A stretch of DNA of 45,134 bases from Clostridiales bacterium UBA4717 (GTDB lineage: Bacteria > Bacillota > Clostridia > Oscillospirales > CAG-272). This document shows, piece after piece, positions 1-45,134 of the stretch. The notes beneath the pieces are model-generated. The model was given only the letters and a program-made list of their open reading frames with translations. It did no database searches and was not told where the DNA came from. Where the stretch lies: contig DHJP01000162.1 of the NCBI GenBank assembly GCA_002404395.1, forward strand, positions 1-45,134, given 5' to 3'. The position numbers were made by a program, and so were the translations under genes. Numbering within the stretch: position 1 is the first letter of the stretch; each line of letters begins with the position of its first letter.

Positions 1-1
1 C

Positions 2-676
2 CTCTCGCGCAATATCAATGTAGTTTACAATAATATCAAGCTTTATATTGACGGTGCCGAGATCGTACCAAAGGACGCAAAAGGCAATCCGGTCGAACCG
101 TTCATATACAACGGCACTACATATCTTCCGGTTCGCGCAGTCGGCGAAGCCCTCGGAAAAGAAGTGATGTGGGACGGCAAAACACAGAGCGTTTACCTCG
201 GCAAAAAAGATCAGAATCAGCCGGACGCATATCTGAGCGATATGCAATGGACAGATTATCGGGAAGGTGATTCCGGCAATAATATCGAAGTATTCGGACA
301 CGTCAATGACCGCACCGTAACCGACGCGAACGGTAAAACCTACACCAACGGATTGGCAGTATATGTTAATCGCAACAATGGATATCGCATACTTGAAAAC
401 TATAATAATTCCGACATTTATCAAGCCTATGCCTTAAACAGTCAGTACCGCAAGCTCACCGGAATAATCGCTCTGCCCGGCAAAGAAGCTCCTTCTCAAG
501 CCGACGTTGAATTTTACGGTGACGGAAAGCTGCTGTACAAAGCAACCGGAGTAACCAAGACTCTGCCGTTCACACTTGATATTGACGTTGAAGGCGTAAA
601 CCAACTTGAAATATATTATTATTCTCAAGACAATCGAGGTTACATTTATCTCACCGACCTCGGACTCTACAAATAA
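2..676 (+). CDS. Surface protein, stalk domain plus NPCBM-like domain (5' partial)
   Basis: The reading frame is open from the first bases of the window, so the start lies upstream. The first 60 or so residues resemble the copper amine oxidase N-terminal 'stalk' domain common in Clostridia cell-surface proteins; the motif TYLPVRAVGEALGKEV followed by W-D-x-x-x-x-x-V is typical. The rest, from about YLSDMQW to the C-terminal YLTDLGLYK, looks like an NPCBM/NEW2-type beta-sandwich, a carbohydrate-binding fold. Inferred role: an exported protein binding cell wall or external glycans. No catalytic domain is visible in this fragment. It ends just before a bidirectional terminator and is convergent with iorB. 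Confidence 0.75.
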   Translation, partial: LSRNINVVYNNIKLYIDGAEIVPKDAKGNPVEPFIYNGTTYLPVRAVGEALGKEVMWDGKTQSVYLGKKDQNQPDAYLSDMQWTDYREGDSGNNIEVFGHVNDRTVTDANGKTYTNGLAVYVNRNNGYRILENYNNSDIYQAYALNSQYRKLTGIIALPGKEAPSQADVEFYGDGKLLYKATGVTKTLPFTLDIDVEGVNQLEIYYYSQDNRGYIYLTDLGLYK

Positions 677-687
677 TTTCTTTACAG

Positions 688-729
688 CAAATCACCCGTG
701 CATACTTGTAGTACGCACGGGTGATTTTT
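688..729. terminator. Bidirectional intrinsic terminator
   Basis: A 13-bp stem AAATCACCCGTGC / GCACGGGTGATTT is extended inward by a mismatch and three further pairs. It is A-rich on one side and T-rich on the other. It lies between two convergent genes, so it can end transcripts of both the surface protein and iorB. Confidence 0.85.
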
Positions 730-1306
730 ATGCAATTGCCGCAGCTCCAAGCTCAAAAGCTTTAAGATTAAGCTCAAGGAACTTTAGCGGCACACTTATT
801 TCGATCGCACGGCGCAATATTTCCGCGTCAAGTCCGAGCGCGTGCGACATCAGTCCGATCAACGCCACGTTTACCGCTTTTTCGCTTCCCGCTTCCCTTG
901 CTATGGCAAGCGCGTCCGCCGCGATCACTCTCGCGCCTGTGTCCGCAAGCTTTTTTTCAAGCTCCTCGGGATACTTTGCCGCGCCCGTGACCACCGGCAT
1001 CGGATTGATCTTCTGTGTATTCGTAATAATTATGCCGTCGGGTTTGAGGTATGGCAACCATCTTGCCGCTTCAAGCAGTTCAAACGACATTATTATATCC
1101 GCTTCCCCGCGGCAGATCATCGGAGAAGCAACATTGTCACCGAATTTTACATATGTAACTACCGAACCGCCGCGCTGACTCATTCCGTGGACTTCGGATA
1201 CCTTAACATCATATCCTTCAAGCATTACGGCGTTGCCGAGTATGCGGCTGGCAAGCAATGACCCCTGCCCGCCGACACCGACGATCATTATATTCTTTCC
1301 GAGCAT
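728..1306 (-). CDS. iorB: Indolepyruvate ferredoxin oxidoreductase subunit beta
   Basis: Beta (gamma-type pyruvate oxidoreductase domain) subunit of indolepyruvate:ferredoxin oxidoreductase. With IorA it decarboxylates aryl pyruvates from aromatic amino acids to aryl-acetyl-CoA and reduces ferredoxin. It begins with a Rossmann-like GVGGQGSLLASRIL motif, followed by the family motif SEVHGMSQRGGSV. The length of 192 residues is normal. I chose the ATG at 1306 over the one at 1318 because GAGG lies 6 nt upstream of the former. The gene follows iorA after a short gap holding one copy of the recurrent GC hairpin, so the two are co-transcribed. Confidence 0.92.
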   Translation of the reverse strand: MLGKNIMIVGVGGQGSLLASRILGNAVMLEGYDVKVSEVHGMSQRGGSVVTYVKFGDNVASPMICRGEADIIMSFELLEAARWLPYLKPDGIIITNTQKINPMPVVTGAAKYPEELEKKLADTGARVIAADALAIAREAGSEKAVNVALIGLMSHALGLDAEILRRAIEISVPLKFLELNLKAFELGAAAIA

Positions 1307-1319
1307 TTTTATCCTCATA

Positions 1320-1332
1320 CCGGCGTAGCCGG
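1320..1332 (-). repeat. Short GC hairpin before iorB
   Basis: CCGGC-TAC-GCCGG inverted repeat in the iorA-iorB gap, preceded by GAG on the coding strand and followed directly by ATGAGGA, which contains the iorB SD. It is one of 16 related hairpins in the window. Confidence 0.7.
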
Positions 1333-1349
1333 CTCAATTTTCAGCGTGA

Positions 1350-3080
1350 TCACGACTTTACGATCGCACCTCTGCGGCAAAGCTGAGGGCAAAGTCCGCA
1401 TCCGACGCAGAGTGTTGCGTCGATCTTAGCTTTTACACCGTCGATCGAAATACAGGGGCACCCCACCTTCATACATGCACGGCAACCGACGCATTTTGCA
1501 GCATCGACTTTAAGCGGCGGGTTGTGCTTCACATATTTAAGCAATGCGCAGGGTCTGCGACAGATTATCACCGACGGCAGGTCCGCGTCAAGCTCTTCCT
1601 TTATCACACGTTCGGTACTTTCAAGATCATTCGGGTCGGTTATTCTGATATGCTCAGGCTCAACGCCCACCGCGCGCGCGATATTTTCAAGCATTATACC
1701 GTGAACCGCCTCGCCCTTGAGCGTATATCCCGTACAGGGATTCTGTTGGTGACCGGTCATGCCGGTTATGCTGTTGTCAAGAATTATGACCGTAGAGTTG
1801 CCTTTATTGTATGTAATATTCGCAAGTCCGGTCATGCCCGAATGCATAAATGTGGAATCGCCGATCACAGCTACACTTTTGTTCGACTCCCCGCGAACCT
1901 TGTTGAAACCGTGAAGCGCCGAGACCGACGCGCCCATGCAAAGGCAGGTATCCATAGCCGAAAGCGGCGCGGCAGCGCCGAGCGTGTAACAACCGATATC
2001 ACCGCTGACGGTGACCCCGAGCTTCCTTAAGACAAAGAACAGACCGCGATGCGGGCATCCGGGGCAAAGCACGGGGGGACGCACGGGGATATTTTCGTCA
2101 AGCACTCTGAACTCCGGCTTTTTGCCGAGTAATTTTTCGGCAAGCAGTTCTTGTGAAAACTCACCGATATTTCCGAGCAGCTCCTTGCCCTCGACCGAAA
2201 GCCCCAGAGCGCGGCAATGCGTTTCGATAAACGGGTCAAGCTCCTCAATAACTATTACGCGCTTATGCTTTGCGCAGAATCGGCGCAAAAGCCCGTCGGC
2301 AAACGGGAACACCAAGCCGAGCTTCAGATATGAAGCGGAAGCTCCGAATACCTCACGGGCATAATTGAACGACGGACCCGAAGTAATTATTCCAAGTTCG
2401 GTCGCGTTATCTATCTCGCGGTTAAATTCACATTCCTCCGCAAATTTTTCAAGCGCGGCAAGCCGTTTTTCGACTTCAATATGTCGCGGTCTGGCATTTG
2501 CAGGCATCATCACGTGCTTTGCGGCATCCTTTTCATAAGGCTTGAGCTCATGCTCGACCCGCTCGCTTTGTTCAACCGGCGACTGAGAGTGTGAAACTCT
2601 CGTATTAAGTCTGAGTATAAAAGGAGTATCGAAGCGTTCGGAATAATCGTACGCGAGCTTTGTAAACTCAAGACATTCCTCTGAATCCGACGGTTCAAGC
2701 ATAGGCAACTTCGCCGCTTCCGCATAATGGCGGCTGTCCTGTTCGTTCTGTGAAGAATGCATGCCCGGGTCGTCGGCAACACCGATCACCATGCCGGCGT
2801 TGATCCCGACGTATGAAGTAATAAACAGCGGGTCCGCGGCAACGTTAAGCCCCACGTGCTTCATTCCGCAAAACGATCTGCCTCCGCCGAGTGCCGCGCC
2901 GAGCGCGACCTCAAGCGCGACCTTTTCGTTCGGTGCCCATTCCGCATAAACTTCGTCATATTTTGCCGCCGCCTCGGTTATCTCGGTACTCGGAGTTCCC
3001 GGATAGCTTGAAACCAACACGACGCCGGCTTCATACAGTCCCCTGGCAACCGCCTCGTTGCCAAGCATCAATTTTTTCAT
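1350..3080 (-). CDS. iorA: Indolepyruvate ferredoxin oxidoreductase subunit alpha
   Basis: Large subunit of cytoplasmic indolepyruvate:ferredoxin oxidoreductase. The N-terminal pyrimidine-binding domain carries SSYPGTPSTE near residue 25 and EWAPNEKVALEVALG near residue 47. The thiamine-diphosphate domain in the second half has GDIGCYTLG and GDSTFMHSG followed by the LDNSITGMTGHQQNP block. The last 60 residues form a two-cluster ferredoxin domain (CVGCRAC...CPC and CVGCGLCPQLC). The length of 576 residues fits the family. The ATG at 3080 gives the usual MLGNEAxARG start. It is followed by iorB and preceded by a thioesterase gene, suggesting amino-acid fermentation to aryl acids, though that link is inference. 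Confidence 0.95.
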   Translation of the reverse strand: MKKLMLGNEAVARGLYEAGVVLVSSYPGTPSTEITEAAAKYDEVYAEWAPNEKVALEVALGAALGGGRSFCGMKHVGLNVAADPLFITSYVGINAGMVIGVADDPGMHSSQNEQDSRHYAEAAKLPMLEPSDSEECLEFTKLAYDYSERFDTPFILRLNTRVSHSQSPVEQSERVEHELKPYEKDAAKHVMMPANARPRHIEVEKRLAALEKFAEECEFNREIDNATELGIITSGPSFNYAREVFGASASYLKLGLVFPFADGLLRRFCAKHKRVIVIEELDPFIETHCRALGLSVEGKELLGNIGEFSQELLAEKLLGKKPEFRVLDENIPVRPPVLCPGCPHRGLFFVLRKLGVTVSGDIGCYTLGAAAPLSAMDTCLCMGASVSALHGFNKVRGESNKSVAVIGDSTFMHSGMTGLANITYNKGNSTVIILDNSITGMTGHQQNPCTGYTLKGEAVHGIMLENIARAVGVEPEHIRITDPNDLESTERVIKEELDADLPSVIICRRPCALLKYVKHNPPLKVDAAKCVGCRACMKVGCPCISIDGVKAKIDATLCVGCGLCPQLCRRGAIVKS

Positions 3081-3115
3081 ATTTTCAATACCTTTCGGAT
3101 AATTTTAATCTTCAT

Positions 3116-3130
3116 GCCGGCGAAGCCGAC
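3116..3130 (-). repeat. Short GC hairpin before iorA
   Basis: GTCGGCTTCGCCGGC on the coding strand of iorA, with a TTC loop and trailing ATGAAGA as in the other copies. It is slightly degenerate in the outer stem and lies about 35 nt before the iorA start, so here it does not adjoin the SD. Confidence 0.6.
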
Positions 3131-3175
3131 CTAAAACGCAAAGCCGCATCTCTGTCTGCGCAAGGCAAAAGCACG

Positions 3176-3895
3176 TTATATTTCCTCAGTCATGATGATA
3201 GCTTCCGAATTTACCGTACCGTCATCCTTGAGTGTTCGGATATAATACTGACCGTCGTACTCCGCAATATAGATCCTGAGCGTATCTCCGCCTCTGACCT
3301 CGGAGGTATAATTGATGCTCAGCTTTATAATGCGCTTTTTCTCAAAATCCGGCAGAAAATCACAATAGATCGCCGGGTAGTTTGTATTGTTGACATGACC
3401 GTTCAGATCAAGATCGCTGTAGCAGATCGGCCGCTCTCCGACCAGCTTGAGCTTTGCCTCGGGCGGAATGTGGATACGCGAGGGCGCGTCAATTTCAAGC
3501 TCCGCGTCACAGTCTATATCAAAATCGAATTCGGATACCTTGCAGAATTTACGCCGCTCTATATCAATAATTCCCCACACGCTGACTGCGTCCGCAATAA
3601 CACTGCCGTTAAGCTTTGCCTGATAGCATCTTTTGAAGCTGAGTCCTCGGCTTTCGCACGGCCAGGTCGACACCTCTATTTTGTCAAAAAGCTTTGCGGG
3701 CTTATACATGCTCATATAAAGACGGCAAAGCACATATGTCTTTCCCGCGGCATTAAGATTTTTTTGAGCCATATTGCTGTGTTCAAGCTGCCCGGTCGCA
3801 CATTCCTGCATAAAACGCAAGAGATCCGCCGCCTTCAGATTTTCATTGACATCGCAATGATGCGTGTCAACCTTGAATGTTTCGGTGTATTTCAT
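3176..3895 (-). CDS. Acyl-ACP thioesterase family protein
   Basis: Double hot-dog thioesterase of the acyl-ACP thioesterase family (FatA/FatB-like, 239 residues, the bacterial size). The N-terminal hot-dog starts with YTETFKVDTHHCDVNENL and the helix AADLLRFMQECA. The second hot-dog carries DLDLNGHVNNTNY at residues 161-173, the segment that holds the catalytic Asn and His in this family. Expected reaction: hydrolysis of acyl-ACP, or possibly acyl-CoA, in the cytoplasm to free fatty acid. It sits between araC and iorA on the same strand; a role with aryl-acetyl-CoA from IorAB is conceivable but unproven. The nearest SD-like AAAGGA is too far from the ATG to be convincing. Confidence 0.85.
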   Translation of the reverse strand: MKYTETFKVDTHHCDVNENLKAADLLRFMQECATGQLEHSNMAQKNLNAAGKTYVLCRLYMSMYKPAKLFDKIEVSTWPCESRGLSFKRCYQAKLNGSVIADAVSVWGIIDIERRKFCKVSEFDFDIDCDAELEIDAPSRIHIPPEAKLKLVGERPICYSDLDLNGHVNNTNYPAIYCDFLPDFEKKRIIKLSINYTSEVRGGDTLRIYIAEYDGQYYIRTLKDDGTVNSEAIIMTEEI

Positions 3896-3987
3896 AGCCG
3901 ATATGTTCCGAGTCCTTTCAATTTAATTTATGCTGTAAGCTATTTTACACCACTTGCAGCTTCAAATCAAGCATCGACAATAAAAAT

Positions 3988-4896
3988 TTACGAATACCGC
4001 GGCTTATCGGAAGCGTTATTTTCCGCGTATGTCCTGTATTCGCTCGGCGATATGCCGGTAACTTTTTTAAATGCGCGGTTAAAATTTGCGGTGCTGTTGA
4101 AGCCGCAGTCGCAGGCAATGTCGATAATCACGTCGGAAGTGTTTTTAAGCCTGTCGCAAGCCCGATCTATACGCTTGAGCGTAATATAGTCCCACGGTGA
4201 CATTCCGTTGAGCTTTTTGAAGAGCGCCGAAAAATAGTTTTTTGACATATTTATGCTGCTTGCTATCTCCTCAAGTGAAACGTCGCCGCAATAGTGCTCA
4301 TTGATATAGTCCATCGACATTTCTATCTGAGAAAGCTGACGCCCCATAAGCTTGACCGGACGCGCGGAATCGCGCACATATCCAAAGCTGCGGTTCGCGA
4401 TCGCAAGAGTTGTCAGCAGATAGATCTTGACCATCAGCTCATACTCGGGGCGGGCGTTTTTAAACTCCTCCTCGATTTTGAGCATAAGCTCTCTGATCTG
4501 TGCACAGGCAGGGTTGGCGCGGTCGAGACGGTTTTCAAAGTGTTCATTGCGCTCAAGAAAAATTCGCAGAAATTTTGAATCAAACATATCGCTGCCGCCC
4601 GACCAGATAAAGCGAGGTTCAAACTTTATGTTCATAAGGGTCATACCCTCGGGACTCTTTATCTCGGTTATGCAATGAGGCTCATTGGTGCTGTAAAAGA
4701 AAAGATCGCCGCAGGCAATATCATACTTTTTGCCGCCCGCAACATAAACTCCGCTGCCCTCTTTTATACACGATATTTCAAAAGCGGTATGCCTGTGCTC
4801 TCTGAGACCTCTGTATCCGAAATCGGCATGGGAATAATAAAGCTCAAGCAGGTTTGTTCCATGGCTGTACGGTATCTCAGCTCTGTAACCTATCAT
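3988..4896 (-). CDS. AraC family transcriptional regulator
   Basis: AraC/XylS-type regulator. The N-terminal cupin-like ligand domain runs roughly over residues 15-110 (HRHTAFEISCIKEG, then a beta-rich stretch ending FFYSTNEPHCI). The C-terminal 100 residues form the double helix-turn-helix: VSLEEIASSINMSKNYFSAL followed by IDIACDCGFNSTANFNRAFK and GISPSEYR. I chose the ATG at 4896; a TTG at 4938 would add 14 residues encoded by the upstream hairpin. No clear SD is visible. It lies between serA and the thioesterase gene on the same strand. Its ligand cannot be told from sequence; the fold suggests a sugar or small metabolite. Confidence 0.88.
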   Translation of the reverse strand: MIGYRAEIPYSHGTNLLELYYSHADFGYRGLREHRHTAFEISCIKEGSGVYVAGGKKYDIACGDLFFYSTNEPHCITEIKSPEGMTLMNIKFEPRFIWSGGSDMFDSKFLRIFLERNEHFENRLDRANPACAQIRELMLKIEEEFKNARPEYELMVKIYLLTTLAIANRSFGYVRDSARPVKLMGRQLSQIEMSMDYINEHYCGDVSLEEIASSINMSKNYFSALFKKLNGMSPWDYITLKRIDRACDRLKNTSDVIIDIACDCGFNSTANFNRAFKKVTGISPSEYRTYAENNASDKPRYS

Positions 4897-4904
4897 AACA
4901 TTTG

Positions 4905-4936
4905 CAAAAGCAGCGAAACGCGTTGCGCTTCGCTGC
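4905..4936 (-). terminator. Hairpin between serA and araC, likely weak terminator
   Basis: GCAGCGAA / TTCGCTGC 8-bp arms with an inner CGC/GCG pair, followed on the minus strand by TTTTGC. It lies just after the serA stop codon and overlaps the region before the araC start. The short T tract suggests partial termination or 3'-end protection of the serC-serA message. Confidence 0.55.
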
Positions 4937-4944
4937 AATCCTTT

Positions 4945-6108
4945 TTAATATTTGATCAGTCGCACCTTAATTATGCCGTCGATCTTACTTATACTGTCAA
5001 CGACCGACTGCGGCACATCTCCGCCGATCTCGACCATGGTATATGCAAGCTCTTTCTTTGAGTGGTTTATAAGGTTTTCTATATTTATCGACTCGTTTGA
5101 AATGGCGGTCGATATCTGACTGAGCACCGACGGAATATTGCGGTGGAGCACGCAGATACGCGCGTCTCCGTTGTGCGGCATCGACGCGTTCGGGAAGTTC
5201 ACGCTGTTTTTGATATTACCGTTTTCGATGTAGTCGATCAGCTCGTTTGCGGCGTAAACCGCGCAGTTATCCTCGCTCTCTTCAGTGGACGCGCCGAGAT
5301 GCGGTATAGCGATGATCTTGTCTTCTCCGATTATTTCCTCGCACGGGAAGTCGGTAACGTAAGCGGCAACCTTGCCCGAAGCGATAGCCTCCTTAAGATC
5401 GGACGGCACAAGCAGATCGCCCCTTGAAAGGTTGATTATGCGCACTCCATCCTTCATCTTGGCAAAGTTTGCGGAATTAAGCATACCTTTTGTTTCGGGG
5501 GTAGCAGGCACGTGCAGGCTGATATAATCGCATTTTTCGTATATTTCATCATATGTAGCCGCTTTTTCGATCGAACGTGAAAGTCCCCACGCCGCTTCAA
5601 CCGTTATATACGGGTCACAACCGATGACCTTCATGCCGAGCGCTTTAGCCGCGTTCGCCACATGGCCGCCGATAGCTCCGAGACCGATGATTCCGAGCGT
5701 CTTGCCCTCGATCTCACAGCCGGCAAATCGGCTCTTTCCTTTTTCTACCGCCTTTTCGGGCGCTTCCGTGCCTTTGAGAGTCTTGACCCATTCTACGCCT
5801 CCGATAATGTCTCGGGAAGCCAGCAACAGTGAAGCGATCGCCAATTCCTTAACGCCGTTGGCATTCGCGCCGGGCGTGTTGAATACGACGATCCCGGACT
5901 CCGAGCAACGTTCGATCGGGATATTGTTGACCCCGGCTCCGGCTCTCGCGATCGCAAGCAATTCCGGACCGAACTCCATGTCGTGCATGACCGCCGAGCG
6001 AACCATTATCGCGTCGGGATTTGCCACTTCTTCGCCTACCTCATAGTCGGCTCCGAAGCGATCGGTGCCGACCTTGGCTATCTTATTGAGCAATTTGATT
6101 TTCTTCAT
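4945..6108 (-). CDS. serA: D-3-phosphoglycerate dehydrogenase
   Basis: First enzyme of phosphoserine biosynthesis: 3-phosphoglycerate + NAD+ to 3-phosphohydroxypyruvate. The catalytic domain shows ARAGAGVNNI near residue 60. The NAD-binding Rossmann motif GLGAIG is at 142-147, NLSRGD with the catalytic Arg at 229, and IPHLGASTEE with the catalytic His at 270. Residues 315-387 form a C-terminal ACT domain, the usual serine-feedback module. It is the short form (387 residues) without the intervening ASB domain. I prefer the ATG at 6108; one at 6120 abuts the upstream hairpin and lacks room for an SD. It is directly downstream of serC, so both serine-pathway steps are co-expressed; serB is not in the window. 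Confidence 0.94.
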   Translation of the reverse strand: MKKIKLLNKIAKVGTDRFGADYEVGEEVANPDAIMVRSAVMHDMEFGPELLAIARAGAGVNNIPIERCSESGIVVFNTPGANANGVKELAIASLLLASRDIIGGVEWVKTLKGTEAPEKAVEKGKSRFAGCEIEGKTLGIIGLGAIGGHVANAAKALGMKVIGCDPYITVEAAWGLSRSIEKAATYDEIYEKCDYISLHVPATPETKGMLNSANFAKMKDGVRIINLSRGDLLVPSDLKEAIASGKVAAYVTDFPCEEIIGEDKIIAIPHLGASTEESEDNCAVYAANELIDYIENGNIKNSVNFPNASMPHNGDARICVLHRNIPSVLSQISTAISNESINIENLINHSKKELAYTMVEIGGDVPQSVVDSISKIDGIIKVRLIKY

Positions 6109-6121
6109 AACTGTATCCATA

Positions 6122-6134
6122 CCGCCGTAGGCGG
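6122..6134 (-). repeat. Short GC hairpin before serA
   Basis: CCGCC-TAC-GGCGG inverted repeat in the serC-serA gap, preceded by GAG and followed directly by the TATGGATA segment that leads into serA. The stem differs from the GTCGGC type by compensating changes in both arms. Confidence 0.65.
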
Positions 6135-6168
6135 CTCAGAGTAATCGCAGATATGTATTTTATAAGCG

Positions 6169-7257
6169 TTATGCCTTAGGATTGTTCGCAGCAAAAATCT
6201 TCATAAATTCGACTAATTTTTCAACGCCTTCGATCGGCATCGCATTGTAGATCGACGCTCTCATACCGCCGACCGAACGGTGTCCCTTTATATTCTTGAA
6301 TCCGGCAGCGTCGGCTTCCTTTGCAAACTTTTTGTCAAGTTCACCGTCTCCGGTCACAAAGGTCACGTTCATGAGCGAACGGTATTCCTTTTCTGCGGGA
6401 GCAGTGTAATAATTTTGGGAATCAATATAGTCATAGAGCACTGCCGCTTTCTTTATGTTACGCTCCTTCATTGCTTCAAGTCCGCCGAGGTCACGTATCC
6501 ACTCAAACACCAGCTTTGCTATGTAGATCGGATAGCAGGGCGGCGTATTGTACATGGAATCGTTGTCCGCCATGTTCTTGTAATCAAGCATAGCCGGGGT
6601 ATCGGGACGCGCATGACCGATAAGATCCTCTCTGACGATCACAAGCGTAAGTCCGGCAGGCGCCACGTTCTTCTGAGCGCCGGCGTAGATCAGACCGAAT
6701 TTCGACACGTCGACCGGTTCGCTGAGTATGCAGCTTGACATATCCGCTACCAGCGGAATATCTCCGGTATCGGGGATATAATTGAACTTGGTGCCGTATA
6801 TCGTGTTGTTGAAGCAGATATGCACATAATCCGCATCGGGTCTGAAATCTTCGCGTTTTACCTGCGGAATATATGTATTATTGCGGTCTTCGCTTGACGC
6901 CACGCAAACGGCGTCTCCGTACTTCTGCGCTTCCTTGTATGCCTTCTTTGAGAACTGACCCGAAACGATATAATCCGCTTTGTTAGAACCGTTCATAAGA
7001 TTAAGCGGCACGGCGGCGAACTGAGTCGATGCGCCACCCTGCAAAAACAGCATTTTATAGTTTTCCGGTACATTAAGGACAGAGCGCAAAAGCGACTCAG
7101 CCTCACCGATGATCGCTTCAAACACAGGCGATCGGTGACTCATCTCCATTACCGACATTCCGGCATCCTTGTAACAAACAAGCTCTGCAGCCGCACGTTC
7201 AAGAACCGGAAGAGGCAGTGTTGACGGTCCGGCTGAAAAATTATACACTCTTTCCAT
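6169..7257 (-). CDS. serC: Phosphoserine aminotransferase
   Basis: PLP-dependent class V aminotransferase converting 3-phosphohydroxypyruvate and glutamate to phosphoserine. It starts with the family signature RVYNFSAGPSTLP. GGASTQFAAVPLNL lies near residue 75, and the PLP lysine in YAGAQKNVAPAG is Lys196. The 362-residue length is standard. The start at 7257 is secured by GGAGG six bases upstream, and that SD directly abuts a GTCGGC hairpin. A longer open frame to 7467 is only the untranslated leader. It has a consensus promoter at 7485-7513 and therefore a leader of about 220 nt, and is followed by serA. Confidence 0.95.
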   Translation of the reverse strand: MERVYNFSAGPSTLPLPVLERAAAELVCYKDAGMSVMEMSHRSPVFEAIIGEAESLLRSVLNVPENYKMLFLQGGASTQFAAVPLNLMNGSNKADYIVSGQFSKKAYKEAQKYGDAVCVASSEDRNNTYIPQVKREDFRPDADYVHICFNNTIYGTKFNYIPDTGDIPLVADMSSCILSEPVDVSKFGLIYAGAQKNVAPAGLTLVIVREDLIGHARPDTPAMLDYKNMADNDSMYNTPPCYPIYIAKLVFEWIRDLGGLEAMKERNIKKAAVLYDYIDSQNYYTAPAEKEYRSLMNVTFVTGDGELDKKFAKEADAAGFKNIKGHRSVGGMRASIYNAMPIEGVEKLVEFMKIFAANNPKA

Positions 7258-7267
7258 AATATCCTCC

Positions 7268-7426
7268 GTCGGCGTAGCCGACTCTAAAAATAATCGGTAA
7301 TTTTCGTATCGGCAAAGCCGTCGGAACGGGTATGGCTTCCGTTTTTGAAAATTACAGGCATTATACCCGAAATCAGGTCTTAAAGAGGCAAAGCTTTCGC
7401 GTCGGCCTCTTGTCGGCTCAGCCGAC
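7268..7426 (-). repeat. Composite structured repeat in the serC leader
   Basis: Two copies of the GC hairpin, GTCGGC-TAC-GCCGAC at 7268-7282 and GTCGGC-TGA-GCCGAC at 7412-7426, lie 144 bp apart. Between them is an imperfect long hairpin (GAAAATTAC ... GTAATTTTC type arms) also found before csoR, obgE and ligA. The proximal hairpin touches the serC SD. The whole unit lies in the 5' untranslated leader downstream of the serC promoter. Confidence 0.75.
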
Positions 7427-7484
7427 TCAGAATTCATTAAAAGGCTTGCGGGGGGACCGCAATACAATATTGTGAATTATCTCC

Positions 7485-7513
7485 ATTATACTATCGCATG
7501 GGTTACAAGTCAA
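7485..7513 (-). promoter_or_regulatory. serC-serA promoter (sigma-A type)
   Basis: TTGACT at 7508-7513 and TATAAT at 7485-7490 on the minus strand with a 17-bp spacer. The expected start of transcription near 7478 gives a leader of about 220 nt. The 458-base space between the serC and small-protein starts holds this promoter, the composite repeat and an inverted repeat at 7577-7600; I see no gene in it. Confidence 0.85.
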
Positions 7514-7576
7514 GAATATTTTTTGCTTTTTTGCAGCTTTGTACAATTTTTATTGCAAAATTCGCTTTGTATGCCC

Positions 7577-7600
7577 GTTTTTGACGCAAATGTCAAAAAC
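7577..7600. promoter_or_regulatory. 9-bp inverted repeat in divergent region
   Basis: GTTTTTGAC-gcaaat-GTCAAAAAC, a perfect 9-bp inverted repeat between the serC promoter and the small gene at 7716. No T tract follows, so an operator is more likely than a terminator. Function is inferred only from position and symmetry. Confidence 0.4.
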
Positions 7601-7715
7601 CGACTCACATTGATAATATTTGCTTAAATACTCCGACTTTTTTCAAAGCATAATAAAAGCGACAAGACCGATATGACCTTGCCCAAATGAAATAGTAAGG
7701 AAAGGAAAAATTCAA

Positions 7716-7916
7716 ATGATGAACAAAACCACCGGAGTTATCATTGCCGCCGTAACAGGCGCCGCAACCGGCACCGCCGTTGCTCTCATGAGCAGCGGAA
7801 AAGCCAAAATGCATAAAAAATGCCATGCCCATGACAATTCGCTTTCCAAAACCGCCGGCAGGATCCTCGATACTGCGGGAACCGTATTGCTCAATATGTC
7901 TGATATGTTGAGATAA
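7716..7916 (+). CDS. Small single-pass membrane protein, unknown
   Basis: A 66-residue protein that I do not recognise. Residues 6-27 are a hydrophobic, Gly/Ala-rich helix (GVIIAAVTGAATGTAVALM), followed by a basic Lys/His/Cys patch and an amphipathic C-terminal helix. The AAGGAAAGG SD lies 10 nt before the ATG. It is followed by an intrinsic terminator and so is probably monocistronic. The layout loosely resembles YtxH-type small membrane proteins, but the resemblance is too weak to name it. No Cys motif indicates metal binding with confidence. Confidence 0.6.
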   Translation: MMNKTTGVIIAAVTGAATGTAVALMSSGKAKMHKKCHAHDNSLSKTAGRILDTAGTVLLNMSDMLR

Positions 7917-7955
7917 GTCAGATCCCCGATCGCTTTGCGCACCGTAAGTGCGCAG

Positions 7956-8008
7956 AAAGGCAGAGAAAAAACGCTGAAGCGAACCGCAAAAGCGTCTCTG
8001 CCTTTTTT
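7956..8008 (+). terminator. Intrinsic terminator
   Basis: AAAGGCAGAGA / TCTCTGCCTTT 11-bp stem with an inner ACGCT/AGCGT pairing and a T6 tail, after the small membrane protein gene. A second hairpin (TGCGCA arms) precedes it at about 7936-7954. Confidence 0.85.
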
Positions 8009-8116
8009 GATTTCGGGATAGCGCCAAAACCGAGACATACTCCCTATATTACGGCAGGGTCGCTTATTTCAGGATCAACAAGCGCAAAATAATGCAAAGA
8101 TATATCAATATATGTG

Positions 8117-8145
8117 TTGAATTTTAAAAGGAAAAGCAATATAAT
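8117..8145 (+). promoter_or_regulatory. comF-like gene promoter
   Basis: TTGAAT at 8117-8122 and TATAAT at 8140-8145 with a 17-bp spacer, 62 bp before the ATG of the ComF-like gene. Confidence 0.7.
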
Positions 8146-8207
8146 GTACTTGAATCGATATCCCCGCTTCGTATGCAAAACAAGAATGAACGAAAGGCAG
8201 GCGCAAA

Positions 8208-9038
8208 ATGCTTTCGAAAAAAATAAAAGAATTATTGTTTCCCTGCCGTTGCGCCGCCTGCGGTGCGGTGTATAAAAACTTCTACGAACTTCCGTTTTGT
8301 CCGATATGCGCAAAAAAATGGCTCTGTGCCGTAAACTCGCTCGATGCACGGAGCCGCGGTTTGCCGTCGGTCATTCTAGACAACAGTCTTCCGCCGGAAC
8401 GCGGCGGAGTGCTGTCCGCGCTCGTAAGTTATCGCTCGCATACGCTTGAGCGCGGTTTTGAGATCGGCAGGCAGGTCATATTCGCCTTGAAAAAAGACGG
8501 AGCCAAAAGGCTTGACCGCTTTATCGCGGACGCGTTTTTTACGCGTATCAAAGCGCTCGGCATACGTGATCTCACGCATACTGCAGTCGTTTCAATTCCG
8601 AGAAACCGAGAGAATTATCTCAATGTCGGAGTCGATAATATGAGATCGGTCGGAAAACTGCTCGCCGAACTGCTTGATTCTGAATACGTGTCGGCAATAA
8701 AGCAGAAAAAACGCGCAAGAGAGCAGAAAAAGCTTACAGTGTCCGAGCGGTTTCAAAATGCCGAAGGCAGATTCTCGATCGCGCCGAAAGCTCTTGATTC
8801 GCTTGAAAATAAAGATATTATTCTGATCGACGATGTAGTAACGACCGGCGCAACGCTATGCGCGGCAATGCATTGTCTGCTTGACGAAGGAAAGGCGCGC
8901 CGCGTATACATATTTGCCGTCGCCGTCAACGATCGTATAAAGCCCGATTCCCAAAAACGCACTGCATCGCCAAATGAATACTCAAAATCCTGCGACGACA
9001 AAAATGAAAAATACGACACCGCTTCGCTTTGGGATTGA
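8208..9038 (+). CDS. ComF family phosphoribosyltransferase-like protein
   Basis: ComF/GntX-type protein. The N-terminal zinc-finger-like module has Cys15-x2-Cys18 and Cys31-x2-Cys34. A type I phosphoribosyltransferase domain carries the PRPP loop IILIDDVVTTGAT at residues 204-216. In Bacillus the homologue supports DNA uptake in competence; in most Clostridia its role is unproven. At 276 residues it is about 40 longer than usual, with a charged Asn/Asp/Lys-rich C-terminal tail after the PRTase fold. The AAAGGCAGG element upstream serves as SD. It has its own promoter. Divergence between the finger and PRTase domain is larger than normal but the fold motifs are clear. Confidence 0.85.
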   Translation: MLSKKIKELLFPCRCAACGAVYKNFYELPFCPICAKKWLCAVNSLDARSRGLPSVILDNSLPPERGGVLSALVSYRSHTLERGFEIGRQVIFALKKDGAKRLDRFIADAFFTRIKALGIRDLTHTAVVSIPRNRENYLNVGVDNMRSVGKLLAELLDSEYVSAIKQKKRAREQKKLTVSERFQNAEGRFSIAPKALDSLENKDIILIDDVVTTGATLCAAMHCLLDEGKARRVYIFAVAVNDRIKPDSQKRTASPNEYSKSCDDKNEKYDTASLWD

Positions 9039-9100
9039 ACGCCTGCTTGTGCAATGTTTATTTATAGATCGGCCGAAAAATTACAGCACTGATATATTTG

Positions 9101-9114
9101 CCGCCTTTGGGCGG
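9101..9114 (+). repeat. Short GC hairpin before the first GH39-like gene
   Basis: CCGCC-TTTG-GGCGG, a plus-strand copy of the hairpin family, 6 bp before the GGAGG SD (9121) of the first glycosidase gene. Confidence 0.65.
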
Positions 9115-9130
9115 AGACACGGAGGAAAAT

Positions 9131-10465
9131 ATGAACTTAACAGTTGACTTTACAAAGGATATCGGGCGGATCAAGTCCATGAACGGCGTGGGACAGCCCC
9201 CGTTTTTCAATATGGACACACGCTACTTCGATTTTCTCAGCGACGCGAACATTCCCTACTCGCGGCTTCACGATGTAAACGGGCTGTTCGGCGGATATGT
9301 GTATGTGGACATTCCGAACATATTCCGCGACTTCGACACCGACGTTAACGATCCCGCCTCATATGATTTCGCGTTTACCGATGTGCTCGTCAAAGGACTT
9401 ATCGAACATCATTGCGAACCGGTGTACCGCCTCGGCGTTACGATCGAAAACCACAGCCGTGTGAAAGCCTACAGGATCTATCCGCCGAAGGACTTTCAAA
9501 AGTGGGCAGAGATCTGCGAGCATATAGTCCGCCACTATAACGAGGGGTGGGCTGACGGCTTTCACTTTGATATCAAGTATTGGGAGATCTGGAATGAGCC
9601 GGACAATCACTATAATGTCTGCAACAATAATATGTGGCTGGGTACGCCCGAAGAATACTATGATCTCTACCGCACGACCTCGCGTCATCTGCGCAAGTGC
9701 TTCGGTAATTCGATAAAGATCGGCGGTTACGCCTCCTGCGGCTTCTATTACATAAACCTCGAGCTTCCAAAGGGCAACGAAGCCTTCGGAACTACCGATG
9801 AGCGAGGGGATTGGATAAAGCTCGCGCGCTATTTTGTTGACTTTTTTGACGGTTTCATCAAGATCGTATCCGAAGAGCACCTCCCGTTTGATTTTTTCTC
9901 TCATCACAGTTACGGAAGCGTAGAAGAAGATCTGAATATGCAGGCGTATGCCGAAAAGCGGCTTGAAGAGGCGGGGCTCGGAGACGTGGAAATTCATCTC
10001 AACGAATGGAATACCGCGCCGCGAAGTGAAGAACGCGGCACCTCAAAGGCAAGCGCGGAAGCCACGGCGCTCATGTGCGCAATGCAGGACACCAAAATGG
10101 AAATGATGTGCTACTACGACGCACGCATCGGAGTCAGCGTATACGGAGGGCTCTTTAATCCGCTGACTTTTGAACCTTTCTGCACTTACTACAGCTTCAA
10201 GGCATTCGGCAAGCTTTTAAAAATGGGTCGGCAGGTCGAATGTATAAAAGACAGTGCCGACGGGATCTATGCGACCGCCGCCGCAAATCCCGAAAAATCC
10301 GAAAAAGGCGTGCTTATCGCGAATATCGGCGAAAAGCAAACGGTCAGAACCAATCTCTCGGGCATGACGGTATACGCGATCGACGAAGCTCACTTTTTTA
10401 CGCCCACCGAGCTTGATCCGTCGGAGCTTATAATGGAAAAATATCGGACCTACTATATCGGCTGA
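9131..10465 (+). CDS. GH39-like glycoside hydrolase, paralog 1
   Basis: Clan GH-A (beta/alpha)8-barrel glycosidase, closest by motif to family GH39 (beta-xylosidase/iduronidase type). KYWEIWNEPDN supplies the acid/base Glu156 and EIHLNEWNTAP the nucleophile Glu292. A C-terminal beta domain of about 100 residues follows (GVLIANIGEKQ to the end YRTYYIG). It has no signal peptide, so it should act in the cytoplasm on imported glycosides or small oligosaccharides. The start at 9131 (444 residues) has GGAGG 5 nt upstream; an upstream ATG at 9098 lies inside the repeat hairpin region. It is first of three head-to-tail paralogs. Substrate cannot be told from sequence. Confidence 0.82.
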   Translation: MNLTVDFTKDIGRIKSMNGVGQPPFFNMDTRYFDFLSDANIPYSRLHDVNGLFGGYVYVDIPNIFRDFDTDVNDPASYDFAFTDVLVKGLIEHHCEPVYRLGVTIENHSRVKAYRIYPPKDFQKWAEICEHIVRHYNEGWADGFHFDIKYWEIWNEPDNHYNVCNNNMWLGTPEEYYDLYRTTSRHLRKCFGNSIKIGGYASCGFYYINLELPKGNEAFGTTDERGDWIKLARYFVDFFDGFIKIVSEEHLPFDFFSHHSYGSVEEDLNMQAYAEKRLEEAGLGDVEIHLNEWNTAPRSEERGTSKASAEATALMCAMQDTKMEMMCYYDARIGVSVYGGLFNPLTFEPFCTYYSFKAFGKLLKMGRQVECIKDSADGIYATAAANPEKSEKGVLIANIGEKQTVRTNLSGMTVYAIDEAHFFTPTELDPSELIMEKYRTYYIG

Positions 10466-10488
10466 ACACCGGCAAACGAGGTAAAAGC

Positions 10489-11802
10489 ATGAATATTACA
10501 GTAGACTTCAACAAACTGCTCGGCAGAGTCAAGCCCATGCACGGTGTAGGTCAGCCGCCGTTTTACAATCTCGAAACACATTACTTCGATTTTTTGACCG
10601 AAGCGGACATTCCCTATTCCAGACTGCACGACGTCGAGGGAATGTTCAGTCAGGATCTTTACGTCGACATCCCGAATATATTCCGAAACTTTGACGCTGA
10701 TGCAAACGACCCCGCCTCATACGATTTTACATTCACCGATATCCTGATCAAAGGACTTGTCGCTCATCACTGCGAACCGGTTTACCGCCTCGGTGTATCT
10801 ATTGAAAACTATGTTTTTGTAAAATCATACCGTATAGATCCGCCGAAAGATTATCGGAAATGGGCAGAGATCTGCGAGCATATAATCCGCCACTATAACG
10901 AGGGGTGGGCTGACGGTTTTTATTTCAACATAAAATATTGGGAGATCTGGAACGAGCCGGATAACCACTACATATTGAAAGAAAACGGTATGTGGCAGGG
11001 TACGCCCGAAGATTACTACGCGCTTTACCGCACGACCTCGCGTCATCTGCGCAAATGCTTCGGCACTTCGATAAAGATCGGAGGATACGCCTCTTGCGGA
11101 TTTATATATGAAGCGATCAAACCACAGGACGGCGAGCCGCTCAGCGACCGTTGTAAGCGGGCAAAATATTATGTTGATTTTTTTGACGGCTTTATTAAAA
11201 TGGTCACAGCCGAACAGCTACCGTTCGACTTTTTCTCTCACCACAGCTACGCTTCGGTAGAAGAAACGCAAATAATGCAGGCATATGCCGAAAAGCGGCT
11301 TGAAGAGGCAGGACTCGGAGACACCGAGATAATTCTTGACGAGTGGAATACCGCGCCGACCCGCGAAGCGCGCGGCACCTCGAAAGCAAGTGCGGAAGCC
11401 GCGGCGCTCATGTGCGCAATGCAGGACACAAAAATGGAAATGATGTGCTACTATGACGCGCGCATCGGAATAAGCATCTACGGCGGACTGTTCAATCCGC
11501 TTACCTTTACACCTTATTGCACCTATTACAGCTTCAAGGCTTTCGGGAAGCTTTATAAAATGGGGCGTCAAGCAAAGTGCCGTATCGACGGCGGAGAGGG
11601 CATATACGCGACCGCCGCCGCAAACCCCGACAGCTCCGAAAGAGGGGTGCTTATCGCAAATATCGGCGAAAAACAAAAAATCAGTACGAACCTCACGGGA
11701 ATGACTGTATATGCGATCGACGAAAACCATCTATTTACGCCCACAGGGCTTGACCCAACGGAGCTAATAATGGAAAAATATCAAACTTACTATATCGGCT
11801 GA
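10489..11802 (+). CDS. GH39-like glycoside hydrolase, paralog 2
   Basis: Second tandem copy, 437 residues, alignable end to end with its neighbours. The acid/base motif KYWEIWNEPDN is intact and the nucleophile motif reads EIILDEWNTAP instead of EIHLNEWNTAP, so the catalytic Glu is kept but its preceding Asn is Asp. It is about seven residues shorter than copy 1 in the loop after ASCGF, a likely substrate-specificity loop. GAGG lies 8 nt before the ATG; only 23 bp separate it from copy 1, so the genes are one transcript. Confidence 0.82.
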   Translation: MNITVDFNKLLGRVKPMHGVGQPPFYNLETHYFDFLTEADIPYSRLHDVEGMFSQDLYVDIPNIFRNFDADANDPASYDFTFTDILIKGLVAHHCEPVYRLGVSIENYVFVKSYRIDPPKDYRKWAEICEHIIRHYNEGWADGFYFNIKYWEIWNEPDNHYILKENGMWQGTPEDYYALYRTTSRHLRKCFGTSIKIGGYASCGFIYEAIKPQDGEPLSDRCKRAKYYVDFFDGFIKMVTAEQLPFDFFSHHSYASVEETQIMQAYAEKRLEEAGLGDTEIILDEWNTAPTREARGTSKASAEAAALMCAMQDTKMEMMCYYDARIGISIYGGLFNPLTFTPYCTYYSFKAFGKLYKMGRQAKCRIDGGEGIYATAAANPDSSERGVLIANIGEKQKISTNLTGMTVYAIDENHLFTPTGLDPTELIMEKYQTYYIG

Positions 11803-11824
11803 ACGCCGGCAGAAGAGGATAAAC

Positions 11825-13156
11825 ATGAACATAACAGTTGATTTTACAAAAGATCTCGGCAGAATAAAACCTATGCACGGAGTCGGCCAGCCGCCGATAT
11901 TCGGTATCGATACCTCAAGATTCAGATATCTTGAGGAAGCAAACGTTCCATATTCAAGACTTCACGATGTCGGCGGATTATACGGCGGCTATGTGTATGT
12001 GGATATACCGAATGTGTTCCGGAATTTCGACGCCGATGAAAACGATCCCGCCTCATACGATTTCGCTTTCACAGATCTCTTGATAAAGGATCTGGAAAAA
12101 TATCATTGTGAGCCGGTATATCGGCTCGGAGTCACGATAGAAAATTATTTCTATGTAAAAGCATACCGCATTGATCCGCCGTCCGACTTTCAAAAATGGG
12201 CGCGTGTCTGTGAACACATCATCCGTCACTATAATGAGGGTTGGGCGAACGGCTTTCACTTCGGTATAAAGTATTGGGAAATCTGGAACGAGCCTGACAA
12301 TCATTTCAAAAGAGACGATAACCCGATGTGGACAGGAAGCGTCGAAGAATACTACGATCTTTACCGCGTTACCTCCCGTCACCTGCGCGAATGTTTCAAA
12401 AATACGATCAAGATCGGCGGATATGCTTCAAGCGGATTCTATTATGTAAATTTTGCAATTCCGCGCGGCGGTGAATACGTAGTCGAGGGCGAACTTGACG
12501 AATGGGGCGTGCGCTGCAAATTCTTTGTGGATTTTTTTGAAAACTTTATAAAAATGGTCGCGGAGGAAAAACTTCCGTTTGACTTCTTTTCGCATCACAG
12601 CTACGCCTCGGTCGAAGAAACGCTTGTCAGACAAAAATTTGTCGAAAAGCGGCTTGAAGAGGCAGGGTTCGGAAACGTGGAAATCCATCTTAACGAATGG
12701 AACACCGCGCCTAACCGCGCCGAGCGCGGCACCTCAAAGGCAAGTGCGGAAGCAGCGGCGCTTATGTGCTCAATGCAAAACACCAAAATGGAGATGATGT
12801 GCTACTACGACGCACGTATCGGCACAAGCGTATACGGCGGTATGTTCAATCCCGAGACCTTTGAACCATATTGTACTTATTACAGCTTCAAAGCCTTCGG
12901 AAAACTTTACAAAATGGGCCGTCAGGCGGAATGTCTTACAGACGGCGGAGAGGGCGTATACATGACCGCCGCCGCAAATCCCGACAGTTCCGAAAAAGGT
13001 GTGCTTATCGCGAATATCGGCGAAGCGCAGGAGATCCGAACGAATCTCGCGGGCATGACCGTGTATGCGATCGATCAAGCGCATATGTTCACTCCCACAG
13101 CGCTTGATCCGTCGGATTTTGTAATGGAAAAGTATCAGACCTATTATATCGGTTAA
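11825..13156 (+). CDS. GH39-like glycoside hydrolase, paralog 3
   Basis: Third tandem copy, 443 residues. Acid/base KYWEIWNEPDN and nucleophile EIHLNEWNTAP are both intact, as is the shared C-terminal beta domain ending YQTYYIG. It differs from the others at the N-terminus (GIDTSRFRYLEEANVPYSR) and in the loop after ASSGF, where it has a Gly/Glu-rich insert. AGAGG precedes the ATG by 8 nt and the gap to copy 2 is 22 bp. All three lack signal peptides, so a division of labour on related intracellular substrates is the simplest inference. Confidence 0.82.
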   Translation: MNITVDFTKDLGRIKPMHGVGQPPIFGIDTSRFRYLEEANVPYSRLHDVGGLYGGYVYVDIPNVFRNFDADENDPASYDFAFTDLLIKDLEKYHCEPVYRLGVTIENYFYVKAYRIDPPSDFQKWARVCEHIIRHYNEGWANGFHFGIKYWEIWNEPDNHFKRDDNPMWTGSVEEYYDLYRVTSRHLRECFKNTIKIGGYASSGFYYVNFAIPRGGEYVVEGELDEWGVRCKFFVDFFENFIKMVAEEKLPFDFFSHHSYASVEETLVRQKFVEKRLEEAGFGNVEIHLNEWNTAPNRAERGTSKASAEAAALMCSMQNTKMEMMCYYDARIGTSVYGGMFNPETFEPYCTYYSFKAFGKLYKMGRQAECLTDGGEGVYMTAAANPDSSEKGVLIANIGEAQEIRTNLAGMTVYAIDQAHMFTPTALDPSDFVMEKYQTYYIG

Positions 13157-13199
13157 AAATATATTGTGCAAGCACGGAACTTCACCGTCACAAAGAATA

Positions 13200-14054
13200 A
13201 TGATATTTTTAAAAATTGCCGCAGGCATAGTCTGCATTTTCATTCTCTATCTGTTTATGACAAAGCCGTACACCCCAAAAAGGCTGTACGGCTTCCCGTG
13301 CGATTTTGCGCACCGCGGTCTGCACGGGAATTTCGGCGGAAAATTCCGTGCGGAAAATTCGCTTGCCGCATTTCGGGCGGCGTGTGAGGAAAATTTCGGC
13401 ATAGAGCTTGACGTCCGTCTCTCTAAGGACGGTATACCGATAGTGTTCCATGACCAAAGCCTGAAACGTATGTGTCGGATCGACAGGAAAACAAGCGAAC
13501 TTACCGCAAGTGAACTCGGCAATTCAAGGCTCATATCAAGCACCGATACCATTCCGACCCTCAAACAGGTGTTAACGCTTGTAAACGGGCGCGTTCCGCT
13601 GCTTGTCGAGATCAAGGGAACTTTCTGCGTTACGGATATTTGCCTTAAAGTTTCCGAATTACTTGACGATTACAGCGGAAAATACTATATAGAGTCATTC
13701 AGCCCTAAGGTGCTCAGATGGTTTTACAAGCACCGACCGGAGGTGATGCGCGGTCAGCTCGCCGAGCGTTTTATCACACGTCCCGGTCACCGCTTGCCGC
13801 ACTTCTGGCTTTTTGAATTTATGTGCTTTAATTTCCTGGCACATCCCGATTTTGTTTCTTTCAACTACAGGCACCGCAAATTTTTCCCGTATCTGATCCT
13901 TAAAAGGCTATTCAAAGTTGCGTCCGTTGCCTGGACAGTCACGTCGCAAAGTGAAAAAGATGAATCGGCTGCATATTTTGACGCCGTAATATTTGAAAAT
14001 TTTCTTCCCTCACAGCCCGCGGAAAACAAGCCGAACACAAGCGCAGACAGTTAA
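13200..14054 (+). CDS. Membrane-anchored glycerophosphodiester phosphodiesterase
   Basis: GDPD-family enzyme (PLC-like TIM barrel) that hydrolyses glycerophosphodiesters to glycerol-3-phosphate and an alcohol. Residues 1-22 are one membrane helix. The catalytic set is complete: His38 in HRG, Glu53-Asn54, Glu69 and Asp71 (GIELDVRLS) as metal ligands, and His84-Asp85. The 284-residue form uses the ATG at 13200; a TTG at 13164 would add 12 polar residues before the helix. No strong SD is visible. It begins 43 bp after the third glycosidase, suggesting read-through, and ends before a strong terminator. Confidence 0.85.
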   Translation: MIFLKIAAGIVCIFILYLFMTKPYTPKRLYGFPCDFAHRGLHGNFGGKFRAENSLAAFRAACEENFGIELDVRLSKDGIPIVFHDQSLKRMCRIDRKTSELTASELGNSRLISSTDTIPTLKQVLTLVNGRVPLLVEIKGTFCVTDICLKVSELLDDYSGKYYIESFSPKVLRWFYKHRPEVMRGQLAERFITRPGHRLPHFWLFEFMCFNFLAHPDFVSFNYRHRKFFPYLILKRLFKVASVAWTVTSQSEKDESAAYFDAVIFENFLPSQPAENKPNTSADS

Positions 14055-14107
14055 AAGTCAACGCCGCGCCGATCTCACGACGGCGCATTGAAATTTTAAA
14101 AGCCTAC

Positions 14108-14138
14108 AAAAACTGCACGGAAATTCCGTGCAGTTTTC
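14108..14138 (+). terminator. Intrinsic terminator after GDPD gene
   Basis: AAAACTGCACGGAA / TTCCGTGCAGTTTT near-perfect inverted repeat of 14 bp with a very short loop, followed by TCTCTT. It closes the glycosidase-GDPD transcription unit. Confidence 0.85.
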
Positions 14139-14156
14139 TCTTAAATGAGTCCTTGT

Positions 14157-14309
14157 TCAAAAAGGCAACAACGCGCAGACGACGGCAACCGCACCGCCGA
14201 TCACACTGACGACCGAGTAGATCTTTTTCGATTCCGGATCATTCTTCTCTTTAATCAGGTAATAAACACCCGCAGCAAGCACAAGTATTCCGATAATAAT
14301 AAACCGCAC
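14157..14309 (-). CDS. Two-helix membrane peptide, possibly 5'-truncated
   Basis: A minus-strand frame of 50 codons from GTG 14309 to TGA 14157 encodes FIIIGILVLAAGVYYLI, a charged loop KEKNDPESKK, and a second helix SVVSVIGGAVAVVCALL. This clean helix-loop-helix pattern argues for a real gene. No SD precedes the GTG, and the sequence immediately upstream becomes the coding region of an alcohol dehydrogenase fragment on the other strand. The native start was therefore probably lost at a recombination joint near 14300-14310. Family unknown. Confidence 0.45.
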   Translation of the reverse strand: MRFIIIGILVLAAGVYYLIKEKNDPESKKIYSVVSVIGGAVAVVCALLPF

Positions 14310-14997
14310 TCGTCTCGGCGTCAAGATGGGGCTGACAGGCGAGCCCCTCTATGCGGATTATGCCGTACCGGTTCCAGAGCTTTTGAAAAAGCTGCCGCTC
14401 AAAGTGTTTGCGACAAGCTCTATTGATGCACTCGTCCACGCGGTGGAATCCTCACTTTCGCCCAAAGCAACGGCATATACCAAGCTGATGGGCTATAAGG
14501 CAATTGAAATAATTATCGGCGACTATCGCAAGCTGGCACGGGACGGCATGGAACAGCTTTCCGCGTTGATGGAAGATTTCTTGGTCGCTTCCAACATGGC
14601 CGGATTCGCCTTCGGAACAGCGGGATGCGCCGCCGTTCACGCGCTCAGCTATCCGCTCGGCGGCACTTACCATGTTCCTCATGGGGAAAGCAACTATGCG
14701 CTCTTTACGGGTGTTTTGAATAAATACATGGAAAAGAAACCTGACGGCGAGATCGCAAAGCTGAATGCATATCTTGCGGACCTGCTCGGATGCAATATCC
14801 AAAATGTTTATGCAGAACTTGAAAAACTTCTGAACCGTATTTTACCGAAAAAACCGTTGCATGAATATGGCGTGACCGATGCGGATATAGTTTCATTCAC
14901 CGACAGCGTTCTCACAACGCAGGGACGTCTTATGGCAAACAACTTTGTTCCGTCTGATCGTGACGATGTGCTGGATATTTATAAAAAGCTGATGTAA
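14305..14997 (+). pseudogene. Iron-containing alcohol dehydrogenase, N-terminal half missing
   Basis: Only the C-terminal helical domain of a group III iron alcohol dehydrogenase (4-hydroxybutyrate-dehydrogenase-like) is present. From the ATG at 14326 the frame codes 223 residues, where the family has about 370-390. Metal ligands are intact: Asp34 and His38 in SSIDALVHAVES, His105 and His119 in HALSYPLGG...HVPHG. The N-terminal Rossmann domain with the NAD-binding GGGS motif is absent. Family-like sequence starts abruptly at about 14305 (TRLGVKMGLTGEPLYADYAV). Without NAD binding the product should be inactive. There is no SD or promoter. The downstream 255 bases before csoR hold no recognisable gene. 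Confidence 0.7.
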
Positions 14998-15198
14998 TAG
15001 GGTATAAAAGCGTTGGCAACATGGTATGACTCCCGAAAGCTAAGCTTTTTAACACCCCTTTTTATACCTCACTATTAAAATAAACGATATTGCATAAAAC
15101 AGAGCATTCCTCGTCTTGTTTTTCGTGGTAACATCGTCATACCCAAATTCGGTCGGTGACTATTCTATTCTGCAAATTCGTTGCTTGCTCTTGAAACA

Positions 15199-15234
15199 CC
15201 ACAGGGCACCTGCAATACAGCAGATGCCCTGTGG
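15199..15234 (-). terminator. Hairpin terminator after csoR
   Basis: CCACAGGGCA / TGCCCTGTGG 10-bp arms continued by an inner CTGC/GCAG pair. On the minus strand it follows the csoR stop codon by about 20 nt. The T run after it is short (TGTTTC), so strength is uncertain. Confidence 0.6.
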
Positions 15235-15252
15235 CTGATGACTAAAAAACAT

Positions 15253-15528
15253 TTATTGCATATTTGCAAAGCGTTCGACCGCTTTCGTAAAGCTCTCAAT
15301 AGTCTTGTCTGCGTCTCCGTGTTCAATGCCGTCACGGACACAATGCTTGATATGTCCTTCAAGCACGACCTTACCGCAGCCGTTCAACGCAGACCTTGCC
15401 GCGTTGATCTGCGAAAGAATATCCTCACAGGGAATATCTTCGTCGATCATTCGTTCTATCGCTTGCAGCTGTCCGATGATTTTTTTGAGTCTGCGGTGCA
15501 GATTCTCGGAATCCATACACTGTTTCAT
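15253..15528 (-). CDS. csoR: CsoR-type copper-sensing transcriptional repressor
   Basis: All-helical DUF156 (CsoR/RcnR/FrmR) repressor, 91 residues. Ligand positions are Cys34, His59 and Cys63, matching the Cys-x24-His-x3-Cys spacing of the Cu(I)-binding CsoR of Mycobacterium tuberculosis. RcnR (nickel) has His at the last position, and CstR (persulfide) lacks the His. Cu(I) sensing is therefore the best call; such proteins release their operator on binding copper. No copA, copZ or other metal gene lies nearby, so its target is elsewhere or is itself. It has a near-consensus promoter and a composite repeat in its leader. Confidence 0.88.
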   Translation of the reverse strand: MKQCMDSENLHRRLKKIIGQLQAIERMIDEDIPCEDILSQINAARSALNGCGKVVLEGHIKHCVRDGIEHGDADKTIESFTKAVERFANMQ

Positions 15529-15541
15529 TATAATTTCTCAT

Positions 15542-15655
15542 GTCGGCGAAGCCGACTCAAAAAGTAATCGGTAATTTTCATGTCGACAAAGCAGACGAAA
15601 AAAATTACAGGCGTGAAATCCGAAGTTTCGCCAAACCGAGTCAGGATTTTCACAC
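15542..15655 (-). repeat. Composite structured repeat in the csoR leader
   Basis: Read on the csoR strand: arms GTGTGAAAATCC ... GGATTTCACGC, then a long AATTTT/AAAATT-type hairpin, then GTCGGC-TTC-GCCGAC at 15542-15556 followed by ATGAGA and the start codon. The order and orientation match the obgE, ligA and serC copies. Confidence 0.75.
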
Positions 15656-15685
15656 CGGTCATCCGATCCGCTTAGCTTTGAGTAA

Positions 15686-15714
15686 ATAATATCACAAAAA
15701 CACATAACTGTCAA
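15686..15714 (-). promoter_or_regulatory. csoR promoter
   Basis: TTGACA at 15709-15714 and TATTAT at 15686-15691 on the minus strand, 17-bp spacer. The leader to the csoR ATG is about 150 nt and contains the composite repeat. Confidence 0.8.
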
Positions 15715-15776
15715 GGCAGGACGGTGTTGCTTCGCACTTTGTGCACAAAGCTGTGTTCATCTCAGGCAATAATTTC

Positions 15777-16685
15777 TTACTTAAAAATGCTCGGACAGCT
15801 CGGATATTTAAAGTCACCGCGAGCTTCAAAAGCTTCCATTGCCGCTCTGCCGGCCTCGGCGGCACGTGCTTTGATAACCTCAAGCTCGCCCTCATTCGGA
15901 AGATATGCCGTGATATATTCAAGCCCGACATTCGCGGCGGCAAGCGCGCGTTTATGACCGTCGGCAACAAAGTTATAGCTATCTATGCACACCGCACTTA
16001 TCGGCTCGGGGATATAGCCTTCGCTTTGAATTTTATGTATCAGGCTCTCAAAGTCAAGCGCGGATATTTGCTCGGCGTCGATGCTCGGATACAGCGATTT
16101 CGGCGAAAAATACATCTTTTTCACATATGCCGATTCATCGGCGCAGAATTTTTCATACTCGGCAAATACTAACTTTGCTATCGTTTCGGGCGCGGCATAC
16201 GAAGTATCTACCACAAGGTCATAATTACTGTAATTTAAATTGTCGGTTCCGTATATCGTGCGAAAACGCTCGTTTTCCACCAGACTGCGCGCGATCAGCT
16301 TCTCGCGTGCATCATCAACATCAACATATGTTTCTTCGGCTCCGCGCGGGTCCTTCATCACACGAATTGCCGCGATCTGCGGGTCTATGGTAAAAAACAC
16401 TCTGAACGAATTTTTTGCAAAGTGCCACGCCATTCTTGAATCAAAGAGCAGGCGGTCGTTTTCGCGTTCGACCGAAAGCTTTGTCACCGCATCGTCTATC
16501 ATGTGGTCGTATTTGGTATCCTTTGACATAAGCTGATTCATTTCGAGTGTGCTCACCCCGAAACTTCTGGCAAGCTCGCGCTGTATCTTTCCCGTAGAAT
16601 AAATCTCAAAACCGTGTTCGGCGCAAAGCAGTTTACCGACCGTCGATTTGCCGCTGCCGAGCTTACCGGCTATTGTAATATGCAT
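15777..16685 (-). CDS. Cytidylate-kinase-like protein fused to ParB/Srx-like domain
   Basis: Residues 1-180 resemble the cytidylate kinase-like family: P-loop GKLGSGKST at 7-15, then the early YSTGKIQRELA and the lid-type region DAREKLIARSLVENERF near 125-141. Residues 193-262 look like a ParB/sulfiredoxin-like domain: FSPKSLYPS, EPISAVCID, and the core ADGHKRALAAANVGLEYI with the DGHxR motif at 242-246. The kinase half may phosphorylate a nucleoside monophosphate; ParB-like domains bind CTP or ATP. GGGG lies 5 nt before the ATG. It follows the Gfo/Idh gene, 55 bp away. The combined function is unknown to me. Confidence 0.7.
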   Translation of the reverse strand: MHITIAGKLGSGKSTVGKLLCAEHGFEIYSTGKIQRELARSFGVSTLEMNQLMSKDTKYDHMIDDAVTKLSVERENDRLLFDSRMAWHFAKNSFRVFFTIDPQIAAIRVMKDPRGAEETYVDVDDAREKLIARSLVENERFRTIYGTDNLNYSNYDLVVDTSYAAPETIAKLVFAEYEKFCADESAYVKKMYFSPKSLYPSIDAEQISALDFESLIHKIQSEGYIPEPISAVCIDSYNFVADGHKRALAAANVGLEYITAYLPNEGELEVIKARAAEAGRAAMEAFEARGDFKYPSCPSIFK

Positions 16686-16740
16686 ACTTACCCCCTGTTT
16701 ATCTCTGCCGCAAAATTACAAGTCTTGTATATTTGAAAAT

Positions 16741-17784
16741 TCAAAGAGTTATGGTCTGTCCGGTACGCGCCGACTCATAGATCGCGTTGGCTATGCGCAC
16801 ACTCTTGATCGCTTCTTCGGGCAATATCTGAGGATCGCGGTCCTCAAGCACCGCGTCCACCATGTCCTCGACCATAGAAGCGTGTCCGCACACCAAATGC
16901 GGATCCATGCTCACCGCACCGCGGTTTCCGCTTCCGAATTTTTCAAGCATCTGCGCTTCCTCTTCTTCCTCATCATCGGAACTGCGCAGCTTCCAGGTCT
17001 TAAGCACATCCGCATCGGCTTCAATAGTACCATCCGTACCGTAAACCGATATTTCGGTGCTGATCCCGGGATAAGCGCAGGTCGTGCTTACAAAGGTTGC
17101 AATCGCTCCGCTTTTAAAAGTCACCACGGAAGCCGTAAGATCCTCGGTTTCGATCTTATGTTCGAATATTCCCATTCTTGAATTGACGCTGGTGACGTCT
17201 CCCATGAGCCACTGCATCAGATCGACCGTATGTATTGCCTGATTCATAAGCGATCCGCCGCCGTCCATGTTCCATGTACCGTGCCAGCCGTTATCATAGT
17301 ACCGCTGTTCTCTGAACCACTTGACCGCAAATGTGCCGAGTACGAGCCGTCCGAGCCGTCCGCTATCGATCGCTTCTTTTATCGGCTTCATGACCGCATT
17401 GTTGCGGTTCTGGTGAATAACGCCCGCCTTCATGCCGGTCCGCTTTGCGCATTCACAGATCTTTTCAGCGGCATCTACCGAAATATCAATCGGCTTTTCC
17501 ACCAACACGTGTTTGCCGGCTTCCATGGCACGGCAGGCAAATTCAGCATGCATACCGCTCGGAAGGCAAATGCTTATCACATCTACCTCTTTGTCGCAAA
17601 GCAGCTCGTCAAAGCGCTCATAGCATTTAATGCCCTCATACTTTTCCTTTGCCTTTTCAAGCCGTTCGGGCTTCAGGTCACACACCGCGACAAGCTTGCA
17701 TTTTTCATACTCATAAGCCGCGTCGGCGTGTGCCATTCCTATCCCGAGTCCGACGACTGCATATCCGAGTTTTCCGTCTTTCAT
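16741..17784 (-). CDS. Gfo/Idh/MocA family oxidoreductase (1)
   Basis: NAD(P)-dependent sugar or inositol-type dehydrogenase, 347 residues. The N-terminal Rossmann fold begins YAVVGLGIGMAHA and carries the family EKP motif at residues 96-98 (HVLVEKPI). The C-terminal alpha/beta domain includes GGGSLMNQAIHTVDLMQWLMG with the putative catalytic His. GGGGG lies 8 nt before the ATG. It sits between obgE and the kinase-like gene on the same strand with a 14-bp gap from obgE. Substrate not predictable. Confidence 0.9.
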   Translation of the reverse strand: MKDGKLGYAVVGLGIGMAHADAAYEYEKCKLVAVCDLKPERLEKAKEKYEGIKCYERFDELLCDKEVDVISICLPSGMHAEFACRAMEAGKHVLVEKPIDISVDAAEKICECAKRTGMKAGVIHQNRNNAVMKPIKEAIDSGRLGRLVLGTFAVKWFREQRYYDNGWHGTWNMDGGGSLMNQAIHTVDLMQWLMGDVTSVNSRMGIFEHKIETEDLTASVVTFKSGAIATFVSTTCAYPGISTEISVYGTDGTIEADADVLKTWKLRSSDDEEEEEAQMLEKFGSGNRGAVSMDPHLVCGHASMVEDMVDAVLEDRDPQILPEEAIKSVRIANAIYESARTGQTITL

Positions 17785-17798
17785 TTTAAAATCCCCCG

Positions 17799-19338
<1,540 letters not shown>

Positions 19339-19362
19339 ACCAAAATTCAGGCAATCGTCGCA

Positions 19363-21600
<2,238 letters not shown>

Positions 21601-21617
21601 AGCCTTTATACAAGGCT

Positions 21618-22754
21618 TCACTTCTTATGCTTATTTCGGCAGCGCTCGGCTTCTTTTTCATACAGCGCTTCAAGCTGGTCGGTCATAGCTCCCGCAGTAA
21701 AGCGCGCCGCATATACCTTTTTTGCACCCTCGCCGAGCTTTTTGAGCAGTTCTTTGTCTTCTTTTATTCTCAGAATTGCCGCTGCAAGTGCATGCGCGTC
21801 CTTTTTCGGCACAAGCAGTCCGTTTTCACCGTCGGTTATCATCGACGGATTTCCGCCGAAGATCGTAGCAACCGTCGGAATACCGAGGCTCATTGCTTCG
21901 GCAATGGCAAGGCTTGAGGCTTCGGTTCCCCAAGAACAATTCAGATTCAGGTCGGTTATGTTAAGATACGGAGCAACATTCTTCACAAATCCGGTAAATA
22001 TCACGGTGCCGTCAAGCCCAAGCTCATGCACGGTCTGCTTAAGGCTTGCTTCAAGACTTCCCGTGCCGACGATCAGAAATTTTATCGTTTTATCGCGCTC
22101 AAAAATCTCCTTTGCCGCGCGTATCAGATATTCATGCCCCTTCACATCCTCAAGCCGCGCCGAAAGTGTGCAGACAAAATCGTTTTCCGCTATACCGAGC
22201 GCGCTTTTCAGTCTGCGTTTTTCGTCCTCGCCGATTTGTTCTATCGGCTCAACGCCGTTCATTATCACAGTGATCTTTTCAGGATCGACCCCTGTGTCGG
22301 TGAGATTATCCGCCGCCGCCTGCACTACGGCAACTATTGCCGTGGAGAGCGTGTTGTTGACAAAGCCGCTGAGCTGTTTCTTCGGAAAGCGCTTGTCGCT
22401 TTCGGGAAGATCGTACGCACAGTGACGGGTATATATTCTCGAATCCACTCCGGCAAGATATGCCGCAAGCTTCGCGCTGAGCGAGGAATGAGTATGCACG
22501 ATATCGGGCTTTGTCTCCTTAATTATACGATATAACTCCCGCACCGCTTTAGGTTCAAATGATCTGTCATGACCGTATTCCGTCTCGATCGGCTTATAGC
22601 CTGCCTTTATCACTTCGGGTATAAGCTGACTGCCCGAGGGAACTGCCACCGACACGTCAAACCGACCACGGTCAAAATGGTTCAGGTAATGTATAAGCAC
22701 CCTGCCGGCTCCGCCGATATTGGTATCGGTTATGACATTAAGTACCTTTATCAA
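21618..22754 (-). CDS. Glycosyltransferase family 4 protein
   Basis: Retaining GT-B glycosyltransferase of 378 residues. The N-terminal acceptor domain starts VLNVITDTNIGGAGRVL and includes KPDIVHTHSSLSAKLAA. The C-terminal donor domain has IMNGVEPI, GTGSLEASLK and the E-x7-E motif in GTEASSLAIAEAMSLGIPTV. Start is a TTG at 22754, supported by AGAGG 8 nt upstream. It overlaps the 3' end of murJ by 17 bp, so the two are translationally linked; a lipid-linked cell-envelope glycan is the likely product, by inference from that pairing. Confidence 0.9.
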   Translation of the reverse strand: MIKVLNVITDTNIGGAGRVLIHYLNHFDRGRFDVSVAVPSGSQLIPEVIKAGYKPIETEYGHDRSFEPKAVRELYRIIKETKPDIVHTHSSLSAKLAAYLAGVDSRIYTRHCAYDLPESDKRFPKKQLSGFVNNTLSTAIVAVVQAAADNLTDTGVDPEKITVIMNGVEPIEQIGEDEKRRLKSALGIAENDFVCTLSARLEDVKGHEYLIRAAKEIFERDKTIKFLIVGTGSLEASLKQTVHELGLDGTVIFTGFVKNVAPYLNITDLNLNCSWGTEASSLAIAEAMSLGIPTVATIFGGNPSMITDGENGLLVPKKDAHALAAAILRIKEDKELLKKLGEGAKKVYAARFTAGAMTDQLEALYEKEAERCRNKHKK

Positions 22755-24291
22755 CTTTATTTCCTCTCTTCCCTTTCAGATACGCAAACGCCGCCTTGAC
22801 TTCATCCACACGCAAAAGCGCGCAAAGGAGTGCATATACCGCCGCTCCCGACGCCACGCCGAGCACCAGCTTCAATATGTCCGATCCGACCGCGCCCGAA
22901 ACATAATACACCGCGACAGCCATGCCCGACGATGCCGCCGCCATCTTCAGCATATCGACCGCGTCGGAGAGCGAAAACATTTTCTTATCATAATATAAAA
23001 AAGCAAAATAGTTGAACAAGCATCCGACCGCCACCGCGATTCCCGAAGCAAGCGCGATACCGCCCACTCCCATTGCGTCCGACAAAAGCTTTACGATCGC
23101 AAAATTCACAAGCATTGCGGCAATCGAGGCAAACATCGGAGTCTTGTTGTTCTTTCGTGCAAAAAACGCTTTGGTAAAGACCTCGTTCGCCGCATTGAAT
23201 ATCATTCCGAAAGCATAAAATCCGAGGGCGGTCGAAGTCATTACTACATCCGAATCAACAAACTCGCCGTGTCCGTAAATAAACGATACGAGCGGCTTTG
23301 AAAGCACGACCATTCCTGCGGTGATCGGCATTATGACAAGCATAAGGATACGCACCGATGAGATCATCAGCCTGTTTGCCTCTTCGCGTTTACCTGCGGC
23401 ATCGGCTTTTGAAATATACGGAAACAGCAAATTCGTGGCAACGTATGAAAACACACCGATAATTATCGTGTAGAATCGGTTGGCATAACCGAGCGCGGTC
23501 ACTGCTCTGCCGCCTTCGATCCCCGAAGCAAAACGCGTATTTATAAGCGAGCATACCGGAGCCGTCCAGGTCCCGAGCAGGATCGGAACCGCGCCTGACG
23601 CAGCTTCTTTTATGTACTCAGAGCCGAAATCGAGTCTGATTTTATATCTGTATCCGAGCGCGGCAAGCTTCGGCACCTGCACAAACGCCTGCATCATCCA
23701 CCCGAGCACCATCGCAAGCGACAGCCCGATAACACCGAAAATCCGATTGACGGAAAAAAGATACACTACGATAACACCGTTTGAAACCATGCTGATGATC
23801 GCCGGGATCTTAAATTCGCCGAGAGAAAGCAGCACGCCGACAAAGGAAAAAGCAAAGCCGGTGAATATTATCATCGGAAACATAATGCGGGTAAGCTTCA
23901 CCGCAAGCAATTTGGCTTCGGGTGCCGCATCCGGGATCAGAAACTCAACAAGCCACGGCGCCGTAAGTATTCCCAATACTGCGATCGCCGCAGTGATCAG
24001 CGCGATCATGGTAATATAACCATCGGCAAATTCAAACGCCTTTTCTCTGCCCGATTTTACAAGCAATTCGTTGAATATCGGAATAAAAGCGGCGGTAACG
24101 ACTCCGCCGATCACAAAATCAAAAAGTAACACCGGCAGTCTTGAGCCGGCGTCATAAGCGATCGCTTCGACGGTCGTGCCATAGTTTGCCGCCACAAGAA
24201 TATCGCGCAAAAGCCCGAGCGCTTTTGCAAGAAGGGTAGCAACGACCATAAAAAATGCATTTGTCATAAGCTTGCCGTTATTTTCGGTCAT
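22738..24291 (-). CDS. murJ: Lipid II flippase MurJ/MviN family
   Basis: Polytopic membrane protein of the MOP superfamily (about 14 helices, 517 residues) expected to flip lipid II or a related undecaprenyl-linked precursor across the membrane. It has the typical N-terminus TNAFFMVVATLLAKALGLLRDILVAANYG and the conserved RLPVLLFDFVIGG stretch. Start at 24291 has GGGG 6 nt upstream; an in-frame ATG at 24309 lacks an SD. The next gene, a GT4 enzyme, overlaps its stop. Flippase-plus-GT pairs may instead export a polysaccharide or teichoic precursor. Confidence 0.9.
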   Translation of the reverse strand: MTENNGKLMTNAFFMVVATLLAKALGLLRDILVAANYGTTVEAIAYDAGSRLPVLLFDFVIGGVVTAAFIPIFNELLVKSGREKAFEFADGYITMIALITAAIAVLGILTAPWLVEFLIPDAAPEAKLLAVKLTRIMFPMIIFTGFAFSFVGVLLSLGEFKIPAIISMVSNGVIVVYLFSVNRIFGVIGLSLAMVLGWMMQAFVQVPKLAALGYRYKIRLDFGSEYIKEAASGAVPILLGTWTAPVCSLINTRFASGIEGGRAVTALGYANRFYTIIIGVFSYVATNLLFPYISKADAAGKREEANRLMISSVRILMLVIMPITAGMVVLSKPLVSFIYGHGEFVDSDVVMTSTALGFYAFGMIFNAANEVFTKAFFARKNNKTPMFASIAAMLVNFAIVKLLSDAMGVGGIALASGIAVAVGCLFNYFAFLYYDKKMFSLSDAVDMLKMAAASSGMAVAVYYVSGAVGSDILKLVLGVASGAAVYALLCALLRVDEVKAAFAYLKGKRGNKVDKGT

Positions 24292-24331
24292 GTCGATCCC
24301 CCTTTTCACAGCGTCGCTTCATATCCTAACA

Positions 24332-24360
24332 ATTATATAATAATCGGAAGAGATAATCAA
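24332..24360 (-). promoter_or_regulatory. murJ promoter
   Basis: TTGATT at 24355-24360 and TATAAT at 24332-24337 on the minus strand with a 17-bp spacer, about 40 bp before the murJ start. The short gap to spoIIR holds no gene. Confidence 0.75.
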
Positions 24361-24441
24361 GTATTTTTGAAAATTTTAGGGTGACTTGCCGAAAAACGGT
24401 TATTTTTTCGTCCTTTGGAACTTTTTCGGGTAAACGATGAC

Positions 24442-25113
24442 TTATTTTTCGGCAAACAGGCTCTCAAAAAATTCAAGCACCTTGAATTTTACTTTTATAT
24501 TAGGATGCTTGCTGTCGGCTTCGGTGATGATCGCAAGCTCATCCGCCGTAAAACCGGCGGCAATGAATTTTTCACCGTCCTCCTCATATACGTAAGTATT
24601 CAAGCCGCTCTCATCAACCGTAGCCGCCGCAAGGCAAAGACTCGGATATAACACGCACCACCAATTCCTGCCCTCGCCTTTTCCGATGCTGACCTTCAGC
24701 GAATTATAGACTCCGGCGGGCAAAAGGACTTCATTATAGCTTTTGGCAGGATAATATTCGCGCCCGAGACTAACCCTGACTCCGAGTTCGGATCCGTTTT
24801 CAAAGAGCGTTTGCTCAGCCGCTATTCTGAGCCTTTCGAGATTACCTCCCACCGCCGCTATGGCTTCGTCGATCGAGGAAGTGTCATTTTCGGAATATAT
24901 ACACTCAAGCTCCGCAAGTATCGAATCGCGCACTTTAAGCTTAAGCGCCTGATCCTTTTCCGAATCCGAATTTGCCGGCACATGAAGGCGTAGGATTTTA
25001 TTATAGATCTCCTGTTCGCCGCTGACGGGCAGATATGCGCACGAAAGCGTAAAAAACAGCAACACGCTGAGCAAGAACGAAATATATCTTGCGGAAAACG
25101 AAATTTTCTTCAT
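24442..25113 (-). CDS. spoIIR: Stage II sporulation protein R
   Basis: Secreted signalling protein made in the forespore that triggers SpoIIGA to process pro-sigma-E in the mother cell. Residues 8-30 form an N-terminal signal or anchor helix. The family motif LRLHVPANSDS is at 41-51 followed by DQALKLKVRDSIL, and RNWWCVLYPSLC ends at 160. Length of 223 residues fits. GGGG lies 8 nt before the ATG, just after a GC hairpin. It marks the organism as belonging to an endospore-forming lineage. I could not identify a clear sigma-F promoter. Confidence 0.93.
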   Translation of the reverse strand: MKKISFSARYISFLLSVLLFFTLSCAYLPVSGEQEIYNKILRLHVPANSDSEKDQALKLKVRDSILAELECIYSENDTSSIDEAIAAVGGNLERLRIAAEQTLFENGSELGVRVSLGREYYPAKSYNEVLLPAGVYNSLKVSIGKGEGRNWWCVLYPSLCLAAATVDESGLNTYVYEEDGEKFIAAGFTADELAIITEADSKHPNIKVKFKVLEFFESLFAEK

Positions 25114-25128
25114 ATGCTGATCCCCAAT

Positions 25129-25240
25129 GTCGGCGTAGCCGACCCAAAAAAACAGACGTGGATTTCCGATTCACCTACGCAGAATTCGGACGCAAAACTT
25201 GAGAGCTCACTTATCGGGACCGCGATTTCACGCTGTCCCC
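25129..25240 (-). repeat. Degenerate composite repeat upstream of spoIIR
   Basis: GTCGGC-TAC-GCCGAC at 25129-25143 on the spoIIR strand, preceded by a diverged copy of the larger unit (GCGTGAAATCG, CCCGATAAGTGAG). The 308-base space between spoIIR and the first S8 protease holds this repeat, the S8 promoter at 25345-25373 and no gene. Confidence 0.65.
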
Positions 25241-25344
25241 TTTTTTGCAGGATCCGACAAAGCGGCACTGCGCGATACGCGAACCGCTCGTCCGACTTCG
25301 CATTAGTATTTGACAATTGAGCCAAAAAAATTCAAAAATTCGTA

Positions 25345-25373
25345 TTGCAATGATTTTTTTGGTCTGATATAAT
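25345..25373 (+). promoter_or_regulatory. Promoter of the S8 protease pair
   Basis: TTGCAA at 25345-25350 and TATAAT at 25368-25373 with a 17-bp spacer, 48 bp before the TTG start of the first protease. Confidence 0.75.
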
Positions 25374-25421
25374 AAAATCACCATAAAAAAGAATCTGTAT
25401 TTTTCGGAACGGAGATAAAAA

Positions 25422-28400
25422 TTGAAGCTCAGAATAATCTCGATAATCGCCTTGCTCACACTCTTATTCCAAGCAGTACCGGTTTCCGCCTCAGAGCCGT
25501 CAAAGCTTATCATGATATATGCGGACGAAGACTGCTTTGCCGATTATAACGAAGCGTTTGATACGCTGACAGCACTAGTCGGCAGTGCTCCCGAAAAGCG
25601 CTTCCCCGCGCTTTTTGCGTTTGCGCTTGAGGGAGATTATGCACTATGCGAGAAGCTCAACGCCGCATACGGATTTGACGCTCACTTTTCTGGAAGCTTC
25701 GGCTTGCTTGATTCGGGATACTCGGATTACAAAACGGCAATAGCCTCCGCCGGTGAAATGATGCGGTTGACAGACACCGAGCGCGGGCTTTATACCGGCA
25801 AGGGCGTGACCGTCGCCGTCATCGACAGCGGCTTCGACATATCGCATCCGGTATTTGCAAAGGCTCCGTCAAAGGAGGTGTTGACTCGTGAAGCATTAAG
25901 CAAACTTAACGAGTCCGATACGCTGAATGTCTCGGAGTATGTCTCGCCCGATAATCTTTATGTTAATCCGAAAATACCGTTTGCCTTCAATTATGCCGCA
26001 AATACCGCCGATGTTTCGTCGGAAAGCGACCACGGCACTCATGTCGCCGCAGTGATCGCCGGAAATGATGATACGATCCGGGGCATTGCTCCCGACTGCC
26101 AACTGCTGCTTATGAAAATTTTCGGCGGTGACGATGATAACAACGCCTCCGAGCTTGATCTGGTATCCGCTCTCGAAGACGCAGTATCGCTCGGCGCCGA
26201 CGTCATAAACATGAGTCTCGGGACCTATTCGGGCTATTCCGCGCATGAGCGCACTCCGGAAATGAAAAACATAGTCAAGCGTCTGAATTCAAAAGGTATA
26301 GCGGTAGTGTGCGCCGCAGGCAATGACGGCACAATAGGATATAACAGTATTTTCGGCGCGGCAAATTCGGTAAAATACCCGCTTGCCGAAATAACCGATT
26401 ACGGTACGGTCAACAGTCCGTCCTCTATGACAGACTTTATTTCGGTCGCAAGCGCGCAAAATCGTCTGCTCAATCTGCCTGTGCTGGTCCATACCGCTGA
26501 CGGTCGGCAGATCGCCTTTTCGGACAGCAACGTAAGCCAAGGCGTGACCAAGGTCGATTTTTCCGATTATGTGGGAAAACAGGAATTTGAATATATCTGC
26601 ATACCGGGAGTAGGCAAACGGAGCGATTATGCCGGGCTTGAACTCAGCGGCAAGATCGCGCTGATCGAACGCGGCACGATCACATTTGCCGAAAAAGTAA
26701 AGATCGCTGCGGACTGCGGCGCTGCGGCAGCGATCGTTTACGACAACTCCGACGAAGGCATTTCACTCATGATGTCGCTTGAGGACTCAGCCATTCCCGC
26801 AGTATTCATTTCAAAAGAAGACGGCGAATTTTTGAAAAAAGCCGAAGACAAAAGAGTGGCGGTCGATCCTGCAATAAGGATGACAAAGCCGAATCCGAAC
26901 GCGTTTGCCATGTCCGCTTTCTCATCATGGGGAGTTACCCCCGAGCTTGAACTGAAGCCCGACATTACCGCGGTCGGCGAAAGCATATACTCCGCCGGCA
27001 GAGACTCAAGATATGTTTCGCTCTCCGGAACTTCAATGGCGGCTCCGTTTGTCTCCGGCTTTGCCGCACTGCTTTGCGAATCCTTCGGCGGCACGACGAA
27101 AGATTCGGGGACGACCATCAAAACGGCGCTTATGAATACCGCGACCCCGCTTATCGACAAACGCACCGAAGCCGAGTATTCTCCGCGGCTCCAAGGCGCA
27201 GGGCTTGCAAATATATCCGCGGCGCTTTCACGCAAGCTGAAGCTGACCTCGGAAGACGGCGCGCCCTCGCTCTCGCTCGGCGATAAGCTGAAAAAAAGCA
27301 TGAAATTCGATATAGTGCTTGAAAATATTTCAAACGAGCCGCTTAAGCTCAGGCTTTCCGCAAGCCTGCTCGGCGAAACGGCGACCGAACTCGGAACGAA
27401 AAAAATCAATTTCAACTCGCTCACCGTGAAGCCGCTTGAGCTTTCCGAAGCATACGTCGGCGAAAGCAAGCTCACTCACGGCGGCAGTTTTGATATTACC
27501 CTAGCCGCCGGAAGCTCCGAAACACTGACCGTTTCACTGCGCTTTGACGAAACTGAGCTGTCAAGTGCCGATTTTAAAAACGGATTTTTCATCGACGGCT
27601 ATATCTATGCTGTAAGCACCGATTCGCAAAAGTATGTGCTTCCTTTTACCGGCTTCACCGCTGATTTTGACAAATCACCGTATATTGACGCTTCAATATA
27701 CGATGACGGCGGTCTGCCTTTTCTCGGCGGAACCATGTTGCTCGCATACAACGGCAAGTCCGCCGCCGTGCTCGGTTCGTCAAATCTCAGCGCAAACGCA
27801 CCGATCCTCGACAGCGCGAAAATCGCATTCTCGCCCGACTTTGACGGCAATTTCGACTGTGCCTACATAAAACTGCCGCTTTATCGAAACATTACCGGAT
27901 ATTCGGTCGAAGTGAAAAACGCGTCGGGAGAAACGGTAATGAGATCCTCGGAAAAATCGGAAATACCAAAAAGCGGATACCATACCGTCGTGCTGAAGCT
28001 CTGGGACGGCGGCGACGGCATAAACGACAAGTTCAGGTTTGACGACGGCAATTATACCGTAACGGTAAAGGTGTGGCAGATCGATTCTTCAAAAGCCGAA
28101 AGCATTGAATTTCCTATAGTCGCAGACACCGAGTCGCCGAGTCTCACCTCTTACTCGCTTGAATTTGAAAACGGCAGAATGTATCTGAAAGTCTCCGCAA
28201 ATGATAACCATTTCGTGCGTGAAGCGTTTGTCTATCCCGAACAGGGAGACGAACGGTTCTCCGCCTCGACCGACGACGGCTCTGGCAGCTTCCGGATCGA
28301 CATAAGCGGATACAACGGAAAATATCTGTGGCTTGATATTACCGATTACGCAATGAACTCTGCAACGGAAAAGCTTGAACTTTCGTCGCTCTACCCGCAC

Positions 28401-28523
28401 CTCCCGCTTGATTTTCTTACAAACAGCGGAGTTTCAAGCTGCGCGCCGACCGTCCGAAAATTCGGCGCGTTCGCAGAAGTATTCAACTCAATTACTGCCG
28501 AAAAGGAGTGTAGCTCTAAGTGA
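25422..28523 (+). CDS. Secreted S8 family serine protease (lactocepin-like)
   Basis: Exported subtilisin-family protease of 1033 residues. A signal peptide covers residues 1-23 (LLTLLFQAVPVSAS). Catalytic residues are Asp135 (VIDSGFD), His204 (DHGTHVAA), oxyanion Asn301 (CAAGNDG) and Ser538 (SGTSMAAP). A PA (protease-associated) insert spans about 390-470, as in lactocepin/C5a-peptidase enzymes. The C-terminal 400 residues are beta-rich Fn3-like domains for surface or substrate contact. No LPXTG or S-layer anchor is visible. Start is TTG at 25422, fixed by GGAG 7 nt upstream. It ends in a GTGA overlap with the next protease gene. Confidence 0.93.
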   Translation: MKLRIISIIALLTLLFQAVPVSASEPSKLIMIYADEDCFADYNEAFDTLTALVGSAPEKRFPALFAFALEGDYALCEKLNAAYGFDAHFSGSFGLLDSGYSDYKTAIASAGEMMRLTDTERGLYTGKGVTVAVIDSGFDISHPVFAKAPSKEVLTREALSKLNESDTLNVSEYVSPDNLYVNPKIPFAFNYAANTADVSSESDHGTHVAAVIAGNDDTIRGIAPDCQLLLMKIFGGDDDNNASELDLVSALEDAVSLGADVINMSLGTYSGYSAHERTPEMKNIVKRLNSKGIAVVCAAGNDGTIGYNSIFGAANSVKYPLAEITDYGTVNSPSSMTDFISVASAQNRLLNLPVLVHTADGRQIAFSDSNVSQGVTKVDFSDYVGKQEFEYICIPGVGKRSDYAGLELSGKIALIERGTITFAEKVKIAADCGAAAAIVYDNSDEGISLMMSLEDSAIPAVFISKEDGEFLKKAEDKRVAVDPAIRMTKPNPNAFAMSAFSSWGVTPELELKPDITAVGESIYSAGRDSRYVSLSGTSMAAPFVSGFAALLCESFGGTTKDSGTTIKTALMNTATPLIDKRTEAEYSPRLQGAGLANISAALSRKLKLTSEDGAPSLSLGDKLKKSMKFDIVLENISNEPLKLRLSASLLGETATELGTKKINFNSLTVKPLELSEAYVGESKLTHGGSFDITLAAGSSETLTVSLRFDETELSSADFKNGFFIDGYIYAVSTDSQKYVLPFTGFTADFDKSPYIDASIYDDGGLPFLGGTMLLAYNGKSAAVLGSSNLSANAPILDSAKIAFSPDFDGNFDCAYIKLPLYRNITGYSVEVKNASGETVMRSSEKSEIPKSGYHTVVLKLWDGGDGINDKFRFDDGNYTVTVKVWQIDSSKAESIEFPIVADTESPSLTSYSLEFENGRMYLKVSANDNHFVREAFVYPEQGDERFSASTDDGSGSFRIDISGYNGKYLWLDITDYAMNSATEKLELSSLYPHLPLDFLTNSGVSSCAPTVRKFGAFAEVFNSITAEKECSSK

Positions 28524-31500
28524 AAACACGCAGAATCAAAACGCTCTCGCTTATACTCGCCGCGGTATTTGTATTCTCGCTGATCCCCGCTCCCGTTAAT
28601 GCGGATACCGGGTACGCCGCAAATTCCGCATATATTGTAACGGTCTCCGACACGGCGGCAATTGATGCCGTAACGGCTGAACTAAAAAAAATTCTCCCGG
28701 AAGCGCAGGTAAATTATACATATTCTTCAATGCTTCACGGCTTCTCGGTAACTCTCGGCGCCGATATGCTTCCGACGCTCAGCACTCTCGACGGTGTGCT
28801 TTCGGTGTCGCCCGAAGTCGAATATCAGACACTTGAAGCCGAATTAGATGTGCAGAGCTCGTCGGCGGCAAACGTATCGTCATATATTGCAGATCCGCAC
28901 TTCGGCGAAGGCAGTGTAATTGCAATAATAGACAACGGCTTCAATGTAAAACATGAGCTGTTTACACTCGATGATACCGCAAACGTCAAGCTTACCGAAA
29001 GTGATATTGCCGGTATATATCACTTTACAAACGCACACAGGCAGAGCAGCTTCTTTACCTGGGACAAAACATATGTGAACCGCAAGATTCCCTTTGCCTT
29101 TGATTATATAACCGGCACGTGCGAAGTCAAGACCGCAAGCAACCACGGCACCGCAATGGCGGCTGTCGCCGCGGGAAACGCGCGAGGAAACATAAACCTG
29201 CCGTCGGGCACCGCGCCTTATGCACAGTTACTATTGATGAAAGTATACAGCGAAGCGACCGGCACCGCTCAGACCGGAGCGGTGATAGCCGCGCTTGAGG
29301 ATGCGTATATACTCGGCGCCGACGTAGTAAATCTCAGTCTCGGAAAGCCGTGCGGCTTTTCCGAATCCGGCTATTATGATGAAGCACTTGAAAATACGAT
29401 AAATAAAATGAGCGAACGCGGGATAACCGTGGTATGCTCGGCAGGCAATAATTCGACGCTCGGGGAAGCGTCGGCTTATGACCTTACCGCATCGTATTGG
29501 GAGCCAAACACCGAATTTCCCGATTCGGGCACGGTAAACACCCCCGCAACCTCCGAAAGCGTGATCGCCGCGGCGGCGGCAAATGTTTACAACGGTCAGT
29601 ATCCCGCAGTAAGACTCACGTATAACGGCAGCCTTATCGCATACAGCGATTCAAACAATGACGCAGTACTCGGTTCGCCGCGTAAATATTTCAATGAGAG
29701 CTTCAACGGCAAAACGCTTGAATACGCCGTAGTGCCGGGGCTCGGAAAAGAAGAAGACTACATAAAAGACGGAAACAGGCTTGATCTGCGCGGCAGGGTC
29801 GCGCTTATCGAGCGCGGAGAGATCACTTTTGCGGAAAAGGTAAACAATGCCGAAAAACACGGTGCGGTCGCGGCAATAATTTACGACAACATTGAAGATG
29901 CCGTATCACTGCGCACAAAAATGGTGCTTGACGATTCTGACCTGCCGGCGATCTTTATAAGTAAAGCCGACGGAATGATACTGAAAGATGCCGCCGTGAA
30001 AAAGATATATGTAGAAAGTACTCTTTCGGTCTATTCAAACGCCGGGATCGCACCCAAAAGTACCGAGTTTTCTTCATGGGGTCCGACTCCCACACTGAAA
30101 ATAAAGCCTGAGCTTACCGCGCCAGGTTCGGGGATACGCTCGGCGGCTTCCGACGGCGGCTATGCGTCGATTTCGGGAACCTCGCCGTCTTCGGCATTTA
30201 TTTCGGGACTTGCCGCCGGAATACTTCCGAAGTTAAGCGGACTTTCGGGAACAGAAAAAACGAATACGCTCAAGAATCTGCTGATGAGTTCCGCCGCGAT
30301 AATGACCGACGGCGAAACCCCTTATTCGGTAAACGTACAGGGAGCCGGACTCGTTGATTACAAAAGCGCGGCGCAAGCCGACCTGATCATTACGCACAAC
30401 GGGGTTTCAAAGCTTGAGCTCGGCAACAAGCTTTCAGATTCGTTTGAGCTGTCTTTTGAAGTTGAGAATCTCTCCGGAAAAGCAAAGGAACTTAAGCTCT
30501 CGGTCATGCTCGGAACGCCCGATCTTGAAACGCTGACCTACGAAACGCTCTGCGGCGAAAACGATTATTACTTTGAGCACACCCAAAAAACACTGTATGA
30601 AATACTCGGAAAAAGCAAAACCGATACCGTGTCGTTCATGAAGCCTACGCTCAAGCTTTTTGACAACGCTTCGATAACGCTTGACGGAAACGCAATAAAC
30701 GCGTCAAAAAAACAGTCGTACGGTATAACGCTTAACGGAAAAAGCAAAACGCTGATCAGGTTAAACGTTACGCTTTCCGAAGCAGAGCTTGCGGAATTTG
30801 AAAAACTCTATCCGAACGGAATGTATATTGAGGGATTTATAAAACTTGACGGCGAGCAAAGTTACTCAATGCCTTTTCTCGGATTCAGAGGAGATTTTTA
30901 CAGCAGCTCTCCGTTTGATTCAAGCCTATACGAAACCGCATCGCCGTTCGGAGGCAATTATCTGTACACTGTTTGTCAAAATGACCGTTTTGACTCAACC
31001 GCCGAGCTCGGCACCAACAATATGTACGGATACAATACGCTGTCCATGAGCTTTGACGAAAGGTTGTCGATACTCTCGCCGTTCGGCGACGGTTGCGACG
31101 GCTCGCTGTACGCATCGGTAAGCCTGATACGTAATCTCGCTTCGCTGAAAGCGACCGTGTATGATGAAACAGGTAATGAGTTACATAACACAAATGTGCT
31201 TCGCGGGCTTGCAAAAGCCTATGCGGAACCGACTCTCGGGACCACAAACCGCTATTCGCTGAAGCTTTGGGATTGCAGGAGCGACGAAAACGACAAATAT
31301 GTATACGGCGACGGAAAATATCTCTGTAAGCTCATCGGAACAGACTCTGTCGGAAACACCTTTGAGCAGAGCTTCGATTTCTATGTTGACAGCCGCAAAC
31401 CGGAGCTTGTTTCATATTCGATCCACTCTGAAAACGGCAAAAAGATCCTGTCGCTTACCGTCCGAGATGATATGTATATGCAGGCGGCTTACCTGACGAC

Positions 31501-31693
31501 CGACCGCGGTAAAAAACTCACCCCACTCGAAAGCCATACTTTTTCAAAGGATAACCTCCTCGCCGCCGGCGCCGGCGCCGCTCACACGCTGACATATGAT
31601 ATCACGAATGTCTCTGCTATCTATGTTTACGCCGAGCTGTATGACATCGCGTTCAATTGCAAGACCGTACGAATGAGCGTTACCGGAGGCTGA
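28520..31693 (+). CDS. Second secreted S8 family serine protease
   Basis: Subtilisin-family protease, 1057 residues, paralogous to its upstream neighbour. A signal peptide covers residues 1-28 and an I9-type propeptide about 35-105. Triad residues are present but in altered settings: Asp138 (IIDNGFN), His209 (NHGTAMAA), Asn310 (CSAGNNS), and Ser555 in SGTSPSSAF, where most active members read SGTSMAAP. A PA insert lies at about 400-480 with Fn3-like domains after it. The GTG start overlaps the previous TGA by 4 bp, with GGAG upstream, so the two are translationally coupled. Activity may be specialised or reduced. Confidence 0.9.
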   Translation: MKTRRIKTLSLILAAVFVFSLIPAPVNADTGYAANSAYIVTVSDTAAIDAVTAELKKILPEAQVNYTYSSMLHGFSVTLGADMLPTLSTLDGVLSVSPEVEYQTLEAELDVQSSSAANVSSYIADPHFGEGSVIAIIDNGFNVKHELFTLDDTANVKLTESDIAGIYHFTNAHRQSSFFTWDKTYVNRKIPFAFDYITGTCEVKTASNHGTAMAAVAAGNARGNINLPSGTAPYAQLLLMKVYSEATGTAQTGAVIAALEDAYILGADVVNLSLGKPCGFSESGYYDEALENTINKMSERGITVVCSAGNNSTLGEASAYDLTASYWEPNTEFPDSGTVNTPATSESVIAAAAANVYNGQYPAVRLTYNGSLIAYSDSNNDAVLGSPRKYFNESFNGKTLEYAVVPGLGKEEDYIKDGNRLDLRGRVALIERGEITFAEKVNNAEKHGAVAAIIYDNIEDAVSLRTKMVLDDSDLPAIFISKADGMILKDAAVKKIYVESTLSVYSNAGIAPKSTEFSSWGPTPTLKIKPELTAPGSGIRSAASDGGYASISGTSPSSAFISGLAAGILPKLSGLSGTEKTNTLKNLLMSSAAIMTDGETPYSVNVQGAGLVDYKSAAQADLIITHNGVSKLELGNKLSDSFELSFEVENLSGKAKELKLSVMLGTPDLETLTYETLCGENDYYFEHTQKTLYEILGKSKTDTVSFMKPTLKLFDNASITLDGNAINASKKQSYGITLNGKSKTLIRLNVTLSEAELAEFEKLYPNGMYIEGFIKLDGEQSYSMPFLGFRGDFYSSSPFDSSLYETASPFGGNYLYTVCQNDRFDSTAELGTNNMYGYNTLSMSFDERLSILSPFGDGCDGSLYASVSLIRNLASLKATVYDETGNELHNTNVLRGLAKAYAEPTLGTTNRYSLKLWDCRSDENDKYVYGDGKYLCKLIGTDSVGNTFEQSFDFYVDSRKPELVSYSIHSENGKKILSLTVRDDMYMQAAYLTTDRGKKLTPLESHTFSKDNLLAAGAGAAHTLTYDITNVSAIYVYAELYDIAFNCKTVRMSVTGG

Positions 31694-31708
31694 TAAGATA
31701 AAATACAC

Positions 31709-31745
31709 AAAAAGGATCCGCACAGTTTTTGTGCGGATCCTTTTT
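31709..31745. terminator. Bidirectional intrinsic terminator
   Basis: AAAAAGGATCCGCAC / GTGCGGATCCTTTTT, a perfect 15-bp stem between the convergent S8 protease and phosphoribosyltransferase genes, with A and T runs suitable for both directions. Confidence 0.92.
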
Positions 31746-31757
31746 CGATTTAATTTA

Positions 31758-32318
31758 TTATTTGATCGGCTCTCCCTCGGCGTCGAACAGCGGAAGCGGC
31801 GCAAGCACCGTAATATCCTCGCGCTTGATCGCGTCTCCCTCTGCAAGGACTGCCATCTTTCCGACGATCTCGCCGCCCACAGCCTTGACAAGTTTTTCGA
31901 TCGCCGCAAGCGACTCTCCCGTGCTTATAACATCGTCGACAATAAGTACGCGTTTGCCGCGCATAAGATCGGCTTCCCTCTTGCCTATACAAAGGCTCTG
32001 ATCGTGTTGGGTAGTTATCGAACGGACCGTAACCGTTGTCAATTCCTCCATATATACTTTAGGACCTTTGCGTGCGATGACATACTCGTTTTCGCCGAGC
32101 TGCTTTGCCATTTCATATATAAGCGGTATGCTCTTGGCTTCTGCAGTCACAAGAATGTCATGCTCGGGAGCAAGACGCGCAAGTTCGCGCGCGCTGACTT
32201 CGGTAAGCTCAACGTCTCCGAAAAGGATGAACGCCGCTATCTTCAGCGAATCGCTGACCGGAAACAGCTTCAGATCCCTCTCGATCTCGGCAATTTTAAG
32301 TTTGTAGTATTCTTTCAT
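31758..32318 (-). CDS. Adenine-type phosphoribosyltransferase family protein
   Basis: Type I phosphoribosyltransferase of 186 residues with the PRPP loop VLIVDDVISTGES near 121-133 and a preceding hood/loop region HDILVTAEAKSIPLIYEMAK that matches adenine/xanthine PRTase-like proteins. Expected to make a nucleotide from a purine base and PRPP, or to be a purine-sensing homologue; the N-terminal 30 residues are longer than classical Apt, so I leave it unnamed. GGGG precedes the ATG by 8 nt. It has its own promoter, and a palindrome lies within the promoter spacer. Confidence 0.8.
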   Translation of the reverse strand: MKEYYKLKIAEIERDLKLFPVSDSLKIAAFILFGDVELTEVSARELARLAPEHDILVTAEAKSIPLIYEMAKQLGENEYVIARKGPKVYMEELTTVTVRSITTQHDQSLCIGKREADLMRGKRVLIVDDVISTGESLAAIEKLVKAVGGEIVGKMAVLAEGDAIKREDITVLAPLPLFDAEGEPIK

Positions 32319-32388
32319 TGCAATATCCCCTTACTGCGTATTACCTGCGTAATGCGTTTTTCCGTTTGTTTCATCAAACACTCCGATA

Positions 32389-32417
32389 ATTATATCACAA
32401 AGCTTTGTATGAGTCAA
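32389..32417 (-). promoter_or_regulatory. Promoter of the PRTase gene with embedded palindrome
   Basis: TTGACT at 32412-32417 and TATAAT at 32389-32394 with a 17-bp spacer. The spacer contains ACAAAGCTTTGT (32397-32408), a perfect 12-bp palindrome placed where a repressor would block RNA polymerase. The operator role is inferred. Confidence 0.75.
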
Positions 32418-32476
32418 CCATTTTTCACGCAAGCGGCAAATTTGCGTAAACATTCGGTAAACAGAATTTCTATCGC

Positions 32477-32505
32477 TTGACATTCCGCAAAAATTAAAGT
32501 ATAAT
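32477..32505 (+). promoter_or_regulatory. lrp-like gene promoter
   Basis: TTGACA at 32477-32482 and TATAAT at 32500-32505, 17-bp spacer, a full consensus sigma-A promoter 57 bp before the ATG. Confidence 0.85.
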
Positions 32506-32562
32506 TGGCAATGATGCAAAAATAATACGGCGATCTTGCCGATTTTCACGGGAGAATAACGT

Positions 32563-33024
32563 ATGGATAAAACAGATCTTGAAATTCTTGCGTGTCTGAA
32601 AGAAAATGCGCGCATGAAAGCGTCGGATATAAGTAAAAAGATAAATTTGTCGGTCTCCGCAGTAATTGAGCGAATAAAAAAGCTTGAAGCCAACGGCACC
32701 ATTGAACGCTATACGATAACGCTGAATCAGAAAATGCTCGGAAACGAGCTGACCGCGCTTATGGAGGTCAGCCTCGAACATCCGAAGTATTACGATGACT
32801 TCGCAAACATGGTCAGAGAGACCGAAAGTATACAATCCTGCTACTACCTCACGGGGGAATACGATTTTATACTCAAAATATATACCGATTCATCTGAAAG
32901 TCTCGATAAGCTTTACCGCAAGATCAAAAGCGTGCCCGGAGTCCAACTTACCAGAACTCACTTCGTTCTCAAATCAGTCAAAAGCGACCCGATCGATGTA
33001 AATGCGGCGGAAACAAGCGACTGA
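32563..33024 (+). CDS. Lrp/AsnC family transcriptional regulator
   Basis: Feast/famine regulator of 153 residues. The N-terminal winged helix-turn-helix (MDKTDLEILACLKENAR, ISKKINLSVSAVIERIKKLE) is followed by the RAM ligand domain (ALMEVSLEHPKYYDDFANMV, SCYYLTGEYDFILKIYT). Lrp proteins bind amino acids and form octamers. GGGAG lies 7 nt before the ATG. It sits directly upstream of the methionine transporter operon, so control by or of that operon is possible, but the 88-bp gap to the met promoter shows no clear Lrp box. Confidence 0.92.
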   Translation: MDKTDLEILACLKENARMKASDISKKINLSVSAVIERIKKLEANGTIERYTITLNQKMLGNELTALMEVSLEHPKYYDDFANMVRETESIQSCYYLTGEYDFILKIYTDSSESLDKLYRKIKSVPGVQLTRTHFVLKSVKSDPIDVNAAETSD

Positions 33025-33112
33025 ATAACATATAATCGGCACAAATAGGGACATAATACCGCCGTCATTTTTGTGTCAAATATTCAAATCGTATTTTTTT
33101 GTCCGAAATCGG

Positions 33113-33141
33113 TTGACAAGCGCTCATGACAGTGATATAAT
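33113..33141 (+). promoter_or_regulatory. Methionine transporter operon promoter
   Basis: TTGACA at 33113-33118 and TATAAT at 33136-33141 with a 17-bp spacer: a perfect consensus promoter. Transcription should start near 33148, giving a leader of about 360 nt before metQ. Such a strong promoter suits control by attenuation rather than activation. Confidence 0.9.
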
Positions 33142-33180
33142 TACGGCAACAAAGAAAGCGTCATGAAAGGAGAAAGCAAT

Positions 33181-33306
33181 ATGAAAAACGCGGTGGGTAT
33201 CATAATGAATATGATGCTCATGTACATGTGCCGCATGTGCATGTCTTTCCGTATGTCTTTTTCCGGGTTGCTTTCTTACCGTACAGCGAACACTGTCGGT
33301 GCTTGA
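33181..33306 (+). CDS. Methionine-rich leader peptide (putative attenuator)
   Basis: A 41-codon ORF starts with ATG at 33181, 8 nt after a strong AAAGGAG SD. It has nine Met codons, eight of them within codons 9-25 (from MNMMLMYMCRMCM on), plus two Cys codons. It lies between a consensus promoter and an intrinsic terminator (33322-33355), upstream of the methionine ABC transporter genes. This is the layout of an amino-acid leader peptide: ribosome stalling at Met codons when charged Met-tRNA is scarce would favour antitermination. The coding and SD signals are seen; the mechanism is inferred. No SAM riboswitch or T-box consensus was found in the leader. Confidence 0.75.
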   Translation: MKNAVGIIMNMMLMYMCRMCMSFRMSFSGLLSYRTANTVGA

Positions 33307-33321
33307 CACAACGTCAACAGT
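33292..33321 (+). promoter_or_regulatory. Pre-terminator hairpin over the leader stop codon
   Basis: ACTG/CAGT and TTGAC/GTCAA arms form a bipartite hairpin that includes the leader peptide stop codon and ends just before the terminator stem. A ribosome stalled on the Met codons or at the stop would change its folding, so it may be the pause or protector stem of the attenuator. Confidence 0.45.
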
Positions 33322-33355
33322 AAAGGGGAAGCTTCCGCGGGAAGTTTCCCCTTTT
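33322..33355 (+). terminator. Attenuator terminator of the met operon
   Basis: A 15-bp stem with one G-U pair (AAAGGGGAAGCTTCC / GGAAGTTTCCCCTTT), GCG loop and T5 tail. It is positioned 16 nt after the leader peptide stop and before metQ, so it must be bypassed for transporter expression. Confidence 0.88.
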
Positions 33356-33382
33356 TAAATTCTTCTGTTACGGAGGTCTGAA

Positions 33383-33430
33383 ATGACAAATCTGATAAAA
33401 ATAACCAACCTTTACAGCACGCGAATGTGA
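33383..33430 (+). CDS. Second short leader ORF before metQ
   Basis: A 15-codon ORF, MTNLIKITNLYSTRM, with GGAGG exactly 6 nt before its ATG, lies after the attenuator terminator and 80 nt before metQ. The SD is stronger than many real genes here. It ends in a Met codon before TGA. It may be a second regulatory peptide or help load ribosomes on the read-through message. I do not recognise it. Confidence 0.45.
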   Translation: MTNLIKITNLYSTRM

Positions 33431-33510
33431 CCGCTTGCAACCCAAATTATTCGTTTTCAATACACACCTATAAATATTAAAAAATCAACACAACACAAGG
33501 AGAAAAAATC

Positions 33511-34362
33511 ATGAAAAAGCTCGTATCACTTACACTCGCACTGATCATCGCCGTAGGTTCGGCGCTCGCCCTCGCTTCCTGCGGAGGCAAAGATATCACG
33601 ATCGCAATTCCGAACGACACCACAAACGAAGCGCGCGCTCTGCTCTTGCTCGAAGACAAAGGAATAATCACGCTTAAAGAAGGAGCAGGCATCACCGCAA
33701 CCATCCGCGATATTGAAAGCAATCCGAAGAACATCACCTTTAAAGAGGTCGAAGCGGCACAGCTTCCCAACGTACTCAAGGATGTTGACTACGCGGTTAT
33801 CAACTCAAACTATGCAATTGCCGCAGGTATCAACCCGGTCGAATCCGCTCTTGCTACCGAAGGCGCCGCTTCCGCATACAGCAACATAGTTGCAGTTAAG
33901 GAAGGCAATGAAACAAACGACAAGACCAAAGCACTCGTTGCCGCCCTCAAAAGCAAAGAGGTTGCCGATTTTATTACCGAAAAATATGCCGGTGCAGTAG
34001 TAAGCGTTGTTACCGATACCACTGACGGCTACGACAGCACCGTTGATTACGATGCACTTGCAGGAACAGAGATCTCGGTTGCCGCATCTCCCGCGCCTCA
34101 TGCGGAAATTCTCGCGGTCGCAAAGGACATTCTCGCAGAAAAGAATATCACCCTCAAGATCGTTGAATTTACCGATTACGTACAGCCCAACAATGTTGTG
34201 GAAAGCGGTGAGATCGACGCGAACTACTTCCAGCATACCCCGTATCTTGACGACTTCAACGCTCAGAACGGCACTCACATTGTTTCGGCTGCCGCTATTC
34301 ACGTTGAACCGCTCGGAATCTACGGCGGAAAGCAGACTTCACTTGACACCATAAACAAATAA
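33511..34362 (+). CDS. metQ: Methionine-binding lipoprotein MetQ, circularly permuted
   Basis: Substrate-binding lipoprotein of the methionine ABC importer, 283 residues. Signal peptide with lipobox LASC, lipidated Cys24. Residues 29-167 match the normally C-terminal half (IAIPNDTTNEARALLLLE, ENPKN-like NPKNITFKEVEAAQLP, VINSNYA, EKYAGAVV). Residues 188-283 match the normally N-terminal half (SPAPHAEIL, VEFTDYVQPN, GEIDANYFQHTPYLDDF, ending at the SLDTINK hinge segment). Residues 168-187 link the old C- and N-termini. The fold should close into the same two-lobed binding protein. AAGGAG lies 7 nt before the ATG. First gene of the metQ-metN-metI order. Confidence 0.9.
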   Translation: MKKLVSLTLALIIAVGSALALASCGGKDITIAIPNDTTNEARALLLLEDKGIITLKEGAGITATIRDIESNPKNITFKEVEAAQLPNVLKDVDYAVINSNYAIAAGINPVESALATEGAASAYSNIVAVKEGNETNDKTKALVAALKSKEVADFITEKYAGAVVSVVTDTTDGYDSTVDYDALAGTEISVAASPAPHAEILAVAKDILAEKNITLKIVEFTDYVQPNNVVESGEIDANYFQHTPYLDDFNAQNGTHIVSAAAIHVEPLGIYGGKQTSLDTINK

Positions 34363-34376
34363 TTAAGGAATATGCG

Positions 34377-34405
34377 GGGTGCCGCGGCTGTTGCCGCGGC
34401 AGCCC
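34377..34405 (+). promoter_or_regulatory. Intercistronic hairpin metQ-metN
   Basis: GCCGCGGC-TGTT-GCCGCGGC, extended by T-A and GGG/CCC, lies between metQ and metN. No T tract follows. It likely protects the metQ 3' end or lowers metN/metI expression relative to the binding protein, as is common in importer operons. Confidence 0.6.
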
Positions 34406-34422
34406 TCGCTTTGTATATTAAA

Positions 34423-35424
34423 ATGATTGAGATACAGAATCTATCCAAGACCTTCGGCTTTGCAGACGGCACGGTCGACGCGTTAAAAAACGTCAGTCTT
34501 AAGATCAACGACGGAGATATATACGGAATAATCGGAATGAGCGGCGCCGGAAAAAGCACCCTTATCCGCTGTATAAATATGCTTGAGCGGCCGACCGACG
34601 GCAGTGTGCTGATCGACGGCGTTGACATCGGCGCGCTGAGCGAGCGTGAGCTGAGAAATATCCGCCGCAATGTCACAATGATATTTCAAGGTTTCAATCT
34701 GCTGATGCAGCGTAACTGCCTCAGAAATATCTGCTTTCCGCTTGAACTTTCCGGAGTCGGCAAAAAAGAAGCGGAAGCACGTGCGCGTGAATTGCTTGAA
34801 ACCGTAGGGCTTCCCGACAAGGCGGGGGCGTATCCCGCCGAGCTTTCGGGCGGTCAGCAGCAGCGTATTGCAATTGCACGCGCGCTCGCTACAGACCCGA
34901 AGGTGCTTTTATGCGACGAAGCTACCAGCGCCCTTGACCCCAATACCACACATCAGATACTGTCGCTGATCCGTGATATCAACGAAAAGCTCGGAATTAC
35001 CGTAATAATCATCACTCATCAGATGAGCGTGGTTGAAGAAGTCTGCAATCGTGTCGCAATTCTCGACGGCGGCGAAGTAGTCGAAGAAGGTGAAGTCGGT
35101 ACCGTATTTTCCGCGCCCAGATCGGATGCCGCAAAACGCCTTGTCTTTCCGGACGGTGCATCCGAAGTGCTCAATGCAAACGACGGTGAACGCCGCATCA
35201 GAGTGGTTTTCAACGGTGCGCGTACCACCCAGACCCCGGTAATTACGCAAATGGCGATCGACCTCGGAATTGCCGCAAATATTCTTGCTGCATCCACCAG
35301 ATGCATAGGCGACAAAGTGTACGGAAATATGTTGCTCGGGATTCCCGATGACAGCGGCAAGGTATCGGCGGCGATAAAATATCTGAGACAAACGCACGAT
35401 GTCTTAGTCGAAGAAGTGAGGTGA
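34423..35424 (+). CDS. metN: Methionine ABC transporter ATP-binding protein
   Basis: ATPase subunit of the methionine importer, 333 residues from ATG 34423. Walker A GMSGAGKST at 38-46, signature LSGGQQQR, Walker B VLLCDEATSALD, and H-loop ITHQM are intact. The C-terminal NIL domain (from about residue 260, RIRVVFNGARTTQTPVI) is the regulatory methionine-binding module that trans-inhibits transport. An upstream ATG at 34372 would translate the intercistronic hairpin into an Ala-rich extension not expected for MetN, though it alone has an SD-like AAGGA; the 34423 start has none and may rely on coupling. Confidence 0.93.
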   Translation: MIEIQNLSKTFGFADGTVDALKNVSLKINDGDIYGIIGMSGAGKSTLIRCINMLERPTDGSVLIDGVDIGALSERELRNIRRNVTMIFQGFNLLMQRNCLRNICFPLELSGVGKKEAEARARELLETVGLPDKAGAYPAELSGGQQQRIAIARALATDPKVLLCDEATSALDPNTTHQILSLIRDINEKLGITVIIITHQMSVVEEVCNRVAILDGGEVVEEGEVGTVFSAPRSDAAKRLVFPDGASEVLNANDGERRIRVVFNGARTTQTPVITQMAIDLGIAANILAASTRCIGDKVYGNMLLGIPDDSGKVSAAIKYLRQTHDVLVEEVR

Positions 35425-35429
35425 GTCGG

Positions 35430-36137
35430 ATGTTCAATAATATTTTTTCCGACGCGGCGATCGCGGAGGCAATTGATATATTTGTAAGCGAGTTTCCGCT
35501 TGCAATATGGGAAACGCTGTACGTCACGCTTATATCTACCGCTTTTGCCACCCTGCTCGGGCTTCCGCTCGGAGTTTTGCTCGTAGCGGGCGAAAAGAGC
35601 GGAGTTCATCCTCTGCCGGCGTGGCTTATGCACATAATTAATATCGTTATCAACCTGCTTCGTTCTATACCGTTCCTCATACTTATGATACTCGTTTTCC
35701 CGCTTTCAAGGCTTATCGTGGGAACCGCAGTCGGAACGGTAGCATCTATAGTTCCGCTTGTTATTGCCGCGTTTCCTTTTGTCGCCAGACTTGTTGAAGG
35801 AAGTCTGCGCGAAGTTAACCCCAACATAATCGAAGCGGCGCAAAGCATGGGTGCGTCCCCCTTTCAGATAATCACAAAGGTCATGCTTCCCGAAAGTGTG
35901 CCGTCTCTTATTTCAAACGCCACCATCGCTGTGATAACCATACTCGGATACAGCGCCATGAGCGGAATCATCGGCGGCGGCGGTCTCGGAAAGATCGCGA
36001 TCAACTACGGATACTACCGATACAAGTACCTTGTAATGCTTGCGGCGGTCATTCTGCTTATCGTGCTCGTGCTGATATTCCAAGGACTCGGAACAAAGCT
36101 TTCGATAAGATCGGATAAACGGCTCAAAAAGAAATAA
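35430..36137 (+). CDS. metI: Methionine ABC transporter permease
   Basis: Inner-membrane permease of the MetNI importer, 235 residues with about five helices. The transmembrane core starts ETLYVTLISTAFATLLGLPLGVLL; the EAA loop that docks the ATPase reads EAAQSMGASPFQIITKVMLPES. GAGG lies 8 nt before the ATG at 35430, inside the end of metN, so the two are coupled. A long 140-nt tail and a strong terminator at 36278 follow. Order metQ-metN-metI differs from the metN-metI-metQ order of Escherichia coli. Confidence 0.94.
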   Translation: MFNNIFSDAAIAEAIDIFVSEFPLAIWETLYVTLISTAFATLLGLPLGVLLVAGEKSGVHPLPAWLMHIINIVINLLRSIPFLILMILVFPLSRLIVGTAVGTVASIVPLVIAAFPFVARLVEGSLREVNPNIIEAAQSMGASPFQIITKVMLPESVPSLISNATIAVITILGYSAMSGIIGGGGLGKIAINYGYYRYKYLVMLAAVILLIVLVLIFQGLGTKLSIRSDKRLKKK

Positions 36138-36277
36138 ACCTTCAAAACCGTATGTCCGCAAAATGCCTATCGGATCACGACATTTTTGAAACGATCCTTG
36201 GCCGCTTTTGCCCTCATGCATTTGTTTTCCGTCTTTTTAAGCAGTAAAACAGCGGTGCTTTGCAGCATGACCAATGC

Positions 36278-36322
36278 AAAAGGGGTGTAAAAAACTCAAA
36301 ATGAGTTTTTTACACCCCTTTT
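36278..36322 (+). terminator. Terminator of the met operon
   Basis: A perfect 21-bp inverted repeat (AAAAGGGGTGTAAAAAACTCA and its complement) with an AAA loop, ending in TTTT. It is the strongest hairpin in the window and could work in both directions. Confidence 0.92.
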
Positions 36323-36342
36323 CCGTATACCCCGATCTTATG

Positions 36343-36380
36343 AAAAACGGCGCCGAAAAGCGAATACTTTTCGGCGCCGT
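36343..36380 (-). terminator. Terminator of the lipoprotein-desulfurase-oxidoreductase unit
   Basis: ACGGCGCCGAAAAG / CTTTTCGGCGCCGT 14-bp stem, loop of six, followed by a T run on the minus strand. It lies 36 bp after the Gfo/Idh stop codon. Confidence 0.85.
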
Positions 36381-36416
36381 GCTTTATGGCGTCACACTTT
36401 ATGTATTTTGTGCCGA

Positions 36417-37496
36417 TCAGTCAAAGAATACCGGCTTGCCGGTCTCGGCAGAGGTGTAAATTGCCTCAAGTATCTGAGTTACGCAATATGCCTGCTCGGG
36501 AAGCACGCAGGGATCGGTATTATTCTTGATCGCATCGATCCACTGACGCATATCACGGTCCGAAGGACTTGCCTCCACTCCGTCATAGAATGCCGCGCCG
36601 CCTGCATTGAGGTCGGGCTTTTCAACATACTGACGTCCGAAGCGTACACCGTTTATACGTGCGCCGTCCCATGTGTCGGCGCCTGCCTTTGTACCGCAGA
36701 TCCTGAAGCAGGCTTCCTTGGCTTCAAGCAGATTGAGCGCCCAGCTCGACTGAAGTATGATAGTCGCGCCGTTTTCCATGGTTACAAAACCGAACGCGCT
36801 GTCCTCGACCGTGTACTTTTCGGGATCCCAATCGCCCCATGCGTTTGCGGTGTTGGTCTGATCCGCAAGCTTTCTGTACTTCGTTCCAACTACCATCTTC
36901 GGTTTGTAGTTGTTCATGCACCAAAGCGTAAGGTCAAGCGCATGAGTTCCGATGTCGATAAGGGGACCGCCGCCCTGCTCTTCTTCATTGAGGAACACAC
37001 CCCAGGTAGGTACTGCGCGGCGGCGCAAAGCTATTGCGTTTCCATAATAGATATCGCCAAGCTCTCCGTTTACACAAGCGGCTTTTACGTACTGTGCCGC
37101 CGAGGTCTGACGGTTCTGATATCCGATAGTCAGCTTCTTGCCGGTGCGCTTTGCGGCGTCAAGCATCTCCTTTGCTTCCTTGGAAGTCTTTGCCATAGGC
37201 TTTTCGCACATTACGTGCTTGCCGGCTTCAAGTGCATCGATCGTGATAAAGCTGTGCTCACGGTTAGGGGTGCAGACATGAACAATGTCGATCGACTCGT
37301 CCTTGAGCAGTTCCTTGTAATCCGTATAATACTTGGCATCCGGAGTTCCGAAATCCTTCGCCGCCTTTATCGCTCTTTCCTCGATAATGTCGCAGAATGC
37401 TACCATTTCAACATCAGGCAGCTTCTTAAGCGACGGCATATGCTTTCCGTTGGCAATACCGCCGCAGCCGATAATGCCGATTCTGAACTTTTCCAT
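36417..37496 (-). CDS. Gfo/Idh/MocA family oxidoreductase (2)
   Basis: NAD(P)-dependent oxidoreductase of 359 residues. The Rossmann start is IGIIGCGGIANGKHMPSL, the EKP motif is at 98-100 (HVMCEKPM), and the C-terminal domain has GGGPLIDIGTHALDLTLWCM with the putative catalytic His. It shares the fold with the protein at 16741 but is not a close copy. AGGGAG lies 7 nt before the ATG. It is the last gene of the unit starting at 39265. Sugar substrate unknown; a functional link to cysteine desulfurase is not evident. Confidence 0.9.
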   Translation of the reverse strand: MEKFRIGIIGCGGIANGKHMPSLKKLPDVEMVAFCDIIEERAIKAAKDFGTPDAKYYTDYKELLKDESIDIVHVCTPNREHSFITIDALEAGKHVMCEKPMAKTSKEAKEMLDAAKRTGKKLTIGYQNRQTSAAQYVKAACVNGELGDIYYGNAIALRRRAVPTWGVFLNEEEQGGGPLIDIGTHALDLTLWCMNNYKPKMVVGTKYRKLADQTNTANAWGDWDPEKYTVEDSAFGFVTMENGATIILQSSWALNLLEAKEACFRICGTKAGADTWDGARINGVRFGRQYVEKPDLNAGGAAFYDGVEASPSDRDMRQWIDAIKNNTDPCVLPEQAYCVTQILEAIYTSAETGKPVFFD

Positions 37497-37523
37497 TTTT
37501 TGTCTCCCTTTGATTTTTTAATT

Positions 37524-38705
37524 TTATTTGATACTCACGGCAAGCTTTTGAACGCCCTGAGAAATCTTTGAGATCAAAATATCCGCCTCATCAAATGTAT
37601 TGTATTCGCTGAGACTTATGCGTATTGTTGAGTCCGCCTCACGTTCGGTCAGCCCGAATGAAAGCAGGGTTCCCGACACGTGTCCCGAATGTGAGGAACA
37701 GGCAGAACCGCTTGAAACATACACGCCCTCGCCCGACAGATAGTGAAGCATAGTCTCGCTTTTTATGCCCGGCAGCCGCAGACTGACTATATGCGGAGCA
37801 CGTTCCGAATCCGGGATATTCAATGTAAACTCCCGAGCAAGCTCGTTTTCAATATAATCACGAAGCGACTTCATTTTCTCAATGCCTGAATCAAGCTGTT
37901 TTGAAAAATATGCCGCCGCCGCGCCGAAGCCCGCAATCCCCACCGTATTCTCGGTGCCCGATCTGAACCCCTTTTCCTGACCGCCGCCGTATATTATCGG
38001 CACAAGCTTTCTTGCCTTGATTATCGCCGAGTCGATATACAACGCGCCGACTCCTTTGGGGCCGTGTATCTTGTGAGACGACAGCGTTATCAGATCCGCG
38101 CCGAGACTCGCAGGGGTAAACTTCAGCTTCAAAAAGCCCTGTACGGCATCGGTGTGGATCACCGCTTCGCGGTTTTTGGACTTGACGATTTTGGAAATGC
38201 GCTTTATGTCATTGACCGCGCCGGTCTCGTTGTTTACAAGCATTACGCTTACAAGCACCGTATCCGAGTCTGCCTCCGCTTCGAGCATATCATAATCGAA
38301 ACGACCTTTTATGCTCGGGATCCTCACGACTCTGAATCCGTCGCTCTCAAGCTTGTCCGCGCATCTGCCCACTGCCGGATGTTCGCTGTCCGATACAATT
38401 ATTTTCTGACCGGGGCGGAATTTTTTGGCACGGCAGACTCCGAAAAGCGCAAGGTTATCTGCCTCGGTCCCCGAAGCGGTAAACACGAGTCTCGGGTCTC
38501 CGAAAGGCGAAATGCCTTTAACTCCGAGCGCGTTCAAAAGCTCGGCACGCGCCTGCGATACGATCCTTTCGGCGTCGACCCCGAGCGTGTGAAGCGAGGA
38601 AGGATTACCGTAATACCGCACCATTACTTCGCTCATACGCCCGAGCGCGGCTTCGCACAGCGCGGTAGTCGCGCTGTTGTCGAAATATACTTCGGTTCCG
38701 TTCAT
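37524..38705 (-). CDS. Cysteine desulfurase
   Basis: NifS/IscS-type PLP enzyme that moves sulfur from cysteine to an enzyme persulfide for Fe-S clusters or thionucleosides. It opens with VYFDNSATT; the PLP lysine is Lys212 in LSSHKIHGPKG, and the catalytic Cys336 is in SSGSACSSHSG. The 393 residues are standard for the group that often feeds tRNA thiolation (ThiI partner) or IscU. The ATG overlaps the upstream lipoprotein stop (ATGA), so it is translationally coupled. Neither iscU nor thiI/mnmA is next to it. Confidence 0.93.
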   Translation of the reverse strand: MNGTEVYFDNSATTALCEAALGRMSEVMVRYYGNPSSLHTLGVDAERIVSQARAELLNALGVKGISPFGDPRLVFTASGTEADNLALFGVCRAKKFRPGQKIIVSDSEHPAVGRCADKLESDGFRVVRIPSIKGRFDYDMLEAEADSDTVLVSVMLVNNETGAVNDIKRISKIVKSKNREAVIHTDAVQGFLKLKFTPASLGADLITLSSHKIHGPKGVGALYIDSAIIKARKLVPIIYGGGQEKGFRSGTENTVGIAGFGAAAAYFSKQLDSGIEKMKSLRDYIENELAREFTLNIPDSERAPHIVSLRLPGIKSETMLHYLSGEGVYVSSGSACSSHSGHVSGTLLSFGLTEREADSTIRISLSEYNTFDEADILISKISQGVQKLAVSIK

Positions 38706-39265
38706 TTTTCAAAAACCATACTGTCCGCCATGAATATTACGTCTTCAATATGCCTGTCGTAAAGCGAGCTTTCGGCGGTATACGTGAATATATATATCTC
38801 GGGCATCGAAGTGAACACTCCGTTATTCGGCGTGAAAACTACAAGCTGCATAAATTTGAATTCCCTGTCGCCGAGCTTTGCGGTATAAATATATTTCTTT
38901 GCCGGACGGTTTCCGAGCGTCGAATCCGTGGCTTTTTCCTCAAAAGCCACATCGGTAAATATGCTTTCGATATCTGCGAGTGCCGCTTCCCACGCGCTTT
39001 CGGCATCGGAGGCGTCTCCGGCGTCAAAGCCCATTACAGACACGTTTGAAGTATCAAAGTCATTGTAATATGCTGAGGTCATTCCGCTTTCGACATCCGA
39101 AGTCCATCCCTTAAGCATATAAAAATCGTATCCGACATTGTCGGCGGAGATCTCAACGCATCCCTCGGGTACGCCGAGTTCTTTATCTTCGCCGCAGGCG
39201 GCAAGCAAAAGCGCGGTTGAGACTGCAAGGACCGCAATCAGGATTCTAAAGGCATATTTCCGCAT
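38702..39265 (-). CDS. Lipoprotein, PsbP-like fold, unknown function
   Basis: Exported lipoprotein of 187 residues with signal peptide and lipobox LAAC (Cys24). The mature part (YDFYMLKGWTSD, VSVMGFDAG, YIYTAKLGDREFKFMQLVVF) resembles PsbP-like or DUF1795 folds common in Firmicutes lipoproteins, by eye only. AAAGGAAG lies 6 nt before the ATG. It has a consensus promoter at 39315-39343 and overlaps the cysteine desulfurase start by 4 bp, an odd pairing of a surface protein with a cytosolic enzyme. Confidence 0.75.
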   Translation of the reverse strand: MRKYAFRILIAVLAVSTALLLAACGEDKELGVPEGCVEISADNVGYDFYMLKGWTSDVESGMTSAYYNDFDTSNVSVMGFDAGDASDAESAWEAALADIESIFTDVAFEEKATDSTLGNRPAKKYIYTAKLGDREFKFMQLVVFTPNNGVFTSMPEIYIFTYTAESSLYDRHIEDVIFMADSMVFEK

Positions 39266-39314
39266 CAGGAGCTTCCTTTCGTTTGCGTTTTTTACACATT
39301 ATAATATCGGTGTA

Positions 39315-39343
39315 ATTATACCCCAGCTCAAAAGCGTTGTCAA
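39315..39343 (-). promoter_or_regulatory. Promoter of the lipoprotein unit
   Basis: TTGACA at 39338-39343 and TATAAT at 39315-39320 on the minus strand, 17-bp spacer. It is back to back with the yicC promoter, 50 bp away. Confidence 0.88.
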
Positions 39344-39392
39344 CAGGCAAATTGTTAATAAATCCGATATCGGCTTTTTGAACCGCGAATCC

Positions 39393-39421
39393 TTGACAAG
39401 CGCCGGAAATTCTGCTATAAT
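39393..39421 (+). promoter_or_regulatory. yicC operon promoter
   Basis: TTGACA at 39393-39398 and TATAAT at 39416-39421, 17-bp spacer, about 70 bp before the yicC ATG. It probably drives yicC-remA-rpoZ-priA-def-fmt. Confidence 0.88.
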
Positions 39422-39465
39422 AAGTACTTGTAGAATTATGCCTGCCGAGGTATCGGCATTATGTC

Positions 39466-39476
39466 CGGCTACGCCG
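39466..39476 (+). repeat. Short GC hairpin before yicC
   Basis: CGGC-TAC-GCCG, a reduced 4-bp stem copy of the hairpin family, 13 bp before the yicC ATG. No SD follows it here. Confidence 0.5.
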
Positions 39477-39489
39477 TTATTTGATAATC

Positions 39490-40377
39490 ATGATCAAAAG
39501 CATGACCGCTTTCGCGCGCGCCGCGCAAAGCTCGGAAACCAAGCTCACCACCGTCGAGATCAAGTCGGTAAACAATCGGTATCTTGACTGCTCGGTGAAA
39601 ATATCGCGTGTTTTTTCTTTTCTTGAAGACCGTGTGCGCAAATACATTGCCGAATGCGGAATAAACCGCGGTAAGGTAGACGTATTCATCTCGGTTGATA
39701 TAACCGAAAACACCTCGTCGGAGCTGTCGCTTGACAAAGCGTATGCAAGCTCATATATAGCCGCATTACACGAGTTGAGAGATACTTTTTCGCTCAAAGA
39801 CGATATTTCGGTGATGACGGTTGCGCAAAACCGCGACATCTTCAGCGAGCGTAAGACCGCCGAGGACGCGGATGCCGCCTGGCTTGAAGTAAAGCCGGTG
39901 CTTGACCGTGCGATCGAAGCCTTTCTGAAAATGCGCGAGTCTGAGGGTGAAAAGCTGAAGCGTGATATACTTGCAAAGCTTGAAGGGATCGAGCTTATCA
40001 AGTCAAAGATCGAAACGCTTTCCGAAGAGGATATCAAAACCTATCGGGAACGTTTTGAAGCAAAATTGCGTCAAATCATCGGTGAAAACGGCATTGCGCT
40101 TAACGAACAGCTGATCATCACCGAGTGCGCGGTGTATGCCGACAGAGTGGCGATCGACGAGGAGCTTGTGCGTCTCGGATGCCACTTCAATGCATTCAGA
40201 GAGATCATGAATACCGGAGGTCAGGTCGGCAGAAAGCTTGACTTCCTCTTGCAGGAGATTAACCGCGAGATCAACACTACCGGCTCAAAATGCTCCAATA
40301 CGACGATCGCCTCACTCGTGGTCGAAGCCAAGAGCGAGCTTGAAAAGATCCGCGAGCAGATCCAGAATATCGAATAA
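39490..40377 (+). CDS. yicC: YicC family endoribonuclease
   Basis: YicC/YloC-family protein of 295 residues, shown in other bacteria to be an endoribonuclease acting on RNA. The start MIKSMTAFARA is typical, and the C-terminal DUF1732 part ends with LDFLLQEINREINTTGSKC and VEAKSELEKIREQIQNIE. The ATG at 39490 has no SD; an in-frame TTG at 39481 would add three residues. It opens the conserved yicC-remA block of Bacillota. Confidence 0.93.
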   Translation: MIKSMTAFARAAQSSETKLTTVEIKSVNNRYLDCSVKISRVFSFLEDRVRKYIAECGINRGKVDVFISVDITENTSSELSLDKAYASSYIAALHELRDTFSLKDDISVMTVAQNRDIFSERKTAEDADAAWLEVKPVLDRAIEAFLKMRESEGEKLKRDILAKLEGIELIKSKIETLSEEDIKTYRERFEAKLRQIIGENGIALNEQLIITECAVYADRVAIDEELVRLGCHFNAFREIMNTGGQVGRKLDFLLQEINREINTTGSKCSNTTIASLVVEAKSELEKIREQIQNIE

Positions 40378-40407
40378 ACGCTTTTTTCGGAAAGTCAGGT
40401 GAATATT

Positions 40408-40695
40408 ATGCGTTTCATAAACGTCGGCTTCGGAAACATGGTAGCCACGGATCGCGTGATCACGCTTGCAAGCCCCGATTCCGCACCGATCAAAAGGATG
40501 ATCCAGGATGCTAAGGATGACGGCCGTGCGATCGACCTCAGTTGCGGCCGAAAGACCCGCTCGGTGATAATTACCGACAGCGACCACGTAATACTCTCGG
40601 CGATCCAGCCCGAGACTCTCTCGGCAAGACTCAACGGCAAGACCGCGCCGGATCAGGACGGTAACACGGAAGAAATCGAGCGCGAGGATGACTGA
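40408..40695 (+). CDS. remA: RemA/DUF370 family regulator
   Basis: RemA (YlzA/DUF370) small DNA-binding protein, which in Bacillus activates extracellular-matrix genes. Core motifs are [23 protein letters not shown] and [14 protein letters not shown]. At 95 residues it is slightly longer than usual because of an acidic tail ([10 protein letters not shown]). AGGTGA lies 5 nt before the ATG at 40408. In most Clostridia the next gene would be gmk; here rpoZ follows instead. Confidence 0.92.
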
Positions 40696-40777
40696 AAACG
40701 ACCGTATCTGCCAAAAATATCTTTACGTAACAATGTTCATTTTATTTAGTCACCTATTGTGACATGGAGGTATATAT

Positions 40778-41065
40778 ATGATCTACCCGTCAATCGACGA
40801 GCTTACCGAACACGGAAAGTACAACAGATACACTCTTGTGGTTGCAACCGCAAAGTGTGCAAGACTCGTAACCGACGAATACGTTCGTCAGCGCGAAGAA
40901 GCAGAAAGACTGCTTGCAAACAAAGAAACCGAGAAGAGCCTCGCGGCTTTGATAAAACGCGAATTCCGCGATGATAAAGCCGTAAAGGTGGCAATAAACA
41001 AAATCGACAACGGCGAGTATAAGATCGACGACTCATCGGTCGTTTTCGACGAAAACGACGACTGA
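40778..41065 (+). CDS. rpoZ: DNA-directed RNA polymerase subunit omega
   Basis: Omega subunit, 95 residues, which binds the beta' subunit and helps assemble RNA polymerase. The conserved part is NRYTLVVATAKCARLV followed by a long helix. The C-terminal acidic tail resembles Clostridia versions. GGAGG is 7 nt before the ATG. The priA ATG overlaps its stop (TGATG), so translation is coupled. Confidence 0.88.
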   Translation: MIYPSIDELTEHGKYNRYTLVVATAKCARLVTDEYVRQREEAERLLANKETEKSLAALIKREFRDDKAVKVAINKIDNGEYKIDDSSVVFDENDD

Positions 41066-43347
41066 TGCCCGATATGTCGAGCCGATATGCCGGCGTATAT
41101 ATACTCGGGCTTCCGTTTGCCGCCGATAAGATATATGACTATGAGATCCCGGAGTCGCTTATCGGAGAGATCAAGCCCGGCACTTTTGTAAAGGTTCCGT
41201 TTTCAAAAGGCAACCGAAGCAGAAACGCAGTGGTGGTCAGGCTCAGCGAAAGCTGTGAATACGACAAGATCAAGCCCGTGCTGGCGGTCGCAACCGACCG
41301 CATTTCTCTGAATGAGGAAATGCTCGGGCTGTGCTCATTTTTGAAAGAGCGCACTTTCTGCACTTTCACCGACGCGGTACACGCGCTCGCAGGTCAGGCG
41401 GAAAAAATAATCGCGGGAAACCTTAAAGCGATAAATGACGAACTCTATTCGCTCGCACCCGGTGTCGATCCGAACAGGGTCAAAGGAAGCACCAGAAAAA
41501 ACGCTGTAATACTGCTCGGCGAGCGCGGAGAGTTAAAATACTCCGAATTAAAAAGACTGACCGGCATCAGCCGCGCTCAATTGTCTGCGCTTGAAGCTTC
41601 GGGAATACTTGTGCGCACCGATAACGAACTTTTCAGGAACCCATACGCCAAACGCATCTCAAACACTCCGGACGATAACATATTGAGTGAAGAACAACAG
41701 CGCGCTTATAAGGAACTCGAAGCCTTATTATGCAAGGATTCACCTCAGGCGGCATTGCTTTTCGGAGTCACCGGAAGCGGGAAAACACGTGTCATCAAGG
41801 CACTTATCGACCGCACCGTCGAACTTAAGAAATCGGTCATTGTACTTGTGCCCGAAATATCGCTCACGCCGCAGACCGCCGATTTGTTCTGCTCATATTA
41901 CAAAAACCGCGTTGCGGTACTGCATTCATCGCTCACCGCCGCCGAGCGGTTCGATACGAGGCGGCGAATCGAAGCGGGCGAGGTCGATGTGGTGATCGGC
42001 ACCCGCAGTGCTGTTTTCGCGCCGCTTTCAAATCTCGGACTTATCGTTCTCGACGAAGAACAGGAGCATACCTACAAATCGGATATGGCTCCGAAATATC
42101 ACACAAAAGACATTGCCAGATACCGTGCGAAATATCACAACGCATTGATGTTGCTCGCCTCCGCTACCCCCTCGTTTGAAAGCTATTACAAGGGAGAGAT
42201 CGGAAAATATACGACCGTCAGACTTACCGAACGTTACGGCGACGCAGTGCTCCCCACGGTGAGCGCCGCGGATATGCGCACAGACGACAAAAGCGGCAGA
42301 CAGTCTCCGCTCGGCAGTGTCCTTACTGCGGAGATCGAAAAAAATCTGAAAGCAAACGAACAAACCATTCTGTTCGTAAATCGCCGCGGATACAATAACT
42401 TTGTCTCCTGCATGAGCTGCGGCGAGGTCATCAGCTGTCCGAATTGCAGTGTATCGCTCACGCTCCACAAAAGCAGATATTCAAGCGGCACTTTGGTCTG
42501 TCACTACTGCAATCACCGCGAAAAACTGCCATCAAAATGCCCGAAATGCCAAAAAGAGCATCTTTCCTATAAAGGCTTCGGCACCCAACTCGTAGAACAG
42601 GAGCTTGCCGAAAAATTTCCGGGCGTGCGCACCCTGCGAATGGACGCGGACACCGTATCCGGAAAAGTCTCGTCGGATGAAGGCGGCTTAAACTTCAGAC
42701 ACGAAGAGTTGCTTGCCGACTTCCGAGCGCACAAAGCCGACATTTTGATCGGCACTCAGATGGTAACAAAAGGACATGATTTCCCGGACGTAACGCTTGT
42801 CGGGGTGATTGATGCCGACAGCGCGCTTTACATTGACGACTACCGCGCCGGCGAACGCGCGTTTGATCTGCTCACTCAGGTTATCGGCAGAGCCGGCAGA
42901 GCAAGCAAGCGCGGCAGAGCGGTCATACAGACCCGCAATCCGGACAACGAGACTCTGCATTTTGCAAAGGCACAGGATTACGAAGGCTTTTATCAAAGCT
43001 CGATCGCGCTGCGCAAGCAGTTGGTTTTTCCGCCCTTTTGCGATTTTGCGGTTATTTCGGTCTCTTCAGACAGCGAAGCGGAACTTATAAAAGCTATCGG
43101 AGAGCTTGACCGCCGTATACGCGAGCTTATCGGCAAAGACGGCGAATACTCCGATATTGCCGCCGCGGCGTTCAGACCGAGCGAAGCGCCCGTTTACAAG
43201 CTCAACAACATTTTCAGAATGCGTATAGTGATCAAATGCGCATTTACCAAACGCTGCCGCAAACTGCTTTCAATGTTACTTGAAGAATTTACGGTGAAGC
43301 TGCCGAAAGTTATGCTTACGATCGACATAAATCCGACAAATCTGTGA
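41065..43347 (+). CDS. priA: Primosomal protein N' (PriA helicase)
   Basis: Replication-restart DNA helicase, 760 residues. The N-terminal 3'-DNA-binding domain and winged helix are followed by the helicase core with Walker A GVTGSGKT at 234-241 and motif II DEEQEH at 330-335. Eight zinc cysteines are grouped as CMSCGE, CPNC, CHYC and CPKC. Motif VI region is GRAGRASKRGRAVIQTRNP. It usually follows coaBC; here it directly follows rpoZ. Length is normal. Confidence 0.95.
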   Translation: MPDMSSRYAGVYILGLPFAADKIYDYEIPESLIGEIKPGTFVKVPFSKGNRSRNAVVVRLSESCEYDKIKPVLAVATDRISLNEEMLGLCSFLKERTFCTFTDAVHALAGQAEKIIAGNLKAINDELYSLAPGVDPNRVKGSTRKNAVILLGERGELKYSELKRLTGISRAQLSALEASGILVRTDNELFRNPYAKRISNTPDDNILSEEQQRAYKELEALLCKDSPQAALLFGVTGSGKTRVIKALIDRTVELKKSVIVLVPEISLTPQTADLFCSYYKNRVAVLHSSLTAAERFDTRRRIEAGEVDVVIGTRSAVFAPLSNLGLIVLDEEQEHTYKSDMAPKYHTKDIARYRAKYHNALMLLASATPSFESYYKGEIGKYTTVRLTERYGDAVLPTVSAADMRTDDKSGRQSPLGSVLTAEIEKNLKANEQTILFVNRRGYNNFVSCMSCGEVISCPNCSVSLTLHKSRYSSGTLVCHYCNHREKLPSKCPKCQKEHLSYKGFGTQLVEQELAEKFPGVRTLRMDADTVSGKVSSDEGGLNFRHEELLADFRAHKADILIGTQMVTKGHDFPDVTLVGVIDADSALYIDDYRAGERAFDLLTQVIGRAGRASKRGRAVIQTRNPDNETLHFAKAQDYEGFYQSSIALRKQLVFPPFCDFAVISVSSDSEAELIKAIGELDRRIRELIGKDGEYSDIAAAAFRPSEAPVYKLNNIFRMRIVIKCAFTKRCRKLLSMLLEEFTVKLPKVMLTIDINPTNL

Positions 43348-43402
43348 CCGAACAAGTCTGAACATACGAATCAACATCGGCGAAATTTCGCGAGTTATTT
43401 GA

Positions 43403-43417
43403 GTCGGCTACGCCGAC
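43403..43417 (+). repeat. Short GC hairpin before def
   Basis: GTCGGC-TAC-GCCGAC preceded by GA and followed by GTAGGA, the def SD. A second palindrome, GCGAAATTTCGC (43380-43391), lies just upstream in the priA-def gap. Confidence 0.75.
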
Positions 43418-43429
43418 GTAGGAACTATT

Positions 43430-43912
43430 ATGGCAATACTTAACATTATTACCGAGGAAGACAGCACAGGCGAAGAATTTCTCCGTAAGACCAGCCGCAG
43501 TGTCGATAAAATCACACCGCGGATACTGACCTTGCTTGACGATATGAAAGACACGCTTCATAAAGCAAACGGAGTCGGGCTTGCCGCAGTCCAGGTCGGT
43601 GTGCTTCGCAGAGTGGTTATAATCGAAGTGGAAGAGGGTGAGCTGATCGAGCTTATAAATCCCGAAATAATCAGATCGTCGGGCACACAGAACGAAGCGG
43701 AGGGCTGCCTCTCGCTGCCCGGAAAATGGGGGATCACCGACAGACCGATGAAGGTCACAGTCCGCGCTCTGGACCGTTTCGGAAACAGCTTCACCGTAAC
43801 GGGGGAAGGCTTGCTTGCGCGCGCCTTCTGTCATGAGCTTGACCATCTTGATGGTAAGCTCTTTACCGATAACGCAATACGGATGCTTTCCGAGGATGAA
43901 ATAGAGAGCTGA
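43430..43912 (+). CDS. def: Peptide deformylase
   Basis: Removes the formyl group from nascent protein N-termini. All three motifs are present: GVGLAAVQ at 48-55, EGCLS with metal ligand Cys93, and CHELDHLDG with His135, Glu136 and His139. The 160-residue length fits. AGGA lies 6 nt before the ATG. It is followed by fmt, its partner in the formyl-Met cycle. Confidence 0.95.
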   Translation: MAILNIITEEDSTGEEFLRKTSRSVDKITPRILTLLDDMKDTLHKANGVGLAAVQVGVLRRVVIIEVEEGELIELINPEIIRSSGTQNEAEGCLSLPGKWGITDRPMKVTVRALDRFGNSFTVTGEGLLARAFCHELDHLDGKLFTDNAIRMLSEDEIES

Positions 43913-43939
43913 TACAAAATCGCTTTGCTTCCTTGATGA

Positions 43940-43954
43940 GTCGGCGCCGCCGAC
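43940..43954 (+). repeat. Short GC hairpin before fmt
   Basis: GTCGGC-GCC-GCCGAC preceded by GA and followed by AAAGTGAG, a weak SD for fmt, in the 56-bp def-fmt gap. Confidence 0.7.
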
Positions 43955-43968
43955 AAAGTGAGCTTAAA

Positions 43969-44907
43969 ATGAAGATATTGTTTATGGGAACTCCCGACTT
44001 TGCACGCGAGATACTTGCCGAGCTGATTGCAAGCGGCAATATGATCATCGGCGTGCTCACCCAGCCGGATAAGCCGCGCGGACGCGGCATGGTGCTTACG
44101 CCGTCGAGCGTAAAGGTGCTTGCACTTGAGTCGGGCATACCGGTATATCAGCCGGAAACTTTGAAAAATTCGGCTTTCGCAAGCGAGCTTGAAGCCCTTG
44201 ACCCCGAGCTTATCGTTGTTGCCGCATACGGAAAAATACTGCCGGAGTATGTGTTGAACTATCCGAAGTTCGGTTGTATAAACGTTCACGCTTCCTTGCT
44301 TCCCGAATACCGCGGTGCCGCGCCGATACAGCGCGCGATCCTTGACGGAAAAAAGCAGACCGGCGTAACGATAATGAAGATGGAAAAGGGACTTGACACC
44401 GGCGATATGCTTTTGAAGATACCGGTTCAGATCCTGCCCGAAGATAATTTTGAATCGCTTCACGACAAGCTTGCCGAGGCGGGAAGAAAAGCGATCCTTG
44501 AAGCGACGGCACTGATAGAATGCGGAAAAGCGGTCTATGAAAAGCAGGACGACGCGCTGTCAACATACGCCGCAAAGATCGAAAAGCCGGACTGTATCCT
44601 GAATTTTGACGCAGACGTATCGGCGGTCCACGATAAGATACGCGCCCTATCGCCCGTACCGCTTGCTTTTGCATATCTCGAAGGCAAGCAGTTCAAAATA
44701 GTTTCATCCGTGATCGCTTCAGACAAGACAGTCGACGCGCCGCCCGGAACGATCGTCTCCTGCGCCGACGGCGTGCTCAACGTCGCCTGCCGAAACGGGA
44801 TCATCGGTATTCGCTCGCTTATACCCGAAGGCAAAAAGAAAATGTCTGCCGCCGATTTTATTCGCGGGCATTCGGTCGAAGGTCTTGCGTTTTCCGCAGA
44901 CCGTTGA
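43969..44907 (+). CDS. fmt: Methionyl-tRNA formyltransferase
   Basis: Formylates initiator Met-tRNA using 10-formyl-tetrahydrofolate. The start MKILFMGTPDFA is the family N-terminus. QPDKPRGRGMVLTPSSVK lies near 32-49. The catalytic Asn105 and His107 are in INVHASLLPEYRGAAPIQRA, and Asp143 is in GLDTGDM. A C-terminal OB fold follows. Length 312 residues, normal. The frame is open to 43933 but the first part is repeat-derived. It ends before a structured non-coding edge. Confidence 0.95.
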   Translation: MKILFMGTPDFAREILAELIASGNMIIGVLTQPDKPRGRGMVLTPSSVKVLALESGIPVYQPETLKNSAFASELEALDPELIVVAAYGKILPEYVLNYPKFGCINVHASLLPEYRGAAPIQRAILDGKKQTGVTIMKMEKGLDTGDMLLKIPVQILPEDNFESLHDKLAEAGRKAILEATALIECGKAVYEKQDDALSTYAAKIEKPDCILNFDADVSAVHDKIRALSPVPLAFAYLEGKQFKIVSSVIASDKTVDAPPGTIVSCADGVLNVACRNGIIGIRSLIPEGKKKMSAADFIRGHSVEGLAFSADR

Positions 44908-44930
44908 AAGGAGACCAGCTATGAAAAGTC

Positions 44931-44963
44931 AAGAGAAAAATAAGATTAAATAAGACGGGTAGC
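44931..44963 (+). other. 10-codon ORF with strong SD after fmt
   Basis: ATG AAA AGT ... TAA (MKSQEKNKIK) with AAAGGAG placed 8 nt upstream. The SD is good, so this is either a regulatory leader peptide or the start of a gene interrupted by an insertion just downstream. Not enough sequence to decide. Confidence 0.4.
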
Positions 44964-45134
44964 ATCGAACAGAACATTGTGCTTTAGGAGGGTGAAAATA
45001 ACGCGAACAAGTTTATGAGCGACATGACCTAAAGCACCGTAATGACTGAGACCTTGAGAAAGTTTCAGTTGGTAATAATTGAAAAAGGTATCGTTTTTTA
45101 AAGTGAGCTGCCAAGCGGAATTGATTAAAGCGAA
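44964..45134 (+). other. Structured non-coding sequence at window edge
   Basis: No open frame of gene length. A 10-bp inverted repeat GTGCTTTAGG / CCTAAAGCAC (44979-44988, 45028-45037) encloses 39 nt, and a hairpin at 45046-45068 ends in the GNRA-type tetraloop GAGA. The stretch is visibly richer in A and T than the genes before it. A structured RNA such as the 5' part of a group II intron or a gene leader is possible. Confidence 0.35.

Follow-up and report, generated by a model that had tools for sequence, protein, structure and literature searches.

The locus studied here raises the question of how a clostridial methionine importer operon, metQNI, is controlled. Methionine genes of Bacillota are controlled by premature termination through the SAM riboswitch (RF00162) and the T-box (RF00230), and an earlier note on this DNA had claimed a different solution, namely attenuation by a methionine-rich leader peptide. 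We followed this claim in the window, that is, the whole stretch of 45,134 nucleotides analysed, which comes from a 2.0-Mb draft genome (Clostridiales bacterium UBA4717), and in its relatives. Our answer is that the small ORF, hereafter leader 1, is very probably a ribosome-mediated transcription attenuator that reads the charging of elongator tRNA-Met (probably also of tRNA-Cys) and controls metQNI. What the computation shows directly is its anatomy, its conservation before methionine genes, the presence of terminators and the fact that the two alternative pairings co-vary.

Anatomy of the leader region

The promoter, the leader ORFs, the terminator and metQNI all lie on the plus strand. The promoter, TTGACA-17-TATAAT at 33113-33141, agrees with the sigma-A consensus at 12 of 12 positions and is thus perfect, as claimed. 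The 41-codon leader 1 (33181-33306) encodes the Met/Cys-rich peptide MKNAVGIIMNMMLMYMCRMCMSFRMSFSGLLSYRTANTVGA, and its SD sequence AGGAG (33168-33172) lies within pairing region 1 (33169-33186). The nine methionine codons counted earlier are present, being the start codon plus eight at codons 9-25, a tract of 17 codons; the chance of such a tract is 5.5e-9 given a methionine frequency of 2.7%, which was assumed rather than measured in this genome, and uncorrected for the number of places searched. Two features had escaped the first description: two cysteine codons within the methionine tract (MCRMCM) and, between the terminator and metQ, another small ORF at 33383-33430.

Segment 2, TCCGGGTTGCTTTCTTA (33262-33278), has two alternative partners, region 1 (giving the protector) and the 5' arm of the terminator at 33324-33340 (giving the antiterminator); this arm constitutes region 3. 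The intrinsic terminator (33322-33356) has a 15-bp stem (33322-33354) with A-U pairs and a short U run, and its 12-bp core scores -19.6 kcal/mol in the scripted scoring. Both the 15-bp stem and a 5-bp hairpin over the leader 1 stop codon (33303-33317), which had been described as well, appear in the minimum free energy fold, and the leader folds better than 200 of 200 shuffles (z -6.3). A consensus terminator scan of the window listed none at 33322-33356; we attribute this miss to the long stem, which absorbs part of the T run. With five T after a G+C stem, the element would rank as a moderate terminator on paper.

Downstream follow metQ (33511-34362), encoding the methionine-binding lipoprotein, metN (34423-35424), encoding the ABC transporter ATPase (TIGR02314, E 9.7e-106), and metI (35421-36137), encoding the permease (NF008049, E 5.1e-60); the bit scores of the latter two are under the curated cut-offs. 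The encoded MetQ is circularly permuted. Thus, its residues 187-282 align with the N-terminal half of MetQ-like lipoproteins of solved structure (PDB 4ib2, residues 12-107) and its residues 30-164 with the C-terminal half (residues 111-249). The family holds permuted and ordinary forms side by side; the window has its genes in the order metQ-N-I, and the ordinary operons that we inspected have metN-I-Q. Among the papers listed in our literature search, none dealt with such a permutation of MetQ by title.

Two neighbouring features deserve mention. An Lrp/AsnC-family regulator gene (32563-33024) sits directly 5' of the promoter region, by eye also at the same-genus loci L002-L004, and its product could provide a further level of control. 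Further upstream, two adjacent large ORFs (25422-31693; 1033 and 1057 residues) appear by eye to encode paralogous subtilisin-type secreted proteases.

Leader 1 among relatives

A MetQ search of 395 family genomes and of named genomes (best 80 of 584 matches) yielded 92 permuted metQ loci, reduced to 89 by dropping those with fewer than 200 bases upstream or with identical upstreams. A Met/Cys-rich leader with an SD sequence was present at 40 of these 89, where one locus cut off at metQ (L048) is wrongly counted as leaderless. Together with loci found through the second ORF, the collection came to 45 leaders (the window and 44 other loci, the SD being a selection criterion) with 43 distinct peptides; the leader ORF is thus kept in relatives, a comparison that the earlier note had proposed. 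Permuted metQ follows 41 of the 45, and metY or a cysK-like gene follows four. After the start codon, methionine makes up 21% of the residues and cysteine 8%; in the core of 32 aligned leaders M14, M16, M19 and C20 are nearly invariant, while length and C-terminus vary between loci.

The distribution is patchy. Leader 1 is absent from about half of the permuted metQ loci, including one of four in the genus of the window: the window, L003 and L004 have it; L002 lacks it and retains a promoter. Leader 1 also stands ahead of metQ at L156, a locus of Oscillibacter sp. ER4. The direct upstreams of canonical metQ (41 + 4 loci) contained no convincing leader. In several canonical metQ operons metN comes first, and there a hidden Markov model (HMM) of the leader did detect leaders, ahead of metN.

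This HMM, in which the window leader scores E 3.9e-12 while being itself part of the model, gave 19 matches at E ≤ 0.05 in 146 family genomes. One was a chance match and 18 lay, by coordinates and context, ahead of metQ (9), metY (4), metN (4) or a cysK-like gene (1); most were sequences already in the model. Four family matches from outside the model reached E ≤ 1e-3, one ahead of metY and three ahead of metN of canonical metNIQ operons, and searches of the order (295 genomes) and the class (245 genomes) added six more, five at metY and one at metQ. All ten matches from outside the models at this threshold, some of them in other families and orders, therefore precede metN, metQ or metY. A weaker match (L246, E 0.0046) is also ahead of metN; five further matches, with E values of 0.004-0.008, are due to chance. 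L236, L245, L247, L248, L253 and L254 were rejected as chance from their context. The reach of the model is limited, with matches at E ≤ 0.01 in 9 of 295 and 6 of 245 genomes, chance ones included.

The names metY, metN and metQ in relatives were given mostly by eye. Where checked, NCBIfam models back them for metY (L255, L107), metN (L232, L238, L239, L246; bit scores under the curated cut-off) and metQ (L217), and likewise for metK (L101). The cysK-like gene of L106/L230, an 82-codon ORF named by eye, has no NCBIfam match and is probably broken, and at L201 metY carries, by eye, an early stop. At seven metY promoters (L104, L114, L115, L116, L199, L203, L204) GTAGG/CCTAC repeats stand near the -35 element and after the -10 element (for example CCAACCTA..GGTAGG); such repeats were not seen in the promoter of the window. 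We take them to be, perhaps, a Rrf2/CymR-type operator.

Terminators and alternative pairings

A terminator with dG ≤ -12 follows 41 of the 45 leaders, 15 to 49 nt past the stop codon, in the scripted search, compared with 2 of 90 shuffles. By eye, one is visible also at L049, L044 and L047, and a weak one at L038. Near the end of the ORF, segment 2 (at many loci, by eye, TCCGATnTGcTTTCTG or CCGATnTGTTCTCCA) has two possible partners, the SD region of the same leader (1:2) and the 5' arm and loop of the terminator (2:3). For the pairing test, L049 was left out as having no scripted terminator, as were the duplicate peptides L033 and L176; the contig of L100 has no region 1, so that its 1:2 value was counted as p = 1 and the locus was dropped from the two tests that follow. 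Across these 42 leaders both duplexes are stronger than in dinucleotide shuffles, the combined p values being 1e-9 (1:2) and 2e-8 (2:3), both of which ignore shared ancestry; individually, 14 and 11 of the 42, respectively, reach p ≤ 0.05. The two uses of segment 2 overlap by at least 5 nt in 35 of the 42.

We regard co-variation as the stronger test of these pairings. In 41 leaders, each segment was scored against its own partner versus the partners of other leaders; the own partner was favoured, with z -6.4 for the 1:2 duplex and -5.9 for the 2:3 duplex. Thinning the set to 37 leaders, a partial control for shared ancestry, left these values nearly unchanged. The controls, a 1:3 pairing and reversed segments, stayed between -1.5 and +0.5. 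Hence the alternative pairings that the earlier note had suggested looking for exist and co-vary. In the window, the duplexes amount to -15.1 (1:2), -17.4 (2:3) and -19.6 kcal/mol (3:4).

Folding of partial transcripts indicates what a stalled ribosome could do. In the window, placing a ribosome-sized block in the middle of the tract makes the terminator arm pair with segment 2 at 0.80 instead of 0.02. Of 41 leaders, 35 show such a rise (median 0.29 to 0.66; Wilcoxon p 8e-7), and stalling brings none in the other six; in 13 of 41 the pairing is at least 0.5 without any ribosome. Once the whole terminator is present and no ribosome is placed, the terminator forms in most leaders (median 0.82). 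Since the full-length fold favours the terminator, antitermination would have to be kinetic, that is, decided during RNA synthesis.

Proposed mechanism of leader 1

From these data we infer translation of leader 1, stalling, kinetic pre-emption of the terminator and a response to methionine, as follows. If the leader is not translated, or once the ribosome has reached the stop codon, segment 2 would pair with the SD region of the leader, the terminator would form and transcription would end. When methionine (or cysteine) is short, the ribosome would halt in the tract, which separates region 1 from segment 2; the latter would then take the emerging terminator 5' arm, the terminator would be pre-empted and metQNI would be transcribed.

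The 3' end of segment 2 in the window lies about 28 nt short of the last base of the stop codon, outside the cover of a ribosome at the stop, and segment 2 likewise ends upstream of that cover in many other leaders. Completed translation would lead to termination by letting segment 2 return to the SD region once the ribosome has passed it, and not by covering segment 2 as happens in trp. This return would, in addition, keep down the number of later translation rounds on the leader. The protector is thus one that masks the ribosome site of the leader itself.

Methionine is an awkward amino acid for attenuator logic, because its shortage also limits initiation: the charging of initiator tRNA would fall too, and this would work against translation of the leader. 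The long methionine tracts therefore pose the question of how the sensor acts before initiation fails. In front of the uptake and synthesis genes of gut-type Clostridia, it is probably the ribosome itself that reports methionine shortage.

Alternative readings of leader 1

The cysteine codons require that the original claim of leader-peptide attenuation, which had referred to methionine alone, be amended; what it said of the mechanism is supported by the conserved ORF and the co-varying pairings. They also open a different reading, whereby leader 1 is mainly a cysteine or general sulfur sensor and stalling at the cysteine codons within the methionine tract sets the switch. The 8% share of cysteine, the nearly invariant C20 and the presence of the element ahead of metY and a cysK-like gene would suit this reading, as would the cysteine leaders described in Actinobacteria (PMC1262725). 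However, methionine outnumbers cysteine 2.6 to 1 in the leaders and the window leader has two cysteines; L146 has none and L149, L160 and L166 have one each, alongside 9-10 methionines; and 41 of the 45 leaders precede a methionine importer, although partly since metQ was the search query. We therefore consider a mainly cysteine-directed switch unlikely.

A more conventional reading, that a known riboswitch or T-box has been missed and the ORF is incidental, draws on the abundance of both classes: SAM riboswitches occur in 81 of 98 family genomes, and the present genome has eight T-box matches, four of them over the cut-off. Yet neither the window nor any of 20 metQ loci (17 with leader 1) gave an Rfam match at gathering score, a permissive scan of 33000-33560 returned one chance snoRNA match, and the single SAM riboswitch match of this genome precedes metK. 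With no covariance model above chance in the leader, the observation that neither element is visible holds, and this reading, which we regard as most improbable, is refuted at the sensitivity of Rfam. It is also very improbable that the product of the ORF is a small protein with a function of its own, such as a membrane or metal-binding protein, and that the terminator is an ordinary boundary. Its Met/Cys pattern is indeed conserved, and M-C-x-M-C-M could hold copper; against this stand the terminator soon after the stop codon, the co-varying alternative pairings and the variable length and C-terminus, and the few leader peptides tried had no Pfam or NCBIfam match. Leader 1 as an attenuator thus remains our preferred reading.

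Where leader 1 is lacking, another control may take its place. A TATAGA..TCTATA palindrome occurs in eight leaderless permuted metQ loci (L006, L008, L041, L051, L052, L098, L138, L143) and in none of 40 leader loci, and the operon may therefore exchange one methionine-responsive control for another. The palindrome resembles the streptococcal LysR-type MET-box. At L006, the end of a LysR-like gene was seen upstream by eye.

A second leader ORF

The small ORF between the terminator and metQ, leader 2 (33383-33430), has 15 codons, encodes MTNLIKITNLYSTRM and is preceded by the SD sequence GGAGG (33372-33376). It ends N-L-Y-S-T-R(CGA)-M-stop, the closing CGA-ATG pair occupying 33422-33427 and TGA completing the frame at 33430. 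A small ORF with an in-frame CGA-ATG end is found within 330 nt after 22 of the 45 leaders, the window included and one of the 22 (L047) being doubtful. The usual motif is N-x-x-x-x-R-M, its commonest form ..FEKLVRANFRFGRM(C).

Searched genome-wide with the pattern, 98 genomes of the family yielded 14 places (in 13 genomes) and 245 genomes of the order yielded 23 (in 23 genomes), two places being common to both sets; the reversed pattern had no match in the same family and order genomes. By context, judged mostly by eye, 33 of the 35 distinct places precede metY (27), metQ (5) or a cysK-like gene (1). At L215 and L216 leader 2 stands before another gene, which is not metY, metQ or cysK; the 54-codon ORF tested there had no NCBIfam match. 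Extending the search to the phylum, with any arginine codon, gave one match in 299 genomes, out of frame inside a larger ORF and hence rejected, and the reversed control also gave one.

The conservation is at the level of the peptide and, at one position, of the codon. Asparagine stands six residues before the methionine in 39 of 46 instances in which CGAATGT was required. In a different set of 46 motif-type instances, where any arginine codon was allowed but many loci had been fetched with the CGA pattern, the last arginine is CGA in all 46, while the adjacent arginine uses six codons, CGA 11 times. The fair tests of CGA are thus the any-arginine search of 98 genomes and the metQ loci. In the former, all 14 leader-like matches are CGA, and the two others (L219, with a serine codon, and L220, with AGG) are short frames lacking leader anatomy; in the latter, all 12 matches classed as leader 2 are CGA and four non-CGA matches lie in leader-1-type ORFs. 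One of these four, an AGA-ATG ORF at L135, is ambiguous between the two types. The codon after the methionine is TGA (15), TGT (15), TGC (13), TAA (2) or TGG (1), and at L252 glutamine follows. At L249, a metQ operon with leader 1, leader 2 ends CGA-ACG-TGA, with threonine in place of methionine.

Most likely, leader 2 serves the transcript that it shares with leader 1 as another checkpoint dependent on translation. The likeliest form of it, in our judgement from these sequences, would be a nascent-chain arrest peptide with a logic like that of TnaC and SpeFL, predicted to stall at the terminal Arg(CGA)-Met in response to methionine, SAM or cysteine and to act via Rho or downstream initiation; we advance this tentatively and with nearly as much belief as doubt. 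It would account for the synonymous drift around a conserved peptide, with N at -6 and variable adjacent arginine codons beside the constant last CGA, and for the 33 of 35 places ahead of metY, metQ or a cysK-like gene. Against it, no terminator was seen after leader 2, the bias of C over G downstream is weak (0.185 versus 0.129; C exceeds G in 29 of 41), co-variation with the surroundings is weak as well (z -2.2 and -2.7 at most), and the CGA-ACG end at one locus and the ambiguous AGA-ATG ORF depart from the rule. Pairing of leader 2 with the downstream SD (z -2.2) was rejected. A permissive RNA-family scan of 20 loci, most with leader 2, returned three tRNAs and two sub-threshold matches.

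Implications and comparison with known systems

Taken together, the two leaders could form a two-stage, ribosome-based sensor of sulfur amino acids. Leader 1 would read Met/Cys-tRNA charging through the terminator; leader 2, whose motif is N-x-x-x-x-R-M with CGA as its obligatory codon, would represent a novel class of regulatory nascent peptide, sensing methionine, SAM or cysteine and gating metY and metQ. We regard this composite as possible, yet doubt it somewhat more than we believe it. The mRNA of plant cystathionine gamma-synthase undergoes a SAM-induced arrest, and the two-stage sensor would, if true, be its bacterial counterpart in logic. With leader 1, Clostridia would have a recurrent switch of this kind over methionine uptake and synthesis, in a group that also has riboswitches and T-boxes; leader 2, in which one codon is invariant (CGA before AUG), may prove an arrest peptide of a new type.

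In the enteric attenuators of the trp, his, leu and thr type, a leader ORF rich in the amino acid of the operon is combined with protector, antiterminator and terminator pairings; a modelling study of these ribosome-mediated attenuators reportedly exists. Leader 1 has the same kind of amino-acid-rich ORF and the same alternative pairings. Unlike them, it codes for methionine together with cysteine, its protector pairs with the leader's own SD region, and it occurs in Clostridia on several methionine operons, often with a second leader ORF after it.

The closest precedent is the metL leader before metNIQ of Streptomyces lividans, a Met/Cys peptide (MSTTSDRTPATEATTTPGARCMCRRMCAF) for which an attenuator was proposed from RNA-seq (PMC8079986). 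It is the one prior prediction of methionine leader attenuation in the literature found, and it amends the suggestion that a Met-coded leader may be undescribed in Bacillota, which stands in so far as the open-licence papers listed gave no description of a methionine leader or attenuator there, nor of metY leaders. The metL leader is described as leaderless, without a typical terminator, with three methionine codons and at one locus (PMC8079986), whereas leader 1 is SD-led, has a terminator and co-varying pairings, and is found at dozens of loci.

Among Bacillota, neither RF00162 nor RF00230 is matched by the leaders 1 scanned. A Leu-rich ilv attenuator is reportedly present in Staphylococcus aureus. 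Histidine leader peptides of Firmicutes have been described for hisS/hisZ (PMC2965389). Both, as reported, are likewise amino-acid leaders of Bacillota in place of T-boxes, but they serve other amino acids and single operons. Leader 1 and the polycysteine leaders of actinobacterial cys operons have in common a small ORF with cysteine codons that precedes genes for sulfur amino acids; in the actinobacterial leaders the cysteine run lies at the stop codon and no terminator was found (PMC1262725).

Leader 2 invites a different comparison. For its letters the open-licence literature held no paper that we could find. The arrest peptides TnaC and SpeFL carry their conserved motif at the very end and are not known to have an intrinsic terminator after it; leader 2 differs from them in the motif and shares the terminal position and the lack of a visible intrinsic terminator downstream. 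By comparison across loci, the reading of leader 1 as a Met/Cys attenuator is well supported, and the leader 2 attached to it may be the more novel element.
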